64,000 nt of DNA from Propionispora vibrioides (GTDB lineage Bacteria; Bacillota; Negativicutes; Propionisporales; Propionisporaceae), in contig NZ_FODY01000027.1 in NCBI RefSeq assembly GCF_900110485.1, positions 1-64,000 on the forward strand, written 5' to 3'. Positions within the stretch are counted from its first letter, which is position 1, and each line of letters opens with the position of its first letter. This document shows, piece by piece, positions 1-64,000 of this stretch. Below the pieces are notes generated by a model. That model saw only the letters and a list, made by a program, of their open reading frames with translations, made no database searches and was not told the origin of the DNA. The position numbers were made by a program, and so were the translations under genes.

Positions 1-174
1 ATCGGTCATTGACGAGGCTGCCTCATAGCAAAGGGCGGCTTCCCGACAGCGTCGTTGTACTTCTCCGACGGTGGATCTTGCGCAGCCAACGCTTGCTGCT
101 ATTTCGCGCTGACGGTGACCTTTTTCAGTTAGTCGAAGGATTTCTAGTATTCTCACTGGTTCCTCACACCTCAT
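1..174 (-). CDS. istA: IS21-type transposase IstA, N-terminal part (runs off left edge)
   Basis: Reading the minus strand from the ATG at 174 gives 58 codons with no stop before the window edge. The peptide starts MRCEEPVRILEILRLTEKGH and continues with a helix-turn-helix (QREIAASVGCARSTVGEVQRR), the usual N-terminal DNA-binding part of IstA from IS21-family elements. A GGGGAG ribosome site lies just upstream on the minus strand. The multiple-repeat IS end at 244-338 supports the family call, because IS21 elements carry tandem terminal repeats. The rest of istA and any istB lie outside the window. Confidence 0.75.
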   Translation of the reverse strand, partial: MRCEEPVRILEILRLTEKGHRQREIAASVGCARSTVGEVQRRCREAALCYEAASSMTD

Positions 175-243
175 AAATTTCTCCCCTAGCAATGGTCTTT
201 TAGACCATTGTAGAGGGTTTCTTCACGAGGTGGCACCAGTTAT

Positions 244-338
244 TTGGCCGAATGTGCTCGGATTGGTTGGCCGAATAGCTCCGGATTCACTGGCCGAATG
301 TGGCCGGAATCGTTGGTCGAATCACACCGGAATATGCA
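244..338. repeat. Tandem terminal repeats of an IS21-type element
   Basis: Four degenerate copies of a motif like TTGGCCGAATNNNNCCGGAT start near 244, 267, 291 and 313, spaced about 22-24 bp. They sit 70-160 bp upstream of istA. This matches the multiple terminal repeats that the IS21 transposase binds. The last copy runs into the 5' end of the SLH porin reading frame, so the outer IS end is probably around 331-340. An unrelated 9-bp inverted repeat at 190-210 lies between istA and the repeats. Confidence 0.65.
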
Positions 339-1652
339 AAGTGTATTGTATTCGTAATTTTTATGATTAATATAGCTAGTTTTTGCTTCGCATCAGTTGA
401 TGAATTCAGTAATCCTTTTAATGATGTTCCGAAAAATCATTGGGCATATGATTCAATTAATAAGCTAATGAAAGATGGGATTGTTGATGGCGAGAATGGC
501 AAATTTAATGGAGATAAAACGATAACTCGCTATGAAATGGCTCAAATTGTGGCTAAAGCAATGACTAAATATGATAAAGCTGATAGTGAAGCAAAGGCCG
601 AAATTAACAGACTGGAGATTGAATTCGCTGGCGAGTTGAAGGATTTAGGAGTACGTCTGAGCGCGGTTGAAAATCAAGTGAGTAATGCCGTACAGATTCA
701 TGGAGTGATTAAGAATTATTATGATGATGTACGCGGAAATAGCGGCCCGACCCAAACTAATTTAAAGCAAGATGCCCGCATGTATTTTTCTGGGAAAATT
801 GATGATAATTGGTCATGGGAAGAAGATATAGTATATACTCCTAATCGAAGTTTACCTGGCCCTTTTTTGGACTTCCGCTCTAATTCTAATTCTGGCACTC
901 CGGCAGGTATATCTTCCAACGGTTGTAATATAACTGGAAATCACCTGTTCGGTAATGATTCAAAAGTTGTCTTGGGTTATCAATGGGTTGGACCGATAAA
1001 TGATAACTGGGTATATAGCATTGGAATGAAAGGGGTAAGGGTAGATTCTAAAATTGGTGCCGTTAATGTAACTGGTGCAGTTGGACAATTTGATGTTCTT
1101 TTAGGTAGTGGCGATAGCCGTTACACCACAAGTGATAAAAACTTAGGGCAGGTATATGCTGTCAACGGAAATATTGGTAATACCAGCCTCGGAGCTGCTT
1201 ACTGGAAGGTTAATGATCAAACTAATCAAATTGATTGGAAAATAACCGAATGGCAAATTAAGCAACCTCTTTCCAATAACGTCTTATTGGATGTGAACGC
1301 TGGAAAATCTAATGCAGCCAGTGAAGAGAAGTTTTATGTTGCAAAACTGAGCTATGGCAATGTTAATCCCTATGTTGCAGGCAAGAAAGGTTCTTTAGGA
1401 TTTTATGTTGATTATCATTCCATTGGTATCAATTCGATATTGGGACCTGATGAAAGTAGTGCATCAGCACTTTATACAGATGCGGTGTCAGGCTCTTCTG
1501 GTTCTGGTTTAAAAGGCTTTAGGCTTGGCTGCGAATATGTACCATTAAAAAATGTTTCTTTGACAAGTTATGTAATGCCTAAAAACACGTCAATAAGTAA
1601 TAGTGATTTAAAGACAACTGTTTTCCGTACTATGTTATTTATCCTGTATTAA
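300..1652 (+). CDS. SLH-domain outer-membrane porin (OmpM-like), 5' end altered by IS
   Basis: The product has one S-layer homology domain (FNDVPKNHWAYDSINKL to RYEMAQIVAKAM, roughly residues 40-88), then a short coiled-coil segment (about 95-130), then a long beta-rich part ending in an aromatic residue (FILY), as in outer-membrane barrels. This is the Negativicutes OmpM plan: the SLH domain binds the cell wall and the barrel sits in the outer membrane. The frame opens at a GTG (300) inside the IS21 repeats. The hydrophobic stretch KCIVFVIFMINIASFCFA looks like a signal peptide that has lost its normal basic start. The only in-frame ATG before the mature part is at 363, which would leave about ten residues of signal. 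Expression and export are therefore doubtful, although the barrel is uninterrupted. Confidence 0.8.
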   Translation: MAGIVGRITPEYAKCIVFVIFMINIASFCFASVDEFSNPFNDVPKNHWAYDSINKLMKDGIVDGENGKFNGDKTITRYEMAQIVAKAMTKYDKADSEAKAEINRLEIEFAGELKDLGVRLSAVENQVSNAVQIHGVIKNYYDDVRGNSGPTQTNLKQDARMYFSGKIDDNWSWEEDIVYTPNRSLPGPFLDFRSNSNSGTPAGISSNGCNITGNHLFGNDSKVVLGYQWVGPINDNWVYSIGMKGVRVDSKIGAVNVTGAVGQFDVLLGSGDSRYTTSDKNLGQVYAVNGNIGNTSLGAAYWKVNDQTNQIDWKITEWQIKQPLSNNVLLDVNAGKSNAASEEKFYVAKLSYGNVNPYVAGKKGSLGFYVDYHSIGINSILGPDESSASALYTDAVSGSSGSGLKGFRLGCEYVPLKNVSLTSYVMPKNTSISNSDLKTTVFRTMLFILY

Positions 1653-1756
1653 GTCAATTAGCAGTCTTAACACAGCCTTCATCGACAGCGTAAGAACTAT
1701 GGAATTTGATTTAAGGTCCAGGATTTGAGCAAAAATTGCGTTGCACAGAAGTGTTG

Positions 1757-1790
1757 AAAAGCCGCTAAATTTGTTGATTTAGCGGCTTTT
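1757..1790 (+). terminator. Rho-independent terminator after SLH porin
   Basis: A 14-bp stem (AAAAGCCGCTAAAT pairing with ATTTAGCGGCTTTT) with a short loop ends in a T-rich tract. The rest of the 332-bp gap up to 1984 shows no gene. The MCP ribosome site AAGGAGG is at its end. Confidence 0.8.
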
Positions 1791-1984
1791 CCCCTGTTTT
1801 ACTACTATAGAGAGAAAGATAATAAGTAAGCGCCCAATAACAGGACAGATAGAAAAAAGCAAAATCTGTTATAGATGTAACTTTATAACGAGCTATTCAA
1901 AGCAGTTGATTTTATTTGCCTCAGAAGATTTAGAAGTGACGAAATCCATGCTTTTTAGAACATAAAAATATAAGGAGGCCTATT

Positions 1985-3973
1985 GTGAAAAAGATTTTAG
2001 AATTTTTAACAGGAACCATTCGAGCAAAACTTATTAGCACTCTTCTCTTAGTTTTTTTAGTGGCTCTAAGCGCGATGGGCGGGCTGAATTACTGGAAGGC
2101 AAGAGAAATTATAACGGAATATGTTACTGCGGATATGTTGCAATTGGCGATTAATTCAGCAGTATCAACCGGAGATTGGGTTGATGCTCATAAAATGGAA
2201 ATGGAGATGGTTGCTTCCAACCCATCGCTTATACAAGCAGAAAATAAAATTCCATATCTTGCTGCAGCAAAAAACACAAACAAAGAGTATGAGTCAGTAG
2301 TATTTGTCGATAGCCAAGGAAATTCCATCAGTGATAGCGGTGTAAAAGTAAAGGCGGATGCTTCTTTTTTAAAAGCAATAATGGGAGGTCAAGTTTTTAT
2401 ATCGGATCCAGTAATTTCAAAAGTAACCGGTCGTTTAATCATAGTCATTTCAGTTCCGGTGAAGCAAGGCGAACAAGTTGTGGGGGCAGTGTTTGGTGCT
2501 ATTAATATGGACGATCTTGAAAAGAAAATTCTGGGCATAAAGGTTGGAAAAACAGGGTATTCTTTTCTTATTCAAAAGGATGGTCTAACCATGATTCATC
2601 CTGATAAAAACGTTGCAATGAAAGAAAACTCGTTGACAGATACGAATGCTAATCCTGAGCGTAAAGAAAATGCGGCACGCATGGTAACAGGAGAAACAGG
2701 GACTATGCAGTTGAAGATAAGTGGAATTGACAGATATTTTGCTTTTGCCTCTGTACCAGGCACAAGTTGGTCGTTAGGGCTTACCGTGCCTGTGGAAGAA
2801 GTATCTAGCACTATCTCAATTTTGACGATTATTGCGGTTGCCGTTATGGTTATGGTTCTATTTATTGTCGGTGCTATTATTTATCAGTTTAGTGGTCGTA
2901 TTGCGAACCCCATAAATACATTGGAATCTGCTGCTAGAAGGATTGCCAGCGGTGATATTTCAAAGGTCCAGTTGGCTATAAATTCAGATGATGAACTTGG
3001 GCGATTAGGACGAAGTTTTGAAGAAATGAGTGGAAATTTACGTGTTTTGGTAAAAGAAACTGTTAAAGTTAGCGAGCTATTGGCTGCTTCATCCGAGGAA
3101 CTTGCTGCAAGTGCCGAACACTCTTCTCAAGCAGCAAGACAGATTGCCGAATCGATAATAAATGTTGCCGCTGATGCCGCTGAGCAGACAACGGCTGCTG
3201 GTGAAGCTGCTTTGGTGGTTGAACAGATGTCTGCAACAGTTCAGCAAGTATCAGTCCAGGCTAGTGAAGTAGCGGACCGGTCGTTTCAGGCATCTAATAA
3301 AGCTAAAGCCGGTGGAGAAGCTATTGAAAAAGTTGCCGAACAGATGCATTCTATTTCGACATCATCCCAACTAGTAGCTGGCGCTATTTCTAAACTAAAT
3401 GAACAATCCTTAAAAATAGGGCAGATCGTCGGTGCTATTTCTGGTATAGCTGGTCAAACAAATCTACTCGCTTTGAATGCAGCTATTGAAGCTGCCCGTG
3501 CCGGCCAACAGGGGAAAGGATTTGCTGTAGTGGCTGAGGAAGTAAGAAAGCTAGCAGAAGAATCACAAGATGCCGCTAAACAAATCGCTGAGATTATTGG
3601 TGAAATAAAGGTTGATACGAATAAAGCGGTTTCAGCAATAGGTATCAGTATACAGGAAGTACAAAATGGTACTCGGTTAGTTAATAATGCGGGACAGATA
3701 TTTAGAGAAATTATGAATTTAGTAACTGATGTTGCAACTCAAGTGGATACCATTTCAACAACCATAGAACAAATGGCTGTTGGCAGTCAGAAGATAGTAA
3801 GTTCAACAGAAAAAATTGATCTACTCAGTAACAAATCAGCTGGTGAGTCTGAGCAGGTTTCGGCGGTAGCAGAAGAACAGTTGGCATCTACGGAAGAGAT
3901 TCGTTCGTCCAGTGAGGCGCTGTCTCAATTAGCACAGAGCCTTCAGGCAGCAGTAACAAAGTTTAAGATATAA
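1985..3973 (+). CDS. Methyl-accepting chemotaxis protein with dCache sensor
   Basis: This is a 662-residue receptor starting at GTG 1985 behind AAGGAGG. TM1 spans about residues 14-33. An extracytoplasmic double-Cache-type sensor of about 240 residues follows, then TM2 (about 279-300), a HAMP linker (about 302-355) and a long cytoplasmic signalling coiled coil. The kinase-binding hairpin is clear at about 501-526 ([20 protein letters not shown]). It would relay small-molecule binding to CheA/CheW; the ligand cannot be read from sequence. It stands alone between two terminators with no chemotaxis genes nearby, which is usual for Negativicutes MCPs. Confidence 0.95.
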
Positions 3974-4023
3974 GGACTTTTTCTTCTGGATAAAGTTCAC
4001 CTCACCGAAACTTGGAAATTATT

Positions 4024-4051
4024 AAGACCCGCGAATTTTCGCAGGTCTTTT
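4024..4051 (+). terminator. Terminator after MCP
   Basis: The stem AAGACC(C)GCGAA pairs with TTCGC(A)GGTCTT, with one opposed mismatch, followed by TTTT. Confidence 0.7.
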
Positions 4052-4363
4052 GCTTTATACAGGGACAAGTAACTCTGACAAACTGACTTTTATTATATTT
4101 GGGTAAATGGGTAACCGTAATCATTCACAAGAGAGTCGACTCGACTTGTGGAGAGGAGATTTGGAGTGGGCAAGATGCTCTTTGATTTATTGAACACGAA
4201 TTTTAGTGAGAAAAAAGTGATACAGCAAATGTGAATTATTTCATTGTTAGGAGATAAAAGGGAATAATTTATTCCTCCAGTAGGTATATTAAACTTTAGT
4301 AAAGGTGAATAGAGCTTATGTTTAATTAGATGCTGATAGTATTACATAGTAAGGAGATAAATC
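4052..4363. other. 311-bp gap before catalase
   Basis: No reading frame or family signature was seen. It is AT-rich. I could not pick out a convincing PerR-like palindrome or a consensus promoter; a GAGTCGACTC palindrome lies near 4133. The last bases hold the AAGGAGAT ribosome site for the catalase GTG. Confidence 0.4.
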
Positions 4364-6478
4364 GTGAACAAAGAAAATACAATGAGTAATTCGGGAAAAC
4401 TTACAAAAGAACAGGACTCAACTCTCCAGGGAAGCTTACAAGTGGCTGTTGGTGGTGAGATACACCAAATCGCCGGTGGAGAACATCAGGCGCTTACTAC
4501 TAACCAGGGCGTTGCGCTTTCCGATAATCAAAACTCGCTCAGAGCCAACCCAAGCGGTCCTACGCTTGGGGAGGATTTTATCCTTAGAGAAAAAATTACC
4601 CATTTCGATCACGAGCGTATTCCGGAACGTGTCGTTCACGCGCGGGGTACGGGCGCGCATGGTTTCTTTGAGTTGACTACTTCCCTGAAGCAATACACCA
4701 CCGCCAGGATTCTCACCGAGGTAGGTGAGAAGACACCCGTGTTTACTCGTTTCTCTACCGTCGCAGGCGGTGCAGGTTCGGTAGATACTCCTCGTGACGT
4801 ACGAGGTTTTGCTGTCAAGTTTTATACTAAGGAAGGCAACTGGGACCTGGTCGGCAACAACATTCCGGTTTTCTTCATTCAGGATGCCATTAAATTCCCC
4901 GATCTCATTCATGCTGTAAAAATGGAACCAGATCGCGGCTTTCCGCAATCGGCAACCGCCCACGACACATTCTGGGATTTTATTTCACTCACGCCTGAAT
5001 CTATGCATATGGTAATGTGGATCATGTCTGATCGCACAATACCGCGTTCTCTACGAATGATCGAAGGGTTTGGTGTGCATAGCTTCCGGCTGGTTAATGA
5101 TTCAGGCGAATCGACTTTCGTCAAATTCCACTGGCGTCCCAAACTAGGTTTGCAGTCTACCATTTGGGATGAGACAGTCAAGATTTCCGGTGCGGATCAA
5201 GACTTCCACCGGCGCGATATGTTCGATGCCATCACGTCAGGGAATTTTCCTGAGTGGGAATTTGCGGTTCAGCTTTTCACGCAGGAGGAAGCAGATACAT
5301 TCCCGTTCGATCATCTGGATCCGACTAAGCTGATTCCCGAAGAATTGGTGCCTTTGAAAGTGATTGGACGCATGGTGCTGGATCGTTGGCCGAACAATTT
5401 TTTCGCGGAGACAGAACAGATTGCTTTCTGTCCCTCTCATCTCGTACCAGGTATTGATTTCTCCAATGATCCACTATTGCAGGGCCGTTTATTTTCCTAT
5501 CATGATACACAGCTTTCGCGTTTAGGCACGCCTAATTTTCACCAGATTCCGATAAACGCTCCCAAGTGTCCGTTCTCCAATCAACAACGTGATGGACACA
5601 TGCAGATGGCGCAACAGGCGGGCCGTGTTGCCTATGAGCCCAATTCCCTGTCTGGTGAATCGCCACGCGAAACACCGACCAACGGTTTCCATAGTGCTGC
5701 GGTAACGGAAACAGGCGTGAAAGGCCGCGTCCGTGCTGCAAGCTTTGCTGATCACTACAGTCAAGCGCGGTTATTCTATATCAGCCAAACAGCGTATGAG
5801 CAAGCGCATATCGCTTCAGCTTTAGTGTTTGAGCTTTCCAAGGTTGAACATGTTCACGTGCGTGAAGCGATAGTCGGTCATTTGCGACATATTGATGAAG
5901 CCCTTGCCCAAAGGGTCGCAGCAGGCCTTGGGTTCGGCAAAATTCCTAATGCGCCGGTGCCCGCAAGGCCCGTGCAGGAGATGCAGCCCTCACCCGCATT
6001 GCAGATCATCGGCAAGATGAAAGACACACTCATGGGCCGCACGCTTGGTATTTTGATTACAAATGGTTCAGACGGCGCTGTAATCGATCAGCTTAAAAGG
6101 GCGGCAACGAGTGCGGGTGCCACTGTGAAGATTGTCTCTCCCAAAGTGGGAGACGTGAAGCTTGCTTCTGGTCTGATGTTGAGTGCTGACGGACAACTGG
6201 CCGGGTGCCCTTCTGTATTATTTGATGCAGTCGCTGTACTTCTCTCTGATGAAGGCGCAAAGGCACTGTCGGTGGAAAGCGCTGCAATCGATTTTGTGCG
6301 CGATGCTTTCGGTCATCTTAAAGCAATTGCCGTCGATAAAGGTGGACAGGCACTTTTGAAAATAGCCAATGTGGGACAAGATGCAGGCGTTGTGGATGCT
6401 AATGACCAAGCAGCATTTATTGCTGTGGCAAAGACCCGCCAATGGAACCGGGAAAAATCCATTCGGACATTGGCATAA
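4364..6478 (+). CDS. katE: Large-subunit (clade 2, HPII-type) catalase
   Basis: A 704-residue monofunctional haem catalase that breaks H2O2 into water and O2. It starts at GTG 4364, eight bases after AAGGAG. The catalytic distal His92 ([11 protein letters not shown]), Asn165 (VGNNIPVFF) and proximal haem ligand Tyr379 ([10 protein letters not shown]) are all present. Each is exactly 36 less than the E. coli HPII numbers 128/201/415. The C-terminal 150 residues form the flavodoxin-like domain typical of large catalases. At the HPII His392 position, which is crosslinked to the haem tyrosine in E. coli, there is Cys356 (AFCPSH). A cysteine-tyrosine bond is known in a fungal large catalase. It is monocistronic. 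Confidence 0.97.
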
Positions 6479-6616
6479 ATAGAAAGTCGTAATACTGATC
6501 TTAAGTCAAACTAATTGTCGAGAGTATTATCTTCTTATATGCTGGTTATATATTAAATAAGTAGGCAGATTTGCAAGGTCACGGATCGCCTCTGGCAATT
6601 AAATCACCGAATGATT

Positions 6617-6650
6617 AAGAACCTGCTATTTTGTGGGTTCTTTGTTTTTA
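6617..6650 (+). terminator. Terminator after catalase
   Basis: AAGAACC...GGGTTCTT stem followed by TTGTTTTTA. The remaining gap to 6969 (about 320 bp) shows no gene and no recognised RNA. It is AT-rich and presumably holds the gdhA promoter. Confidence 0.65.
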
Positions 6651-6954
6651 TGTAATGGTCCTCACCTCTACCAAGCAAATCTCTATTTTTTATTTTTGCG
6701 ATAGAGTAACTTCAAGAGTTTGCATAAGATGAAAGTAGATATAGTATATACGCTATGAGCAGAATTAAGCATACTGTCCTTTTTCTTAGACCTGGGATAA
6801 CGTGTATCTAAAGTTTCTTTCGTCTACTGGACAAAGCTTCAATGTGTGTGTATAGTATACATTGATTGTATTTTGCCCTTTTACACAGGAAAAGTAGTCA
6901 AGCAGTATACCCGAGTATGTAGACGCTTTAGCGGACAGCAATATAACAATATGA

Positions 6955-8322
<1,368 letters not shown>

Positions 8323-8338
8323 GGTTGAGACGGTGAAG

Positions 8339-8364
8339 ACCCGGGCAGCTGCCCGGGTTTTTTA
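8339..8364 (+). terminator. Terminator after gdhA
   Basis: A perfect 10-bp GC-rich stem ACCCGGGCAG/CTGCCCGGGT followed by TTTTT. Confidence 0.9.
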
Positions 8365-8450
8365 AATAGTCAATTTATAGTGACAGGATTTTACGGTATA
8401 ACAAAGAAGTGCTATAAGACAAAGAATTTATTTCATGGAGATAGAGAACA

Positions 8451-9137
8451 ATGCTTGAAATCATAGCGACAACAGTTGAGGACGCCAAACGGATAGCGGC
8501 TTGCGGTGCCGGCCGGATCGAGCTCATTCGGGATTTGTCCCAAGGGGGGCTTACCCCGGAGCATGGCTTGATAAAGGAAGTAGTGGAGAACGTCAAAATC
8601 CCGGTCAATGTAATGATTCGACCCCACGCTAATTCATTCGTCTATACCAGTGCTGAGTTGAAGGCAATGAAAGAAGATATTTTAACGGCCGGACAACTAA
8701 AGGCAAACGGTGTGGTTTTTGGGGTTTTGGATGAAAATAATGAGATTTGTGAAAAATCTTTGGTTAAGCTGCTGGAAGCTTGTGCTGGGTTGGCCGTAAC
8801 GTTCCACCGGGCTATTGATGAACTCGCTGATCCGGTAAAAGGGATAAAAGTGCTGGCTAAATACCCGCAGATCACAACAGTACTAACTTCAGGCGGCAAG
8901 GGAAATATCCTGGACAATCTGACAACAATAAAAGACATGCTGGAGAATGCAGCGAAGATTCGCGTTTTGGTAGGCGGCGGGCTGACCTTTGAAAACATCG
9001 AACGGGTTATGGCTGAAACTGGAGCGCCCGAATTTCATTTTGGAACGGCGATTCGTGATAACAGTTCCACTTTTGGGGAAATTAATGAAAAGAAACTAAC
9101 AGCTCTCGTTAAGCTCATGAGTCGGATGAAAAGATGA
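8451..9137 (+). CDS. cutC: CutC-family copper homeostasis protein
   Basis: A 228-residue TIM-barrel protein. CutC hallmarks include the opening MLEIIATTVEDA, the AGRIELIRDLSQGGLTPE segment (about 22-39), VNVMIRPHAN (about 52-61), FHRAID (about 118) and the C-terminal phosphate-site-like VLVGGGL. The family is linked to copper tolerance but its reaction is not settled. It lies 32 bp upstream of a metallophosphoesterase on the same strand, with no terminator between, so the two are probably cotranscribed. A decayed copy of its 3' third, again fused to a metallophosphoesterase gene, occurs at 34667-34838. Confidence 0.93.
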   Translation: MLEIIATTVEDAKRIAACGAGRIELIRDLSQGGLTPEHGLIKEVVENVKIPVNVMIRPHANSFVYTSAELKAMKEDILTAGQLKANGVVFGVLDENNEICEKSLVKLLEACAGLAVTFHRAIDELADPVKGIKVLAKYPQITTVLTSGGKGNILDNLTTIKDMLENAAKIRVLVGGGLTFENIERVMAETGAPEFHFGTAIRDNSSTFGEINEKKLTALVKLMSRMKR

Positions 9138-9169
9138 AGTAGGATTAATCGTAAGGCTAAGGTGATTCT

Positions 9170-9850
9170 ATGATATTCATTACCGGTGATACTCACGGCG
9201 GTATCGACATTAAAAAATTTTCGTCCAGCAACTTCCCGGAAGGAAGATCCCTTACGAAAGATGATTATGTGATCGTCTGCGGTGATTTTGGCTGCATATG
9301 GGATGGCAGCCGGGAACAGGCGTGGCTGCTCAACTGGTACAAAGATAAACCGTGGACTACCCTGTTCGTAGATGGCAACCACGAGAACTTCGATATGCTG
9401 TATGATTTTCCCGTGGAAGAATGGAATGGCGGCAAAACACATAGAATCAACGGGTCAGTGCTCCATCTGATGCGCGGACAGATATTCAGCCTGGCTGGGT
9501 TAAAGTTCTTTACTTTTGGCGGAGCCATGTCTACCGATAAGATATTCCGCCAGGAGCATGTTAGCTGGTGGTCGCAGGAGATACCAAGCCGCGAAGAAGA
9601 GGCAGCAGCAATTTTTAACCTTACCAAGCATAATTTCGCCATAGATTACATAGTTACGCATACGGCCCCCACAGCCATAGTCGAATTTTTAAACAGATTT
9701 GACCGGCTGCGTGATCCCACAAGCGGAATGCTTGATAAGTTCGTCCCTAAACTACAGTTTAAACATTGGTATTTCGGTCATTTCCATACGAGTCAACGAA
9801 TCAATGATCAATTCACCTGTCTTTATAACGAAATAATCAGGTTGGTATAG
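9170..9850 (+). CDS. Calcineurin-like metallophosphoesterase (copy 1)
   Basis: A 226-residue protein with the full metallophosphoesterase ligand set: GDTHGG (6-11), CGDFGC (about 38), GNHEN (about 70), THTAP (about 163) and FGHFH (about 203). It binds two metals and cleaves a phosphoester, but the substrate is unknown. The start is ATG 9170 behind AAGGTGA. It follows cutC closely, and the same pairing recurs in degenerate form at 34.7-35.5 kb, where the paralogue is intact and about 85% identical by eye. The terminator overlaps its stop codon. Confidence 0.93.
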   Translation: MIFITGDTHGGIDIKKFSSSNFPEGRSLTKDDYVIVCGDFGCIWDGSREQAWLLNWYKDKPWTTLFVDGNHENFDMLYDFPVEEWNGGKTHRINGSVLHLMRGQIFSLAGLKFFTFGGAMSTDKIFRQEHVSWWSQEIPSREEEAAAIFNLTKHNFAIDYIVTHTAPTAIVEFLNRFDRLRDPTSGMLDKFVPKLQFKHWYFGHFHTSQRINDQFTCLYNEIIRLV

Positions 9851-9882
9851 CCGGCACCCTTACAGAGGCGCCGGCTATTTTT
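9849..9882 (+). terminator. Terminator after metallophosphoesterase 1
   Basis: AGCCGGC/GCCGGCT stem overlapping the stop codon region, followed by ATTTTT. Confidence 0.8.
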
Positions 9883-10092
9883 AATAAACCGGGATGGCAA
9901 CTGGCCCTCGGCTACTTTAGAACCAGGAGGACTTTCTAGCTAAAAATCACCATTTTGTATGATATCGTGTATTTGATCAAAGAAGTGGTTTGCTGAGATA
10001 ACACGCAGTTTGACAAAGCTGATAGCAATGGCATAATCTTCTAGCCGCACTAATAAACTGTACTGTACCGATAGGCGGAAGGAGAAATATTG

Positions 10093-10611
10093 ATGTACGA
10101 CATCGATGAATACCACTGCAAGGTAAACTTACCGTATCCGCCGGTGCGAGTTGATGCGCCCAATATTGCCTATGCCGACGAGATGCTTAGTAACATGGGC
10201 GCCGTTATTTCCGAGATGAGTGATGTGACTCGATATTTCTACATTTCCGTGGTAACAGGGCCGCAGTTTCGCTCTATTTCGATATGCTTCCATCAAATCA
10301 GCATCGTTGAAATGCATCACCTCAATATATTCGCTGAGCTTGCGCTGCAGCTTGGGGCGGACCCGCGGCTCTGGTGCGGGAGGAACCACAAGCGTTGGTG
10401 GTCGCCCTCGTTTATCGGTTACCCGCGTGAAATATGCGCCTTGATAACCGAATCAATCGAAGCGGAAAAAGCGGCCATCCGCAAGTATTCCCGGCAGGCG
10501 GATACTATCTGCGATGGGAACATTGTGGCGATCTTAAACCGCATCATACTTGACGAGAAACGCCATCTCCAGATTTTTAGAGAGATGTATGCGCAGTTTC
10601 AATGTTTCTAA
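10093..10611 (+). CDS. Ferritin-like diiron-domain protein
   Basis: A 172-residue all-helical protein starting at ATG 10093; a TTG sits immediately before it, but GGAGA spacing favours the ATG. It shows a rubrerythrin/ferritin-like ligand series: Glu in AVISEMSD, ExxH in IVEMHHLN, Glu in ESIEAEKAAI and ExxH in DEKRHLQIF. That is the E/ExxH/E/ExxH pattern of a diiron four-helix bundle. The likely role is iron or peroxide handling, but no enzyme activity can be named. It has its own promoter region and is followed by two hairpins. Confidence 0.75.
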   Translation: MYDIDEYHCKVNLPYPPVRVDAPNIAYADEMLSNMGAVISEMSDVTRYFYISVVTGPQFRSISICFHQISIVEMHHLNIFAELALQLGADPRLWCGRNHKRWWSPSFIGYPREICALITESIEAEKAAIRKYSRQADTICDGNIVAILNRIILDEKRHLQIFREMYAQFQCF

Positions 10612-10617
10612 CAAACG

Positions 10618-10717
10618 AATCTCAGTTTCAATTGGGGCCTGAGATTTTTATAAAATATAGGGAGAGTTGCAAACCGCTTGTGTCTGCTTTCATGACAGAC
10701 AGGGTGGTTTTTGCTTT
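10618..10717 (+). terminator. Two hairpins in the 300-bp gap after the ferritin-like gene
   Basis: The first stem AATCTCAG/CTGAGATT (10618-10645) ends in TTTTA and is a plausible terminator. The second, TGTCTG/CAGACA extended by AAACC/GGTTT (10671-10710), ends in TTTTTGCTTTTT and is terminator-like too. The rest of the gap to 10912 holds no visible gene. Confidence 0.6.
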
Positions 10718-10912
10718 TTGCCGGCGGTTTTCTTTACCGCATGAGCCTCGGTGCGAATAGGGCCTGGTAATTTCTTAACCTGATGCAACCGCTTCCGTGA
10801 GCGAATTTTGGCAGGATACTTACCGGAAAAGCAGAATATACCAATCATAAGAATAGAGTTTAATCGTTACGATATTTTCCAATATGAGGTCTAAAAAGGG
10901 AGGACTGGATGG

Positions 10913-11548
10913 ATGGAAGTACTGAGAGGTCAAGTGGACCATATTGTTTATGCCACTCCGGACTTGAATAGCGGTATGGAACAACTGGGAAAATTACTGG
11001 GTATTACAGCCACTCCCGGGGGGCGGCATCCCGGCTGGGGAACTCATAATGCCCTTATTTCTTTGGGACCGGACAGCTATCTGGAAATTATCGGCCCTGA
11101 TCCGGAAAGTCCTAAACCGGAGCAGCCCCGGCCTTTTCAAATCGACAGTTTATCAGCACCGCGGCTGGTCACCTGGGTAGCTAAAGGCAGTGGGCTTACA
11201 GATTTGGTGAACCGGGCAAAACAGCAGGGGATCATGCTGGGCGAGGTCATGGCGATGAGCCGGCACACTCCTGAGGGAGAGCTGCTTTCCTGGCATTTGA
11301 CCAATCCCATGACGATAGTTGCCGATGGCATTATTCCCACCTTTATTGACTGGGGAACTACAAGGCATCCTGCGCTTGTCGCCGCCCAAGGCGCCTGTCT
11401 GGTAAACTTGCGTGCCGAGCATCCGGACGCGGCGAAGGTGACTGATAGTCTGAACGCTCTTGGCCTGGGGCTTCCGCTTGTAGCTGGCACACAGCCTGGA
11501 CTCATTGCGACCATCGACTGTCCGAAGGGGCGGGTGGAGCTGCGCTAA
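10913..11548 (+). CDS. Glyoxalase-like (VOC fold) domain protein
   Basis: A 211-residue protein beginning MEVLRGQVDHIVYATPDL, with the VOC metal-site-type His in VDHIVYA and the pattern GRHPGWGTHNALISLG followed by YLEIIGPDP. This fits the Glyoxalase_3-like family; the reaction and substrate are unknown. The start ATG 10913 follows GGGAGGA by 11 bases. A decayed second copy lies at 33929-34253. Confidence 0.85.
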   Translation: MEVLRGQVDHIVYATPDLNSGMEQLGKLLGITATPGGRHPGWGTHNALISLGPDSYLEIIGPDPESPKPEQPRPFQIDSLSAPRLVTWVAKGSGLTDLVNRAKQQGIMLGEVMAMSRHTPEGELLSWHLTNPMTIVADGIIPTFIDWGTTRHPALVAAQGACLVNLRAEHPDAAKVTDSLNALGLGLPLVAGTQPGLIATIDCPKGRVELR

Positions 11549-11575
11549 ACAACGTAAACCATTTAAAAGGCGAGC

Positions 11576-11650
11576 CTGTTGGAGCACCGGGTACTGTTCA
11601 GTACCCTAAGGAGTTTAGCTAAACTAGGCTGGTAACCCGACCGGGCTAAC
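11576..11650 (+). ncRNA. Possible structured RNA or complex terminator
   Basis: Two strong local hairpins, GGGTAC-tgttca-GTACCC (11589-11606) and the palindrome AGTTTAGCTAAACT (11612-11625), are bracketed by partly complementary arms (TGTTGGAGCACCGGGT and ACCCGACCGGGCTAACA). Together they could form a multibranched fold. It matches no riboswitch I can name with confidence. It sits between the VOC stop and a Fur-type promoter, so it might only end the VOC transcript. Confidence 0.35.
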
Positions 11651-11683
11651 AACATTCTTAAAATCATTATAGCATAATGCTTA

Positions 11684-11712
11684 TTGAAAACGATTCTCGA
11701 TAATGCTACAAT
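11684..11712 (+). promoter_or_regulatory. Promoter with Fur-box-like operator
   Basis: TTGAAA (11684) and TACAAT (11707) are 17 bp apart. The segment TTGAAAACGATTCTCGATAATG across -35 and spacer resembles the classic Fur box (TGAAAATGATTCTCATTTTCA style). An adjacent dyad CATTAT-agc-ATAATG lies at 11665-11679. This suggests iron-dependent repression of the following small gene. Confidence 0.6.
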
Positions 11713-11774
11713 ATACATGGCGAAAAACGTTGAGTACCCGTGTTTTCAGCATTTGAGATGAGGAAGTGTTAGCA

Positions 11775-12086
11775 ATGTGTATGTCGTGCGATGAAACGTC
11801 CCAAATTTTTTCTATTGAAATCGTAACCCAGGAACCTGTTAGCAATAATATGGATTTGTATAAAGAGATTGCCCATCGATTGTTTCAAAACAAGATTATA
11901 TCACTTATTAACGTTGGTAATAATCGCGCTTATGTAGAAAATGATAAACAAATCTTTGGGTTTGAACTTCATTTAACGAACCGGCAAAACCCGGCGGATG
12001 TAACCCTGGCAAATGTTGAGAATGCACTGGAGGGGCTTCTGATGCAGTTCGAAGGGTATTCTGAAATGCAGATAAAACTGAACTAA
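11775..12086 (+). CDS. Small protein of unknown function, probably iron-regulated
   Basis: A 103-residue soluble protein starting at ATG 11775 (MCMSCDE) after an AGGAAG site; a GTG three codons earlier is a less likely start. It has an N-terminal CxxxC-like pair (MCMSC) and otherwise an alpha/beta composition without membrane segments. I do not recognise the family. The Fur-box promoter directly upstream points to a role in iron supply or oxidative metabolism, which is inference only. Confidence 0.6.
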   Translation: MCMSCDETSQIFSIEIVTQEPVSNNMDLYKEIAHRLFQNKIISLINVGNNRAYVENDKQIFGFELHLTNRQNPADVTLANVENALEGLLMQFEGYSEMQIKLN

Positions 12087-12275
12087 TAGCGTCTAAGCAT
12101 CCGTCGAAATTGTTTTTGCCAGTATGTGTGTGGTGTTAGGAAACAGGTAAGCTGTCCTCAGGTTGTTATATTACTATGTTTTTTCAAGGGAATGAGAATA
12201 GCTCATTATTCCTGTCCTATACCGCTTGACCTGAATATGAGAACAGCATCACTGGAGAAATGAATAATCGAAAGC

Positions 12276-12362
12276 TTTCTAGGGTTCCGTGGCGCAAAGT
12301 CAGTCTGGTCCGAGAGAAAGCGCACAGCAAGCTGTGTACACGGAAGGATAAAAGCCTGGGAG
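12276..12362 (+). ncRNA. Guanidine-I (ykkC) riboswitch
   Basis: The sequence contains, in order, the conserved blocks CTAGGGTTCCG, CTGGTCCGAGAG, ACACGGAaGGATAAA and AGCCTGGGAG. These match the guanidine-I (ykkC class 1) aptamer in content, order and spacing, with a variable hairpin (CACAGCAAGCTGTG) between. The 3' block also forms one arm of a terminator, so guanidine binding should prevent termination. The next gene encodes a small membrane protein, consistent with guanidine export or detoxification. Confidence 0.92.
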
Positions 12363-12388
12363 TATTTGCACTCTCAAGGCTTTTTTTG
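12350..12388 (+). terminator. Riboswitch expression platform (intrinsic terminator)
   Basis: AAAGCCTGGGAG pairs with CTCTCAAGGCTTT across an 8-nt loop, with one bulge and one G-U pair, followed by a T run. The left arm overlaps the last conserved block of the guanidine aptamer, the usual layout for ligand-on antitermination. Confidence 0.85.
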
Positions 12389-12455
12389 TTTGATAGCAGC
12401 GAATGATGTTTTTAAAGTTTATGAATGCATTGACAGAAATGGAGGAATGAATGGT

Positions 12456-12770
12456 ATGTACGACTTAATCATGGAAAACAAATGGGCTATTTTACTCACG
12501 CTTGAAGTTTTTGCCTGGTCGGCGACCTTTTTCATGCTATACGTGAGATACAAAATGCAATCGCAGTTTTGGTTTAAGGTAGCATCGGCCATATTAGTAC
12601 TTACCGGTATTATTCCGCAAGTACTCTTGGGTGTAGTAAATTTTGTTACAACAAAAGAAGTTGACTTATTTACGTTCGTTATTGTGTTATTGATTATTTA
12701 TGGATTAACCATAGGAAAAAAGCACGTTAAAAAGCTGGATTATTGGGCCCGGAAGAAATTTTCAAGGTAG
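12456..12770 (+). CDS. Small membrane protein under guanidine riboswitch control
   Basis: A 104-residue protein starting at ATG 12456, ten bases after GGAGG; an ATG at 12447 is too close to that site. It has three clear membrane spans (about residues 9-31, 40-65 and 74-92) and a basic C-terminus. A glutamate lies in the first span (LLTLEVFAW). Guanidine-I switches usually control SMR exporters, carboxylases or ABC transporters. This protein has SMR-like size and a TM1 glutamate, but it lacks a clear fourth span and the usual SMR sequence motifs, so I do not call it SugE/EmrE. Confidence 0.7.
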   Translation: MYDLIMENKWAILLTLEVFAWSATFFMLYVRYKMQSQFWFKVASAILVLTGIIPQVLLGVVNFVTTKEVDLFTFVIVLLIIYGLTIGKKHVKKLDYWARKKFSR

Positions 12771-13032
12771 TTGGCTGCAAATCATAGTGAGAATGGAGGC
12801 CGTTCAAAACATGTCGCCTGCTATGGTAAAGTGGGTAAAAATTCCCGTCAGAGGTTATTTATTACCCGCTTTTTGATCAGCGCTAAGCGCCTCCGCAGAA
12901 GCCGAATCTTAAAAAACGATCCGCCGATGCTTAGCATTAAGGGCACGGCGGCAGTACGGGGCAATCCGTTGTAACTTGGCATAAATATTGCAAATAATAG
13001 TTTTATACGACAATACAGAGAGAGGTGCTTTT

Positions 13033-14211
13033 ATGAGCAATGATTTTCAAGGGCAGCTTCCCCAGCCAAGGGCAGAGAATACTGACAGAATGTATTACTT
13101 AGATAATCTTCGGGCATTCGTTATTGTGATGGTTGTTATTATGCACACTTCCATCGGGTATATGGCTAAACCGCCGGAATGGTGGTATGTAATCGATATA
13201 AAAAATAATGTACTATTCGATCTTTTGGTAATGGTTGTCGATGTATTTATTATGCCAATTATGTTTTTCGTTGCCGGATATTTTGCGCTGCCTGTACTAA
13301 TAAAAAAGGGGACAGCAGGATTTTGGCACAGTAAATTTTCCCGGATTGTTGTTCCGTGGGTAGTGGGAGTATTATTTTTTGCACCGCTGATTACCTACTC
13401 GATTCCGTTTAGCCGTATGGCTACACCGCCAAGCTATATGTCTTTTTGGGCAGTTTTCTTTCAACCTGCTATTTTTAATCATGCCCAGTATTGGTTTTTG
13501 GGCGTTTTAGCCTGGTTCTTTGTCCTGCTTACGGCTGTATATCATTTTTCGCCATCATCCTGCCAGAGGAAGACGTCGCCTTCTTCGCCATCTATAGGAA
13601 CTTTTTTATTTATTAGCCTAGTGCCGGCCATCGCTTACTTTATTGCCAATCTTTATTTTCAATCAGACGATTGGGCCAGCGTAGCCTATGTAGCCCATAT
13701 TCAGCCGACACGTATTGGGTTCTATTTATGTTACTTTGGGTTAGGAGTACATGCCTGGCGCAACTTATGGCTTACTAAAGACGGGTATAATCCTGAGTTT
13801 GGCCGTTGGTTTTTTGCGTCGGTAGTTATGCTCACCATTTTTATTGCCTACAGAATTACATTTAGTGATACTACGCCATTATTTAAAGCTGGTCACGCGC
13901 TGGTACATTCGTGTTTCAATCTAGCGGCTACGTTTGGATTTATCGTACTATTCCGGGATTTCTTTAATAGCGGCGCCTATCTATGGCGCAGGTTTTCGGC
14001 TAACTCGTATACTATCTACTATATACATCACTTTATCCTTTTGCCGATGGCCTACCTGGTACAGAAAATAGAAGCCCCGGTGTGGATCAAATTTATTTCG
14101 GTGTCTACTCTGGCTGTGGTCTTCTGTTATCTGGTATCAGAATATATCATCGGAAGAGTTATCGAGATGAGCAGAAAAAAGCCGGCTCAAATTCCGGAGC
14201 ACAGCTCTTAA
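13033..14211 (+). CDS. Membrane acyltransferase, family 3
   Basis: A 392-residue integral membrane protein starting at ATG 13033 behind AGAGAGGTG. It begins with YYLDNLRAFVIVMVVIMHTSIGY; the arginine and the membrane-embedded histidine are the signature of the Acyltransferase_3 (OafA/WecH-like) family. About ten hydrophobic spans follow. Such enzymes O-acylate surface sugars or other envelope molecules; the acceptor is unknown. No surface-polysaccharide cluster is nearby. The 260-bp stretch before it (12771-13032) shows no credible gene. Confidence 0.88.
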   Translation: MSNDFQGQLPQPRAENTDRMYYLDNLRAFVIVMVVIMHTSIGYMAKPPEWWYVIDIKNNVLFDLLVMVVDVFIMPIMFFVAGYFALPVLIKKGTAGFWHSKFSRIVVPWVVGVLFFAPLITYSIPFSRMATPPSYMSFWAVFFQPAIFNHAQYWFLGVLAWFFVLLTAVYHFSPSSCQRKTSPSSPSIGTFLFISLVPAIAYFIANLYFQSDDWASVAYVAHIQPTRIGFYLCYFGLGVHAWRNLWLTKDGYNPEFGRWFFASVVMLTIFIAYRITFSDTTPLFKAGHALVHSCFNLAATFGFIVLFRDFFNSGAYLWRRFSANSYTIYYIHHFILLPMAYLVQKIEAPVWIKFISVSTLAVVFCYLVSEYIIGRVIEMSRKKPAQIPEHSS

Positions 14212-14383
14212 AACAGGAATCATTAGTCGATCAAAGAACGCGGATATATTGAAAAAGAGTGGGTTTGTTAGGGACTGGAAAGAGAGTGTGTCCGGCGAGT
14301 GGCACAGAAATGGCCAGCATATCTTATGCTGGTCATTTTTTTGTGTTAGGAGGCACGTGGTTTGATTGTCACAGGCCTGCGTT

Positions 14384-14947
14384 TCAAGCTTTAGCAAGCA
14401 GGCTAACAGCTTGGAAAACTGCCTCCCTGGTCTCCGCTGGCATTTTTAAAGCATTAGGTTCATAGGATGGACCAAATGGATTGATCGGCGTCCAGGCGGT
14501 AGCTAAAACCATGATGGCTGTGAGCAGAAAGCCGGGAGTGAACGTTGTTCCAACCAGCCCGGAAGCTTGCGCCTGCACGACCTCTGTTATTTTTTTCTGT
14601 TGGACTAGCGTACGTTCAGCTAAGTTAACGGTATGCTGTTCCAAGCTGTACCAAGCCAGTAAGCGATATAATTCGGGATGGGCTATCGCAAAATCAAATA
14701 CCTTCACCGCATAACCGGGAAGATCATCGGGTGTGAAGGTGATTTCTTCGTAGACCCGTTGCAAGTTGTTTTGCAGAACAGTGGTAAAGAGCGTCTCTTT
14801 ATTTTCAAAATAAATATAAATCATATTCTTATTGCAGTTAGCCTTCTTGGCAATACGGTCAACGCGGGCTCCGGCGATGCCATAGGACGAGAATTCTTCC
14901 ATAGCTGCCTCTAATATTCGTTCTTTGGTTGCTTCAGCGTTTCCCAA
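14384..14947 (-). CDS. TetR-family transcriptional repressor
   Basis: A 187-residue regulator starting at TTG 14947 behind GGAGGGG. The N-terminal helix-turn-helix (ATKERILEAAMEEFSSYGIAG to NKNMIYIYFENKETLF, about 6-52) is typical TetR; the C-terminal ligand domain is of the 'Y-L-W-Y-S-L' type. It is divergent from the SDR gene at 15170, and palindromic sites lie between them. It probably represses that gene and itself. Confidence 0.92.
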   Translation of the reverse strand: MGNAEATKERILEAAMEEFSSYGIAGARVDRIAKKANCNKNMIYIYFENKETLFTTVLQNNLQRVYEEITFTPDDLPGYAVKVFDFAIAHPELYRLLAWYSLEQHTVNLAERTLVQQKKITEVVQAQASGLVGTTFTPGFLLTAIMVLATAWTPINPFGPSYEPNALKMPAETREAVFQAVSLLAKA

Positions 14948-15088
14948 CCGGGAACCCCTCCTTGTGCTAGTGCTCTGCCAAATTTCAAACTGGAAGATGA
15001 CGACGGAATTTGGACCGTCAGCAATTTCTGCTTTCCAGGTTGGTGGAGCAATAGTATATTATCCACAATATATCATATGATTATATAA

Positions 15089-15134
15089 TTGACAAACCGG
15101 TTAGTTTATTATATATTCTAACTAACTGGTTAGT
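15089..15134 (+). promoter_or_regulatory. SDR promoter with two TetR-type operator palindromes
   Basis: TTGACA (15089) and TATATT (15112) are 17 bp apart on the plus strand. AAACCGGTTAGTTT lies in the spacer (15094-15107) and ACTAACTGGTTAGT at 15121-15134, around the start site. The two share the core ACYGGTTAGT, as expected for a TetR repressor binding over -35/-10 and +1. Confidence 0.75.
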
Positions 15135-15169
15135 ATTTATGTGATTATAAAATGAAAGGTGGAACTGAT

Positions 15170-15931
15170 ATGAAACTATCGGGCAATACAATACTCATTA
15201 CGGGCGGCGGTTCCGGAATCGGACTGGCTTTTGCTGAACGATTTATACAGAGAGGCAACAAAGTAATCGTTTGCGGACGCCGTGAACAAGTACTGCAAAA
15301 AGCCAAAGAAAAATTCCCCGGCATCATTACCCGAAAATGCGATATAGCGATAGAAGCAGAGCGTATCGCCTTATTTAGTTGGGTAACCGGGAATTATCCA
15401 GAGATCAATGTATTAGTCAACAACGCAGGAATTCAACAACGGTTCAATGTGCTAAAACCAGATGAAAAGTACGACTGGAGCTATTTCAGTAACGAAATTA
15501 CAGTCAATCTGGAGGCGCCTGTTCATCTTTCCATGCTGTTTGCGCCCTATTTTGCCAAGAAGGAAGCGGCGGCTATTGTTAATGTGACATCCGGGCTGGC
15601 GTTTACACCGCTTGCGATTGCCCCGGTTTACTCGGCTACCAAGTCGGCCCTTCATTCTTATACGATGAGCCTAAGACACCAGCTTTCCGCCACAGCCATA
15701 GAAGTGATTGAAGTAGCTCCACCGGCAGTAAATACGGATTTAGCCGGAGCAGGGCTGCATATCCATGGGGAACCGGTAAATGCCTTTGCGGACGGTATTT
15801 TCGAGGGCTTGGAAGCAGGTAAAGCGGAAATTGGCTATGGCACTTCCGAAGAACGCTTGCGCATGTCCCGTGATAAAATTGATGAGTACGCCGAAAAAAT
15901 GTACAACGCAATGAAAGCTTCCATTGAATAA
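15170..15931 (+). CDS. Short-chain dehydrogenase/reductase (DltE-like)
   Basis: A 253-residue NAD(P)-dependent oxidoreductase. The start ATG 15170 is preferred over 15152 because AAAGGTGG lies 7 bases before it and the Rossmann strand begins at once (MKLSGNTILITGGGSGIG). It has TGGGSGIG at about 10-17, NNAG at about 88, the catalytic Ser in VTSGLA, and YSATK (about 154-158). The overall pattern resembles the DltE/YkrP-type SDRs. The substrate is unknown. It is divergent from, and probably repressed by, the TetR protein at 14384. Confidence 0.9.
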   Translation: MKLSGNTILITGGGSGIGLAFAERFIQRGNKVIVCGRREQVLQKAKEKFPGIITRKCDIAIEAERIALFSWVTGNYPEINVLVNNAGIQQRFNVLKPDEKYDWSYFSNEITVNLEAPVHLSMLFAPYFAKKEAAAIVNVTSGLAFTPLAIAPVYSATKSALHSYTMSLRHQLSATAIEVIEVAPPAVNTDLAGAGLHIHGEPVNAFADGIFEGLEAGKAEIGYGTSEERLRMSRDKIDEYAEKMYNAMKASIE

Positions 15932-15947
15932 ATCTCTATTATTTGTC

Positions 15948-15976
15948 AAAAAGACCGCTGCTAAAGCGGTCTTTTT
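15948..15976. terminator. Bidirectional terminator between SDR and MerR genes
   Basis: AAAAAGACCGCT/AGCGGTCTTTTT stem lies between two convergent genes and can end both transcripts. Confidence 0.88.
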
Positions 15977-15985
15977 GTTTGGAAA

Positions 15986-16369
15986 TCATGTATTTGTATC
16001 GTCCGCAATGACCTGATTGATGATGGTATGATAGCGCTTGACCTTCTCTTCCATAAATGCAAGCCTTTTCGTTGCCTCTGTCAACTGCTCCCGGGCAAGC
16101 TCCTTGTATTTTAAAATAATTTCATAACGGCGAGGGATGGAAGAATCCCCTTCCAGGTATAGATCAACAAAGTATTTGATATCTTTTATCGACATACCGC
16201 AATCCTTAAGATACTTCACCCTTATCAGCCAATTAAGCGACTCTTCGTCAAAAAGGCGATTGTTATATTTGTCGCGTTGTACGTTCGGTACCAAACCTTT
16301 GTCGGTATAAAATCTGATGGTATGCTCTGTGAGCTTTATTTTTTGAGCTACTTCTTTGACGGTGTACAT
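15986..16369 (-). CDS. MerR-family transcriptional regulator
   Basis: A 127-residue protein with the winged helix-turn-helix at residues 1-70 (MYTVKEVAQKIKLTEHTIRFYTDKGLVP), followed by a long dimerisation helix. There are no clustered C-terminal cysteines, so it is more like the small-molecule or stress-sensing MerR members than a metal sensor. Its promoter partner at 16396 has the 19-bp spacer typical of MerR targets, and it faces away from the amidohydrolase gene it probably activates. Confidence 0.92.
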   Translation of the reverse strand: MYTVKEVAQKIKLTEHTIRFYTDKGLVPNVQRDKYNNRLFDEESLNWLIRVKYLKDCGMSIKDIKYFVDLYLEGDSSIPRRYEIILKYKELAREQLTEATKRLAFMEEKVKRYHTIINQVIADDTNT

Positions 16370-16395
16370 AGTTTTAGCCCCTCTTCAAAAAACGT

Positions 16396-16426
16396 TTGAC
16401 TTCGTGTTGCTCGAATGCTCTACAGT
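16396..16426 (+). promoter_or_regulatory. MerR-type promoter with 19-bp spacer
   Basis: TTGACT (16396-16401) and TACAGT (16421-16426) are separated by 19 bp, two longer than normal. A short dyad (TTGCTCGAATGCTC) lies in the spacer. MerR proteins untwist exactly such over-long spacers. The promoter points to the amidohydrolase at 16610. Confidence 0.7.
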
Positions 16427-16609
16427 AAACATAGCACGAAAAGGAGGCGAGATAAAGCCTTCATAAAAATTTGCATAAAAGAATAAAGCAACGCTGTGAA
16501 GAAATCCTAGTAATAATAGGTAAAAGCGCGTTCAGCGTCAGGAAGAAGCTTGCCCCTGGCGTATTGGCAAAGGGAGCTTATTGACAAGAAACAGTAAGGA
16601 GGTAAATTA

Positions 16610-17563
16610 ATGACGATGCGCATCATCACACTGGAAGAGCATTTTGCCTCACCGGATATTATCGACAGATTTGGCCGGCAGTCCTTTCATAACAAAGATG
16701 AGCAACTGTGCGACCTCAACGAACGTCGGATCGCTGAGATGGACGCCGCCGGGATCGATCTGCAGGTGCTTTCGCTAACCTCTCCCGGTACGGAGGCATT
16801 AGCCGCAGACGAAGCGGTGAAAATCGCCACCAGTGCCAATGACTTCCTGGCAGCGGCGATAGAACGTCATCCCAGCCGCTTCGCGGGTTTTGCGACCCTG
16901 CCGACAGCGGCTCCTGAGCTTGCCGTGGCTGAACTGGAACGGATGGTTTGCCAACATGGTTTCAGGGGGGCGGTGATCAACGGCCACATTCAGGGGCGCT
17001 ACCTGGACGACGAATTTTTCTGGCCCATTATGGAACGGGCAGAAGCGCTCCAGGTTCCCCTCTACCTGCATCCGGCACCACCGCCGCAGCCGGTAATCGA
17101 CGCTTACTATACCGGCAACTTCTCAGCGGAGGTGACCCGCAGGCTTTCGACGGCGGGCTGGGGATGGCACATCGAAACTGCTGTCCATATCCTGCGCCTT
17201 ATTCTCAGCGGAGTATTCGACCGTTATCCCAAGCTGCAGTTCATAATTGGTCATATGGGCGAGGCTCTGCCCTTCATGCTGCCAAGGATCGATCTGGTTA
17301 TGCAGCCGGAGCTGACTAAGCTGCAGCGCCCGGTGGCGGCCTACCTGAGAGAGAATATCCATTACACGTTCAGCGGTTTCAACTTTACCGCTGCATTCCT
17401 TAATCTGTTGTTGGAGGTCGGGGTCGACCGCATTATGTTCTCGGCAGACTATCCCTACGGCTCAATGGAAAGGGGGCGAGCCTTCCTTGCCCAGTTGCCT
17501 GTCAGCAGTGCAGACAGGGAAAAGATCGCCCATGGCAATGCCGAACGGCTCTTGCATTTGTGA
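16610..17563 (+). CDS. Amidohydrolase-fold decarboxylase-like protein (Amidohydro_2)
   Basis: A 317-residue TIM-barrel protein of the ACMSD/gamma-resorcylate decarboxylase group. The metal-site residues are EEHF at 9-12 (Glu and His), YLHPAP at about 151, a His in IIGHMGEALPFML (about 217) and Asp in FSADYPYGSM (about 280). Relatives decarboxylate aromatic acids or hydrolyse related substrates. RBS AAGGAGG precedes ATG 16610; MTMRIITLEEHF is the canonical opening. It is probably induced by the divergent MerR regulator. GC is visibly higher than in the flanking spacers. Confidence 0.88.
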   Translation: MTMRIITLEEHFASPDIIDRFGRQSFHNKDEQLCDLNERRIAEMDAAGIDLQVLSLTSPGTEALAADEAVKIATSANDFLAAAIERHPSRFAGFATLPTAAPELAVAELERMVCQHGFRGAVINGHIQGRYLDDEFFWPIMERAEALQVPLYLHPAPPPQPVIDAYYTGNFSAEVTRRLSTAGWGWHIETAVHILRLILSGVFDRYPKLQFIIGHMGEALPFMLPRIDLVMQPELTKLQRPVAAYLRENIHYTFSGFNFTAAFLNLLLEVGVDRIMFSADYPYGSMERGRAFLAQLPVSSADREKIAHGNAERLLHL

Positions 17564-17594
17564 AGGAGACGCATTCAATAACCTGTTTTCAAGG

Positions 17595-17623
17595 GAGCAA
17601 TCTTTCATGATTGCTCTTTTTTT
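17595..17623 (+). terminator. Terminator after amidohydrolase
   Basis: GAGCAATC-tttcat-GATTGCTC stem followed by seven T. Confidence 0.88.
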
Positions 17624-17818
17624 GTGGATAAAATCAAATTGGAAATGAAAGCTGGAGACGTACTAAGGCTTCAACGTATGACGGCGTTGAATAGTCTGGT
17701 GAATTATCATGATTGACAGTACTGCAACTATCAGACTCTTTAGAACCGTCCCGGTGAGTTTGTGGTGAGTTTGAAAACAGGGCTATCTGGTGAATATCTA
17801 TATGTCGAATTATAGATG

Positions 17819-18036
17819 GTAACACAAGATGCTTTTGTTACATTACAAAAACCATAAACCCTAGAGAATACAAGTAGTTGGAGGCTTTTCAGAACATTAA
17901 ACGAATGCTCTTTGTTCCCAGTTGTTTTTTCTTTGTTTTTAAAATTAATTTCTAATTATAGAGGATTTCATTATATTTCATCGTAATATGTAAAATAACA
18001 AAGGTAAAAACAGGTAACAAAAGCATCTTGTGTTAC
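17819..18036. repeat. Pair of 23-bp perfect inverted repeats upstream of MCP 2
   Basis: A 23-bp sequence at 17819-17841 (GTAAC-acaagatgctttt-GTTAC) recurs as its exact reverse complement at 18014-18036. They enclose about 170 bp of AT-rich DNA with no gene. Each copy itself has GTAAC/GTTAC ends. They could be paired operators, the ends of a small non-autonomous element, or arms of a long RNA hairpin. The rest of the 585-bp gap between 17564 and 18148 shows only the terminator. Confidence 0.75.
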
Positions 18037-18148
18037 ATTGTAATTTTTTTGCTTAGTCTCAGAAGACATAATTATAGTAGTTAACCAATTGAGAAAAATG
18101 GGCTAAGCACTGGTAGTAAAATTTTACAAATGTTAAGGGAGGCTAAGT

Positions 18149-19870
18149 ATGTTATTATGGTTTAGTAATTTTAAGACAGCAGTCAAAATCACAGTACTTA
18201 TTTCAATTGCCGCAGTATTTATGGCGGGCGTAGGTTATGTCGGGTATTATTATAATGTCAAACTTAGCAATGATTTAGGAAAAATGTATAAAGAAGGTCT
18301 GCAGCCCGTTAAATGGCTGAATGCAGCGCGGGGCCAAGCACGTGCTGTAGAAGGAATTATTATTACACTCACTCATCCTGGCCTGAATAAGGCGGAAGAG
18401 GCAGCGCAACTGAAAGAAATGGATGCACTTATCGAAGAAACAAACCGGTTGTTAGGAGATTATGAAAAAACGATAACGACAGACGTCGAGAAACAAGAAT
18501 TTGCCGTGGTAATGGAGACCTTGCAAAAGTGGCGGCAGGAAAGAGCTAAAATCGTTGAACTTGTCCAGGCCGGGAAAAAGGCGGAAGCCTTCGATTATTA
18601 TACAAAAAATGCCGCTACCCTGATGGATACCCTGAACGATACATTGAAAAAGCTTGCCGATTATAATGAAGAGAAAGCGGAGAAGCTAAATAAGAACGGC
18701 GAGGAAGACGCGAAAAATGCCGCCCAGGGAATCATCGGTATAAGCCTGGTGGCCGTGCTGCTGGCAATTGCTGTGGGCTATACGATATCCAGGATGATTA
18801 CTAAGCCGCTTAGCAGAATGTTGGAAAGTGTGCAAAAGGTTGCGGACGGTGATCTGAGAGTCCCGGCGCTTAGTATGAAATCGAGTGACGAGATAGGCCA
18901 ATTAGCAGTAGCTTTTGACGCGATGACGATAAATCTCCGGACGGTAGTTAGTCAGGTATCGAAAGCCGCAGAACATGTTGCGGCTTCCTCGGAAGAACTA
19001 ACTGTCAGCTCCGAACAATCGGCTCAGGCAGCCGATCAAATAGCTTCCTCCATTACAATGGTAGCCAACGGGGCCGATGAGCAATTGTCAGCGGCGAATG
19101 AAGCTTCGGCAGTTGTGGAGCAGATGTCGGCCGGTATTCAACAGGTCGCATCCAACACCAATCAAGTTGCCGAGCAATCAGCTCTAGCTGCTGACAGAGC
19201 CCAGCAAGGCGGAAAAACCGTTGACAAAGCAGTCAATCAAATGGCCCAGATAGAGGAAACCGTCAATACATCTGCGAGAGTAGTAGGTGAGCTGGGAGAA
19301 CGATCGAAGGAAATCGGTCAGATTGTGGATACTATTGCAGGTATCGCCAGCCAGACAAATCTTTTGGCACTGAATGCGGCCATTGAGGCGGCAAGGGCAG
19401 GGGAGCAGGGACGAGGCTTTGCGGTGGTGGCGGAAGAAGTACGCAAACTGGCTGAACAGTCCCAGGAAGCTGCCAAAAAAATCGCCAGCCTCATTTATGA
19501 AATTCAGAGTGAAACGGATAAAGCCGTAGTGGCCATGAATGAAGGAACTAACGAGGTAAGGACCGGGGCCGAGGTAGTTAGTGCCGCCGGCATGGCATTC
19601 AGAGAAATTGTTGAACTCGTGTCGCAGACTTCTAGTCAGGTCGGAGAAATTTCAGCCGCTGTACAGGAAATGGCGGGCGGCAGCCAGCAAATTGTAGGGT
19701 CAGTCAAAAAAATTGATGTGCTCAGCAAAAAGTCATCGGAGGAAACGCAGTCTGTTTCAGCGGCAGCCGAGGAGCAGTTAGCGTCTGTGGAGGAAATCTC
19801 TTCTGCTAGTCAGACATTGGCCAAGCTGGCGCAAGAGCTTCAGGAGCAAGTTAGCAAGTTTCACGTATAA
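18149..19870 (+). CDS. Methyl-accepting chemotaxis protein with four-helix-bundle sensor
   Basis: A 573-residue receptor with ATG 18149 behind GGGAGG. TM1 spans about residues 11-32, a helical 4HB_MCP-type sensor about 35-188, TM2 about 191-212 and HAMP about 213-265. The signalling coiled coil has its hairpin at about 413-438 ([20 protein letters not shown]). Ligand unknown. It is an isolated gene between the inverted-repeat spacer and a strong terminator. Confidence 0.95.
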
Positions 19871-19883
19871 TTAAGTAAGAGTA

Positions 19884-19926
19884 AGCAGGGCTACGGAAGA
19901 TGCAAATTCCATAGCCCTGCTGTTTT
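19884..19926 (+). terminator. Terminator after MCP 2
   Basis: A 15-bp stem AGCAGGGCTACGGAA pairing with TTCCATAGCCCTGCT (one mismatch), then TTTT. Confidence 0.85.
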
Positions 19927-20079
19927 ATAGTAGCCGTTATTTTTTAATATATGGGATAGAGGATGATTCAATTAACTTCAACCACCTCCAGTGCTTCTTT
20001 AAACAATGTAACACCTGACATAGTGTTATCATATTATGTTAATAGGTTACCCAGAATTTTATATGGAGGTGATTGGTTA

Positions 20080-20412
20080 ATGTATCATGATAGCGATGAT
20101 GACGATATGCTTAGTTGCTTCTCGATGAGCAGTTGCCAGTCCTGTTTCTCGATGGGGAGCTGCCATTCCTGTCATTCTTGTCATTCCTGCCACTCTTGTC
20201 ATTCTTGTCAGTCCTGCCATTCTTGCCAGTCCTGTCACTCTTGTCAGTCCTGCCATTCTTGCCAGTCCTGTCATTCCTGTCAATCCTGCCATTCTTGTCA
20301 GTCCTGTCATTCCTGTCAGTCTTGCCATTCTTGCCAGTCCTGTCATTCTTGTCACTCTTGTCATTCCTGCCATTCTTGCCACTGCTGCCGTTCTATGAAT
20401 CCGGGGAAGTGA
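20080..20412 (+). CDS. Cys/His-rich tandem-tripeptide peptide, candidate modified-peptide precursor
   Basis: A 110-residue protein starting at ATG 20080, nine bases after a perfect GGAGGTGAT; a longer frame from 19963 has no good ribosome site. It opens MYHDSDDDDMLSCFS and from residue 29 has 24 uninterrupted tripeptides (His or Gln)-Ser-Cys: five HSC, eight QSC-HSC pairs and three HSC, then HCC and a short RSMNPGK tail. About 30 of 110 residues are cysteine. It has no membrane segment or signal peptide. Convergent at 95 bp is a YcaO enzyme, the class that makes azolines or thioamides from Cys/Ser/Thr in peptides. Substrate status is inference. Alternatives are a metal-binding or spore-associated Cys-rich protein. 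Confidence 0.75.
   Translation: MYHDSDDDDMLSCFSMSSCQSCFSMGSCHSCHSCHSCHSCHSCQSCHSCQSCHSCQSCHSCQSCHSCQSCHSCQSCHSCQSCHSCQSCHSCHSCHSCHSCHCCRSMNPGK
20164..20379 (+). repeat. 24 x 9-bp in-frame coding minisatellite
   Basis: Twenty-four 9-bp units of consensus CAN-TCY-TGY run without interruption. All differences between units fall in third codon positions (CAT/CAC/CAG/CAA, TCT/TCC, TGT/TGC). The encoded Ser-Cys is invariant and only the first residue alternates His/Gln. The opposite strand is also open, but its product looks like a shadow. Confidence 0.9.
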
Positions 20413-20469
20413 TGCCAATCCGATAAGCTTTTACGTTGACAAGGTATAATGTTGCTCCTTACTAAAAAA

Positions 20470-20500
20470 CAAAAGCCAAAGCATTCAGCTTTGGCTTTTT
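20470..20500. terminator. Bidirectional terminator between Cys-repeat peptide and YcaO gene
   Basis: AAAAGCCAAAGC-attca-GCTTTGGCTTTTT lies between the two convergent genes. Confidence 0.9.
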
Positions 20501-20506
20501 GTGTAT

Positions 20507-22324
20507 TTAAATCAGCTTCTTGAGATCGTTTTGATCTATTGTGCTGGCAGCGTACCGCTCTTTGAGTATTTTGAAGACCTGCTCCATCGGTGGATAGAGA
20601 CACTGACTGGAAAATTGGCAGTTCTCGCAATTCCAGCAATTTAATTGTCCTTGGTAACTAAGGATTTCCGCTGGTGAGTTGAATTCAGCCACAACCCCCT
20701 GAATTACCTCCATTGGATAGAACACGCTTAGTGTGCTCACGGCGTCCTTTTCCGTCAGTCCTTTAATCTTGGTCGCCAGAAAATCCCGTACGCACTTATA
20801 ATAAGTTATCACTTGGCGTTGCGGATTAGCGTGTTGGGTATAATCCCAAAATTTTGTGAAACTCTCATAGGCTTTATTGGTATCGCCTTTCCAGCAGTTC
20901 AGGGCAGTGACAAACAAGTCGGCATTGCTGTAATACCACGGAAACGCTTTACTCCGTACCGGCAGATTGATTAGATCCATGACCGAAGCCCCAGGCGAAT
21001 AGTTCATGTTTTGCAAAAAGTCGATAATTGTGGCGGCACCGGTGTCGTCGAGACAGTCGATGTTTCGGACAAGTCTCTTGAAGGTGTTGAAAGCAGCATA
21101 ATTGGTAATGGGCCTTAGGTCATCAAATTCCTCGATTTCACTCAAGCCGGGAACGATTATATGATAACTCGGAAAGCCCAGGAACGAAACATCCCGTACA
21201 TATGTCTCGCAGCCCAATTGAGCCAAGCGGTCGACCATATAAGCCAGCATTTCTTTGTTTGTGGTTATCGTGATTTCTTCGAACCCGTTGAATGGATAAC
21301 TGAAGTTATGGCTGAAAAATTCCGTAGGATAAATCCCTGAGCCGGTTACGAGTATGCCCATGTAGTTTTCCGGGTCGTCCGCCGGGCTGCGGAAGGAGAA
21401 CTCCTTGACCCCCATCATCCATTTTATATCCTGTCCCTGAAGAAGTTCGGTCAATGTCCTTTCTGCGGCAATTTCAAATTTGGGATGAGCGCCAAACTTC
21501 ACAAAATAACTCTGATCATTCTTATTTACCAGGACAACCCCGACAACCGGCAGCTTTTGTCCCAGCGAGCAGTCTTTAAGGATAACTTCAAAATTGCCGC
21601 TTTTTTCAAGTGCGGTAATCATCGCCTCAATCTTGGGGAATTTCACGATATAATCCCACGGGATAGTGGGCGGTACTATTCTCTCCCTAAGAATTCTCTT
21701 GTTGGCGTAGCGTTCCATGATTTCCGATATACCCTGCACCAAAGCCTCTTCAGGCGAGTTGCCGGCGCACATGCCGTTCGACATATACATCATCGAGGCC
21801 ATTTTTACCGGGATATGGGAAATACGTTTGCTGTTAAGATTGCAATAGGGTAGAGCGATAAAATCGGCGGGTATCTGCTCATAAGACATGGTCTGCCAAT
21901 TTTTCAGAAGTTCCCGTTTGTCCAGCGAAGAGTTGGCTCTGGACAATTGGGTTTTGATCCAATCTTCGTCACTGGCAAGGAACTCATCAATACTCATCGG
22001 TTTCTCGTCAGGGGCGTAATAAAAGTCCAGGTATTCCATGATCTGGGGCTTTACATCCAAACTTAGTCTGTAGTAGCAGAGATTTTGCAAGCGTTCCATC
22101 ATCTCGCCGTAGGCGCTGGCCAGGGCGAATTCGACCGAAGTTCCTTTTCCATTGGTCAGTAGATCGGTATTGTCGATCACCACGCTCACCGAATAAAAAC
22201 CATTCACCGAATTTTTCCATGAGCTTTCTACTGTTAGAAGGCCCACCTCACCAAGAATATCTCTTATTCTGTTAATGGTTTTGATGGGCATTTCATCCTT
22301 GTACTTCATATCTGTTGAATCCAT
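20507..22324 (-). CDS. ycaO: YcaO-domain ATP-dependent enzyme, E. coli YcaO type, with C-terminal Cys cluster
   Basis: A 605-residue protein starting at ATG 22324 (MDSTDMKYKDE), six bases after GAGGTG; an earlier in-frame start has no such site. The three YcaO Mg-ATP motifs are intact: SAYGEMMER (70-78), QGISEIMER (197-205) and ERTLTELLQ (288-296). Length and motif context (TNGKG, SNGMCAGN, FGAHPKF) follow E. coli YcaO, the type linked genetically to RimO, rather than azoline-forming enzymes fused to a docking domain. There is no Pro-rich C-terminus. Instead Cys563, 566, 569 and 575 (CxxCxxC...C) could bind zinc or an FeS cluster. No E1-like partner or RimO gene is in the window. The convergent Cys-Ser repeat peptide is the obvious candidate substrate, by inference. 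Confidence 0.9.
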   Translation of the reverse strand: MDSTDMKYKDEMPIKTINRIRDILGEVGLLTVESSWKNSVNGFYSVSVVIDNTDLLTNGKGTSVEFALASAYGEMMERLQNLCYYRLSLDVKPQIMEYLDFYYAPDEKPMSIDEFLASDEDWIKTQLSRANSSLDKRELLKNWQTMSYEQIPADFIALPYCNLNSKRISHIPVKMASMMYMSNGMCAGNSPEEALVQGISEIMERYANKRILRERIVPPTIPWDYIVKFPKIEAMITALEKSGNFEVILKDCSLGQKLPVVGVVLVNKNDQSYFVKFGAHPKFEIAAERTLTELLQGQDIKWMMGVKEFSFRSPADDPENYMGILVTGSGIYPTEFFSHNFSYPFNGFEEITITTNKEMLAYMVDRLAQLGCETYVRDVSFLGFPSYHIIVPGLSEIEEFDDLRPITNYAAFNTFKRLVRNIDCLDDTGAATIIDFLQNMNYSPGASVMDLINLPVRSKAFPWYYSNADLFVTALNCWKGDTNKAYESFTKFWDYTQHANPQRQVITYYKCVRDFLATKIKGLTEKDAVSTLSVFYPMEVIQGVVAEFNSPAEILSYQGQLNCWNCENCQFSSQCLYPPMEQVFKILKERYAASTIDQNDLKKLI

Positions 22325-22476
22325 GCATTGCACCTCGCACCATAACATTTTACGCTGAAGGAAAATAATTTTTCCAGTTCCTTTTAATATATGACCATGC
22401 ATCATAGTTTGTGATTGCAAGGAACCATGGCTTTGTGACTCTTAGAAGTATAAAGAATATAAAGAGTTCCTTTAAA

Positions 22477-22512
22477 CAGAACGTCCAAGACATGGATGTC
22501 TTGGACGTTCTG
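22477..22512 (-). terminator. Terminator after PPOX gene
   Basis: A 17-bp perfect inverted repeat (CAGAACGTCCAAGACAT and its complement, 2-nt centre) lies just past the PPOX stop and upstream of ycaO, followed by a T-rich stretch on the minus strand. It separates the two genes transcriptionally. Confidence 0.8.
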
Positions 22513-22531
22513 TTGCATATGCAAGTTTAGC

Positions 22532-23023
22532 CTATGGGCGTTTGGCTTTAACCAGCTCCATGGCTTCTTTGCCGCTCATGTGATCAATAGCAAGCTCGAT
22601 CATGCGAACCGCGTTAAACTCTTTCTCAATTTCCTGCAAGCGGCCCTGTTCATGGTCAGGGGAATATCTGGCTGCTAATATTTCCAGGGCGCTTCTTTTT
22701 TCGGCCTCATCCTCCAGAATACGGGCTTTGCCAAACACAATAACACTGCGAAAGTAACTGGTATATTCCTCCGGCACTACCTGATCCTGATCAATCACGC
22801 AAAAGGAAACCTTTTCGTGCCTGGCAATGGCGTCCAGCTTATGACCTGATCTGGCGCAATGAAAGTAAATCTTATTGTCATGATATACATAACTAAGCGG
22901 CACCGCATAGGGATAATCATCGTCCCCGGCTACAGCCAACACACCTGACGTGCCACGCTGCAGCACTTGTATAGTTTCCTCTACGGATAAAACCTGTTTT
23001 TTGCGACGCATTTCTCTAAACAC
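22532..23023 (-). CDS. Pyridoxamine-oxidase-like FMN flavoprotein (NimA-like)
   Basis: About 163 residues with start GTG 23023 (FREMRRKKQ...), eight bases after GAGG; the longer frame from 23071 is less likely. The split-barrel PPOX family shows TSGVLAVAGDDDYPYAVPLSYVYHDNKIYFH (about 24-54), the core FMN-binding strand pair, then SGHKLDAI and an SVIVFGKA strand. Relatives include nitroimidazole-reducing Nim proteins. It is monocistronic. A decayed copy of its start and upstream region is at 31258-31405. Confidence 0.88.
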   Translation of the reverse strand: MFREMRRKKQVLSVEETIQVLQRGTSGVLAVAGDDDYPYAVPLSYVYHDNKIYFHCARSGHKLDAIARHEKVSFCVIDQDQVVPEEYTSYFRSVIVFGKARILEDEAEKRSALEILAARYSPDHEQGRLQEIEKEFNAVRMIELAIDHMSGKEAMELVKAKRP

Positions 23024-23299
23024 CAAAACAACCTCATTTCTCAGTAAAATAATAAAACGCCTCACATTCATTCCTTCAAAGGCCTAACGGAATGAATAAA
23101 AGACGTTTACCCGGCGGCAAATTTAATACATGGTTAGTATAACCTAGTTGAATTAATAAGTAAAGGTAAGACCATCTAGAGCATATTTCGACTCTTTGGA
23201 ACTATCTCTGGGATTATTTTAAATAGGACAATAAACACCTGTCCATGCCTCTTTGGCATGCCAAGTGTAAGAACCTTGCTCGCCTGTTAAAAAAAATAG

Positions 23300-24160
23300 C
23301 TATCCTATCGACAACGCTCCCAAGCCAATGACCATCGCGCTTGCGCCGATGACACGAATCTTTATATTTCCTTCTGATAGCAGTCTGGCTCCCAGTGCAG
23401 TGCCGATTAGAATGCTGATTTCTCTCGCTGGCGCGATATAACTTACAGGACTGAATACCATAACCGTTAAAACCAGGATATACGCCAGGGGGCATAAAAT
23501 AGCCACACTGATAGCCTCGATCTTGTGACTGGCCCATTGGTTTTTTACTTTGTCCCAATTTTTAAACGCATAGGGGGTTAAGAGAAATACCCGACCTAAG
23601 TTTGCCGACCAATCAAGCAGTAAAGGTGGTAGCAGAAAGGTGCTGACCGCCAATTTGTCCGAGAGCGTATAGCCGGCAATCATAGTGCCGCAGAGAATAG
23701 CGAATATCATTGATTTGCGGGCGGCAGGTTCCGCCAGCGTAAAGGGATTTCCCGTGATTACAACAATCCCCAAGCCAATCAATACTGTTCCCACAAGCGC
23801 TACTGCGGAAGGATGTTCGCCTAACACTACAATGGCTGCAATCGTTGAAAGCATAGGACCCGTACCGCGAGCGAGCGGATAGATGACCGAAAGATCACCA
23901 AGCCGATAGCCTTTGTTCAACAGGATAAAATATAAAGAATGCAATATGGCGCTGCCTAACATAAACCCGAATTGATGCCAGCCGATAATTGGCTTTTGTA
24001 CGATGATTATCCATAAAGCTAACGGGAAATAGAGCAAAGTGGAAAGAGCGGCGAAGAGCCAAATAAAGGCTGTACCGCCGCCGGCCTTTTTGGATAAATA
24101 ATTCCAGGTAGCATGACCGAAGGCGGCAATCAGGATAAGAACAATAGCCGATCCTGTCAC
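23300..24160 (-). CDS. DMT-superfamily (EamA) transporter
   Basis: A 286-residue protein with ten hydrophobic spans and the duplicated EamA fold; the second-half motif (APAREISILIGTALGARLL) is typical. It starts at GTG 24160 behind GGAGGG; the neighbouring ATG is followed at once by a stop. It lies 47 bp after the D-2-hydroxyacid dehydrogenase gene on the same strand. The two probably form an operon for a 2-hydroxy or 2-oxo acid, whose identity is unknown. Confidence 0.88.
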   Translation of the reverse strand: MTGSAIVLILIAAFGHATWNYLSKKAGGGTAFIWLFAALSTLLYFPLALWIIIVQKPIIGWHQFGFMLGSAILHSLYFILLNKGYRLGDLSVIYPLARGTGPMLSTIAAIVVLGEHPSAVALVGTVLIGLGIVVITGNPFTLAEPAARKSMIFAILCGTMIAGYTLSDKLAVSTFLLPPLLLDWSANLGRVFLLTPYAFKNWDKVKNQWASHKIEAISVAILCPLAYILVLTVMVFSPVSYIAPAREISILIGTALGARLLSEGNIKIRVIGASAMVIGLGALSIG

Positions 24161-24207
24161 ATAATCCCTCCAATAAAAATAGTCATTTGCTATTTAATCT
24201 CGTAAAA

Positions 24208-25155
24208 CTATAATAACTGATTGAGCTTGCTTTCAGGCGCTTCACCATTCTCTACACGTTTTATATTATTCACAAAGAAATCATATCTTTTTTTATGGAA
24301 TTTGAGACCGTCCGGCATGCCTGCCGTATGGGGCGTAAGTATCACATTACCCAGATTCCGGAGCTCACTGTCAGTCGGAAGCGGTTCAGCTTCAAACACA
24401 TCCAGGCAGGCGCCTGCAATGTCCCTGTTTTTTAATGCAGCGATCAAGTCTCTTTCATTGACAATCCCGCCGCGGGCCGTATTGATAAAAAGGGCGGTTT
24501 TTTTCATTTTCTTGAATACCGCTTGGTTGATCAGCTGTTTGGTTTGCTGATTCAATGATACATGTACACTGACTATGTCCGATGTGCTTATCAGATTATC
24601 GAAATCAGTCATTTTCACAAAACCGTCAGACTGTTGAGCGGCATTTCTGGCATAAGCCAGCACCTTCATATCAAAAACCCTGCAAAACTCAGCTACTTTT
24701 TTACCGATGGCGCCCAGGCCGATAATCCCGATCGTTTTGCCCTTTAATTCACTCCCGGTATAGTCCAGTTGATTTTCATCCAGCCTGTTTTTCATGAAAG
24801 TATCAAGAAACGGTATGTTTTTATAATAAGACAATAGCAGGGCCATTACGTGCTCGGCCACCGCCTGGGCATTCACTCCGGCAGCATTGGCCACCCAAAT
24901 GCCGAGCTGCGTGCAGGCATCGATATCTACATTATCAAATCCTGCACCCGTCTGTACCAATTTTAACTTTTTTGCTATAGAAAGCAGGCTGCGGTCCACT
25001 TTAATACGTTCAGGTATGATTACCTGGCAATCTTCCATATGCTGCAGCATTTCTTTGCCGGGTGGGACAATTACAATGTCCCAGCCTTCCGGAAAACGAC
25101 TTCTAATATTTGATTTTGAGGTCTCGGTAAAATCGCCGACTATGAGAATCTTCAT
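24208..25155 (-). CDS. D-isomer-specific 2-hydroxyacid dehydrogenase
   Basis: A 315-residue NAD-dependent enzyme. The start ATG 25155 (MKILIVGDF) follows AAAGGTGG; an upstream ATG lies inside that site region. The Rossmann motif GIIGLGAIGKK is at about 142-152. The catalytic Arg (NTARGGIVNE, about 227), Glu (about 256) and His (LTPHTAG, about 278) are present. It is first in a two-gene operon with the DMT transporter and is divergent from a LysR gene. The exact acid is unknown. Confidence 0.92.
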   Translation of the reverse strand: MKILIVGDFTETSKSNIRSRFPEGWDIVIVPPGKEMLQHMEDCQVIIPERIKVDRSLLSIAKKLKLVQTGAGFDNVDIDACTQLGIWVANAAGVNAQAVAEHVMALLLSYYKNIPFLDTFMKNRLDENQLDYTGSELKGKTIGIIGLGAIGKKVAEFCRVFDMKVLAYARNAAQQSDGFVKMTDFDNLISTSDIVSVHVSLNQQTKQLINQAVFKKMKKTALFINTARGGIVNERDLIAALKNRDIAGACLDVFEAEPLPTDSELRNLGNVILTPHTAGMPDGLKFHKKRYDFFVNNIKRVENGEAPESKLNQLL

Positions 25156-25365
25156 TGCTAAACCACCTTTCATGTTCTATACCATGCTTCGAAGAAAACC
25201 TGTTTGGTGTTGACCAAAGCCAATCCTGTCACAGGATTCCTCCCGTGTAAAAAACGTTTGACCGGCGTCTCTATTAATGATAATTTTAAACATAAAGAAT
25301 AATGTTGTAAAACTCAAATATTTTGTGAACTATATTAAATATTTCTATATATTGAGAGGTGTTCT

Positions 25366-26250
25366 ATGTATTTTCCTGGGATTGAGGCGTTTTTAGCTAT
25401 CGTACGGACCGAGAGTATAAGCAAGGCGGCCGAATGGCTGCACTTGTCACAAGCTACTGTAAGCTACCGGTTAAAGACCCTGGAGCAGGAAATGGGCGGC
25501 CTTTTGGTTGAACGAAGAAAAGGGGCAGCCAAAATCCATCTGACACCAAAAGGGGAGAACTTTTTTAGTATTGCGGAAAGATGGGAGGCTCTCTGGCGGG
25601 AAACCCAAATCTTACAGGCCAGCGGTTCTCAGTTAAGTCTGGCAATTAGCGCGGCCGAAAGTATCAGTCACTTTGTTTTGCCTCCGGTATATAGCCTACT
25701 CAATCAGCATACCCCGCCGATCCGGCTGCAAATTCGTACTCAACATACGCAGGAAGCATTTGACAGCATTGAGCGGCGTGAGATGGATGTGGCGTTTGTG
25801 GTGCGGGAAATAGTGTCGCCCAGTGTCACGGTTAAACCGTTCTTTACGGAAGAAATGGTGCTGCTGCGTCTGGCTGTGCCGGAGCGGCAAGCGGGAGCTA
25901 CCGTTGAAATGGGAGAGTTGGCGGCAGAGCACGAAGTCTTCATAAATTGGAACAGAGAGTTTCAATTCAGGCATGACCAGTGGTGGGATCCTCTTTGTCC
26001 TTCCCGTGTTCATCTGGACACGGCGGGACTCATCACAACTTTTTTGAAGGATGCCAGACAATGGACGATAGTTCCCGCCTCTATTGGTGAGCATATGATG
26101 CGGATTGGTGATTTTGTTCTTCAGAAATTATCGGCACCGGTGCCGCCAAGGATATGCTATAAGGTAACTCACAAGTTTCCCAACCAGGCTTTACACGATA
26201 CCCTTCGTATTCTTGATAACTATCTGCAAGATATATTTGGAATACAATGA
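25366..26250 (+). CDS. LysR-family transcriptional regulator
   Basis: A 294-residue protein with the N-terminal helix-turn-helix (FLAIVRTESISKAAEWLHLSQATVSYRLK, about 8-36) and a periplasmic-binding-like ligand domain. The start is ATG 25366 behind GAGAGGTG. It is divergent from the dehydrogenase/transporter operon across a 210-bp AT-rich spacer, the normal LysR arrangement, so it probably activates that operon. Confidence 0.93.
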   Translation: MYFPGIEAFLAIVRTESISKAAEWLHLSQATVSYRLKTLEQEMGGLLVERRKGAAKIHLTPKGENFFSIAERWEALWRETQILQASGSQLSLAISAAESISHFVLPPVYSLLNQHTPPIRLQIRTQHTQEAFDSIERREMDVAFVVREIVSPSVTVKPFFTEEMVLLRLAVPERQAGATVEMGELAAEHEVFINWNREFQFRHDQWWDPLCPSRVHLDTAGLITTFLKDARQWTIVPASIGEHMMRIGDFVLQKLSAPVPPRICYKVTHKFPNQALHDTLRILDNYLQDIFGIQ

Positions 26251-26359
26251 TCTGACCAGTCGGATAATAGCGGATAGAAGAACTATGAGAATCTAAAGAA
26301 CTGTCCTGAGATCTTCCTGTTTTATTGTGAGGACGGGCGGAACACTAAGTAGCAAAAGA

Positions 26360-26400
26360 GAGACAGCGTGTGGACTAGAAGGCCGCACGCTGTTCTTTTG
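26360..26400 (+). terminator. Terminator in the 297-bp gap after LysR gene
   Basis: ACAGCGTGTGG pairs with CCGCACGCTGT (one G-U pair) followed by TCTTTTG. Nothing else is visible in this gap except the promoter region of the next gene. Confidence 0.8.
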
Positions 26401-26547
26401 TCTGTAGGCCGTTTAAAAGATAGTTGTTTTTGCTGAAGTTTTATAGTGCTTAAATGAAAAGATTTTTTAAGGAAAATTATTCTTTACTAATAAAATGACC
26501 AGTCGTATAATAAGATATTAATTAGCAAAGTAATAGGGAGTGATAGT

Positions 26548-27669
26548 ATGGCGGATAAAAATTTGGATATAGAACGTTTATTTCAACCAGTTGATTTAGG
26601 CAAACTGACGTTGTCTAATCGCATTGTGATGGCGCCAATGACCAGAGGATTTTCGCCTAATGGTATACCTGGTGCTGATGTGGCGGGATATTATCGGCGA
26701 CGCGCCGAGAATGAAGTCGGGCTAATCATTACGGAAGGAACGCTTATTAACCATCCGGCTGCGGCCGAAGGATTAGGACGGCCGAATTTTCACGGCCAGC
26801 AGTCGCTTGATGCGTGGGCCAAAGTTGCTGAAGGAGTCCATCAGGCCGGCGGCAAGATTATACCGCAGTTATGGCATGTTGGTATGGCGCGGCAAATAGG
26901 AGGGCAAAACCCTAACCCTGAAGCACCGCCTATAGGACCTTCCGGCATTGACGTTATGTCAGGGGCGAAGGTGACAAAGCCCATGACGCATGATGAGATT
27001 GATTATATTGTTAATGCCTTTGGTGAAGCTGCCCGGCAGGCTAAGCAGCTAGGATTTGACGGAATTGAACTACATGGTGCTCATGGTTATCTGATTGATC
27101 AGTTTTTCTGGGCCAATACCAATCAGCGTGATGATGAATACGGCGGCGATCTGATTTCCCGCACCCGGTTTGCGACAGAGATTATCAAGGCCTGCCGTGC
27201 GGCTGTCGGTGATGATTTTCCGATTGTTTTCCGGTTTTCTCAGTGGAAACTGGGACATTATCAGGAGAAATTAGCCCAAGATCCGGCCGAACTGTCTGCT
27301 TTTCTGACGCCCCTTAGCGAAGCGGGCGTAGATATTTTTCATGCTTCCACCCGCAGGTACTGGGAGCCGGAATTTGTTGATTCACCGTTAAACTTAGCAG
27401 GCTGGACGAAAAAGTTGACAGGAAAACCTACGATTACAGTAGGTTCGGTGGGAGTCGATACCAACTTTATCGAATTTTTTACTGAGGGCAAGGGAGCTAA
27501 CCATAGCAGTTTGGCACCGCTCCTTGATCGGTTGGAGCAAGGTGAATTTGATTTGGTGGCGGTAGGACGGGCGCTCCTCGCTGATCCGGCCTGGGCGACT
27601 AAAATCCATCAGAACAGAGTGAATGAGCTGATTTTATTTGCAAAAGGGGCAGAAGAAACGTTGTCATAG
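26548..27669 (+). CDS. Old Yellow Enzyme family NADH:flavin oxidoreductase
   Basis: A 373-residue FMN TIM barrel that reduces activated C=C bonds such as enones or nitroesters. It begins FQPVDLGKLTLSNRIVMAPMTRG, the classic OYE opening. The substrate pair is in ELHGAHGYLIDQF (about 174-186), the loop NQRDDEYGG follows, and the FMN-phosphate part VAVGRALLADPAW is near the C-terminus. ATG 26548 follows GGGAGTGA. It is monocistronic. Confidence 0.95.
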   Translation: MADKNLDIERLFQPVDLGKLTLSNRIVMAPMTRGFSPNGIPGADVAGYYRRRAENEVGLIITEGTLINHPAAAEGLGRPNFHGQQSLDAWAKVAEGVHQAGGKIIPQLWHVGMARQIGGQNPNPEAPPIGPSGIDVMSGAKVTKPMTHDEIDYIVNAFGEAARQAKQLGFDGIELHGAHGYLIDQFFWANTNQRDDEYGGDLISRTRFATEIIKACRAAVGDDFPIVFRFSQWKLGHYQEKLAQDPAELSAFLTPLSEAGVDIFHASTRRYWEPEFVDSPLNLAGWTKKLTGKPTITVGSVGVDTNFIEFFTEGKGANHSSLAPLLDRLEQGEFDLVAVGRALLADPAWATKIHQNRVNELILFAKGAEETLS

Positions 27670-27800
27670 GGAATAAGACTACCTATTCTTGTAGTTATCC
27701 CAATCGATATATATAGAAGTAGAAAAAACGTGACGTTAGTTTAAAAAATCACCCTTAGAATCAGATTGTTCTATGAGCATAAACAATTCAAGCTGAAATA

Positions 27801-27837
27801 ACAGTGCACCTTACACAGAAGCGTAAGGTGCACTGTT
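27801..27837 (+). terminator. Terminator after OYE gene
   Basis: ACAGTGCACCTTAC/GTAAGGTGCACTGT stem with a short loop; the following T-run is weak. Confidence 0.75.
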
Positions 27838-27963
27838 GTATAGTGAACGTTGAGCCAATGCTGCTCTTTATTGCCTAATTTTACATATCTCCGTTATAAT
27901 GGAATTGTTAAAAGACTCCGCTTCTTCATTTCAACCCATTTTATCATTAGGAGGTCAAAGGCA

Positions 27964-28434
27964 ATGAAAAGATCAATGGTGTTCGTACTGGTGTTGTGCA
28001 TGGCTATGGTGTTTATCTCTTCAGTAGCCTTGGCGGCTCCGGCTCCGGCACTGACTGATGTGAATATTGTAGCTTTCAGGGCTGAGAATTACAACAGTCA
28101 ATGGCAATATACTCCTGCGAGCTATCCGAAAAGCATGTCGGCCTATTCATTCTCAGGATCAGAATTATATATGTCGGTGATCTATAAAGGCTATCCAAAC
28201 TGGAACCTTACGTTTATTAAAGTCAACGGCACTCAATATACGCACAACCAACTGTGTTACTCTCAAGATCCTTTCACGAATGGCGGAATAGTCAACGGCT
28301 ACAAAATAGTGTACAGTATACCAGCCGCTGATCTGAGCTCTTCCAATACGATTAGCGTATCTTCCCAAGGAACCAATGGCGGATCGGATAGCGACGTTTC
28401 AACCAACATAAAGTTTACAAACCCCAAAGGTTGA
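27964..28434 (+). CDS. Secreted protein of unknown function
   Basis: A 156-residue precursor starting at ATG 27964, nine bases after GGAGG. It has a textbook signal peptide: KRS, a hydrophobic core of about 18 residues, and cleavage after VALA to leave APAPALTDV. The mature part of about 130 residues is rich in Ser, Tyr and Asn and predicted beta, like a small extracellular beta-sandwich. I do not recognise a family. It is a single gene bounded by terminators. Confidence 0.75.
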   Translation: MKRSMVFVLVLCMAMVFISSVALAAPAPALTDVNIVAFRAENYNSQWQYTPASYPKSMSAYSFSGSELYMSVIYKGYPNWNLTFIKVNGTQYTHNQLCYSQDPFTNGGIVNGYKIVYSIPAADLSSSNTISVSSQGTNGGSDSDVSTNIKFTNPKG

Positions 28435-28459
28435 ATTTTTACCGTTATAGAAAAGCACG

Positions 28460-28495
28460 AAGCTGCCTTGAAACTTGAGTTTCAGGCAGCTTTTT
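28460..28495 (+). terminator. Terminator after secreted protein
   Basis: AAGCTGCC-TTGAAAC pairs with GTTTC-AGGCAGCTT, followed by TTTTT. Confidence 0.88.
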
Positions 28496-28544
28496 AGGGC
28501 TTTTATTTATGTCTGTTAAATTATTAGGCGTTTGGTTTCATAAA

Positions 28545-28650
28545 GAAATGGAGACGGTACTGGCGAGTCAGATGACGCCGGTTAGATGGGGATAATGAAC
28601 CATGTCCCTCCAAACCGGTAACAGGTTCAACCTGTCCCCGGTCATGCAGG
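28545..28650. repeat. REP-like repeat debris
   Basis: It holds a variant of the GGAGACGGTACT...GAGTCAGATGACGCCGG module (also at 30.4, 31.2 and 48.85 kb) and an ACAGGTT-c-AACCTGT palindrome next to CCCC. It occupies most of the 326-bp gap before the next gene. Confidence 0.55.
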
Positions 28651-28763
28651 TAGTGTTATTGTAATATGGGATAGGAGTGATATAATAAAAATATGTAATT
28701 TATGGAAACCACTTTTGGGGATCTTTTCTTCTGACAAATTATTTATTTAAGAGGGGACACATG

Positions 28764-29192
28764 ATGAACATAACTGAAATAGAAACACAATATCAAAATT
28801 ATGCAGCATCTGGCACCTCCAGAACAAAGAGCAGTAGTAGTGAAGGCACATTTGATTCATTCCAAAAAGAGATTGTGAATTGGCAAAAACGAATAAAGGA
28901 AGCTATTGATAAAGAACAGGAAAACGACAGCAATGGCAGTATTCTGATGTCGGAAAAGCAATGGCGCAATCTAATGAAAAAAGTGGACAATGCGATCGAT
29001 ACCTCGAAAGACAATAAAAAAGAGCAGGAACAAGAAGAAAAAAAACAGTTAGAAGAGAGAAATTTGATCCGAAAAGATACGGTAGCTGCCAGTTTCCAAA
29101 CGAATAAAGCCAACCTTCAATTTTTTGGTCCAAAGTTAGTTCAAACATCCTGCTATACTGCTTTTCATCCTGAAAGCAGGAAAAGAGATTAA
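28764..29192 (+). CDS. Hypothetical protein, Lys/Glu-rich
   Basis: About 142 residues; ATG 28764 is seven bases from GAGGGG and the preceding ATG 28761 is also possible. It is hydrophilic, with a Ser-rich N-terminus and two helical parts (FQKEIVNWQKRIKEAI and MSEKQWRNLMKKVDNAI) joined to a long charged segment (KKEQEQEEKKQLEER) likely to be coiled coil. No family recognised. It is flanked on both sides by REP-like repeats, and its last residues border repeat sequence, so its native end may be altered. Confidence 0.5.
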   Translation: MNITEIETQYQNYAASGTSRTKSSSSEGTFDSFQKEIVNWQKRIKEAIDKEQENDSNGSILMSEKQWRNLMKKVDNAIDTSKDNKKEQEQEEKKQLEERNLIRKDTVAASFQTNKANLQFFGPKLVQTSCYTAFHPESRKRD

Positions 29193-29243
29193 GCCCAAAA
29201 CATCTCGCAAACGAATGGGCGAGTAAAAGAAATCGAACACAAC

Positions 29244-29311
29244 AAGACAGGGGACGCAACAAGACAGGGGACGGAGGAAGTGTCTTATAGGACGGAATCA
29301 CCGTCCCTTAG
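29244..29311. repeat. REP-like palindrome (GGGGACGG...CCGTCCC)
   Basis: A tandem GACAGGGGACG precedes a long imperfect inverted repeat GGGGACGG-aggaagtgtcttatag...-CCGTCCC. The same sequence recurs at 34613-34665. Such elements accompany RAYT transposases, and a RAYT remnant lies at 48517. Confidence 0.7.
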
Positions 29312-29395
29312 ATCCTTTAGCAGGGGTTTCTGATTTAGGAGCAAAAATAATATTTATTCCGAATTAATTTCAAAGGCTAAATGCACAAAGTTCAG
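29312..29395. repeat. Dispersed repeat TTTAGCAGGGGTTTC...
   Basis: One of four copies in the window (29.31, 30.60, 31.50 and 49.04 kb) of a roughly 70-bp AT-rich sequence with the core TTTAGCAGGGGTTTCYTGAT and a following ATAATATTATATTCC. Function unknown. Confidence 0.6.
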
Positions 29396-29507
29396 ATGGG
29401 ATGGCTGTCAGATATCAAATAAGTAAAAACTTACGCAATCATTCAATTGTAACAAATTTTCTGTTTGAGAATTTACTACCTAAATGTGGCCTTCTGTTTT
29501 ACCTATT

Positions 29508-29536
29508 ACATGGGGACAATGAATTTGTCCCCATGT
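29508..29536. repeat. Perfect GGGGAC palindrome
   Basis: A 12-bp perfect stem ACATGGGGACAA/TTGTCCCCATGT with a 5-nt loop, of the same GGGGAC family as the other REP-like sites. It is 68 bp upstream of the methyltransferase gene and may also act as a terminator-like structure. Confidence 0.75.
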
Positions 29537-29603
29537 CCTTTTTGACGGTATTTTATAAATAAAAGTTAGTTTCGAAAAAGCAGGATCAATTGGAGGGAGT
29601 ATT

Positions 29604-30347
29604 TTGGACAATGAATTAAAGCACAGGCCGGTGCTGAACGAGAACTCTATTTCTTTTGAATCTTATGAAGCAATGGCGGAATATTATCTTAAATACGTTG
29701 ATACGAAACCCTTTAACGCATATTATGAAAGACCCGCCACATTATCATTACTTCCCGACGTTAAAGGAAAGATAGTTCTAGATGCCGGTTGTGCGGCGGG
29801 CTGGTATAGTAACTGGCTGTTGAAACAGGGCGCCAAGGTAATAGCAGTAGATTTTAGTCCTAATATGATCGAAATGACCAAGAAAAGGATTGGCGACAAA
29901 GCAAATATTATCAGAGCTGATCTAAATGAGCCACTAAGTTTTATCGAGGATGGATCGGTAGACGTTGTATTATCATCATTAACACTGCATTATTTAAAGC
30001 ATTGGGAAGTACCAATGGCCGAATTCAGGAGAATACTAAAACCATCCGGTTATTTTATTTTCTCAGTTCATCATCCATTCATGGATTTTACATTTTTTCA
30101 TAGAGACAATTATTTTTTAACCGAAATACTTAGTGACGAATGGGAAACTGACAAAGACAAAGTTAAGGTGCAATTTTACAGAAGACCGCTATATAAAATC
30201 GTTTCCCCAGTACTTGAAGCAGGATTTATTATTGAAAAGCTATTAGAGCCGATGCCAACAGAAAAGTTTAAAGAGTTACAACCTGAAGTATATGAAAAAC
30301 TAACTAAAAGACCGCAATTTCTTTTTATAAGAGCAAGGAAAAATTAA
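29604..30347 (+). CDS. Class I SAM-dependent methyltransferase
   Basis: A 247-residue protein starting at TTG 29604 behind GGAGGGAG. Motif I VLDAGCAAGWYSNWL (about 53-67), the acidic end of strand 2 (IAVDFSPNMIEM, about 76-87) and motif IV (VDVVLSSLTLHYL, about 111-123) are clear. These are UbiE/Methyltransf_11-like. The methyl acceptor is unknown. It is a lone gene in a repeat-rich stretch. Confidence 0.9.
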   Translation: MDNELKHRPVLNENSISFESYEAMAEYYLKYVDTKPFNAYYERPATLSLLPDVKGKIVLDAGCAAGWYSNWLLKQGAKVIAVDFSPNMIEMTKKRIGDKANIIRADLNEPLSFIEDGSVDVVLSSLTLHYLKHWEVPMAEFRRILKPSGYFIFSVHHPFMDFTFFHRDNYFLTEILSDEWETDKDKVKVQFYRRPLYKIVSPVLEAGFIIEKLLEPMPTEKFKELQPEVYEKLTKRPQFLFIRARKN

Positions 30348-30392
30348 TGCCTAACAGCTTGCCAGCGGTTCATGTGCCGTTAGTGTTGGGCA

Positions 30393-30695
30393 ATAAAGAA
30401 AATGGGGACGGTACTAACGAGTCAAATGATGCCGGTAGTGCATGGCTTTGCAAGTATCTGGTAGCAAAGTTATAAGAAATAGAAGAAAGTAAGGTAATGG
30501 CCAAGTGTTTCTTAGATGGAGTGTTAAGCAATGGCAAAAAGTCTGTAGAAATCTATTGCCATAAAATAAGTAACTTTGTAAAATAAATACAAAATTTAGT
30601 AGGGGTTTCCTGATTTAGGAGTTAAAATAATATTATATTATATTCCTTTTAGAGTATAAGTAAAGAGCAAAAAGAGCGTCCCTTTGCTTCTTACA
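30393..30695. repeat. About 300-bp dispersed repeat, copy A
   Basis: It begins ATAAAGAAAATGGGGACGG, runs through GAGTCAAATGATGCCGGTAG and the TTTAGTAGGGGTTTCCTGAT module, and ends GCGTCCCTTTGCTTC. A closely similar copy B is at 48844-49132. It has no open frame of useful length. It fills the 395-bp gap between the methyltransferase and the next gene. Confidence 0.85.
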
Positions 30696-30742
30696 AATTA
30701 TACGACTCTAAGAATTGTTACTAAGACCTTGAGGGGGGAACT

Positions 30743-31207
30743 ATGTATAATCAAATAATGAATATCCTTAAAAAAAGGTTTTGTCCGTGGTGCCTTATAA
30801 TAACGATTGTATTAAGCTATGTTATTTTTTATAAAATCTTTAAAGGTAGTATAACTATAAAGGCGATCAAAGAAATTGTAGGGTTCGAAGTGAATGGAAC
30901 AATTGGGGTATTAGCGATAATAATCGCATTAGCTTCAGGTAATTTTTCTTGTAAGAGAGAGGAGTTTAGACGACACAGCGCTTATAGATTAAAAGCAATA
31001 TACGCAGGATTCTTTACGCTAGTAAGTGCATCTATAACATACGTTTTAATTACTGTTATTTGGGGATATGATGAAAATTTTGAAGTATATAATAGTTGGC
31101 CAATATTTTTTACTACGGCAATATTTATTTATACGATGCTTACCACGTTTATATCGCTGATAAGTGTAATGGATAATGAACAGTATAAAAAATGGGGACG
31201 GTACTAA
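30743..31207 (+). CDS. Small integral membrane protein, C-terminus formed by repeat
   Basis: A 154-residue protein with ATG 30743 behind GAGGGGGG. It has four membrane spans (about 15-32, 52-68, 84-104 and 118-142) and one CPWC motif (residues 14-17) near the N-terminus. No family recognised. The last codons (KKWGRY and stop) are encoded by the GGGGACGGTACTAA repeat, so the original C-terminus was probably cut by repeat insertion. Confidence 0.6.
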   Translation: MYNQIMNILKKRFCPWCLIITIVLSYVIFYKIFKGSITIKAIKEIVGFEVNGTIGVLAIIIALASGNFSCKREEFRRHSAYRLKAIYAGFFTLVSASITYVLITVIWGYDENFEVYNSWPIFFTTAIFIYTMLTTFISLISVMDNEQYKKWGRY

Positions 31208-31257
31208 CGAGTCAGATGACGCCGGCAGTGCATGGTTTTGTAAGTATCTTGCGATAC

Positions 31258-31405
31258 GTTTCTAAACACTATAACAACCTCTTTCCTCAATAAAATAATA
31301 AAACACCTCATATTCATCTCCCTCAAGGGGCCTAACGGAATGAATAAAAGACGTTTATCCGACGGCAAATATATAGTTAGTATACCTACTTAAGTCAGTA
31401 AGTAA
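31258..31405. repeat. Decayed copy of PPOX gene 5' region
   Basis: It aligns with about 22985-23168: TTTCT-aaacac, AACAACCTC, TAAAATAATAAAAC, GGCCTAACGGAATGAATAAAAGACGTTTA and the following GGCAAAT...TTAGTATA, in the same orientation with scattered substitutions. It is therefore a duplicated fragment covering the upstream region and first codons of the PPOX flavoprotein. Confidence 0.8.
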
Positions 31406-31497
31406 AGCAAGGCTACTTGCTCCATATGAATAATTTGATAGATTATCATGACTAACAGTTACCGTAAAACAATCAAATTATGTCAATTTTATACAAA

Positions 31498-31575
31498 AAT
31501 TAGCAGGGGTTTCCTTATTTAGAATCTAAATTAGTATTATATTCCAAATGAATTTCAAAGTTTAGATGCACATAA
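31498..31575. repeat. Dispersed repeat TTAGCAGGGGTTTCC...
   Basis: Third copy of the element at 29312; its 3' half (AATTTCAAAG.TTAGATGCACA) matches that copy closely. It ends immediately before the nuclease-like gene. Confidence 0.6.
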
Positions 31576-31604
31576 ACCAAAGAATAATGAGGGAGATGGA
31601 GAAC

Positions 31605-32684
31605 ATGGATTTTATTGATCAGCTAAAACAGTTTTCTAATCGAGTATCTCAACTCAAGGATCAGATTATGACAGAAGAGGCCACTAAAACATCTATGATT
31701 ATGCCTTTCTTTCAAATTCTTGGTTATGATGTATTTAATCCTTCCGAATTTGTGCCTGAATTTACTGCAGACGTGGGCATTAAAAAGGGAGAAAAAGTTG
31801 ACTATGCCATTCTTTCTAATAACAATCCTGTCATTCTTATTGAAGCTAAATGGTGTGGCGAAAACTTAAGCAAACACGATTCACAGCTTTTTCGGTATTT
31901 TGGCACTACTTCAGCAAAGTTTGCTATATTAACCAACGGATTTATATATAAATTTTATACCGATCTTGAAAACCCTAATGTAATGGATGATAAGCCTTTT
32001 TTTGAATTTAACCTGTTGGATATTAAGGAATCCACGGTCGCAGAATTGAAAAAGTTTCATAAACAATCTTTTGATATTGATACGGTCTTTAATACCGCAT
32101 CGGAACTAAAATATGCAGGGCAGATAAGGCAGTATTTAGCGCAGCAGTTATCTGAACCGGACGATAACTTTGTAAATTTCTTATTGGGAGAAATTTATTC
32201 TGGCAGAAAAACACAAGCTATTATTGAGAAATTCCGGGGAACAGTAAAAAACTCACTCAACCAATTTGTAAGTGAAATTATGAATGACCGTATTAAGGCC
32301 GCACTGGATCAGACGCAAGCCAAAGAGTCAATAAAAGAAACTACTGAACAAGTGGCAGCTTCCGCGCAATCAATTGAAGAAGAAAAAAGCAAGATTGTTA
32401 CGACAGATGATGAATTGGAGGCTTTCTATATCATAAAAGCCATTTTGCGGTCTGTTGTAGCTCCAGCCCGGCTAGCTCATAGGGATACAGAATCCTACTT
32501 TGGTATATTGCTGGATGATAATAAATTAAAATGGATTTGTCGCCTCCAGCTTGATGGACATAAGAAGTATCTAATCATTCCTGATAAAGACAAAAAACCT
32601 GTTAAATATCCAATTGAATCAATAGACAATATATACGAGCATCAGGCGGTTCTTGAAGAGGCAGTGTGCCGGTATTTATGTTGA
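31605..32684 (+). CDS. Type I restriction HsdR N-terminal-type nuclease protein
   Basis: A 359-residue protein with start ATG 31605 (MDFIDQLKQF) after GGGAGATGGAG; earlier in-frame ATGs are possible. The N-terminal about 180 residues match the HsdR_N endonuclease fold: ATKTSMIMPFFQILGYDVFNP, then Asp in EKVDYAIL and ExK in VILIEAKW, the PD-(D/E)XK residues. A helical linker and a C-terminal domain of about 100 residues (YFGILLDDNKLKWICRLQLDG) follow. No helicase or specificity subunit is present, so it is a stand-alone nuclease, common near defence and phage genes. Two UDG-like genes follow. Confidence 0.82.
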   Translation: MDFIDQLKQFSNRVSQLKDQIMTEEATKTSMIMPFFQILGYDVFNPSEFVPEFTADVGIKKGEKVDYAILSNNNPVILIEAKWCGENLSKHDSQLFRYFGTTSAKFAILTNGFIYKFYTDLENPNVMDDKPFFEFNLLDIKESTVAELKKFHKQSFDIDTVFNTASELKYAGQIRQYLAQQLSEPDDNFVNFLLGEIYSGRKTQAIIEKFRGTVKNSLNQFVSEIMNDRIKAALDQTQAKESIKETTEQVAASAQSIEEEKSKIVTTDDELEAFYIIKAILRSVVAPARLAHRDTESYFGILLDDNKLKWICRLQLDGHKKYLIIPDKDKKPVKYPIESIDNIYEHQAVLEEAVCRYLC

Positions 32685-32710
32685 AGTTGGATAAAGTAAA
32701 GGATATCTAT

Positions 32711-33277
32711 ATGGAATTCACGGCTTGCAGGCAGTGCCGTGAATTTTCCGAGTACCATAAATTTAGTCCTAGTTGCCACGGGAGAGGCGAGCGAGGTTTG
32801 ATGATCGTGGGTGAGTCGTCGCACAAGCCGAGCATAGACGCCGGGAGGTACTACGCGAATGGGTCTGTCCGTTCCCTACTGGCAGAGGTCGTAGATCTCG
32901 AACGGGATTGCCACCTATCGGACGCAATCAAGTGTGACAAACAGTTTTGTTCAGTGAAGGGAAAGACCTTAAATAGGGTGGCTGAACGTTGCTGCACTAG
33001 GTTCCTTTCAAGAGAAATCGCCCTTTTGCAGCCAACGGCCATCGTTGCAGTTGGCCGCATCGCGTTCGAGTTCCTAACGGGGATCACCGGTGGCTATGTC
33101 AGCAGGCAGAACGACGGCAAAGGGTACTTCGTGGCTGATCACCGAATTCCCGTGCATCCGGTGATCCATCCGAGCAATGCCAACAGGATGTACGGGCGAG
33201 TACCTTGGCAGATCATCCCCTATGCCGAAAGCTTCGCTCAGATTGTTAGAGATTGCTTGACTGGCGCGGGAAATTAG
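32711..33277 (+). CDS. Divergent uracil-DNA-glycosylase-superfamily protein, FeS type
   Basis: About 188 residues from ATG 32711 after AAAGGAT. CRQC (6-9) plus two later cysteine groups (KCDKQFC and ERCC) reproduce the four-cysteine FeS pattern of family 4 UDGs. VGESSHKP stands where GEAPG is expected, and HPVIHPSNANR gives the His-Pro-Ser motif. GC is much higher than in the preceding gene, a sign of separate origin. Enzyme activity is uncertain because motif 1 differs strongly. Confidence 0.65.
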   Translation: MEFTACRQCREFSEYHKFSPSCHGRGERGLMIVGESSHKPSIDAGRYYANGSVRSLLAEVVDLERDCHLSDAIKCDKQFCSVKGKTLNRVAERCCTRFLSREIALLQPTAIVAVGRIAFEFLTGITGGYVSRQNDGKGYFVADHRIPVHPVIHPSNANRMYGRVPWQIIPYAESFAQIVRDCLTGAGN

Positions 33278-33310
33278 GAACTGGATAAATGCGTACGAGG
33301 TGATGAGGAT

Positions 33311-33913
33311 ATGAAAACCCATAGCAAGAAGGTTGCATTTGATCAACTTATGGCACAAATCCAATCGTGCGAGCGGTGTCAAAGGTTGAAAGGACGCACA
33401 AGAGTTTTTTCGCATCGAAATGGATCACTTGATGCGAGAGTTCTTTTTGTCGCGGAGGCACCTGGACGGCTCGGTGCCGATCAGACCGGCATCCCTCTTT
33501 GTGGAGATCAGACCGGCCGCAATTTTGAAATGCTCCTTGCGTCAGTAAATTGGAAGCGTGAAGACGTGTTTATTACGAATGCGATTCTTTGCAATCCCCG
33601 AGACGAGTCTGGCAATAATGACAAACCCCAGAAAGCTGAAATCTGTAACTGTGTGCGATTTCTGGAAAGAACCATTGAAATTGTTGAGCCACGTATCGTT
33701 GTGTCATTAGGGAAGCAAGCTCTCAACGCTCTCGCGGTCATTGAGCAACACCATCTCAAGCTAAGGGAAAACGTAGGACAGGACTTTGCCTGGAATGGAA
33801 TTCATCTGATGCCTTTGTACCATCCCAGCCAGCAAGTTTGCAATATCCATCGTAACTTGAAACTGCAACAAGAAGATTTTTGGCGACTCCGAGATTTGCT
33901 GGCGAGGTTTTAG
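33311..33913 (+). CDS. Family 4-like uracil-DNA glycosylase
   Basis: A 200-residue protein with ATG 33311 behind GAGGTGATGAGG. SCERCQRLKGRT holds the first two FeS cysteines; LCNPRDE and CNC hold the others. Motif 1 is VAEAPGRLGADQTGIPLCGDQTG, and the C-terminal motif is YHPSQQ. It would remove uracil from DNA. It is 34 bp after the other UDG-like gene and likely cotranscribed. Confidence 0.85.
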   Translation: MKTHSKKVAFDQLMAQIQSCERCQRLKGRTRVFSHRNGSLDARVLFVAEAPGRLGADQTGIPLCGDQTGRNFEMLLASVNWKREDVFITNAILCNPRDESGNNDKPQKAEICNCVRFLERTIEIVEPRIVVSLGKQALNALAVIEQHHLKLRENVGQDFAWNGIHLMPLYHPSQQVCNIHRNLKLQQEDFWRLRDLLARF

Positions 33914-33928
33914 GTGGATTTTGCAGAG

Positions 33929-34253
33929 CAATGGATCATCTCTACCATGTCCTTCTTTCTTTGGGACCGGACAGCTGCCTGGAAATTATCGGCCCTGATC
34001 CGGAAGTTCTAAGCGGAGTAGCCCCGGTCCTTTCAATTGAAATTCGTCAGCGTTACGGCTGGTCACTTGAGCAGATAAGGGCAGACGGCTTGCAGATTTG
34101 TTGAACAGGGCAAAACGGCAGGAACTCATTCTGCCGAGGTCATGGAGATGCGCCGGTATACTCCTGATGGTGAGCTACTTTCCTGGCATTTGACCAATCC
34201 TATGACGATAGTTGCCAATGGCATCATCTCCATCTTTATTGACTGGGGTACTG
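33929..34253 (+). pseudogene. Decayed glyoxalase-like (VOC) gene copy
   Basis: It matches parts of the intact gene at 10913-11548: TTTCTTTGGGACCGGACAGC, GAAATTATCGGCCCTGATCC, CCTGGCATTTGACCAATCC and CTTTATTGACTGGGG. It has an internal deletion near its start, frameshifts, and a missing 3' third. It is in the same orientation and is not expected to be functional. Confidence 0.88.
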
Positions 34254-34365
34254 AATTTTTTTCAGAAATTGAGCTTGCGTGAGCTTTACTGTGATAATTT
34301 AGTTTGATAACTATGCAAACCAGGGGGGCATTACACCAGTTGTTAATCGATTAGACATATTAGGG

Positions 34366-34406
34366 ACTATGAACCTGTCCCCTTGTCCCTATCCCCTTGT
34401 CCCTAG
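34366..34406. repeat. GGGAC/GTCCC repeat cluster
   Basis: GGGACtatgaaccTGTCCCC followed by CTTGTCCC-tat-CCCCTTGTCCC lies just before the truncated ATPase gene. It belongs to the same REP-like family as 29244 and 34613. The 200-bp gap from 34257 holds no other feature. Confidence 0.55.
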
Positions 34407-34455
34407 ATTGAGTACAGCCATCATTAGAAAAATTTTAAAGGCTAAAGGTGAGAGT

Positions 34456-34641
34456 ATGAAATTTGAATCTATTTCAATTAAAAACTTTAGAAATTTTGAT
34501 GAAATCAAAGTCGAATTAGCCAATAAGAATATTTTTTTTGGATTGAATGATGTTGGAAAAACAAATTTTTTATATGCATTACGATATATTTTTGATAAAG
34601 ATGTTCGTGAAAGACAGGGGGACGGAGGAAGTATCTTATAG
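34456..34641 (+). pseudogene. N-terminal stub of an OLD/RecF-like ATPase
   Basis: ATG 34456 follows AAAGGTGAG. The first ~50 residues (MKFESISIKNFRNFDEIKVE then GLNDVGKTNFLYALRYIFD) give the N-terminal strand and Walker A of OLD-family ATP-dependent nucleases or RecF-like ATPases. The frame then enters the GGGGGACGG palindrome and stops after about 62 residues, while such proteins are 400-700 residues. It is a cut gene, probably once a defence nuclease. Confidence 0.8.
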
Positions 34642-34665
34642 GACATAACCACCGTCCCCTTGTCC
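34613..34665. repeat. REP-like palindrome disrupting the ATPase gene
   Basis: GACA-GGGGGACGG ... CCGTCCCC-TTGTC with the inner sequence aggaagtatcttatag, nearly the same as at 29244. The left side is the cut ATPase gene and the right side is the cutC fragment, so the repeat sits exactly at a rearrangement joint. Confidence 0.8.
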
Positions 34666-34666
34666 T

Positions 34667-34838
34667 GCGTATCTTGGTAGGCGGCGGGCTAACCTTGGAA
34701 AACATCGAACGGGTTATGGCTGAAACCGGGGCGTCGGAATTTCATTTTGGAACGGCGATTCGTGAGAACCGTTCCGTTTTGGGGGAAATCAATGAAAAGA
34801 AACTAGCCTCGCTTGTTAAGATTTTAAGGCTAAGGTGA
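34667..34838 (+). pseudogene. 3' fragment of a second cutC
   Basis: It matches the last third of cutC (8959-9137): VLVGGGLTFENIERVMAETGA and FHFGTAIR are still readable, with a short deletion before the stop. It joins directly to metallophosphoesterase copy 2, in the same order as at 8.4-9.9 kb. The 5' two thirds are missing at the repeat joint. Confidence 0.9.
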
Positions 34839-34843
34839 TTTTT

Positions 34844-35524
34844 ATGATATTCATTACCGGTGATACCCACGGCGGTATCGACATGAAAAAACTTGCATCA
34901 AGCAACTTTGCCGCAGGGAAAAACCTTACGAAAGATGATTATGTGATCATTTGCGGAGACTTTGGCTGCATCTGGAACGGCAGCCGGGAAGAGGCGTGGC
35001 TGCTCAAATGGTACGAAGATAAACCTTGGACTACTCTGTTCGTCGATGGCAATCACGAAAACTTTGATATGCTGTATGATTTTCCTGTCGAAGAGTGGAA
35101 TGGCGGCAAAGTACATAAAATTAACGGGTCGGTTCTCCATCTGCTGCGTGGACAAGTATTCAGTCTTGATGGGGTAAAGTTTTTTACCTTCGGCGGCGCA
35201 ATGTCTACCGATAAGATCTTTCGCCGCGAGCATATTAGCTGGTGGCCGCAGGAGATACCAAACCGTGAGGAGGAGGAAGAAGCCATTCTTAATCTTGCCA
35301 AGCATAATTTCGCAGTAGATTACATCGTTACCCATACGGCTCCCACAGCCATCGTGGAATATTTAAACAGATTCGACAGGCTGCGCGATCCTACCAGCGG
35401 AATGCTGGATAAATTTGTTCCTATTCTGCAGTTCAAGCATTGGTACTTTGGCCACTTCCATACGAACCGGCAGATCCATGATCAATACACCTGTCTTTAT
35501 AACGACATAATCAGACTGATATAG
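34844..35524 (+). CDS. Calcineurin-like metallophosphoesterase (copy 2)
   Basis: A 226-residue paralogue of the protein at 9170, starting at ATG 34844 after AAGGTGA. All metal motifs are kept (GDTHGG, CGDFGC, GNHEN, THTAP, FGHFH) and most changes are conservative, so it is probably functional although it belongs to a broken duplicate of the cutC pair. It has lost a complete cutC partner, and its promoter is presumably within the flanking debris. Confidence 0.9.
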   Translation: MIFITGDTHGGIDMKKLASSNFAAGKNLTKDDYVIICGDFGCIWNGSREEAWLLKWYEDKPWTTLFVDGNHENFDMLYDFPVEEWNGGKVHKINGSVLHLLRGQVFSLDGVKFFTFGGAMSTDKIFRREHISWWPQEIPNREEEEEAILNLAKHNFAVDYIVTHTAPTAIVEYLNRFDRLRDPTSGMLDKFVPILQFKHWYFGHFHTNRQIHDQYTCLYNDIIRLI

Positions 35525-35554
35525 CCGGCACTTATAATGAGTGCCGGCTATTTT
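35523..35554 (+). terminator. Terminator after metallophosphoesterase 2
   Basis: AGCCGGCAC-ttataatga-GTGCCGGCT followed by ATTTT. A near-identical 46-bp tail occurs at 45994-46039. Confidence 0.88.
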
Positions 35555-35564
35555 GCTGCCCTGA

Positions 35565-35660
35565 ACGGGCGATAACTTGGTGGTGAAAGTCCACTACAGG
35601 CAGTAGGAACTGTTAGCAGCGGGCAAGGGTGTTCAGCGTGAGGAGGATGAAATAGAAAGG
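35565..35660 (+). mobile_element. Probable group II intron 5' fragment
   Basis: AACTTGGTGGTGAAAGTCCACTAC and GCAGCGGGCAAGGGTGTTCAGCGTGAGGAGG resemble the domain I region of bacterial group II introns as I remember them. There is no reverse transcriptase and no domain V was found. It is a short stub next to a transposase fragment. Confidence 0.45.
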
Positions 35661-35726
35661 ATGGCTGATTTAAAACGAGTGTATGGCGTGCCGACCATGG
35701 ATGAGGCGGAACATCAGTTTGCATGA
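35661..35726 (+). pseudogene. Transposase fragment (IS256-like)
   Basis: Twenty-one codons MADLKRVYGVPTMDEAEHQF(A) then stop resemble the ADLKxVY segment that precedes the C-terminal part of IS256-family transposases; the IS256 derivative at 59.5-60.0 kb has VLADLKPVYTAAAD there. It is only a remnant. Confidence 0.5.
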
Positions 35727-35772
35727 CACTCCACTTTCATGGTGAATACCTTTTTAGTGAATTAGGGATTTG

Positions 35773-37773
35773 CTAATAATCAGTTTTTTTTAGCTTAAAA
35801 TCAGGAGCCTTAGTCTTGATTAAATCTTGCCATGCTCTTGTAAGGTTTTTAGGTACAACAGTATACGGTGGTACGCCAATACACTTATACTCATTCTTTC
35901 CCAGTAGAGACTTGGCAGTAGCTATCGCTACCGCTATTCCTTGATCATAAGGTTGTTGTGAGCTTAATCCTATTACCATCTTTTTATTCGCCATATAAGA
36001 TGCGATTTCATAATCAAGGTCAGTGGTGGCTATTACAATATCGGTTCTACTCATATCTTCCAACGCTTTAATGGCTTTAAGTGCTGGCCGCTCCCAGGTA
36101 ATATAAAGCCCCTGAATTTCAGGATTTTCCTGGATCATTTGTTTACATACCTCATAAGCATTGTCGATTGCGAAAAAATCACGTTTTGCAACAATCTTAA
36201 TATTAGGGGAGCATTCTCTGAATGTTTGTTCCGCAAAAAAGTCACGTTGCTTTGTAGCAAAAAATGGAGTTCCGTGGGTAAGTAAACCAATTTTAACATT
36301 CTGCTGACTCTGGAAGTAATTTTTTAAAATCATAGCCGCATTTTGGCCATTTTCACGCTCATTGACGGATATCCAACAAGCGTAATCATCTTGTTTAAAG
36401 CCCTTCGGCATATTGTTAATGAAAATCAGTTTTGTTTTTTTGGAAATTTCCTTGAATTTTTCCGCAGTTTTTTCTTCATCGGTCGGAACTGCAATGATAG
36501 CATCCGGATGTTGCATCATTATGCCTTCTAACTGGGTTATTTGCAGTTCTGGATCAAAATGGGCATCCGCTACGGATAACAGCCAGATACCATAGCGGCT
36601 AAACACTTCTTTAATAGCTTTTTCATGGAGTTTTGTCCACTCGTCACCGCTATAATGGAAGGATAAAGCGACCTTATAATTACCTGCCCGCAGTTGGTCT
36701 ACTTCTTCTTCTGAAAGAACAACTTCTTCCGGATATACTGCTTTCTCGCCGAACGGACCACGAGCAATATTCTGGGTTGATTTACGTATAGTCAATTCCA
36801 TGGGAACAATATATGACGACGTTTGTTTTTTTGTATTTTGTATTTTGTCAATAAGAACAGTAACGGCCAGTTGTGCCATTTCATCGGTATTTTGCCGAAA
36901 TGTTGTAAGCGTTGGTGTGACTAAGTCACACCAACTATCATCGCCAAAGCCAATAATCGACATATCCTTGGGGCATTCCATACCCATGTCGGCGATAGTT
37001 TTCAAAAGCCGAAGCGTTAAAGTATTACCGCCAGCAAACCAAGCAGTAGGAACAGGATCTTCCTTCATTCGTTTTGAAATTTCAGTCTCAATTTCTTGGT
37101 TAAGATCAACCCGTAAGACTAGATCATCTGAATAGACAATATTATAATCCAGCAATGCCTTTTTATAGCCGGTAAGTCGATCCTCTATAGTAGTTAGTTT
37201 TTTCTTTTCTAATAGCAGTACGATATTTTCATGTCCGCACTTTATTAAATGCTCTGTTCCTTTATAGGCTGCTTGGACATTGTCAGAAAGAATATTATCG
37301 ACAGATATACCATACATGGTTCTTTCCAGGCAGACAAAAGGAAGGTGGGAAGCAATCAGTTTTTTGTATGTTGAAGCGTTTTCACTAACCGGTGTAATAA
37401 TTAATCCCGCAATCCGGCGATTTGACATAAGTTCTGTTATAATGTGTTTCTCTTGTTTGAGATCATCTTCCGAAAAATAGGTTGATAAAATAAACCCTGC
37501 ATCTGCTAGATAACGTGAGAGAAATGATACTAGCTGAAAATAAACAATGCTGTAAGTATTGGGGATTAAAAAAGCAATTTCGGACTGCTTTCCTACACGA
37601 TATTGCTTTATTTTTTTTATGTTCAGTTTTGCAGAATACCCTGTTTCTTCGATCACACGTTCTACTTTTTGAGTTAACTCAGGACTGACATACCTGGTTT
37701 TGTTAATTACATGTGAAACAGTGGCAATAGAAACATTTGCTTTCATTGCCACTTCTTTTATAGTTAAACTCAT
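35773..37773 (-). CDS. LacI-family regulator with two periplasmic-binding-like domains
   Basis: A 666-residue protein, about twice the usual LacI length. Residues 1-50 are the LacI helix-turn-helix (LTIKEVAMKANVSIATVSHVINKTRYVS) and 62-345 a standard LacI/PBP1 sensor. From about 365 there is a second complete PBP-like domain beginning VVLSEEEVDQLRAGNYKVAL. That opening closely parallels LSLTNEEIEQLKKGKYKVAF in the divergently encoded sugar-binding lipoprotein. The regulator seems to have captured a copy of the transporter's receptor. It probably represses the operon at 38109 and itself through TTTACGTAAA sites. Confidence 0.92.
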   Translation of the reverse strand: MSLTIKEVAMKANVSIATVSHVINKTRYVSPELTQKVERVIEETGYSAKLNIKKIKQYRVGKQSEIAFLIPNTYSIVYFQLVSFLSRYLADAGFILSTYFSEDDLKQEKHIITELMSNRRIAGLIITPVSENASTYKKLIASHLPFVCLERTMYGISVDNILSDNVQAAYKGTEHLIKCGHENIVLLLEKKKLTTIEDRLTGYKKALLDYNIVYSDDLVLRVDLNQEIETEISKRMKEDPVPTAWFAGGNTLTLRLLKTIADMGMECPKDMSIIGFGDDSWCDLVTPTLTTFRQNTDEMAQLAVTVLIDKIQNTKKQTSSYIVPMELTIRKSTQNIARGPFGEKAVYPEEVVLSEEEVDQLRAGNYKVALSFHYSGDEWTKLHEKAIKEVFSRYGIWLLSVADAHFDPELQITQLEGIMMQHPDAIIAVPTDEEKTAEKFKEISKKTKLIFINNMPKGFKQDDYACWISVNERENGQNAAMILKNYFQSQQNVKIGLLTHGTPFFATKQRDFFAEQTFRECSPNIKIVAKRDFFAIDNAYEVCKQMIQENPEIQGLYITWERPALKAIKALEDMSRTDIVIATTDLDYEIASYMANKKMVIGLSSQQPYDQGIAVAIATAKSLLGKNEYKCIGVPPYTVVPKNLTRAWQDLIKTKAPDFKLKKTDY

Positions 37774-37801
37774 GGCTTATAATAGCCCCTTTTCTTAAAT
37801 T

Positions 37802-38074
37802 TTTACGTAAATTATAACATTGAATAACGAATTTGAAAACTATATGTAAAGGTTCTTTTCCTGATTTGTGCATGAATGTTCTTGCTCTAGCTGGATAAAG
37901 GCTAAATGTATAAACCTAATTTATTATAGCATAATGCATATAAATTTGAAATATTAAAAAATGATTGACAATTCGCAAAATAACGTGTTATGATTTACGT
38001 AAATAAAACGGTAAATAAAATCATTTAAAGGATTAAGCGTAATTTTATAATAATACTAAAAAAAATTACGTAAA
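37802..38074. promoter_or_regulatory. Divergent LacI-type control region
   Basis: The operon promoter is TTGACA (37965-37970), 17 bp, TTATGA (37988-37993). TTTACGTAAA palindromes lie at 37802-37811 (just upstream of the lacI-type gene), 37994-38003 (immediately after -10) and, as ATTACGTAAA, at 38065-38074. Spacing would allow blockage and looping by a multimeric LacI protein. The 335-bp gap holds no gene. Confidence 0.82.
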
Positions 38075-38108
38075 AAATATATGCTGCATTTAAAGGGGGA
38101 TTTTATTA

Positions 38109-39131
38109 ATGTTAGCGGCAAAAATTCTTGGCAAAGAGTGTATCCAAGTGGTTGAAGAGGCAATCCCCAACCCGCGGAAGGGAGAAGTACTAATTCGGAT
38201 GAAAGCTTCTGCGCTGTGCCGGAGTGACTTACATCGTTATCATGGCGACAACTTGTTTGAAGATGACGATAATTCCAATATTACGCCGGGGCACGAACCT
38301 TGTGGGATTGTGGAAGCGCTAGGGGAAGGAGTGACGCAAGTTAAAATTGGCGACAGGGTCGCACTTTATCTTGGGCTTGGCTGCAGGCAATGCTCTCATT
38401 GTTTAAAGGGTGATATCATGCTGTGTCGCTCTTTTCGGTGTATTGGTTTTGCGGTAAATGGCGCTCATGCGGACTACATGACGATTCCCGAAGAAAATTG
38501 CTTATTACTGCCGGAGAAAATGGATTACATAACCGGTGCGTTGGCAACCGATGTTGGCGGTACTCTGTATACAGCCTGTAAACGGCTGCACGTTGACGGT
38601 ACAAAGACGGTTGTTATTGTCGGCTGTGGACCAATGGGCAGTGGTGGAATTTTAATGGCAAAGGGATTTGGCGCTAACGTCATTGCCGTAGATGTTGATG
38701 AAAAACGATTGGCTATGGCCCGAAGCCTGGGAGCCGACTACATAATTAATTCCAGTAAGGAAGATCCGGTGAAGAAGATTAAAGAACTAACAGAGGGAGG
38801 GGCGGATGCTGCAATTGTTTGCGCTGGGGGTACGATTCCACTTGCGACAGGCCTTAATGGTGTAAAGGCGAAAGGTTGTGTGGGGCTTATTGCTGAGTCG
38901 CAAAATGCCGCAATTGATCCGAGCAATCAGTTTATCCGGACGCTAGTAGAACTAAAAGGATGTTGGTACTTTAATCGCAGCGATTGGAAAGAAATTGCTG
39001 ATTTTATTATCCGGAAGGAAATTCCATTAAAAAAAATATCCAGTCATACATTTAATATATCTGAAGCTACAAAAGCATTTCCTTTATTTGATTCAGGTCA
39101 GACACAAAAAGTAGTATTTGTTTGGGATTGA
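38109..39131 (+). CDS. Zinc-type medium-chain alcohol/polyol dehydrogenase
   Basis: A 340-residue MDR enzyme. Catalytic zinc ligands are Cys37 (SALCRSDLHRY) and His-Glu in PGHEPCG (about 61-65). The structural zinc loop is CRQCSHCLKGDIMLC (about 92-106) and the Rossmann motif VGCGPMGSGG (about 170). It would oxidise a polyol or sugar alcohol with NAD(P). It is first gene of the operon behind AAAGGGGG; the ABC importer follows after 33 bp. Confidence 0.92.
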   Translation: MLAAKILGKECIQVVEEAIPNPRKGEVLIRMKASALCRSDLHRYHGDNLFEDDDNSNITPGHEPCGIVEALGEGVTQVKIGDRVALYLGLGCRQCSHCLKGDIMLCRSFRCIGFAVNGAHADYMTIPEENCLLLPEKMDYITGALATDVGGTLYTACKRLHVDGTKTVVIVGCGPMGSGGILMAKGFGANVIAVDVDEKRLAMARSLGADYIINSSKEDPVKKIKELTEGGADAAIVCAGGTIPLATGLNGVKAKGCVGLIAESQNAAIDPSNQFIRTLVELKGCWYFNRSDWKEIADFIIRKEIPLKKISSHTFNISEATKAFPLFDSGQTQKVVFVWD

Positions 39132-39164
39132 TGCAAAAAATAAAAAAGAAGAGGAGAGTAGTTC

Positions 39165-40328
39165 ATGTTGAAAAAAGTTCTTTTGATTGTTTTGTCCGTG
39201 CTTTTAGCAGCAACTGTAATGACCGGTTGCGGTAACACACCTTCTGAGAACAACAAACAGGTTCAGACTGAGTCAACAAAATCTTATCCTCCCATTGATT
39301 TAAATCCCCGGGAAGCATTAAGTGTAAGCCCTGAAGGTATTAAGGCTGTTGCTCCATCGGCGCTTTCCCTGACTAATGAAGAAATTGAGCAATTAAAGAA
39401 AGGTAAATATAAAGTTGCTTTTAGTTATCATACCTTAAGCGATCAATGTAATCAGCGTAAGTTGGCAGCGGCAAAAGAAGCTCTTGCCAGCTGGGGGATT
39501 GATGTAGTTTCAGTGACTGCTGCCGAGTTCAAAGCGGAAGCTCAGGTCTCGGATATTGAAAGCGCTCTGGCCCTTAAACCGGATGTATTATTTGTCATGC
39601 CTGTTGATCCCCATTCGGTTGCCGGTGCATTGGAAAAAGTAAAAGGAACGAAGACCAAAATTGTTTTTATGGAAAATGTAGCTGCCGGGTATAAAGCGGG
39701 TGTTGATTATTTAGGAAGTGCTAGTTCGGATAGCTATGGAAATGGAAAAGCGGCTGCCGATATTATGGCCCAGCAGTTAGGGTATAAGGGCAAGGTAGCG
39801 ATGATGTTCTATGATATGGATTACTTTGTGACCAACGAACGTGATCGCGGTTTTCGTGAAACTATAAAAAACAATTATCCCAATATAGAAATCGTGATGG
39901 AAGCGGGCTTTACCAATGTGAACAATACTGGTGCCGTTGCCGATGCCATTTTTGCCAAATATCCTGATATCAATGGAATTTATGCAACCTGGGATGTTCC
40001 GGCAGAAGGAGCTATTGCTTCAGCACGATCACTGGGACGTAATGATGTGATCATTACTACTTGCGATTTAGGCGATAACGCTGCCCGCTTAATTGCGGAA
40101 GACGGTATGATCAGAGGAACCGGTGCGCCGCGTTCGGCTGAACAGGGAAAAGCGGAAGCGTTAATTGCAGCCTATGGGTTGTTGGGTAAGAAACTGCCTT
40201 CCACTTTTGTGACACCGCCGGCATTACCGGTAGTAAAAGCAAATGTATTGGAAGCATATAAGATGTCATATGGAGTAGAAGCCCCGCAAGCATTAGTGGA
40301 TATTGTGAAGCAACATAAAAACAATTAA
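39165..40328 (+). CDS. Sugar ABC transporter substrate-binding lipoprotein
   Basis: A 387-residue protein with a lipoprotein signal (LLAATVMTGCGN; cleavage before Cys22). The class I PBP fold (Peripla_BP_4, RbsB-like) has KVAFSYHTLSDQCNQRKLAAAKEAL and DVLFVMPVDPHSVAGAL. It would bind a sugar or cyclitol outside the membrane for the RbsA/RbsC-type importer. Its N-terminal part is similar to the second sensor domain of the divergent LacI-type regulator. A stable hairpin after the gene probably sets higher expression than for the importer. Confidence 0.92.
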   Translation: MLKKVLLIVLSVLLAATVMTGCGNTPSENNKQVQTESTKSYPPIDLNPREALSVSPEGIKAVAPSALSLTNEEIEQLKKGKYKVAFSYHTLSDQCNQRKLAAAKEALASWGIDVVSVTAAEFKAEAQVSDIESALALKPDVLFVMPVDPHSVAGALEKVKGTKTKIVFMENVAAGYKAGVDYLGSASSDSYGNGKAAADIMAQQLGYKGKVAMMFYDMDYFVTNERDRGFRETIKNNYPNIEIVMEAGFTNVNNTGAVADAIFAKYPDINGIYATWDVPAEGAIASARSLGRNDVIITTCDLGDNAARLIAEDGMIRGTGAPRSAEQGKAEALIAAYGLLGKKLPSTFVTPPALPVVKANVLEAYKMSYGVEAPQALVDIVKQHKNN

Positions 40329-40347
40329 ACATAATTAAACGCAATTA

Positions 40348-40387
40348 AATAGTATGAAGCCGATGGTTAAACGGCTTCATACTATTT
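40348..40387 (+). terminator. Intra-operon hairpin after binding-protein gene
   Basis: A 15-bp stem AATAGTATGAAGCCG/CGGCTTCATACTATT with a short T tail lies between the binding-protein and ATPase genes. It probably partly terminates or stabilises the upstream message. Confidence 0.8.
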
Positions 40388-40406
40388 AAGCGGAGGTGTG
40401 AGGTGA

Positions 40407-41906
40407 ATGATGTCTGACTATGTATTGTCGCTTGAGGGAATCCAAAAATCATTTGGGGGAGTTCCTGTATTAAAAGATGTCGACTTCAGACTTAAAAGAG
40501 GAAGTGTCCATGCGCTGGTTGGCGGGAATGGTGCGGGCAAATCGACGCTGATGAAGATACTTACAGGCATATATTCCAGTGATGCCGGAACAATCAGAAT
40601 AAATGGCAAAGAAACAAAAATCAATAAATTTAACGATGCGCAAAAGAATGGTATTAGTATAATTTTTCAAGAGCTAAGTTTGATTCCAACACTAAGTGTT
40701 ACAGAAAACATCTTTTTAAATAAAGAACTGAAAAAAGGTATTTTTTTGGATAAGAAAGAGATGCATAGGAAAGCGCAGTCGCTGATGAAAGAGCTTGGGA
40801 TAGATATTGATGTCGAGGAACGAATCGGAAATCTGAATGTTGGATATTGTCAACTAATTGAAATCGCTAAAGCATTAAGAAAAAACGCTTCCGTGCTGGT
40901 TATGGACGAGCCGACAGCTTCGTTGAGTGATAAAGAGACGGAAATTTTGTTTAAGATAATTAATAATCTAAGAGAAAGACAAGTTTCCATTGTATATATT
41001 TCTCATCGGATGAATGAGATTTTTAAAATAGCGGATGAAATATCGGTATTATGTAATGGGAAAATTGTAGCTAGCCAGCCAACTGCCGCGTACACACTTA
41101 AATCACTGATTCAATATATGATGGGAAACAGTGCGGGGAAAACAATGGAATGGAAAGAGCGTATAACACCGGTTGGGGAGAGCTCTTTGCTAGAAGTAAG
41201 TCATTTGAAAGTAGAAGATATACTAAAGGATGTCTCTTTTACTGTCAGACAGAGGGAAGTAGTAGGGGTGGCCGGATTGATGGGAAGCGGCAGAACAGAG
41301 CTGCTGGAGTGTCTTTTTGGCATAAGAAAATTAAGTGGCGGAGAAGTCAAACTGGAAGGCAAAACAGTCCGTTTCAGGAATATCCGTCAGGCAATTGAGT
41401 ATGGTGTGGCGTTAGTTCCCGAAGACAGACGGCGGCAAGGGTTAGTAATTCAGCACTTGTTAAAGGATAATCTGATTATAACGAACATGAAAACCGTTAA
41501 GCGAAGGGGGATCATTAGCAGTGAGCAGGTGAAAAAGCTTAGTGAGCGATGGATTCGGGAACTGGGAATAAAAACAGACGGTATTAATGTCAAAATGTTA
41601 AACCTCTCTGGCGGCAATCAGCAAAAATTGGTCATAGCAAAATGGCTGAACACCAAACCGAAATTACTGTTACTGGATGAGCCGACGGCTGGTGTAGATA
41701 TAGTTGCTAAAGGAGAAATTATTGACTTGGTAAGGCAATTTGTTAGTCAAAACCGGGGCGTAATATTTGTTTCTTCCGAACTCTCTGAAATGATGGCTAT
41801 TTGTGATCGGATTATTGTACTTAACAACGGTACGGTGACAGGCGTGTTGGAACATTGCGAAATTAAGTCCGAGGAGGTGCTGCAGCATGCAATCCAAAAC
41901 CAGTGA
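40407..41906 (+). CDS. Sugar ABC transporter ATP-binding protein (RbsA/MglA type)
   Basis: A 499-residue tandem ATPase. The first domain has Walker A GGNGAGKST (about 37-45) and VMDEPTASLSD. The second has the degenerate Walker A GLMGSGRTEL, the signature LSGGNQQK and LLLDEPTAGVD. That layout is typical of ribose/galactose-type importers. The start (ATG ATG at 40407/40410) follows GGAGGTG. Its end overlaps the permease start by 20 bp. Confidence 0.94.
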   Translation: MMSDYVLSLEGIQKSFGGVPVLKDVDFRLKRGSVHALVGGNGAGKSTLMKILTGIYSSDAGTIRINGKETKINKFNDAQKNGISIIFQELSLIPTLSVTENIFLNKELKKGIFLDKKEMHRKAQSLMKELGIDIDVEERIGNLNVGYCQLIEIAKALRKNASVLVMDEPTASLSDKETEILFKIINNLRERQVSIVYISHRMNEIFKIADEISVLCNGKIVASQPTAAYTLKSLIQYMMGNSAGKTMEWKERITPVGESSLLEVSHLKVEDILKDVSFTVRQREVVGVAGLMGSGRTELLECLFGIRKLSGGEVKLEGKTVRFRNIRQAIEYGVALVPEDRRRQGLVIQHLLKDNLIITNMKTVKRRGIISSEQVKKLSERWIRELGIKTDGINVKMLNLSGGNQQKLVIAKWLNTKPKLLLLDEPTAGVDIVAKGEIIDLVRQFVSQNRGVIFVSSELSEMMAICDRIIVLNNGTVTGVLEHCEIKSEEVLQHAIQNQ

Positions 41907-42930
41907 AACAGGCGCTGAAAAGATAATTTATCAAGGTTTGAAAAATTTGGATAAGTATATGGTGTATGTTATTTTCGTTATTGTCCTCATCTTTTTTGCC
42001 GTTTGGCTGGGTAGCAACTTTTTCTCGGTTCCGAATATCATGAACATCACGCGGCAAACAGCTATGATTTCAGTTATGGCTGTAGCCATGACTTTTGTAA
42101 TCGCTGCGGGTCAAATTGATTTATCGGTAGGAGCTATAGTAGCTCTATCTTCGCTGCTTGCTGCTTTGATTTTGCAGGCAACGAACAATGTCATTTTGGC
42201 AGTAACAAGCAGTTTAATCCTTGGGGCATTCATTGGAGCGGTTAATGGCTTTTTAACCACTATAGTAAGAATTCCGTCTTTTTTAACTACACTAGGAATG
42301 TTGTGTTCTGTACAAGGTGTTGCAATGTGGCTAACAGATACTAAAGCTGTTCCAATTATGAATAAAACTTTTAATTTCATTTTTGGTATGGGAATGATTT
42401 TTGGTGTTCCGATTTTGTTGTTTTGGGCAATGATTGCTTTGCTGATCGGACATTTCGCACTAAAATATTTGCCCTATGGGAAGAAGGTTCTGGCTATTGG
42501 GGGAAATTCCATTTCAGCAGCCTATTCGGGAATTAACATCCATAAGATTACCATTCTTGTTATGACTTTCAGTGGAATGGCAGCAGCCTTTGCCGGCCTT
42601 CTTTATTCCGGCAGGACTCAAACCGCCCGTTATACATACGGAATAGGTGATGAACTGTCGGTGATTGCAGCAGTGGTTTTAGGTGGAACTTCCATGTCCG
42701 GAGGAACCGGGAATATTATTGGAGCCGTTATTGGGTCGTTGCTGCTGGGAATTATAAATAATGGACTTATAATCGGGGGCCTAAATGTCAGCCAGCAGAT
42801 GATGGTGCGCGGTGCGATTATAATAATCGCAGTTGCTTTGAACAATGTTGAGTATCTGAAACAAAATATTGAATACATCAAAAGGAATATTAAAGAACTA
42901 AAAAAAAATCAGATTAGTCGTTTTCAGTAA
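41887..42930 (+). CDS. Sugar ABC transporter permease (RbsC type)
   Basis: A 347-residue protein with eight to ten membrane spans and BPD_transp_2 features (FVIAAGQIDLSVGAIVALSS and VIAAVVLGGTSMSGGTGNIIG). It overlaps the ATPase gene (AGGAGGTGCTGCAG before ATG 41887), so translation is coupled. It forms the channel for the sugar bound by the lipoprotein. Confidence 0.94.
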   Translation: MQSKTSETGAEKIIYQGLKNLDKYMVYVIFVIVLIFFAVWLGSNFFSVPNIMNITRQTAMISVMAVAMTFVIAAGQIDLSVGAIVALSSLLAALILQATNNVILAVTSSLILGAFIGAVNGFLTTIVRIPSFLTTLGMLCSVQGVAMWLTDTKAVPIMNKTFNFIFGMGMIFGVPILLFWAMIALLIGHFALKYLPYGKKVLAIGGNSISAAYSGINIHKITILVMTFSGMAAAFAGLLYSGRTQTARYTYGIGDELSVIAAVVLGGTSMSGGTGNIIGAVIGSLLLGIINNGLIIGGLNVSQQMMVRGAIIIIAVALNNVEYLKQNIEYIKRNIKELKKNQISRFQ

Positions 42931-42960
42931 CGTAAAATTCATTTTTAGGGGGAAAGACAT

Positions 42961-43797
42961 ATGAAATATTCATTTAACACATGGGCGTATAGCAGTTTTC
43001 CCTGCTGGGTTCCCGCTTATCCGCTGAAAGACACAATTGAACGATTAGCCCGGATTGGCTATGACGCTATTGAACTAGGCTGCGCATCGCCGCATGCCTG
43101 GCCTTATTTTCTGGATGCTGCTAAACGTAAAGAAATTAATAAATGGTTAAAAGACAGTAATATTGTGTTTTCTTCCTTGCTCCCCGCTCCGGGCGGCGGA
43201 CCGGGCGCCAATATTGCTTCTGCCATGAAAGAAGAGCGGGAATGGTCCGTGCAGTATGTAAAGGACGTAATTGATATGGCGGATGATTTTAACTGTCATA
43301 CTGTGCTCATTGTATGTGGTTGGTATATTTATGGGACCAAACAGGAAGAGGCGTGGAAATATTCGCGGGAAAGTATTCGTAATATTGCGGAATACGCGCG
43401 GCGAAAAGGTACCCGGCTGTGCCTTGAACCAACGCCAACGGACAGCAATCTGGTTGAAACAGCGGATGATGCACTGATTATGAAAGACCAGGTTGGTATG
43501 GACAATGTTTTCGTTATGTTTGATACGGCGCATGCTTTATACCGCAATGAACCGCCGACAGACTACATTTACCGCATGGGAAATGATCTGAAACATGTTC
43601 ATCTGACCGATTATGACAGAAAAGCTCCTGGCACCGGCGGATGTGATTTTGTGGCAATTATGCAGGCATTAAAGGATGTCGATTATGCTGGGTACGTAAC
43701 CATGGAAACAGGTTTTCCTACGAGGGGGATTCACCCGGATTCCTGTGCCAGAATTTCATTAGAAAATCTAAAGGCCATTGAAGGTACGCTTAAATAA
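42961..43797 (+). CDS. Sugar phosphate isomerase/epimerase-like TIM barrel 1
   Basis: A 278-residue protein of the xylose-isomerase-like (AP_endonuc_2) family. It opens KYSFNTWAYSSFPCWVPAYP; metal-site-type residues are CLEPTPT (Glu), FDTAH (Asp/His), HVHLTDYD and the C-terminal METG. It would isomerise, epimerise or dehydrate a keto-sugar or inositol intermediate. RBS GGGGGAAAG; it follows the permease by 30 bp in the same operon. Confidence 0.88.
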   Translation: MKYSFNTWAYSSFPCWVPAYPLKDTIERLARIGYDAIELGCASPHAWPYFLDAAKRKEINKWLKDSNIVFSSLLPAPGGGPGANIASAMKEEREWSVQYVKDVIDMADDFNCHTVLIVCGWYIYGTKQEEAWKYSRESIRNIAEYARRKGTRLCLEPTPTDSNLVETADDALIMKDQVGMDNVFVMFDTAHALYRNEPPTDYIYRMGNDLKHVHLTDYDRKAPGTGGCDFVAIMQALKDVDYAGYVTMETGFPTRGIHPDSCARISLENLKAIEGTLK

Positions 43798-43908
43798 AGG
43801 CTTTTTCACAATACGAAAGAAAGTAAAGCCAACCATGCAGGCAGAGCCAAAAGGTTTATAACCAATACTTCTTATTGAATGCAACGATGTAAAGGGAGAG
43901 AACTGATT

Positions 43909-44940
43909 ATGATTAAAGTAGGTATTATTGGCTGTGGTAAAATTGCGCAGGTGCGTCATTTGCCCGAATATATGGATAATAAAAACGTAAATATTGCCGG
44001 ATTGTATGATTTGTGCTATTCACGGGCCACGGAAATGGCCGAAAAATATGGGGGGAAAGTTTATGAATCATATCAGCAATTATTAGCTGATCCGACGATT
44101 GAGGCTGTCAGTGTTTGTGCCGCTAATGCCGTTCATTGCGAAATTACAGTAGCCGCATTGGAAAACGGCAAACATGTTCTTTGTGAGAAGCCAATGGCGA
44201 CTACACTGGATGAATGTAAAAGAATGGTTGCTGCCGCGGAAAAGACGGGAAAGTTTTTGATGATTGGCCATAATCAACGTCTTACCAAGACACATGCTAT
44301 GGCCCGACGTTTAATTCAGGAGGGTATGATTGGCCATATTATTACGTTTAGGACCGTTTTTGGACATGGCGGACCGGAAACCTGGGCAATCGACAGCAAA
44401 AATGTCTGGTTTTTTGATAAAAAAACAGCAGTGTTTGGTGCTATGGCAGATCTTGGAATTCATAAGACAGATTTAATTCAATTTTTAACTGGGGAGAAAA
44501 TCTCGGAAGTGACTGCCTATTTGGGTACATTGGACAAAAAAACAGCGGATGGACAGTTTATTGGCGTAGATGATAATGCGATTTGCATTTATCAAATGTC
44601 TGGCGGAGCCATAGGAACCATGACGGCAAGCTGGAACTACTACGGGGCGGAGGATAATTCGACGATTCTTTATGGTACCAAGGGAATTATGCGTCTTTAT
44701 GATGACCCGCACTATTCTATAATTATCGAACTCAAAACCGGTGAGAAGATTCATTATGAGGTAGATCAGATACAAACGAATGATAAACAGACAAAATCCG
44801 GTATTATTGATTTATGGGTGGATTGCCTGGTAAATAATACGGCGCCGGAAATATCCGGAGCTGAAGCGCTGAGCGCCATGAAAGCAGTATTTGCTGCAAT
44901 AGAATCATCAAACACCGGGAAAAGAGTGAAAATTGATTAA
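43909..44940 (+). CDS. Gfo/Idh/MocA-family oxidoreductase
   Basis: A 343-residue NAD(P)-dependent sugar or cyclitol dehydrogenase. Start ATG 43909 (MIKVGIIGCGKIAQ) after GGGAGAG; the longer frame from 43879 is rejected. It has Rossmann GIIGCGKIA, the family motif CEKPMATT (about 93) and the C-terminal FGAMADLGIHKTDL segment with its catalytic-type Asp/His. In this operon it probably oxidises or reduces C-3 or C-1 of the imported sugar. Confidence 0.92.
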   Translation: MIKVGIIGCGKIAQVRHLPEYMDNKNVNIAGLYDLCYSRATEMAEKYGGKVYESYQQLLADPTIEAVSVCAANAVHCEITVAALENGKHVLCEKPMATTLDECKRMVAAAEKTGKFLMIGHNQRLTKTHAMARRLIQEGMIGHIITFRTVFGHGGPETWAIDSKNVWFFDKKTAVFGAMADLGIHKTDLIQFLTGEKISEVTAYLGTLDKKTADGQFIGVDDNAICIYQMSGGAIGTMTASWNYYGAEDNSTILYGTKGIMRLYDDPHYSIIIELKTGEKIHYEVDQIQTNDKQTKSGIIDLWVDCLVNNTAPEISGAEALSAMKAVFAAIESSNTGKRVKID

Positions 44941-44957
44941 AAGTTGGGAGTGAGAAG

Positions 44958-45950
44958 ATGACACGGCCAGTAACTTTGGCATCGGGGCAATTTGGTGACC
45001 TTTCCCTGGAAAAGCTATGCGCTTTAGCACAAAAATCAGGTTATGAGGGACTGGAACTGGCGACCCATGCTCATTTTGATGTAAACCGGGCTTTGAATGA
45101 CGAAACATATATAGCCTACGTACAAGATACATTGAAAAAATATAACCTAAAATGCTGGGCGATTTCTGCTCATCTTGCAGGGCAGTGTGTAGGCGATAAC
45201 TGGGATCGGCGTCTGGATAATTTTGCTCCAAAACATATTTCCGGGCAGCCGGAAAAGATTCGTATATGGGCTATCGAAGAAATGAAGCGTACCGCTCTGG
45301 CTGCAAGAAAAATGGATGTTTTGGTAATTAACGGTTTTTTAGGTTCCCCAATTTGGGCATGGTGGTATTCTTACCCACAGACTACGCCGGAAATGGTAGA
45401 AGCTGGGTTTCATAAAATTTATGATCTATGGACACCAATTTTTGATGTCTTTGATGAACAGGAGATTCGTTTTGCCTTAGAGGTCCATCCTACCGAAATT
45501 GCGTTTGATTACTATTCAACGGAACGTTTGTTGGAAAAGTTTCACTATCGTCCTACACTAGGTTTGAATTATGATCCCAGTCATCTGGTTTGGCAAGGCG
45601 TAAATGAACTGACATTTCTGCGGGATTTTGCCAACCGCATCTATCATGTGCATATGAAGGATGTCAAGCTGCAGCGTAATGAAAAGGCCGGGATACTGGG
45701 ATCGCATCTGGAGTTTGGTGATACTCGCCGGGCCTGGAATTTTGTTTCAGTCGGGCATGGGAATGTTGATTTTGATGGTATTATCAGGGAACTCAACCAA
45801 ATAGGTTATGAAGGACCGTTATCCGTAGAGTGGGAAGATTCGGGCATGAAGCGTGAATTTGGTGCGGCAGAGGCATGCGCTTATGTAAGGAAAATTAATT
45901 TTTCTCCGTCGCATATTGCGTTTGATGCAGCACTTAAAGCGGATAATTGA
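44958..45950 (+). CDS. Sugar phosphate isomerase/epimerase-like TIM barrel 2
   Basis: A 330-residue xylose-isomerase-like protein: EVHPTEIAFD (Glu), NYDPSHLVWQG (Asp/His), YHVHMKDVKL (His) and SVEWEDSGM (Glu) supply the usual metal site. It differs clearly from barrel 1, and such pairs beside Gfo/Idh/MocA proteins are common in keto-glycoside and cyclitol catabolism. It is last gene of the operon; its terminator carries the copied tail at 45994. Confidence 0.88.
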   Translation: MTRPVTLASGQFGDLSLEKLCALAQKSGYEGLELATHAHFDVNRALNDETYIAYVQDTLKKYNLKCWAISAHLAGQCVGDNWDRRLDNFAPKHISGQPEKIRIWAIEEMKRTALAARKMDVLVINGFLGSPIWAWWYSYPQTTPEMVEAGFHKIYDLWTPIFDVFDEQEIRFALEVHPTEIAFDYYSTERLLEKFHYRPTLGLNYDPSHLVWQGVNELTFLRDFANRIYHVHMKDVKLQRNEKAGILGSHLEFGDTRRAWNFVSVGHGNVDFDGIIRELNQIGYEGPLSVEWEDSGMKREFGAAEACAYVRKINFSPSHIAFDAALKADN

Positions 45951-45993
45951 CCTTCATGTTTTTTAAGAAACGGTGGAAGATAAACCTTAATAA

Positions 45994-46039
45994 ATCAGAC
46001 TGATATAGCCAGCACTTATAATGAGTGCCGGCTATTTTT
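45994..46039 (+). terminator. Terminator duplicated from the metallophosphoesterase 3' end
   Basis: AATCAGACTGATATAGCC-agcac-ttataatga-GTGCCGGCTATTTTT is the same 46 bp as the end of metallophosphoesterase copy 2 (35509-35554) with one change. Here it follows an unrelated gene and ends the sugar operon. Confidence 0.85.
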
Positions 46040-46270
46040 AGCGGAGCGGGGACGTTGCCTGGCAGCGCGTTTTTTGAATTCAGCGGATTCACTGTGTCAT
46101 GGTAGATTGCCGGAGATGGTTCTGATTCAAAGACAAGGGGAGAATTGACGAAAATAAGTGGAGAGGAAAAATTTAACAGATAACTTTTGCAGGAATTTTG
46201 TATGAACCAGTCTAAATAGTGATACAATGCATGCAAGTTGTAATTAATTGTTAATTAAGGATAGGGATAT

Positions 46271-47770
46271 ATGGACGAATTGGATTTGCGAGCTATTATA
46301 GAGACAAGCTATCTGCATACCGATAACACCTGGCGCTACCGGGCTATTTTGCGGTACTGCTTTGTGCAGCATGAAAGGCTGCACCATTATATATACCCGG
46401 AGGAGATCTACGGAGCTCTTAAAGAAAGTCCGTTTTTTACCACTTATAGTGAAGAACAACTGCAGCAGGATTTAAAACAATTGGTGGATTGGAAAAATCT
46501 CATTCCACGGCAGGAAACAGGACGGGTACATACTATAGAAGATTTTAAGCGGAAAAAGTTCCGTTATCAGTGTACGCCTTATACGATAGAAATCGAACGG
46601 ATGGTACAGCGGCTGCAGCAACTAGGCAGTGGTTTTGCCGGTGGTTCGCTGGAAGTGACGCTGTTTGAACGTCTGCAGGCAGCATTGCTGCGCTTTCTGG
46701 AGCAGGGACCAACGCTGGAGGCCGGGGAGTTGAACCGTACCTGGGAAGATTTGTACGGTTATTTCCGGGACATGGTGCAGAATGCTTCCGATTATCTGGC
46801 TCATTTGAAAAGCGACAAGGTGGAGGAGCAGATGATGACGGAGGCCTTTGTCGCTTATAAAAATGCTTTTACGCAATATCTGCAGAATTTTATTTTAAGT
46901 ATGCAGCGGGCTTCGTTTAAAATAGAGGCGCTGTTGAAGCGGACAAACCCGGACAAACTGATGGCCCTGGCCGGTAAGCTGGCTGACTATCAGCTAACGA
47001 TTCCCCGGATGGATGTTCAGCCCAGCCGGGAAGAATGGATGGACAGTTATCAGGATCGATACCGCAGCCTGGCCGAATGGTTCCTTGGCCGCAACGGATT
47101 GCCCAGTGAACTGGTGACACTGCAAAACGAGACGACCGACACCATTCGCCGCATTGCCCGGTTTGCTCAGCGGCTGGGTGAACGGCATCAGGCCTTTCGC
47201 AGCCGCCGTCATGATTATCTGCACTTGGCAGGCTGGTTTGCCGGTCTGACGGATATCGGGGAAGCGCATAAACTGTCGGCACTGCTCTTTGGCGTGGCGC
47301 ACAGCCGCCATCTGTATGCGGAGCCGCGTTTGAGCGAAGATATGGAGCAAGGCGTTATGGAGGAACTGCCGACCGAGGTTTTGACACCGCCGCGTGTCGT
47401 AGGGTACCGGGAAAAAAGCCGGCCTGGGGCGCTTCAGGACCGGACGGCCGAGAAACAGGCCGCACTCCGGGCCTATATTGCCGAGCAACGGCGGCAGGAA
47501 CAACTGATTGATCAGCTCATTGATGATCATAAAATTGTGCTGGCCGATTTACCGCCGATTGAACCTTTTGTTCGTAAGACTTTGCTAAATTGGATTGCCC
47601 GCTGTATGCAGAGTCAGGAGCGGTATATCCAAACGGAAACAGGACGGAAGATTCGCCTGCTGGCCGACGCTGCCGACCGGCGGATTCAGCTGAAAAGTAC
47701 GGACGGAATACTGGAAATGCCCAATTTTACCTTGCAATTTGAGGAGCGAAGAAAAGGCGGTGCGCTATGA
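46271..47770 (+). CDS. DUF2397 (TIGR02677-type) protein, Wadjet-like JetA role
   Basis: A 499-residue helical protein with ATG 46271 (DELDLRAIIETSYLHTDNTWRYRAILRYC). The opening, the YTEEE/YSEEQL helical segment, and the ELVTLQNETTDTIRRIARFAQRL and HDYLHLAGWFAGL parts fit DUF2397, first gene of the DUF2397-DUF2398-DUF2399-SMC set listed among Wadjet plasmid-defence variants. By analogy it is the kleisin-like JetA. It overlaps the next gene by 4 bp (ATGA). The remaining partners are missing (see 47767). Confidence 0.82.
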   Translation: MDELDLRAIIETSYLHTDNTWRYRAILRYCFVQHERLHHYIYPEEIYGALKESPFFTTYSEEQLQQDLKQLVDWKNLIPRQETGRVHTIEDFKRKKFRYQCTPYTIEIERMVQRLQQLGSGFAGGSLEVTLFERLQAALLRFLEQGPTLEAGELNRTWEDLYGYFRDMVQNASDYLAHLKSDKVEEQMMTEAFVAYKNAFTQYLQNFILSMQRASFKIEALLKRTNPDKLMALAGKLADYQLTIPRMDVQPSREEWMDSYQDRYRSLAEWFLGRNGLPSELVTLQNETTDTIRRIARFAQRLGERHQAFRSRRHDYLHLAGWFAGLTDIGEAHKLSALLFGVAHSRHLYAEPRLSEDMEQGVMEELPTEVLTPPRVVGYREKSRPGALQDRTAEKQAALRAYIAEQRRQEQLIDQLIDDHKIVLADLPPIEPFVRKTLLNWIARCMQSQERYIQTETGRKIRLLADAADRRIQLKSTDGILEMPNFTLQFEERRKGGAL

Positions 47771-48564
47771 CGGATCAGGAAGATGTCAGGGAAGCGCTGG
47801 CGCTGCTGCTGGAAAACTACTGGGTGCTTCGCCAGGAACAGCCGGACCAGTACAATCTGATCCGTCGCTGTGAACCGAAGCTGAGAAATTATTTCTTTGA
47901 AAAATGCGGTTGGCGGTTGCTCCAAAACCCCCAGTTTTATAAATTGGAAAAAATTCCGGCTCAGCCGCAAAGCTGGATGGGAATTAATGCGTTTCAACAG
48001 CCCCGTGACTATGCGCTGTTTTGCTGTTTCATGGCCTTTCTGGAGGAAAAGGATGTGGAAGAGCAATTTTTGCTCAGCGATTTATGCGAAAGCCTGTTAG
48101 CCTTGTATCCGCATGAAGCAGAGCTTGTCAGCCGGTTAAACTGGGAAAACTATGAACACCGGCGGGCGCTGGTACGGGTGCTGGCCTTTGCCGAAGCGGC
48201 CAGCCTTATTTATCTGGTGGACGGAGACGGCGAACAGTTTGCCATGCGTCAGGAGGGAGAGGCGCTGTACGAGGTGACCCTGCTGGCACGGTATTTCCTG
48301 CGGTCCTATCCGAAAGATTTGCAGCAGTATGACAGCCGGCAGGCTTTGCAGGCAGCCGAGTTTTTTGATGAGGAGGCGGCTACCGGCATGGGGCGGCGGG
48401 TGCGCATTTACCGTCAGTTACTGCTGGCTGCCGCCTGTAATGCCGCCGATGCCAGGCCGGAAGACTTCATTTACTTAAGAAAGAGGGACGAAGGGACAGG
48501 TTTCACGTCCCTCTCATTATACTCTATCTATTACACTCTTAGCTATTCCCGTCATCCTAGCTAA
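47767..48564 (+). pseudogene. DUF2398 (TIGR02678-type) protein, C-terminus lost
   Basis: It begins MTDQEDVREALALLLENYWVL and carries the DUF2398 pattern (QPDQYNLIRRCEPKLRNYFFEKCGW, RDYALFCCFMAFLEEKD). After about 238 residues (PEDFIYLR) the frame passes into the RAYT-type palindrome GAGGGACG...CGTCCCTC and ends in unrelated codons. Full proteins of this family are near 400 residues. The ATPase (JetC) and nuclease (JetD) genes that should follow are absent, so the system cannot work here unless complemented elsewhere. Confidence 0.82.
48482..48514. repeat. RAYT-associated palindrome
   Basis: AGAGGGACG...CGTCCCTCT stem enclosing aagggacaggtttca. It lies at the joint between truncated DUF2398 and the RAYT remnant, next to the transposase 3' end, as REP sequences do. 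Confidence 0.75.
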
Positions 48565-48813
48565 TTGCCTTATCGTAATGCCTTCTATTTTTTTCAGTTT
48601 TCGTATGGCTTCATCTCGCATCTCTTTATTTAACTGTTGCAATTGGCTAATGCTTGTAATTCCCATTTGATTTAAATAGTCCATTACAGCTTTATCTGAT
48701 ACTATCACTTTTTCCGTATAGTCTAAACATTGATCGCGATTATCCCCATTGTTATAATTCTTAAATAATTCTATACCCTTTGTTCTATCATTTGAAAAAA
48801 TATCTAACGCCAA
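48517..48813 (-). pseudogene. C-terminal remnant of a RAYT (REP-associated tyrosine) transposase
   Basis: The ~98 residues (FSNDRTKGIELFKNYNN, QCLDYTEKVIVSDKAV and RKLKKIEGITIRQLARMTGI, ending SVIDRV) form the C-terminal helical/HTH tail seen in Firmicute Y1-type REP-associated transposases. The N-terminal catalytic HUH domain is missing. It is flanked by GGGAC palindromes and probably links to the similar repeats at 28.5-34.7 kb. Confidence 0.8.
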
Positions 48814-48843
48814 TTCTTTATCCGTTATACCAGAATTCCCGGT

Positions 48844-49132
48844 ATAAAGAAAATGGGGACGGTACTAACGAGTCAAATGATGCCGGTAGTGCATGGCTTT
48901 GCAAGTATCTGGTAGAAAAGTTATGAGAAATAGAAGAAAGTAAGGCAATGCCAAGTGTATCTAGCTGGAGTGTCAAGTAATGGCAATAAGTCTGTAGAAA
49001 ATTATTGCCAAATAAGTAACTTTGTAAAATAAATACAAAATTTAGCAGGGTTCTCCTGATTTAGGAGCAAAAATAATATTATATTCCTTTTAGGATATGA
49101 GTAAAGAAGCAAAAAAGCGTCCCTTTGCTTCC
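48844..49132. repeat. About 300-bp dispersed repeat, copy B
   Basis: It is the counterpart of 30393-30695, alike in order and spacing from ATAAAGAAAATGGGGACGG to GCGTCCCTTTGCTTCC with scattered substitutions and small indels. It fills the gap before the 49212 gene. Confidence 0.85.
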
Positions 49133-49211
49133 TGTATGAAAAAGGCACTACCTTAAATTTACTTGGGATGTATGGTATACATGCGTAGAGTGTTAAGCGA
49201 GGGGATAAGAA

Positions 49212-50240
49212 ATGGCACTATTTGAATTGATCCAAAAAGATAACCTTTTTACACAGCAGGATTATAATGACTTAGATTCACATCAGGAGAAAATACTTCT
49301 GGCTATGATTCGCCCAATCTTATTTGGTTTGCTTGTTCATTTGAAACATGAAGTTGTAAAAGACTATGGAACGATCAATGATATTTTACTGCGCCAGTTG
49401 GCAAGAGCTCACAGATATGGTTTTGGTGATTGTGGAATCTGTTTTGAATATGCTGTCCATTCTGCCATTCGTAATAATAATCCATTGGTTTTGGAACGCA
49501 TTCAAGATGCGCTTTCATTATGTGGTATTAAAGGAAACAGAACCACCTCTATCCTTTTAGGTTTTGAAAAAGATGGCATCTTGCAAATTTCTAATAAATT
49601 AATTAATAATTTGACACCAGACTCCAAGTTGATTATTAATCTACATGGAGAATCTATCAAAATAAAAGAACACATAGATGCCATGATAAACTCGTTCCGA
49701 AAGCAATCTTTGAGGGGCTCACTGCCTACGGTAATCCGTGGTATATGGCAAGCTGACTTATTCATTGGAAATACAGATTCGGATATGTGGGTGGCGGCAT
49801 CAGTTAAAATAAATCGTATGTTGTTAAAACATTCGAGAGGATTGTGTCTTGGAATTATTCCGGCAAGTTGGAATAATGAACCTACATGCTCTTCCAAAGA
49901 CGGTATGGTTGTTTGCCCATTACTGTATAACAAAAGTTTTATGGAATATTTCTATTCATCATGGCAAATAGTTATTAAGTTTCTACAGAGCGATGCACAC
50001 TTACCTAAAGAAAGGGAGCTTCATCATCCTGTGGAGAGGAAAGTTGCGAAATATCTTGAATCGATGAGAGAGAGCCCTGTTCTTGAATTGGTTGATAATG
50101 ATTTAAGGCAACTTGCACATCCCACCCTTATTGAACCAAAAGTATCAAAAATTGAAACTATTGATTTTTTTGACACATCTATAAAACACGAATCAAATAT
50201 GACAATCTTCGTTCCAGATTCTTTGCGGCGTCCCCATTAA
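49212..50240 (+). CDS. Hypothetical protein, possible nuclease
   Basis: A 342-residue protein with ATG 49212 after GAGGGG. No family recognised. The segments FEYAVHSAI (about 78-86) and WQADLFIGN...WVAASVKIN (about 177-198) hold a Glu, an Asp and a Lys spaced like the PD-(D/E)XK core (E ... D ... xVK) of restriction-type enzymes; this is weak, inference-level support. It has no membrane spans. It sits in a defence-rich stretch between two repeat blocks. Confidence 0.5.
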   Translation: MALFELIQKDNLFTQQDYNDLDSHQEKILLAMIRPILFGLLVHLKHEVVKDYGTINDILLRQLARAHRYGFGDCGICFEYAVHSAIRNNNPLVLERIQDALSLCGIKGNRTTSILLGFEKDGILQISNKLINNLTPDSKLIINLHGESIKIKEHIDAMINSFRKQSLRGSLPTVIRGIWQADLFIGNTDSDMWVAASVKINRMLLKHSRGLCLGIIPASWNNEPTCSSKDGMVVCPLLYNKSFMEYFYSSWQIVIKFLQSDAHLPKERELHHPVERKVAKYLESMRESPVLELVDNDLRQLAHPTLIEPKVSKIETIDFFDTSIKHESNMTIFVPDSLRRPH

Positions 50241-50341
50241 GTAGATATTAAACAACGGATTACTCAGTTTCCCTTAGAATAGCTTAATATTTGATAATCA
50301 GCTATTAAGCAGCTAGTTTTCCAGAGTAATATGTGCGTGTG

Positions 50342-50614
50342 TTAACCACCCCAGCCGTTAGTTGTTTCTGAAAACCATAAAAAATAAGCTATAAAGCCGG
50401 CCCACATTTTTTCATGGTGGAGCCGGTTTTCGGCTAGAGAAAACATGGGGACAGGCATTTTATTGTCTTTGCGAAAATCAGCAATGGTGCGATAATCCGG
50501 TTTTAACTCTTTAAGCAGCCACATGAGCTCCATATTTCTTTTGCATTCATTTTCAAGTTTTCGTGACGTCCGAATGCCGTTAAGGAACATCAAAAAATGT
50601 AATCGACCGGACAA
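50342..50614 (-). pseudogene. IS1182-type transposase fragment in repeat debris
   Basis: The central residues FLNGIRTSRKLENECKRN and ELMWLLKELKPDYRTIADF match the N-terminal region of IS1182/IS5-like transposases. The frame enters GGGGACAGG repeat sequence on one side, and the other side also has CCAGTCCCCATGTCCC. It is therefore a roughly 130-bp transposase scrap bracketed by REP-like sequence. The rest of the 520-bp gap from 50241 to 50759 has no gene. Confidence 0.7.
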
Positions 50615-50759
50615 TTTGGGACAATTAACCAGTCCCCATGTCCCTTATAAAAAAATTGCCAATAATTTTGAAACTCAGTTGAGGTAAGGAAATGTTTTAT
50701 TTTGTTATCTTAAAATATATAGTAAAGGACTGATAGATATTAATAAAAAGTTACATGCT

Positions 50760-51797
50760 GTGTTAATCAAAGCATTCGTTATCGGTTGGATAATACTCAT
50801 AATTGCTTGGTATATGCAATATTGTAATAATCCATATGACTTTCTTACAAATGCTACACAGCAATGGTGGCAGAATGTATTGTTAAATACAGGAGCGGGA
50901 TTATTAACAAGCATAGCATTAATATATTTTTATGATTTAGTTTTGTTAAAACAGAATGAGCAAGATAAGACGCTAAAAAAAAGAATTGCTTTGGATAGTC
51001 TGTATAAAATATTGGATGACCATTATCGGCACATTATCTATGGAATGTTTCGTTCTGCGTCTTTAACCGAAAGGCAAATTACATCTTTAGATTACTTGGT
51101 TTCAGATGAATATTTCAACGAAGTTGAATATCTTGATTTAAATAGGTCTCCATACTTGGATAAGAACAATGAAAAACAAGATATAGTTGAAGACTATAGC
51201 TTTATTCCACGCAACTATCAAATAATATTGGATTACAACAAACGACTTGCGCAATATCTTTTGAATGAAGTTTTGATAGTGTATGGTCAATTCTTAGAAG
51301 CAGAACTTTGTGAAGTAATTCAAGAATTTAGATTTTCGCCTTTTGTTATATATTCTCATCAATTGCCACAATTGACGAAATGGCATAGTCAAGCTTTTTT
51401 TAAGATGTTATCACCGCTGGCAGTAAAAGGGACAATTGCCCCCAATGGATTTGATATGGATGAAAACAAAAAATTGATGAGTGCATGGAAAAAACATAAC
51501 GAGTTATTCATTAAAATAGTCGAAATGTATAATCAAGATACTTCTAACAAAAACAAATTTGACATAGCAAAAATTGTTAACGATGTAAAAATAGAATGGG
51601 GTCATTGCAGAATAAAAAATTGTAAAGTTGAGCCAGGTAAATATTCTTTAGAAGATACTAATGGAGAAACAGATATTAATAAAATTATGCTTGGAAAAAT
51701 TATTGCTATTGAAGAACAACTGAAGAAAGTACTCGGTAGTTTATATCCAGAAAATAAGGATGAAACAATAGTCCCTACCTATTACAACACCCCATAA
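50760..51797 (+). CDS. Hypothetical two-TM membrane protein
   Basis: A 345-residue protein beginning at GTG 50760, or perhaps ATT 50739, ten bases after AAAGGA. TM1 is at about 4-18 and TM2 at about 40-60, followed by a ~280-residue soluble domain (helical, charged) on the side set by a [12 protein letters not shown] stretch. No family recognised. The final residues (YYNTP) are encoded by the start of a YyaL-like fragment in another frame, so the natural C-terminus may have been altered by that joint. Confidence 0.6.
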
Positions 51798-51900
51798 CCT
51801 GGTGTGAAGAAGCGTTTGCGAAAGCGAGAGAAGAAGACAAGCCGATATTTTTTAGTTGTGACTATAGTACGTCTAAGTTGATGGAACTGATTTATTCATA
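51764..51900 (+). pseudogene. Scrap of a DUF255 (YyaL-type thioredoxin) gene
   Basis: In the frame starting 51764 the peptide reads [18 protein letters not shown], then [19 protein letters not shown] and a stop. This is the SPYLLQH...W..EEAF.KA..EDKPIF signature of DUF255/YyaL proteins, with a three-residue deletion and the CxxC loop degraded. Full proteins have about 600-700 residues. It is a remnant fused onto the end of the previous gene. Confidence 0.78.
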
Positions 51901-51911
51901 GCTATATGGGC

Positions 51912-51942
51912 AAAAACCAGCATTTTGACGATGCTGGTTTTT
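51912..51942 (+). terminator. Terminator before the STAND NTPase gene
   Basis: AAAAACCAGCAT/ATGCTGGTTTTT stem with a 6-nt loop. Confidence 0.88.
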
Positions 51943-52036
51943 ACTTGCAGGATAATTTTACTATTTGGCAAATGTAAATAAACAGTTAGGGGTAATAGAA
52001 TAGTTAATATCTTGCAAGGGCGGAGTGATTTTAGCT

Positions 52037-55000
52037 ATGTCTAAATTCAAACAAATCGAACGTGAAATTCAAATTACCGAGGGTGGTAAGTTTCAAAACT
52101 TATGTAATATTTATCTATACAAAGAGGGATACGGAACCCCGACATCTTGGGGGGGAGTATCGGGAAGCGAAAAGACAAAAAAAGGGACTCCTGATGCCTA
52201 TATAAAACTAGAAAACGGTAATTTTGTGTTTATAGAATATACCACCGAACAGGGCAGTGAGAAGAAAATTTTCGACAAGTTCAAGAATGACTTAGAAAAA
52301 TGCTTTGACGAGAAAAAAACTGGTATACCGAAGAATAAAATAGATACAGTTATTCTCTGTTACAATTCGAAGTTGTCTGCGGAAAAAAGAACTCAGCTAG
52401 ACGAATTTTGTTTAAGCCATGGAAGCAAATTAATTCATATTTCTATAGATAATTTAGCTTTTGATATTTATGATAAGTATCCACTTATTGCAAAGGACTA
52501 TTTAGGGGTAGACATGGATACTGGGCAGATATTAACTGTTCAGGATTTTTTAAGTAAGCAAAACAGTCATGCTGTCCCGCTAACTAACCCGTTTCTGTTC
52601 CGTGAAACTGAGTTAGCACAGGTCATCGAACAGCTAAGTATATCGGATTTGGTAGTTATCTCAGGTAGAGCGGGTTCGGGTAAAACTAAATTAGCTTTGC
52701 AGGCAATAAGGGAGTTTTGTAAGAGTAATCCTGATTATAAAGATTTTATAATAGTAGATAAGAACCAACCTCTTCATAGTGACCTGCATACCTATCTACA
52801 ACAGCAAAATTCAGTGGTGCTTATTGACGATGCAAATAGATGTAACCAGCTTAATATCTGCCTTGAACTCTTACTACCAAGAACCAATGGGAGAACAAAG
52901 ATTATTTTAACAGTTAGAGATTATGCACTTAATCATCTTGAAAAATTCGTATCCCATTTAAAATATAGCCCAATTACGGTAGGAGGCTTTGATAGAACTC
53001 AGATTGCAGGGATTTTGGATAGCAGTTATGGGATAAATAATAGCCTTTGGGTTGAAAGAATCTGCAATATCGCTAAAGGAAATCCTCGATTAGCTCTTAT
53101 GGCGGCAAAAGTTGCGATTGAGAATAATAGTTTTAGTGACCTGTGGAACGTGGGAATTATCTATGAATTATTTTTCAAAAATCTTCTGAATGAAGTTGAT
53201 GCACTTAATGACCTGAAGGTTCTCAAAACGTTAGGATTACTTTCTTACTTTAGGGTTCTGGGAATTGATTTTCCAATCTGTGAGGACATCTACAAGGTGT
53301 TTGAAATTGATAAGCATGATTTCTGGGAAAGCCTAGTAGTGTTGGACAAACTAGAGCTTGTTGACCTATATGATAACCAAGTGGTTAAAATTTCTGACCA
53401 AATTCAATCTACTTTTTTCTTTTACAAAGTTGTAGTGGATAGAAAACTTATATCATTTAGTGATTTACTAAGTTGTTTCTTCTACACAAAACCAAAACTG
53501 ATGCGTGATGCTCTTTACCCAGTTATTGATATTTTTGGGTATGATAAAACCTCGGAAAGACTTAGTTCCGATATTGATGTGGCGTGGAATAATATAAAGC
53601 ATTCAGACAGTAATACTTGCCTAAACTTTGCTGAGACATTTTGGATATTCAAACAGATAGAAGTTATTTCGACACTTAATAGATTGATTGATTCAATCAA
53701 TCCAGATATTTGCGAGGAACCTATAATTTACAATATGGCGGCATCTTGCTCAGACAGAGTTTTAGACATCCTAGTGCAATACAAATATACTGCAAACGTA
53801 TCATTGGCTATAGACACAATGCTATACTATGTTTCAAAACAACCACAACTAATGGGGCAACTCATATATTGTTTTATGAATAGAATGGGTTATACGCATG
53901 ATAGTCATGCGTATGGGTATAGTGTTCAATTAACCTTATTTGAGTCTTTACTAGCAAAAACGGATATGTTTAGTTTCTGTAGAGAAATTATATTAAGTAT
54001 AGCCAATCATTTTTTAAAGTGCGAACAGAGCGATAATCTAATGGAGGGAAGGGTTGTTCATTTTACTAGGTTCTCATTAGTGTTAACAACAGAGCAAGAA
54101 AAGTTGCGTTCAATAATTTTATCTTTTCTCTCAACTAGCGCAAATAGCAAAGAGATAAGCATGTTTCTTGCCCAATACATTAGTGACATGAGATACGATA
54201 CTCTAGGAATGAAAAGCAAAGATAAATCTCGTATAATTCAATTTGATGCCCAGTTTCTTGTAACATACATAAGAAATAACTTTGATAGTGCAAACTATCG
54301 TCAATGCCATTTAGCTCATAATTACTTTAAACTTCTAAAGTTGGATACTACATATGGTGTAATCATCTCCGAATTAAAGCAAAAATTTAATCACCCACAC
54401 TACAAAATGTATTGTTTGCTTAATATTGATAGAGCGGAAACAAAACTGCTTCGAGATGAATGCTCCAACTGGGAAGAGGTTGAAAAAATAAAGGAGAGCA
54501 TGATATTAAAACGATTTGCTCGTTTTGATACTATACAGTTTGAACAACTTGTTGATGCACTTGAAGACATCCTAACGTGTAATATAGACCATAACGAGTG
54601 GAGCATTACTCGGTCATTTGAAACGATTTTAATAGGTCTTGTTAAGGATAATCAGGCTATGTTTGAATGTGTCCTGAAGTATGTTCAGGGGACTGGGAAT
54701 AAGATTAAGCTAAGAGGTGGATTCTTAATAACAAAATATTTAGCTTGTTACCCCGAAAAACATAGAGATTTATTTGTTATGCTAAAAGAGCACGATTATG
54801 CGTGCAAGGAAGAGTGGTTATTATCCTTCTTTGAAGCATTACCGCAAGAAATGACAAATAGGTATTATTATTATGAGTTAATCTCGTTGCTTGAAAATAG
54901 AAGCTATATTACTATTTTGAATTTCGACTTTTTAAATAAGTTTACTTCATTTGACCCGAGCGTATATATAACGGTTGTACGTTTGTTACTTGGGCAGACA

Positions 55001-55762
55001 AAGAAGTTCCCATTTAACTTTGATTTACTTTTTAATTACTTGACCGATGCGGGTCAGCGTTTACGAGTTCTATTTAAAGACGATATAGAGTTGTTTGAAG
55101 AGTTATATCTATATCAGCTTTCAATCGATAGAAATGAAGACTATAATGGTTCTGTTCTCCGACAAATTCTTGAACTTGATGCCACATTTATTCTGAAGTA
55201 TTTAGATTGGAGATTTAGTAGTGAAAAGTATGTTTCAAATGTTAGCGAGGAAAGAAGATATGGTTTCATTTGGGATATGGAGAACTACAAAGAGATTGTA
55301 GACAGTGTTTTCGATTATTTTTCCGTTAGGGGAAATTTATGGGAAGATGAATTTATTGAAGTATTCTTTGAAAATACTGCAACAAATGAAAAAGCCAAGA
55401 AATATATCGAGGATTTTATAGCAGAGCAATACTTAGACAGTAGAAAGATGCATTTGATTTTTATACCTGTTGTTTACCATATGACTGATAAATTTCCGCA
55501 CTTTTGTAGCATCTTTCTAAAACATAATAAGAATATTGAGGTCTTTAAGAATATTTACTTTGAAGAGAGGGGCTTTTCAGGGAACGGCTCGTTTATTCCA
55601 GCCTATGAAGCTAGAAGGGCATTTTGGAAATCCATTCTCCCTATATTAAACACAAGGGAATTCATTTACCATAAAGAGTTTGTTAGCGAGCATATAAGTT
55701 ACTATGGTCGACGCATAGAGGAAGAACGAATTAGGAACTTCATCGATGACTGTGTATGGTAA
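52037..55762 (+). CDS. STAND-type NTPase with N-terminal nuclease-like domain (Avs-like defence protein)
   Basis: A 1241-residue protein; start ATG 52037 (MSKFKQIERE) after GGAGTGA. Residues ~1-150 resemble a PD-(D/E)XK-type domain: the core is TPDAYIKLENGNFVFIEYTT, with Asp and Glu but Tyr-Thr where ExK is usual. An nSTAND3-like NTPase follows: Walker A SGRAGSGKT (about 209-217) and Walker B VVLIDDAN (about 260). The remaining ~850 residues are helical repeats, as in phage-protein sensors of the Avs family. This architecture suggests infection sensing followed by DNA cleavage. Nearby ToxIN and Wadjet remnants support a defence island. Confidence 0.8.
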   Translation: MSKFKQIEREIQITEGGKFQNLCNIYLYKEGYGTPTSWGGVSGSEKTKKGTPDAYIKLENGNFVFIEYTTEQGSEKKIFDKFKNDLEKCFDEKKTGIPKNKIDTVILCYNSKLSAEKRTQLDEFCLSHGSKLIHISIDNLAFDIYDKYPLIAKDYLGVDMDTGQILTVQDFLSKQNSHAVPLTNPFLFRETELAQVIEQLSISDLVVISGRAGSGKTKLALQAIREFCKSNPDYKDFIIVDKNQPLHSDLHTYLQQQNSVVLIDDANRCNQLNICLELLLPRTNGRTKIILTVRDYALNHLEKFVSHLKYSPITVGGFDRTQIAGILDSSYGINNSLWVERICNIAKGNPRLALMAAKVAIENNSFSDLWNVGIIYELFFKNLLNEVDALNDLKVLKTLGLLSYFRVLGIDFPICEDIYKVFEIDKHDFWESLVVLDKLELVDLYDNQVVKISDQIQSTFFFYKVVVDRKLISFSDLLSCFFYTKPKLMRDALYPVIDIFGYDKTSERLSSDIDVAWNNIKHSDSNTCLNFAETFWIFKQIEVISTLNRLIDSINPDICEEPIIYNMAASCSDRVLDILVQYKYTANVSLAIDTMLYYVSKQPQLMGQLIYCFMNRMGYTHDSHAYGYSVQLTLFESLLAKTDMFSFCREIILSIANHFLKCEQSDNLMEGRVVHFTRFSLVLTTEQEKLRSIILSFLSTSANSKEISMFLAQYISDMRYDTLGMKSKDKSRIIQFDAQFLVTYIRNNFDSANYRQCHLAHNYFKLLKLDTTYGVIISELKQKFNHPHYKMYCLLNIDRAETKLLRDECSNWEEVEKIKESMILKRFARFDTIQFEQLVDALEDILTCNIDHNEWSITRSFETILIGLVKDNQAMFECVLKYVQGTGNKIKLRGGFLITKYLACYPEKHRDLFVMLKEHDYACKEEWLLSFFEALPQEMTNRYYYYELISLLENRSYITILNFDFLNKFTSFDPSVYITVVRLLLGQTKKFPFNFDLLFNYLTDAGQRLRVLFKDDIELFEELYLYQLSIDRNEDYNGSVLRQILELDATFILKYLDWRFSSEKYVSNVSEERRYGFIWDMENYKEIVDSVFDYFSVRGNLWEDEFIEVFFENTATNEKAKKYIEDFIAEQYLDSRKMHLIFIPVVYHMTDKFPHFCSIFLKHNKNIEVFKNIYFEERGFSGNGSFIPAYEARRAFWKSILPILNTREFIYHKEFVSEHISYYGRRIEEERIRNFIDDCVW

Positions 55763-55930
55763 ATGAATCGGAAAATGTTTCTTTGATTCTCATATGATAA
55801 TCGGGTAGCTTTCGGGTGTCCTGCGATGCATGGCTATTATGGAATTTTTTGCAATTTTATAAAGGAAATCTAAAAATCACGGAGAAAGTATTATTATTAA
55901 TCACTTACTTTTGAGGGGAGAGGATACCTA

Positions 55931-56095
55931 ATGACTGCAACTGAGACGCTCGGAATGTTTCACGAGTATCGCTATGTGGTTCTTGGCCTATTGCTCCCAA
56001 ACCCCATCCTTTACCCATCATTGGTGGGATTTTGGTCAGGAGCATTAGCCGTAGCCATTCTGTACATAGGTTTTTTTGAATGGTTTGAAAGGTAA
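55931..56095 (+). CDS. Small hydrophobic protein (54 residues)
   Basis: ATG 55931 follows GAGGGGAGAGG by seven bases. The product has a 10-residue polar start, a hydrophobic stretch (YRYVVLGLLLPNPILYPSLV), a second span (GFWSGALAVAILYIGFF) and the tail EWFER. Two membrane spans are likely. No family recognised; the strong ribosome site is the main reason to accept it. It sits between the STAND gene and the ToxIN promoter. Confidence 0.5.
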   Translation: MTATETLGMFHEYRYVVLGLLLPNPILYPSLVGFWSGALAVAILYIGFFEWFER

Positions 56096-56184
56096 TAAAA
56101 ATTACCATTCAATAATTTTCATAATTTGAATATAATATTATAAGGATTTTGCTTTATTATAGGTTCTGTGATACTATGGTTCTA

Positions 56185-56213
56185 TTGACATATATAGATA
56201 TATTGAATATAAT
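56185..56213 (+). promoter_or_regulatory. Consensus promoter for the ToxI RNA
   Basis: TTGACA (56185-56190), exactly 17 bp, TATAAT (56208-56213): a perfect sigma-A promoter about 55 bp upstream of the RNA repeats. Strong constant transcription is what a type III antitoxin RNA needs. Confidence 0.92.
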
Positions 56214-56268
56214 AATATCAAAGAAAGTTAAATATTACCGCTAGCTGATATTCGGTATATAGGCGGTA

Positions 56269-56394
56269 TTAAATCTGGTGTTTCACAGCCGTATAAGTGT
56301 GAGACGTTAAATCTGGTGTTTCACAGCCGTATAAATGCGAGACGTTAAATCTGGTGTTTCACAGCCGTATAAGTGTGAGGCGTTAAATCTGGTA
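56269..56394 (+). ncRNA. toxI: ToxI-like type III antitoxin RNA repeats (38-bp, 3.3 copies)
   Basis: Direct repeats of 38 bp start at 56269, 56307, 56345 and 56383 (partial). Each has TTAAATCTGGTGTTTCACAG followed by CCGTATAAGTGTGAGACG, differing at only a few bases. An internal dyad (TTTCAC/GTGAGA) can pair. There are no unique spacers, so it is not CRISPR. Position between a consensus promoter and a terminator-plus-ToxN gene fits the pseudoknot RNAs that bind and inhibit ToxN-type nucleases. Confidence 0.88.
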
Positions 56395-56420
56395 GGGAAC
56401 TCATTTGAGTTCCCTACTGT
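56392..56420 (+). terminator. Terminator between toxI and toxN
   Basis: GTAGGGAACTCA-tt-TGAGTTCCCTAC, a 12-bp perfect stem with only a weak T tail, so some transcripts should read into toxN. This is the standard leaky terminator of ToxIN loci. Confidence 0.9.
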
Positions 56421-56435
56421 ACTTTGGAAGGTAAA

Positions 56436-57101
56436 ATGGATATCAAATACGATAACTTTGGATTTTACAAAATAAACATTGATTATGTTAAATATTTGCA
56501 TTCAAAGGATTCTCAAGTTTTTTATGATAATACCCCAGATTATAGTAGAAAACCCTATTTGGGATTGATTACTCAACTGGGTGGATTTACATATTGTATG
56601 CCGCTTACTTCTGCAAAACCAAGACAGATTGGGTGGGCAAATATTACAGAACATAATTATGTAATACATGAATATATTGCATCTTCTGAAATTCATGGCA
56701 ATGATGTTTATAAAAAAGTAGGTTCAGATAAGTTTAAAAAGCTATTGTCGGTTTTAGAAATAAGAAAAATGATTCCAGTAGACGACACACTTTATGATTT
56801 TATTGATTTCTCAAAGATAGCAGATACTAAATATAAGGATTTACTTGAAAAAGAATACAATTTTTTGAAATTATTTAAAAGCGATATTTTAAACAAGGCA
56901 GAGGTATTATATCATAAACAAATTAACACTAATAATATTAAACCTTGTTATTGTAACTTTAAATTATTAGAAACTGCGTTTTCACAATATAAAACAGTAC
57001 AAATAGGTAAGACCCAAGCGGCTGCTACCATTACCGCAAGTAAAATCGAGGCAGCCGCCGCCGAGAGTAAATCTGAAGTGACAATTGCTAAAAAAGAGTA
57101 G
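56436..57101 (+). CDS. toxN: ToxN/AbiQ-type endoribonuclease toxin
   Basis: A 221-residue protein, start ATG 56436 (MDIKYDNFGFYKINIDYVKY) after GGAAGG. It follows the ToxN pattern: FYKINIDYVKYLHSKD, then KPYLGLITQLGGFTYCMPLTSAKPRQ, MIPVDDTLYDFIDF, and a C-terminal CNFKLLETAFSQY. ToxN cuts mRNA and is held inactive by ToxI RNA; phage infection frees it and aborts infection. It is about 40 residues longer than the Pectobacterium protein, mainly an Ala/Lys-rich tail. A short GC hairpin (57100) ends the unit. Confidence 0.88.
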   Translation: MDIKYDNFGFYKINIDYVKYLHSKDSQVFYDNTPDYSRKPYLGLITQLGGFTYCMPLTSAKPRQIGWANITEHNYVIHEYIASSEIHGNDVYKKVGSDKFKKLLSVLEIRKMIPVDDTLYDFIDFSKIADTKYKDLLEKEYNFLKLFKSDILNKAEVLYHKQINTNNIKPCYCNFKLLETAFSQYKTVQIGKTQAAATITASKIEAAAAESKSEVTIAKKE

Positions 57102-57120
57102 AGCCGAGAGGCTCTTTTCT
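57100..57120 (+). terminator. Terminator after toxN
   Basis: AGAGCC-gaga-GGCTCT followed by TTTCTT, overlapping the toxN stop region. Confidence 0.82.
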
Positions 57121-57244
57121 TATAATTAAGCATAATAAAAAAGTAAGCGTCAAACCCTTCATCACATATCATTCGATATTACAGACATGCTAATATAATA
57201 AAAAAGCGAGAATGGATTACAGAGATCAGGTTAGTCCCTGGATC

Positions 57245-57535
57245 TCAAAAAAAACCATCTCGCAAAACGGCATTGAATTCGTTAAACTGCTTTTGAATCA
57301 ACTTCTTGTGCTGGGCATCTGATAAACCTTCCGCCTGATCGAATCCTTCTTCGGCGATGTAAAAGTTAAAGCATTCCGCCAGAGCGCGATTTGCTTTTTC
57401 CATCTTGGAATAATGTTTTATCAGACAATAACTGAAATCAAGATCGAAATCCATGCGGCTACGTTCACCGTCTAGATACGACTGGACATAGTCTAGCATA
57501 AATTGAGTGGATGCATTCTTTGGCATATCAAACAT
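57245..57535 (-). CDS. IS66 accessory protein, unknown function
   Basis: A 96-residue hydrophilic helical protein (MFDMPKNASTQFMLDYVQSY...) whose start overlaps the end of the transposase by 8 bp, as passenger ORFs of IS66 elements in Firmicutes often do. It has no recognised catalytic motif. It lies between the transposase and the element's end at 57143. Confidence 0.6.
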   Translation of the reverse strand: MFDMPKNASTQFMLDYVQSYLDGERSRMDFDLDFSYCLIKHYSKMEKANRALAECFNFYIAEEGFDQAEGLSDAQHKKLIQKQFNEFNAVLRDGFF

Positions 57536-58393
57536 GCTCCTTTTTCATTGACATACGGCATTTTTCTGGGACAGCATCACCCCACGGTAATAGAGCATCT
57601 AATTTCCTAGCTGATGTGGATGGAACGGTTTCAAGAAGAAACTTCAAATACTCAAAGGGCAGAAGATCATTTGCTTTGGCAGTCTCGATGATCGAATAAA
57701 CTACAGCACTTGAAGTAGCACCTTTAACAGTATTGCAGAACAACCAATTTTTGCGACCTAAAGCAAACGGTCGTATGGCATTTTCAGCCCGGTTGTTTGA
57801 AATTTCAGTTCGCCCATCAATGTAGACATTCATCAGCCATTTGCGCTGGTCCAGTGCGTAATTCACAGCTTTACCCATTGCGGTCTTCGGCAGAATACGA
57901 AGCGTTTGGAGCCACTCAAAAAAAGCCTCTGCCTGAGGCTTAGATTTTTGCAATCTTAATTCTTGCCGTTCTTTCGGGGCAATATTTTCCCATTGCTTTT
58001 CCAAATGGAACAGTAGTCCGATGTGCCGAATCGCACCATTTGCCGAAGATACCTCCCTTTCATTGGAGGGCATGGCTTTCAGAGCCTCTTCGAATTTACG
58101 GCGCATATGTACCCAGCAACCCACAACAGTAATTTCGGGCAATGTATGATAGGCAGCGTAACCATCGGTGTGCAAATTCCCTTAAAATCCTTTAAAAATT
58201 GTTTCGGATGGACGCCTGCTCGGCTTGGCTGATATTCAAAGACAACGATATGTCGCTTTGTATCTGCGCTTGTCCTGTATAGCCACATATAGCTGCTTGA
58301 AGTGGCAGATTTATTAGGCTCCCGAAGAATTTGCACAGTTGTTTCATCTGCATGGAGTACATCTTGCATCAACAACAGGGTCTTGTTCTGCAT
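57528..58393 (-). pseudogene. IS66 transposase TnpC, N-terminal loss and frameshift
   Basis: From the minus strand the frame 58393-58079 gives DVLHADETTVQIL and SSYMWLYRTSADTKRHIVVFEY, the start of the DDE domain. The frame 58175-57528 gives HTDGYAAYHTLPEITVVGCWVHMRRKFEEAL and NNRAENAIRPFALGRKNWLF, its end. A single frameshift near 58180 separates them, and the N-terminal third is absent. The catalytic acidic residues (DET, DGY, ENAIR) remain but are split between frames. Confidence 0.9.
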
Positions 58394-58419
58394 TCTATTT
58401 ATAAAAGGTGGAACGTTAA

Positions 58420-58953
58420 ATGAAGTATTATGATTTTTTAGTAAGAAGTCATAAAGAAGTAATTGAGAGATTAGAAGAATTACTATGCAAATATAAAGTA
58501 GAACCTGTAGGTGACGGGTACATTGATTGTATTGTTATGAAAGAAAATCTCGTAGCGTTTATTTATGAGGTTAGTGACTTAGGGATACTTATTACTTACG
58601 CAAGTTGGTGGTGCTATGTTAACCCTGAAGAGGAAATCCATACTGGTTGTCCACACGGAATGGGGGGGCCTCGCTCTAGTTACTACGAAGGATGGTTTAG
58701 TGAGCTACAGAATGATTTGTATGGATTAGAAGATAAAACAATAGAAAAAGTATTATTATCATATGATAAGCAATTAATTTATACTTTGAATATGAATACT
58801 TTATCTGGGATTAAAAAGAGACTTGAAAAACCTTTTAAGTATACGCCTAATGATTATATAGTAGGTAATAAATGCGTTAATCCAGGCTTGTGGCTATTAG
58901 TTCCCGACAATTGGAAGAGGGGTGTTCAGAAATATGAAATACGTAGCAATTGA
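58420..58953 (+). CDS. Hypothetical protein, immunity-like
   Basis: A 177-residue soluble acidic protein; ATG 58420 after AAAGGTGG. The sequence (MKYYDFLVRSHKEVIERLEELL ... ITYASWWCYVNPEEEIHTGCPHGMGGPRS) has the composition and size of immunity proteins of polymorphic toxin systems, but I do not recognise a specific family. It is followed by another gene with a 32-bp overlap, or 20 bp from the preferred start. No toxin gene is adjacent; the IS66 joint lies just before it. Confidence 0.6.
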   Translation: MKYYDFLVRSHKEVIERLEELLCKYKVEPVGDGYIDCIVMKENLVAFIYEVSDLGILITYASWWCYVNPEEEIHTGCPHGMGGPRSSYYEGWFSELQNDLYGLEDKTIEKVLLSYDKQLIYTLNMNTLSGIKKRLEKPFKYTPNDYIVGNKCVNPGLWLLVPDNWKRGVQKYEIRSN

Positions 58954-59434
58954 TGAACTAAATCATTTTAGTTTTCATGATGCAGAATTACAGAAGATAG
59001 ATATATATGAAGATAAAATGAGATGGTTATTATCAGCAATTAATGCAACTGTACAGAATTCACAAAATTCTTATGACGAAGATATGTGTATAATCGAAGC
59101 CGAAATTATTTTTGAACATTTTAAAATAGAGAATATTGTTATTGGAGAATATAAAGTCTATGATTCAAGCCATAAGCTGATTGAATCTGTAGAAGCAATA
59201 ACGGTAGATGCAGATAAATATGATGATATTCTAAAAAAAACATTGAATGGTTATTGCTATCTATACAGCATGGAGGAATTACACACTGATGATGATAAAA
59301 ATGTAGTTTGTTTTATTATTGATGGTGGAGATGACACTTATCATCTTACGATTTCATTCTCTAAATCAACTGTTATATGGGATAACTATGATGGAAAAGC
59401 ATGGTATGAGCATGATAAGTGGAAGAAGAAATAA
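58934..59434 (+). CDS. Hypothetical protein, immunity-like
   Basis: A 166-residue protein starting at ATG 58934 (MKYVAIDELNHFSFHDAEL) after GAGGGGTG; the start lies inside the previous gene, so they are coupled. It is acidic, beta-rich, with a HFSFHDAELQKIDIYEDK opening common to small proteins found near contact-dependent toxins. Function unknown. Confidence 0.6.
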   Translation: MKYVAIDELNHFSFHDAELQKIDIYEDKMRWLLSAINATVQNSQNSYDEDMCIIEAEIIFEHFKIENIVIGEYKVYDSSHKLIESVEAITVDADKYDDILKKTLNGYCYLYSMEELHTDDDKNVVCFIIDGGDDTYHLTISFSKSTVIWDNYDGKAWYEHDKWKKK

Positions 59435-59482
59435 AAATCATAACCATTACAACAATGTTATGATGATAGTTCGCAATAGTTG

Positions 59483-60068
59483 GGTCTGTAAATAGTTTTG
59501 TGCTTTTACCCTTTTTAAACTAACGATGACTTTACTTTATCAGGGAAAAATACGGACAGTTGTAACAAGATTTGACCCAGTTTTGAACTCGGCCTGTCCA
59601 ATTGCGCAAAATATCCATAGTCGCTAAGTACAGCATCTTCTGTAATGATTCATCATTTGGAAAGATGCTTTTTCCTTTAGTCACCTTGCGCAATTGCCGA
59701 TGGTAACTTTCAATCATATTGGTCGTATAGATGATTTTTCGGATTTCTGGAGGGTATTTGAAGAAAGTGGATAACTCTGCCCAGTTTGTTCGCCAGGAAT
59801 TGACGATCAAAGGGTATTTCTTTGCCCAACTTGCCTCAAAGCCGTCTAATGCCTCAAGCGCCAGGATATCAGCGGCAGCTGTATAGACTGGTTTTAGATC
59901 GGCAAGAACCTGAGCATTGATGAAATATCGTCAGTTGTTTTCATATTACGTTCTTGGATCAGTCCGCGGATTTGTTCTTTTGTTAATAGTCCCATGCTTT
60001 TGCCCCCTTGGTATTATTGTATAATCTGGCTTGGCTATTGGCAAAAGCACAAACTATTTTACACTACC
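59483..60068 (-). mobile_element. Internally deleted IS256-type element
   Basis: Imperfect inverted ends are GTCTGTAAATAGTTTTGTGC at the left and, as complement, AGTGTAAAATAGTTTGTGCT at the right. Inside, the minus strand starts with the IS256 N-terminus (MGLLTKEQIRGLIQERNMKT), then jumps after about 27 codons to the C-terminal part (VLADLKPVYTAAADILALEAL ... FFKYPPEIRKIIYTTNMIES). About two thirds of the transposase, including the catalytic region, is deleted. Confidence 0.85.
59532..59810 (-). pseudogene. C-terminal part of IS256 transposase
   Basis: The 92 residues are read from an internal ATG: SWRTNWAELSTFFKYPPEIR, KIIYTTNMIESYHRQLRKVT and FPNDESLQKMLYLATMDI, the conserved IS256 tail. 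It is part of the deleted element and not an independent gene. Confidence 0.85.
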
Positions 60069-60121
60069 GATCAGTTTGATATGAGAAAAAACGCCCAAGA
60101 CATTAATGCCTTTGGGCGTTT

Positions 60122-60355
60122 TTAATTATGCATGTCAGGATTGTTAGAGCGTCCTACGAGGTAATCAATAGATACATTAAAATAATCAGCAACTCTAATG
60201 AGAGTTTCAGAAGACGGCGTGGTTTTTTCTGTTTCAAATTGCCCTATTGTTCCTTTATTCTTTAGTTCGAGTTCTTCGGCAAGCTTTTGCATGGATACAT
60301 TATGGTCGGTTCGTAATTTCTTTAATCGTTCAGCAAAAATTTTCTTCGGAAACAT
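60122..60355 (-). CDS. XRE-family HTH repressor
   Basis: A 77-residue protein starting at ATG 60355 (MFPKKIFAERLKKLR) after AAGGAGA; an upstream start is inside the operator. The helix-turn-helix occupies residues ~8-62 (VSMQKLAEELELKNKGTIGQFE), with the C-terminal YLVGRSNN typical of small Firmicute Xre repressors. Two palindromic operators lie right upstream, covering a plus-strand promoter. It looks like a lone phage- or element-type repressor. Confidence 0.88.
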   Translation of the reverse strand: MFPKKIFAERLKKLRTDHNVSMQKLAEELELKNKGTIGQFETEKTTPSSETLIRVADYFNVSIDYLVGRSNNPDMHN

Positions 60356-60365
60356 AATTTTCTCC

Positions 60366-60421
60366 TTGACGTTTCGCATTGCGAAACGTATAATTAAAAC
60401 GTGAGTTTCGTAATACGAAAC
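60366..60421 (+). promoter_or_regulatory. Plus-strand promoter with two XRE operator palindromes
   Basis: TTGACG (60366), 17 bp, TATAAT (60389). The palindrome CGTTTCGCA-tt-GCGAAACG... (60370-60388) fills the spacer. A second, GTTTCGTAATACGAAAC, is at 60405-60421. Shared arms are GTTTCG/CGAAAC. The repressor gene starts 15 bp away on the other strand. The downstream plus-strand transcript enters a 275-bp gap with only an AAGGAGGTGGTG site followed by an 11-codon frame, and the hairpin at 60513. Confidence 0.85.
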
Positions 60422-60512
60422 GACATATAGGTTGGAATCATTCTAAGATTATTTAAGGAGGTGGTGCCAATAACCCGTAAAAAGCTGAAAGCGAGGTGAA
60501 TCAAACAAGCAA

Positions 60513-60544
60513 GCAGTATCGTCAGCCTGCAAGCAGGATACTGC
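60513..60544 (+). terminator. Hairpin in the gap before the glucitol PTS operon
   Basis: GCAGTATC pairs with GATACTGC around an inner CCTGC-aa-GCAGG stem. It has no clear T-run, so it may be an attenuator or RNA structure. No long gene lies between 60380 and 60696. Confidence 0.5.
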
Positions 60545-60696
60545 CTGGTTCGTTGTGCCCAAAAAGAGGCACAAAAGTACAAAAACACATTCTCATTATA
60601 ACCTACCTACCAAATTTCGTAAACTATCCTGTCATTTTCTCTAGTATCCTTCGCACTCGTTCGTAAACTCATTCCTGATATAAAGGAGGACTTTCC

Positions 60697-61281
60697 ATGG
60701 ATTTTTTAGTCGCCGCCGGCGAGAGCTTCATCAAGCTCATCAATACCGGTGGAGAAACCCTGGTCGGCATGATCACCGGGATTTTACCGGCGGCTTTAAT
60801 TGCCCTGACCATTATGAACACCATCATTGCTCTGGTGGGGCAGGACCGGATCGAAGGCCTGGCCCAACGGTTAGCCGGGAAACAGATTCTGGTTCGTTAC
60901 TTATTCCTGCCGTACCTGTCGGCGTTTTTCTTTTCTAATCCCACCGCCTTTCTGATGGGGCGGTTTTTACCGGAACGATATAAGCCCGGCTATTATGAGG
61001 CGGTGAATTGCAGCACCATGGCGCCGCTCATGTGCTTCTTTCCCCATGTCAATCCGGCCGAACTGTATGCCTGGTTAGGCGTAGCCGACGGAGTCATGAA
61101 GCTCGGGCTACCCATCGGGCCGCTGGCGGTCAGCGTCTTTTTCCTGGCCATGTTTACCACGACGTTAAAAGCCTTTGTCGTGGAAAAGATTGCCCATGCG
61201 TTAGCACGCAAGAAAGGCCTCGACTGGGGCAAGCTGGAGGCCCGGAAGCTAGGACAGCCTATGGAGGAACCTTTGCTGTAA
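60697..61281 (+). CDS. srlA: PTS glucitol/sorbitol transporter subunit IIC
   Basis: A 194-residue membrane protein, ATG 60697 after AAAGGAGG. It has the SrlA/GutA pattern (FIKLINTGGETLVGMITGILP, FLPYLSAFFFSNPTAFLMGRF, NCSTMAPLMCFFPHVNPAELYAWLG) and five or six spans. It forms part of the channel that takes up sorbitol or a related hexitol as it is phosphorylated. It is first gene of a tight operon. Confidence 0.94.
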   Translation: MDFLVAAGESFIKLINTGGETLVGMITGILPAALIALTIMNTIIALVGQDRIEGLAQRLAGKQILVRYLFLPYLSAFFFSNPTAFLMGRFLPERYKPGYYEAVNCSTMAPLMCFFPHVNPAELYAWLGVADGVMKLGLPIGPLAVSVFFLAMFTTTLKAFVVEKIAHALARKKGLDWGKLEARKLGQPMEEPLL

Positions 61282-62228
<947 letters not shown>

Positions 62229-62245
62229 GGGAAGGAGAGTCAGAC

Positions 62246-62611
62246 ATGGATATCTACCGCACGACCATTGAGTCTATCGGCCCCTATGCCTTGGACTTTC
62301 TCGAAACCGACGTACTGATCACCTTTTACCCTCATGCCCCGGAAGGATTAAGGGATTACTGCCTGATTCTAACTCCGGCGGAGTTAGTGACAGACATTCA
62401 AGTGGGAGATTACCTGCGGCTGGGCGAAACACGCTATCCCGTGACCGCCGTAGGTCCTGTCGCCAGTGAGAACCTGCGCAATCTGGGACATATCTCGCTG
62501 CGCTTTGATGGGGCCATCACCACTCCCTGGGCTGGCAGCATCCATCTGGCGGGTGACAAACCTAGGGCAGCGAGTGCAGGAGAGATGCTGGCTATTGAGC
62601 GGGAAGCGTAG
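62246..62611 (+). CDS. srlB: PTS glucitol/sorbitol subunit IIA
   Basis: A 121-residue soluble protein, ATG 62246 after GGGAAGGAG. The family active His is His31 in LITFYPHAPEGLRDYC; LGHISLRFDG and PWAGSIHL are typical SrlB/GutB strands. It takes phosphate from HPr and passes it to IIB. Confidence 0.92.
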   Translation: MDIYRTTIESIGPYALDFLETDVLITFYPHAPEGLRDYCLILTPAELVTDIQVGDYLRLGETRYPVTAVGPVASENLRNLGHISLRFDGAITTPWAGSIHLAGDKPRAASAGEMLAIEREA

Positions 62612-62625
62612 AGGAGGGCAGCGGC

Positions 62626-63033
62626 ATGGACAGCCTGAGTCTGGAAGCCCTGCTGGTCTATCTCTTCATCCTTATCCTGTTGCAGGGGCTGCTTGGGATC
62701 TACCAACTGAAAAAGATCACCCGTACGCTGGGCCGACTACAAAAATTAGGTATTTGCGGCTGTGGTATGGCCCGTCACTGGACGGGGTGGCGGGTGTACT
62801 ATCTCATTCTGGCCGACTCGACCGGACGTATCCGCAGTGCCTACCGGCTGAAAGGCATCAGCCTCGGTACCGATTTTGTGCCGGACAAACGGTTTACCTT
62901 TAGTGAGATTGCCGAACTGCTGGTCGACTATGGACAGCGAGCAAAACTAACCCTTCAAGAGACTGCCCAGCTTCGCGCTGCCGAAGAGGTTCACCGGAAA
63001 CTGGCGGCATTGCAAGCCGCTCAGGCGGTCTGA
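62626..63033 (+). CDS. gutM: Glucitol operon activator GutM
   Basis: A 135-residue protein, ATG 62626 after GAGG. An N-terminal membrane span (LLVYLFILILLQGLLGIYQL) is followed by KKITRTLGRLQKLGICGCGM and the FSEIAELLV...QRAKLT region, as in GutM/SrlM co-activators. It lies inside the PTS operon as in other sorbitol clusters. Regulation is inferred. Confidence 0.9.
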   Translation: MDSLSLEALLVYLFILILLQGLLGIYQLKKITRTLGRLQKLGICGCGMARHWTGWRVYYLILADSTGRIRSAYRLKGISLGTDFVPDKRFTFSEIAELLVDYGQRAKLTLQETAQLRAAEEVHRKLAALQAAQAV

Positions 63034-63060
63034 CACCAACATAAAGGAGAATCAACGATC

Positions 63061-64000
63061 ATGAACCAGGAGAAATATCCGGTTACTTATGGCCGGAATC
63101 TGCTAACCACCTTAACTGACAGTAAAGAAAACTGGCTGATTGTTACCGATCCAGTCATCTGGGAAAAGCTGAAAGGACAGGTTAAGCAAGACGCGATTCA
63201 GCTCTATTTCGTTACTACCATGGAGAAAAAGGTCATGGAGGAAGAAGTCAAAACCCTGTCGGGCTTTACGCAGGTGCTGGGCCTGGGCGGTGGCATGGCT
63301 GCCGATGCGGCTAAGCTGTGGGCGACCGCTCATCAGGTGCCCTTATACCAGATGCCGACCGCCTTATCGGTCAATGCTTTTCTTTGCTACAAGACAGCGG
63401 TCCGCTATGACCATGTCGTTAAATACGAAGGCGACATTCTGCCGAAAGAGATATTGATTGATTTTGATATCCTGGAGCAGGCACCGAGGCATTTAAATTT
63501 GTCCGGTGTCGGCGACTTGTTAAGCTGCCTGACCGCTAGTTACGACTGGAAGATCAATGCCTTAATCACCAAATCCCACGCCTTTGACCAGCGAATCTAT
63601 GATGAAACGCAAGAAATGCTGGACCTACTAGCCGAGTATATGGGCGATATCGTACAGAACAAGGAGCCGGGTCTGCGCTTTATCGTCCGGGCCTATAAAG
63701 AGATTGCCGAACACAGCTACCGGATGCGGCATACCATGTGGGAAGACGGTTCGGAGCATAATGTCTTTATGAATCTGGAACGGATCACCGGCAGGCAGTT
63801 CCTGCACGGCCAAGCCGTTTGCCTGGGTGTTTACTTCATGTCGGCTTTCCAGGATAACCAGCACGAACGGGCGGTGTCACTGATTCAGCGGTCGGAGCTT
63901 GATATCCGGCCCCAGGCGCTGCAGGTGACGATCGACGATATCCGGCAGGCGCTCTTAACGCTGAACCAGTTTGTCCGGGATCAGCATATCCGCTATTCGA
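63061..64000 (+). CDS. Iron-containing alcohol/glycerol-1-phosphate dehydrogenase-like protein (partial)
   Basis: An open frame from ATG 63061 (AAAGGAG) to the window edge (313 codons). VTYGRNLLTTL, the dinucleotide motif VLGLGGGMAADAAK (about 72-85), and metal-type His in LHGQAVCLG fit the iron-containing dehydrogenase fold, closest in feel to sn-glycerol-1-phosphate dehydrogenases. Being in a glucitol PTS operon, it may oxidise a polyol phosphate; that is inference. The C-terminus is not in the window. Confidence 0.85.
   Translation, partial: MNQEKYPVTYGRNLLTTLTDSKENWLIVTDPVIWEKLKGQVKQDAIQLYFVTTMEKKVMEEEVKTLSGFTQVLGLGGGMAADAAKLWATAHQVPLYQMPTALSVNAFLCYKTAVRYDHVVKYEGDILPKEILIDFDILEQAPRHLNLSGVGDLLSCLTASYDWKINALITKSHAFDQRIYDETQEMLDLLAEYMGDIVQNKEPGLRFIVRAYKEIAEHSYRMRHTMWEDGSEHNVFMNLERITGRQFLHGQAVCLGVYFMSAFQDNQHERAVSLIQRSELDIRPQALQVTIDDIRQALLTLNQFVRDQHIRYS

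Follow-up and report, generated by a model that had tools for sequence, protein, structure and literature searches.

A YcaO gene that recurs beside a sulfur-repeat gene under sigma-K-type promoters suggests a previously undescribed chemically modified spore-surface protein

In Propionispora vibrioides, a gene for a YcaO enzyme faces a short ORF that encodes an uninterrupted array of (His/Gln)-Ser-Cys tripeptides. This arrangement raises the question of whether the repeat protein is the substrate of its neighbour and, if so, what chemistry it undergoes and where in the life of the cell. The pair lies in the 64,000-nucleotide stretch of DNA that we analysed (NZ_FODY01000027.1:1-64000; "the window"). 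An earlier note, made from the sequence alone, had described a 110-residue peptide with 24 consecutive X-Ser-Cys units, convergent with an intact YcaO gene about 95 bp away and sharing one bidirectional terminator with it, and had proposed that YcaO modifies the repeat. The layout is borne out in each of these respects:

19999-22434, no strand: two-gene cassette, the blastn extent of DNA homology with Sporomusa sp. KB1 and Propionispora sp. 2/2-37
20010-20038, + strand: sigma-K-type promoter motif of the array gene, AAC-N17-CATATTATG
20065-20073, + strand: ribosome-binding site of the array gene, GGAGGTGAT
20080-20412, + strand: array ORF, 110 aa, with an Asp-rich N-terminus (MYHDSDDDDM), then Ser/Cys/Met-rich repeats and the C-terminal end HCCRSMNPGK
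20164-20379, + strand: the 24 consecutive (His/Gln)-Ser-Cys tripeptides of the array ORF
20471-20499, both directions: bidirectional intrinsic terminator common to both genes, 12-bp stem
20507-22324, - strand: YcaO, 605 aa, intact, full-length E. coli-YcaO fold, ATP-site motif SNGMCAGNxxEEAxVQGxxExxER intact
20600-20638, - strand: Cys-x2-Cys-x2-Cys-x5-Cys motif near the YcaO C-terminus, shared by nearly the whole clade but lacking in E. coli YcaO
22385-22413, - strand: sigma-K-type promoter motif of the YcaO gene, CAC-N17-CATATATTA

The stop codons of the two convergent genes are separated by about 95 bp. The array product reads MYHDSDDDDMLSCFSMSSCQSCFSMGSC, then the 24 (H/Q)SC units, then HCCRSMNPGK. 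The units occur in nine DNA versions, and the alternation between His and Gln is itself a third-position codon change; because all differences between units fall at third codon positions, the pattern shows a repeat under selection as a protein in this reading frame. A longer in-frame start exists at 19963, and the promoter motif and ribosome-binding site support the ATG at 20080 as the probable start. The TCN-TGY pattern of the array is matched at a single place in the genome, which is this array, and the pair recurs in other genomes; judged by these sequence comparisons, the association is far beyond chance. Searches of the array proteins against Pfam and NCBIfam gave no family apart from collagen-type matches to Gly-x-Met arrays, which we rejected as compositional, and a search for structured RNA in the region found none.

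The window YcaO is the only YcaO in its genome and belongs to the superfamily (Pfam PF02624, 183 bits; cut-off 25.7). Its nucleotide-site motif is invariant or nearly so across the clade of its relatives, consistent with an active site that is intact. The earlier note had assigned it to the E. coli-YcaO type. In fold the assignment stands: an AlphaFold2 model (pLDDT 88.5) matches 4Q86 over its full length (TM 0.79/0.83 over 599 columns), PDB entries 4Q84-4Q86 being E. coli YcaO, with which the window protein shares 28% identity by alignment. At the level of the defined family it does not, since NF040716 (YcaO_for_S12 / uL16 type) scores 309.5 bits, far below its cut-off of 700. The pI of the window protein is 4.97, within a clade range of 4.75-8.41. 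We rejected TfuA as a partner, as none of the 16 carrier genomes tested contains it. All 16 have RimO, a result that neither supports nor excludes a role for the YcaO as a RimO/S12 helper.

A scan of 84,980 species, a set that overlaps in species with the 300 Negativicutes genomes considered below, yielded 33 YcaO loci. An array was called where at least seven of eight consecutive every-third positions are Met or Cys, the repeat pattern having been widened from Ser-Cys to [Met/Cys]-x-x once the first loci had been viewed; by this rule, a repeat ORF adjoins the YcaO gene in 24 of the 25 loci with a YcaO of at least 45% identity. The recurrence within 2 kb that the earlier note had put forward as a check is thus strongly positive. 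In these 24 loci (L083-L106) the array lies within 1.5 kb of YcaO, whereas the more distant flanks contain one array in 254 kb; the hosts include Sporomusa, Pelosinus, Propionispora, Lucifera, Clostridium, Alkaliphilus and others. In the sole exception, L111, YcaO is split between two frames. L108 (44% YcaO) has an imperfect Met-rich ORF at the same place, and in L112 the array is 2.9 kb from YcaO.

Among the 300 Negativicutes genomes searched, 16 contain a YcaO of at least 48% identity, each with a Cys/Met repeat ORF beside it or, in two broken assemblies, at the contig end; no repeat ORF was found in two Negativicutes genomes whose only YcaOs are distant (32-39%). Dense Met arrays are similarly present in all six of the 207 Clostridiaceae genomes that encode a YcaO at least 46% identical to that of C. 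gasigenes, and were not found in three whose YcaO is 38-41% identical to it. On a maximum-likelihood tree, all array-bearing loci fall within one 29-row YcaO clade (support 96/99). Two tandem YcaO genes with about 39% identity to the window protein (L048 and L050; G142:C65) are without arrays. The broad Cys pattern TSNTGY was discarded for Negativicutes, as its many matches in non-carriers are, by our interpretation, other frames of Ala/Pro/Val-rich or Val-rich coding.

The pairing appears to persist through rearrangement and transfer. The genes are convergent in most loci and divergent in Alkaliphilus, and in C. uliginosum and C. gasigenes the array lies upstream of YcaO on the same strand. 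Over YcaO, the window shares about 89-90% DNA identity with Sporomusa sp. KB1 and Propionispora sp. 2/2-37 (blastn). This homology takes in both promoters and stops just outside them, with unrelated flanking loci beyond; Pelosinus propionicus has the right boundary in common with the window, and its contig ends inside the array. Because DNA homology between unrelated sites stops at 19,999 and 22,434, the array and YcaO together behave, by this comparison, as a self-contained cassette. Sporomusa and Pelosinus each contain two YcaO versions (90% and 52-53%), which points to probable horizontal movement of the cassette.

No neighbour except the array ORF recurs across the YcaO loci compared, in agreement with the earlier note, which had seen no E1-like partner, oxidase, protease or exporter nearby. 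The one further gene noted is YlbF/YmcA-like, on the YcaO strand and upstream of YcaO in five Clostridia-type loci (L088, L090, L098, L099 and L103). Two loci met in the scan contain YcaO genes in other settings: L109, from a Thermotoga-labelled bin, is a different, RiPP-like cluster with a radical SAM/SPASM enzyme, YcaO, a small Cys-containing ORF and an ABC transporter, and in L110 (2538-7962) two YcaO genes flank a Nif11-leader peptide gene and a methyltransferase-like ORF, probably a conventional RiPP cluster.

Comparison of the arrays shows that the conserved unit is X-small-[Cys/Met] rather than Ser-Cys, with Met or Cys at every third residue. Cys predominates in the window's clade and Met in Clostridia, and other Negativicutes arrays are Cys/Met mixtures such as MDSCKSM. 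The residue preceding Met/Cys is Ser in 67% of cases in Negativicutes; in Clostridia it is Gly (30%), Ser (28%), Ala (15%) or Pro (14%). A Ser/Thr/Cys core, with dozens of Ser/Cys, is present in Negativicutes arrays and not in Clostridium arrays: the C. uliginosum array (170 aa) has 54 Met, no Cys, no Thr and 8 Ser, and that of C. gasigenes (215 aa) has 63 Met, 3 Cys, 1 Thr and 4 Ser. Most Negativicutes arrays have an Asp-rich N-terminus and many are Lys-rich; Lys occurs once in the window array and once or twice in several Clostridium arrays.

Sulfur-rich repeats also occur apart from this enzyme. Many Clostridiaceae that lack this YcaO have related Met-rich arrays (the pattern is matched in 31 of 201 genomes), so arrays can function without it. 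Four loci (L151, L152, L157 and L158, from G384, G385, G393 and G397) encode dense Met-rich repeat proteins of the MMPMDQMMGMNPMMHM type and have no YcaO alongside; these belong to a broader Met-repeat class in Clostridiaceae. In L154 (1123-2656), a Met-rich N-terminal repeat is fused to another domain in a YcaO-less protein; the neighbouring gene encodes a multicopper oxidase domain (Cu-oxidase_3), which hints at copper chemistry for Met arrays. A Cys/His-rich protein ending in (SCD)n (L061:1492-1767; G044:C4:407138) comes from a genome whose YcaO and own array are on a different contig.

When would the two genes be expressed? The sigma-K consensus is mACm-N16-CATA-N3-TA (PMC5749712), and the promoter from which C. 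difficile sigK itself is transcribed has AC and CATATAAT (PMC3789822). Sigma-E has its -10 in common with sigma-K but differs at -35 (PMC517825), so the AC element favours sigma-K. Of 23 array genes, 16 have the motif AC-N16/17-CATAnnnT in the 160 bp upstream (shuffled sequence predicts 0.9), compared with 8 of the 159 remaining ORFs of these loci. The motif mAC-N16/17-[C/A]ATA[T/C]AnT precedes 11 of 25 YcaO genes (0.12 expected; 0 of 159 control ORFs). Both counts are drawn from related, non-independent loci and, for YcaO, use a pattern refined after inspection. By motif, array and YcaO genes thus carry putative sigma-K-type (late mother-cell) promoters. Genome-wide, the array motif is not enriched (20 matches in two genomes versus 27 for a reversed control); six of the 20 sites are 24-75 bp before small coat- or spore-like proteins, two of which are arrays. 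SpoIVA scores above cut-off in 51 of the 300 Negativicutes genomes and in all 17 close-YcaO carriers, including the 58%-complete G142; by this marker, the close YcaO appears restricted to spore-formers within the class.

Other sites of the same kind came to light. In G044, one (L190; G044:C6:154862) lies ahead of the gene for a Cys-rich CNPxC/CxPxC-repeat protein (NPNCSPYCRPRCQPGCNP), possibly a further spore Cys-repeat protein, with no YcaO nearby in its 3-kb locus. Two others precede paralogous small Tyr/Pro-rich proteins (L171 and L183), one of which was searched and gave no Pfam or NCBIfam match. In the window's genome, a site (L184; G000:C31:44902) lies 31 bp upstream of an ORF that contains a radical-SAM-like CxxxCxxC stretch.

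The reading that best accommodates the locus as a whole, to which we give a probability of about 0.5, is that a sporulation-specific YcaO modifies a spore-coat-like sulfur-repeat protein. That the repeat is the YcaO substrate, as the earlier note suggested, gains support from the 24 of 25 adjacency; we infer that it probably is, and its product is likely to reside on the spore. Late in sporulation, the mother cell would express both genes from the sigma-K-type promoters, producing a low-complexity protein with Cys or Met at every third residue, usually after a small residue, and a dedicated stand-alone YcaO. The enzyme would bind the repeat protein, use ATP to activate (phosphorylate) backbone carbonyls and modify many repeat units. 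Sulfide would then react with activated carbonyls to give thioamides at some positions, most likely without an array side chain as nucleophile, and the sulfur-dense product would be built into an outer spore layer. The mother cell would lyse, making leader, protease and exporter unnecessary; their absence makes sense if this is a coat-type protein of the mother cell, not a secreted peptide. Expression has sequence support, and the later steps follow from enzyme family, substrate composition and context.

The chemistry is the least secure component, and we propose backbone thioamidation tentatively, at somewhat below even odds. A side-chain-independent reaction is favoured because the same YcaO clade serves Met-Gly arrays nearly free of Cys/Ser/Thr. 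E. coli YcaO thioamidates ribosomal protein uL16 at Met82 with no known TfuA, and modification persists in an M82A variant (Rice et al. 2026, PMC13063428). The same enzyme recognises a folded protein and leaves short peptides unmodified (PMC13063428). By analogy, this counts against our reading, as a disordered repeat would need to be recognised otherwise; so does the presence of a sigma-K-like motif at just about half of the YcaO genes.

Of the alternatives, the one that survives best, although we consider it unlikely, is that the array is an unmodified sulfur-rich coat or metal-binding protein, that YcaO acts elsewhere (for example, on uL16) and that the genes are co-regulated neighbours. 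Met-rich arrays lacking this YcaO in other Clostridiaceae, one of them near a multicopper oxidase, fit such a view, as do the acidic window YcaO (pI 5.0) and the fact that the target of E. coli YcaO is uL16 and not a neighbour's product (PMC13063428). However, unless the two genes are functionally linked, it is difficult to account for an adjacency that persists in three gene orders and through horizontal moves while no other neighbour is common to the loci, and several clade YcaOs are non-acidic (pI to 8.4), unlike the uL16 group.

Less probable still is the azole or azoline peptide of the earlier note, in which YcaO would cyclise Ser and Cys of each X-Ser-Cys unit to oxazol(in)e-thiazol(in)e pairs. 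Fused oxazole-thiazole formation from adjacent Ser-Cys is established for microcin B17, and adjacent Ser-Cys, the dozens of Ser/Cys in Negativicutes arrays and the intact ATP-site residues would all suit this chemistry. Yet the Clostridium partners of the same YcaO clade are Met repeats nearly free of Cys/Ser/Thr, so azoles cannot be the general product, and we rejected azole formation as family-wide chemistry; the recurrent neighbours include neither an azole dehydrogenase nor an E1-like or leader-binding partner, and TIGR03604 (SagD-family cyclodehydratase, TOMM type) scores 60.9 bits, below its cut-off of 219.25. The proposal is therefore weakened as a general one, while Ser-Cys is present in some members and an azoline product limited to the window's own clade is possible. 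Given Met-only arrays, backbone thioamidation (+16 Da), which the earlier note had also named, fits better.

YcaO enzymes make amidines of the bottromycin type, and coats are cross-linked structures, so that Lys or other coat-protein amines might attack the activated array backbone and cross-link a spore layer. Many Negativicutes arrays would supply the Lys, but with one in the window array and one or two in several Clostridium arrays, Lys cannot be a general within-array nucleophile, and we regard this route as very unlikely. A secreted peptide natural product or bacteriocin with a very short leader is hardly credible: a small precursor-like ORF, and hence a gene-encoded candidate substrate, does adjoin YcaO as in a RiPP locus, but leader, protease and export functions do not, no transporter, protease, immunity or leader-binding gene recurs, the promoter motifs are of sporulation type and the locus is almost always a single two-gene unit.

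Our literature search, which covered sources outside subscription journals, found no earlier report joining YcaO with a methionine-rich, sulfur-repeat or spore protein. A YcaO with a neighbouring substrate is already known; the substrate class, setting and two-gene make-up are new. A sporulation-specific YcaO acting on the repeat would give a large unstudied YcaO group a candidate substrate and a biological setting, and would extend YcaO biology beyond antibiotics, methanogenesis and ribosomes to spore structure. The chemistry is directly testable, as the candidate substrate is encoded next door, highly repetitive and expected to be abundant in purified spores, and the natural range from Cys-Ser to pure Met-Gly arrays offers a series for defining the needs of stand-alone E. 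coli-type YcaOs. The thioamide shift of +15.977 Da is easily taken for Met oxidation (PMC13063428); thioamides in Met-rich repeats would be misread in standard proteomics, which could explain why they were overlooked. A bolder version, possible though doubtful, has dozens of backbone positions thioamidated in the Met/Cys triplet-repeat protein, yielding a poly-thioamide, sulfur-dense coat polymer that protects endospores of many anaerobes against oxidants or metals. If real, such a polymer would provide the first example of a YcaO devoted to a structural protein of the spore, and also the first of a structural protein with repetitive thioamidation. We speculate that sulfur-dense coats of anaerobes might quench oxidants or bind metals.

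Among known systems, E. coli YcaO resembles the window enzyme in its full-length fold and ATP-site residues and in standing alone in a host without TfuA. It acts next to a Met in uL16, and the arrays are Met/Cys-rich. It differs in that here a repeat ORF adjoins, the C-terminus has a four-Cys motif and the promoters are of sporulation type; uL16-type YcaOs are also strongly acidic (pI about 4.4) with no nearby small ORF, and the window clade has neither property. Azole-forming TOMMs (microcin B17, SagD type) likewise have a short Ser/Cys-rich ORF beside YcaO, as in the Negativicutes members, but here no E1-like/ocin-ThiF partner, oxidase, protease or exporter is found and some arrays are Met-only. 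With TfuA-YcaO thioamide peptides (thioviridamide/thiovarsolin) and McrA thioamidation the locus may share a backbone thioamide; unlike them, it occurs in 16 carriers without TfuA, and its candidate substrate is structural and repetitive. For some YcaOs of methanogens, the enzyme acts on substrate sequence close to the modified position. The YcaO-less Met-repeat proteins of Clostridiaceae are also small ORFs with Met at every third residue, some starting MKNYS/MENYS, although their units are often MM-x-M-x-x rather than X-small-Met. Finally, in Bacillus, the kinase CotH is encoded beside its repetitive spore-coat substrates CotB/CotG in the late mother-cell regulon. CotH is unlike YcaO in fold and chemistry, and CotG repeats are Ser/Lys/Arg-rich and phosphorylated, but in both cases the gene for an ATP-using modifier adjoins that for a repetitive protein, known to be of the coat in Bacillus and probably so here.

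Follow-up and report, generated by a model that had tools for sequence, protein, structure and literature searches.

LacI/GalR repressors, such as PurR, CcpA and RbsR, control sugar operons. They have an N-terminal LacI helix-turn-helix (HTH) and a PBP-like core, and they bind palindromes with a central CG near promoters. LacI cores and transport receptors have a common ancestor. Here we describe a regulator of Propionispora vibrioides that appears to share all of these features. It is encoded within a stretch of 64,000 nucleotides, which we refer to as the window. Unlike the described repressors, the regulator has a C-terminal receptor-derived PBP domain, has lost core ligand residues and has an apparently poorly conserved hinge. 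The added domain, D2, shares its fold, sugar-site residues and GPxGE N-terminal strap with CUT2 receptors (RbsB-type, Peripla_BP_4). Conversely, D2 lacks a signal peptide or lipobox, has a predicted cytoplasmic location, is fused to a DNA-binding protein and has NER in place of DNY. The tandem Venus-flytrap sensor BvgS also places two tandem PBP-fold domains in one signalling protein, although this is an analogy only and not shared membership of a family; BvgS is a membrane histidine kinase and its domains are periplasmic. Nicotinate-type modulators of BvgS have been reported for VFT2 only (PMC4352136). A levoglucosan-type cluster of Bacillus smithii encodes a LacI regulator, a receptor, an ABC transporter, TIM-barrel isomerase-like enzymes and a Gfo/Idh/MocA oxidoreductase (PMC7676230). 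All of these gene types are also found at the window locus, which differs in having one Gfo/Idh/MocA gene plus a zinc dehydrogenase.

The fusion regulator gene is one open frame of 666 codons (35773..37773, minus strand) encoding a protein of 666 aa. The LacI HTH occupies residues 1-47 (37633..37773, minus strand), with a Pfam match at residues 4-47 (PF00356, 3.7e-15). It is followed by D1, a LacI-type PBP core at residues 62-336 (36766..37590, minus strand), where Peripla_BP_1/3 matches cover residues 66-333 (PF13377/PF00532). The linker and receptor N-terminal strap, at residues 337-366 (36676..36765, minus strand), carry the GPxGE motif at the fusion boundary. D2 forms the remainder of the protein (residues 367-666; 35776..36675, minus strand) and matches Peripla_BP_4 at residues 368-625 (2.8e-34). 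An AlphaFold model, built from 21 fusion sequences, had a mean pLDDT of 87 and a pTM of 0.70. In the model, residues 62-337 resemble the LacI-family cores 2qu7, CcpA and RbsR (VIA-align, Z ~30-33), and residues ~363-661 resemble the sugar receptors 4ywh, 4kq9 and the RbsB-type 2ioy (Z ~30-31). The original prediction was of a complete LacI protein plus a second PBP domain. Pfam, the predicted structure, with its LacI-like core and receptor-like domain, and 28 homologous fusions from other organisms all agree with this. The D1-D2 junction contains no hydrophobic segment, signal peptide or lipobox, and the linker, read by eye, is polar. Since neither a signal nor a membrane segment precedes D2, the domain is predicted to reside in the cytoplasm. 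Lacking an export signal, D2 is best described as derived from a transport receptor and not as a working one.

Recovery of the 28 further fusions depended on the query. A single-sequence scan (P0001) returned nothing from genome contigs and nothing from viral contigs. Prior to use of a subfamily alignment, searches of the phylum (398 genomes), of the class (300 genomes) and of 60 relatives gave no further fusion, and a plasmid tblastn search identified only separate, adjacent LacI and receptor genes. Two candidates were rejected. A LacI/receptor double match in the relative G008 came from separate genes, and a 628-aa match in G014 (L037:3067-4953) was a double receptor protein. The latter is lipoprotein-like, has two tandem receptor domains and is encoded beside a two-component system. 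The family surfaced only once the subfamily alignment (A1) was used as the query, which yielded 20 further fusions. The taxa represented are Gracilibacillus, Faecalicatena, Lactonifactor, Egerieimonas, Paenibacillus, Cohnella, Clostridium magnum, Clostridiales Family XIII, Mageeibacillus, Sinobaca, Halobacillus, Neobacillus, Enterococcus raffinosus and two Treponema. A profile made from the fusions added eight more non-redundant examples. With the window protein the total is 29 fusions, which are similar in length and come from Bacillota and Spirochaetota. They are rare and scattered: a fusion occurs in 3 of 398 genomes from Bacilli and in 6 of 299 from the Faecalicatena family. Proteins combining LacI with a receptor-type PBP are thus a conserved, apparently undescribed family, and a variant of the LacI family. 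In the part of the literature covered by our queries, of which several were narrow, no paper was found that describes a receptor-type PBP domain added to a LacI protein; the architecture may be listed in protein databases. Two fusion genes occur in tandem in Faecalicatena, Lactonifactor and Cohnella. Such tandem LacI-PBP-PBP genes lie ahead of the operon at L080:6957-11112, L081:5935-10223 and L087:4748-9005, and heterodimers would be possible.

In the window, the fusion gene faces away from an operon on the plus strand. The first gene encodes a zinc-dependent alcohol dehydrogenase-like protein (38109..39131; Pfam ADH_N and ADH_zinc_N). The genes that follow encode the lipoprotein sugar receptor (SBP) of an ABC transporter (39165..40328), a CUT2-type sugar ABC ATPase (40407..41906), a CUT2-type sugar permease (41887..42930), a sugar isomerase/epimerase-like TIM barrel (42961..43797; AP_endonuc_2), a Gfo/Idh/MocA oxidoreductase (43879..44940) and a second such TIM barrel (44958..45950). 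The lipoprotein gene had been called divergent from the regulator. This holds for its orientation, but the dehydrogenase gene intervenes between the two. In gene content the operon resembles oxidation-based glycoside or anhydrosugar pathways. Assignment as a levoglucosan utilisation (lgd) operon was not supported; the Gfo/Idh/MocA protein scores 139.6 against a cut-off of 650 (NF052479, LgdA). The nearest sequences to the operon are from Lachnospiraceae and allies (73-76% identity for the dehydrogenase, 64-71% for the receptor and 75% for the second TIM barrel), and two genomes of the same genus contain no comparable match to the fusion or to the lipoprotein receptor. Together, these observations suggest that the operon and the fusion were acquired horizontally.

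Between the regulator and the operon, TTACGTAA occurs at positions 37803, 37995 and 38066, each within a candidate operator. Operator 1, TTTTACGTAAAT (37801..37812), overlaps the -10 region of the predicted fusion-gene promoter, TTTTCA-17-TATAAT (37811..37839, minus strand), which runs directly into it. Operator 2, ATTTACGTAAAT (37993..38004), is centred at ~-2 of the predicted operon start site, and the predicted operon promoter, TTGACA-18-TATGAT (37965..37994, plus strand; 11/12, with TG before the -10), runs directly into it. Both promoters are consensus matches only. Operator 3, AATTACGTAAAA (38064..38075), lies 43 bases ahead of the first operon gene. Across 18 fusion loci we counted 37 copies of TTACGTAA, versus 2.0 expected. 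Conversely, 60 control loci, which have related receptors and in which no fusion was found, contained 9 copies versus 10.8 expected. Because the motif had been defined on the first fusion loci, we counted it afresh in eight new ones; these contained 19 copies versus 0.42 expected. Nearly all copies are intergenic and just upstream of fusion, dehydrogenase, receptor or TIM-barrel genes. In six cases, both window promoters among them, the operator centre is at ~-2 of the predicted start site. Hence, as computed from sequence, the regulator has a palindromic operator, TTTACGTAAA, with a central CG and near a regulated promoter, as LacI/GalR proteins do, and its placement over predicted promoters appears to be that of a repressor's site. 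Genome-wide, WTTTACGTAAAW was present at seven places only, two of them in the window region, versus five for a reversed control. A wider regulon is not supported by these counts.

Our preferred explanation, to which we give a probability of roughly 0.6, is that the protein is a LacI-family repressor in which effector sensing has shifted from its own core to the appended receptor domain. The HTH would bind the operators over two predicted promoters, one for its own gene and one for the divergent operon of sugar uptake and catabolism, and would thereby repress both gene and operon. D2, cytoplasmic and descended from a CUT2 transport receptor, would bind an intracellular sugar or sugar derivative. 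We infer that ligand would close D2, that this would alter the D1 dimer and the hinge, and that the operators would then be released. D1, having presumably lost sugar binding, would act mainly as a dimerisation scaffold and transmission element.

The two PBP domains differ in conservation. Mean pairwise identity across the 29 fusions is 60% for the HTH, 29% for D1, 45% for the linker and 51% for D2. The cores of ordinary LacI proteins from these data, with a mean identity of 29%, are about as diverse as D1, so the low identity of D1 is not by itself proof of decay. It could instead mean diversifying specificity, which would count against a shift of sensing to D2. Loss of specific residues is, among the sequence comparisons, the stronger point. 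The canonical ligand Asp, D275 in PurR, is retained by 21 of 23 ordinary LacI proteins but by only 1 of 29 fusions, and the window protein has G277 at this position. At the PurR N247 position, Asn is present in 20/23 ordinary proteins versus 7/29 fusions. Arg at the R196 position (19/23 versus 13/29) and Gln at the Q292 position (19/23 versus 16/29) are better retained. Thus, the fusion cores do not have the typical LacI effector site, D275 being lost from 28/29 and N247 from 22/29. The PurR L54 hinge lever is Leu in 21/23 ordinary LacI proteins and variable in the fusions, for which the hinge alignment is gapped and the pLDDT is <50.

By contrast, the D2 pocket is nearly invariant. Sequence alignment with the ribose receptor 2ioy, not coordinates, was used to place its positions, of which R510, W560, D585 and Q606 correspond to the sugar site of RbsB. 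R510, W560 and Q606 are found in 29/29 fusions and D585 in 28/29. H373, Y374 and F533 are likewise present in every fusion, and W379 in 28/29. Hence, D2 combines a Peripla_BP_4 domain with the sugar-site residues of a receptor. D2 and receptors are 69% identical at pocket positions and 31% elsewhere, a somewhat favourable contrast because the positions were partly picked for known conservation.

The original prediction was that the regulator may read either two ligands or one ligand twice. In such a dual-input regulator D1 and D2 would each bind a ligand, for example an imported sugar and a pathway intermediate, to give AND-type or extended-range control. Good folds are predicted for both PBP domains, the variation of D1 among members fits differing specificities, and Arg or Asn persists at ligand positions in some members. 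The window D1 retains R199 and Q294 and, with its predicted fold intact, some ligand binding by D1 is possible; these points also weigh against our preferred explanation. However, the ligand-contacting Asp of PurR and LacI is absent from all but one of the fusions and the other canonical positions are eroded, whereas the D2 pocket is kept. An AND gate is therefore possible but less supported than D2 as the working sensor, and we consider dual input unlikely. It is more doubtful still that D1 remains the sensor, with D2 serving as a partner-binding or assembly domain or as an intracellular sugar buffer. Seven positions are fixed differently in D2 and in receptors, notably the change of DNY to NER at 471-473, and these family-specific changes could mark a new protein contact. 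A purely structural role would not need the ligand-site residues, yet these are among the best-kept of D2, and the eroded site is that of D1.

If D2 is the sensor, its ligand may not be that of the transporter. At pocket positions that are Y, W and Q in D2 and in most of the subfamily, the window lipoprotein and its three nearest relatives carry T, C and P, a hint that the ligand of the lipoprotein group has changed. Because the pockets of D2 and the lipoprotein differ at several positions, D2 may bind another compound here, and the effector need not be the imported solute; the proposal that one ligand is read twice loses ground accordingly. Matching between the pockets of D2 and of the receptor at the same locus was not found, since 700 of 2000 shuffles scored as high. 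Hence, there was no sign that D2 tracks the ligand of its own receptor.

D2 had also been predicted to be related to the transporter's receptor. The opening motifs quoted for D2 and the lipoprotein are correct, and the lipoprotein is the best match to D2 in the genome (32% identity, E 1e-47; 23-27%, E 1e-7 for other receptors). The two belong to the same receptor subfamily. However, D2 is no nearer to the lipoprotein (30%) than to other receptors of that subfamily (27-34%), although it keeps the ligand-site residues. Trees built on 66-68 receptor domains placed every fusion D2 in one clade (SH-aLRT 99-100), within which the window D2 lies beside that of Gracilibacillus. The window lipoprotein grouped with Lachnospiraceae-type receptors (71% identity), away from the D2 clade. 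Forcing D2 and the lipoprotein to be sisters cost 372 units of lnL and was rejected by the AU test (p 8e-5). The single D2 clade, the AU rejection and the 27-34% identities are most simply explained by one ancient fusion, followed by inheritance and spread, and not by a recent local duplication. The original prediction of a recent or fixed duplication thus survives in its second form only: the fusion is fixed, in 29 proteins, but is not a recent copy of the neighbouring receptor. Had the lipoprotein gene of the operon been duplicated recently and the copy fused to the LacI regulator, the shared subfamily, the shared operon and the best match in the genome would be accounted for. This scenario is refuted by the tree, in which one fusion clade covers Bacillota and Spirochaetota, and D2s are up to 72% identical to each other versus about 30% to the lipoprotein; we regard it as very improbable. 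Nor is D2 always kin to the local receptor: at L083, L192 and L194 the transporter encoded nearby has a receptor of a different kind. At these loci the fusion lies beside a different CUT2 transporter, and the operon includes a GH32 gene in L192 and a PfkB kinase in L194; fructoside-type substrates are suggested for L192 and L194. Least probable of all, an assembly error or lost stop codon that joined adjacent genes, of the kind found separate in Metabacillus, is refuted by the 28 homologous fusions, which share the boundary and the conserved linker motif, and by a junction without a signal peptide.

Receptors of the D2 subfamily also occur on or beside other regulators. Three loci (L094:1977-4562, L130:2656-5667 and L148:1333-4248) encode hybrid kinases with a HisKA-HATPase-receiver arrangement and a C-terminal receptor domain of this subfamily. 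All three look soluble, and those of L130 and L148 also carry PAS domains (Pfam). Their receptor domains are joined at GPxGE, as in the LacI fusions, and are nested among transport receptors (96-98); kinase recruitment was therefore independent of the LacI fusion. Four rhizobial loci carry a receptor gene of this subfamily that lacks a signal peptide and directly adjoins a ROK regulator gene (L070:4405-5475, L146:4181-5194, L150:4307-5356 and L156:4230-5228, all minus strand). In at least two of these loci the receptor gene is divergent from a receptor/ABC operon. The pairing of ROK with a signal-less receptor looks like a two-gene version of the LacI fusion. The ROK-linked and LacI-fused forms may share an origin (support 88, on long branches). 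We give even odds to the broader view that a single CUT2 receptor subfamily serves as a portable module for sensing sugars in the cytoplasm, attached through the GPxGE boundary to unrelated regulators (LacI proteins and hybrid kinases) and placed as a separate gene beside ROK, and that in the LacI case it displaced the native core sensor.

The fusion family returns a transport-type receptor to a LacI protein, whose original sensor then appears to decay. It is a natural experiment in which an allosteric repressor swaps its input domain and keeps its DNA site. The TTTACGTAAA operator and the clear pocket residues make the role of D2 as sensor directly testable. Addition of receptor domains is a suggested route to repressors with new ligands. 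Since receptors also occur on hybrid kinases and next to ROK proteins, the principle may be more general: transport receptors would be reused as cytoplasmic sensors of imports.
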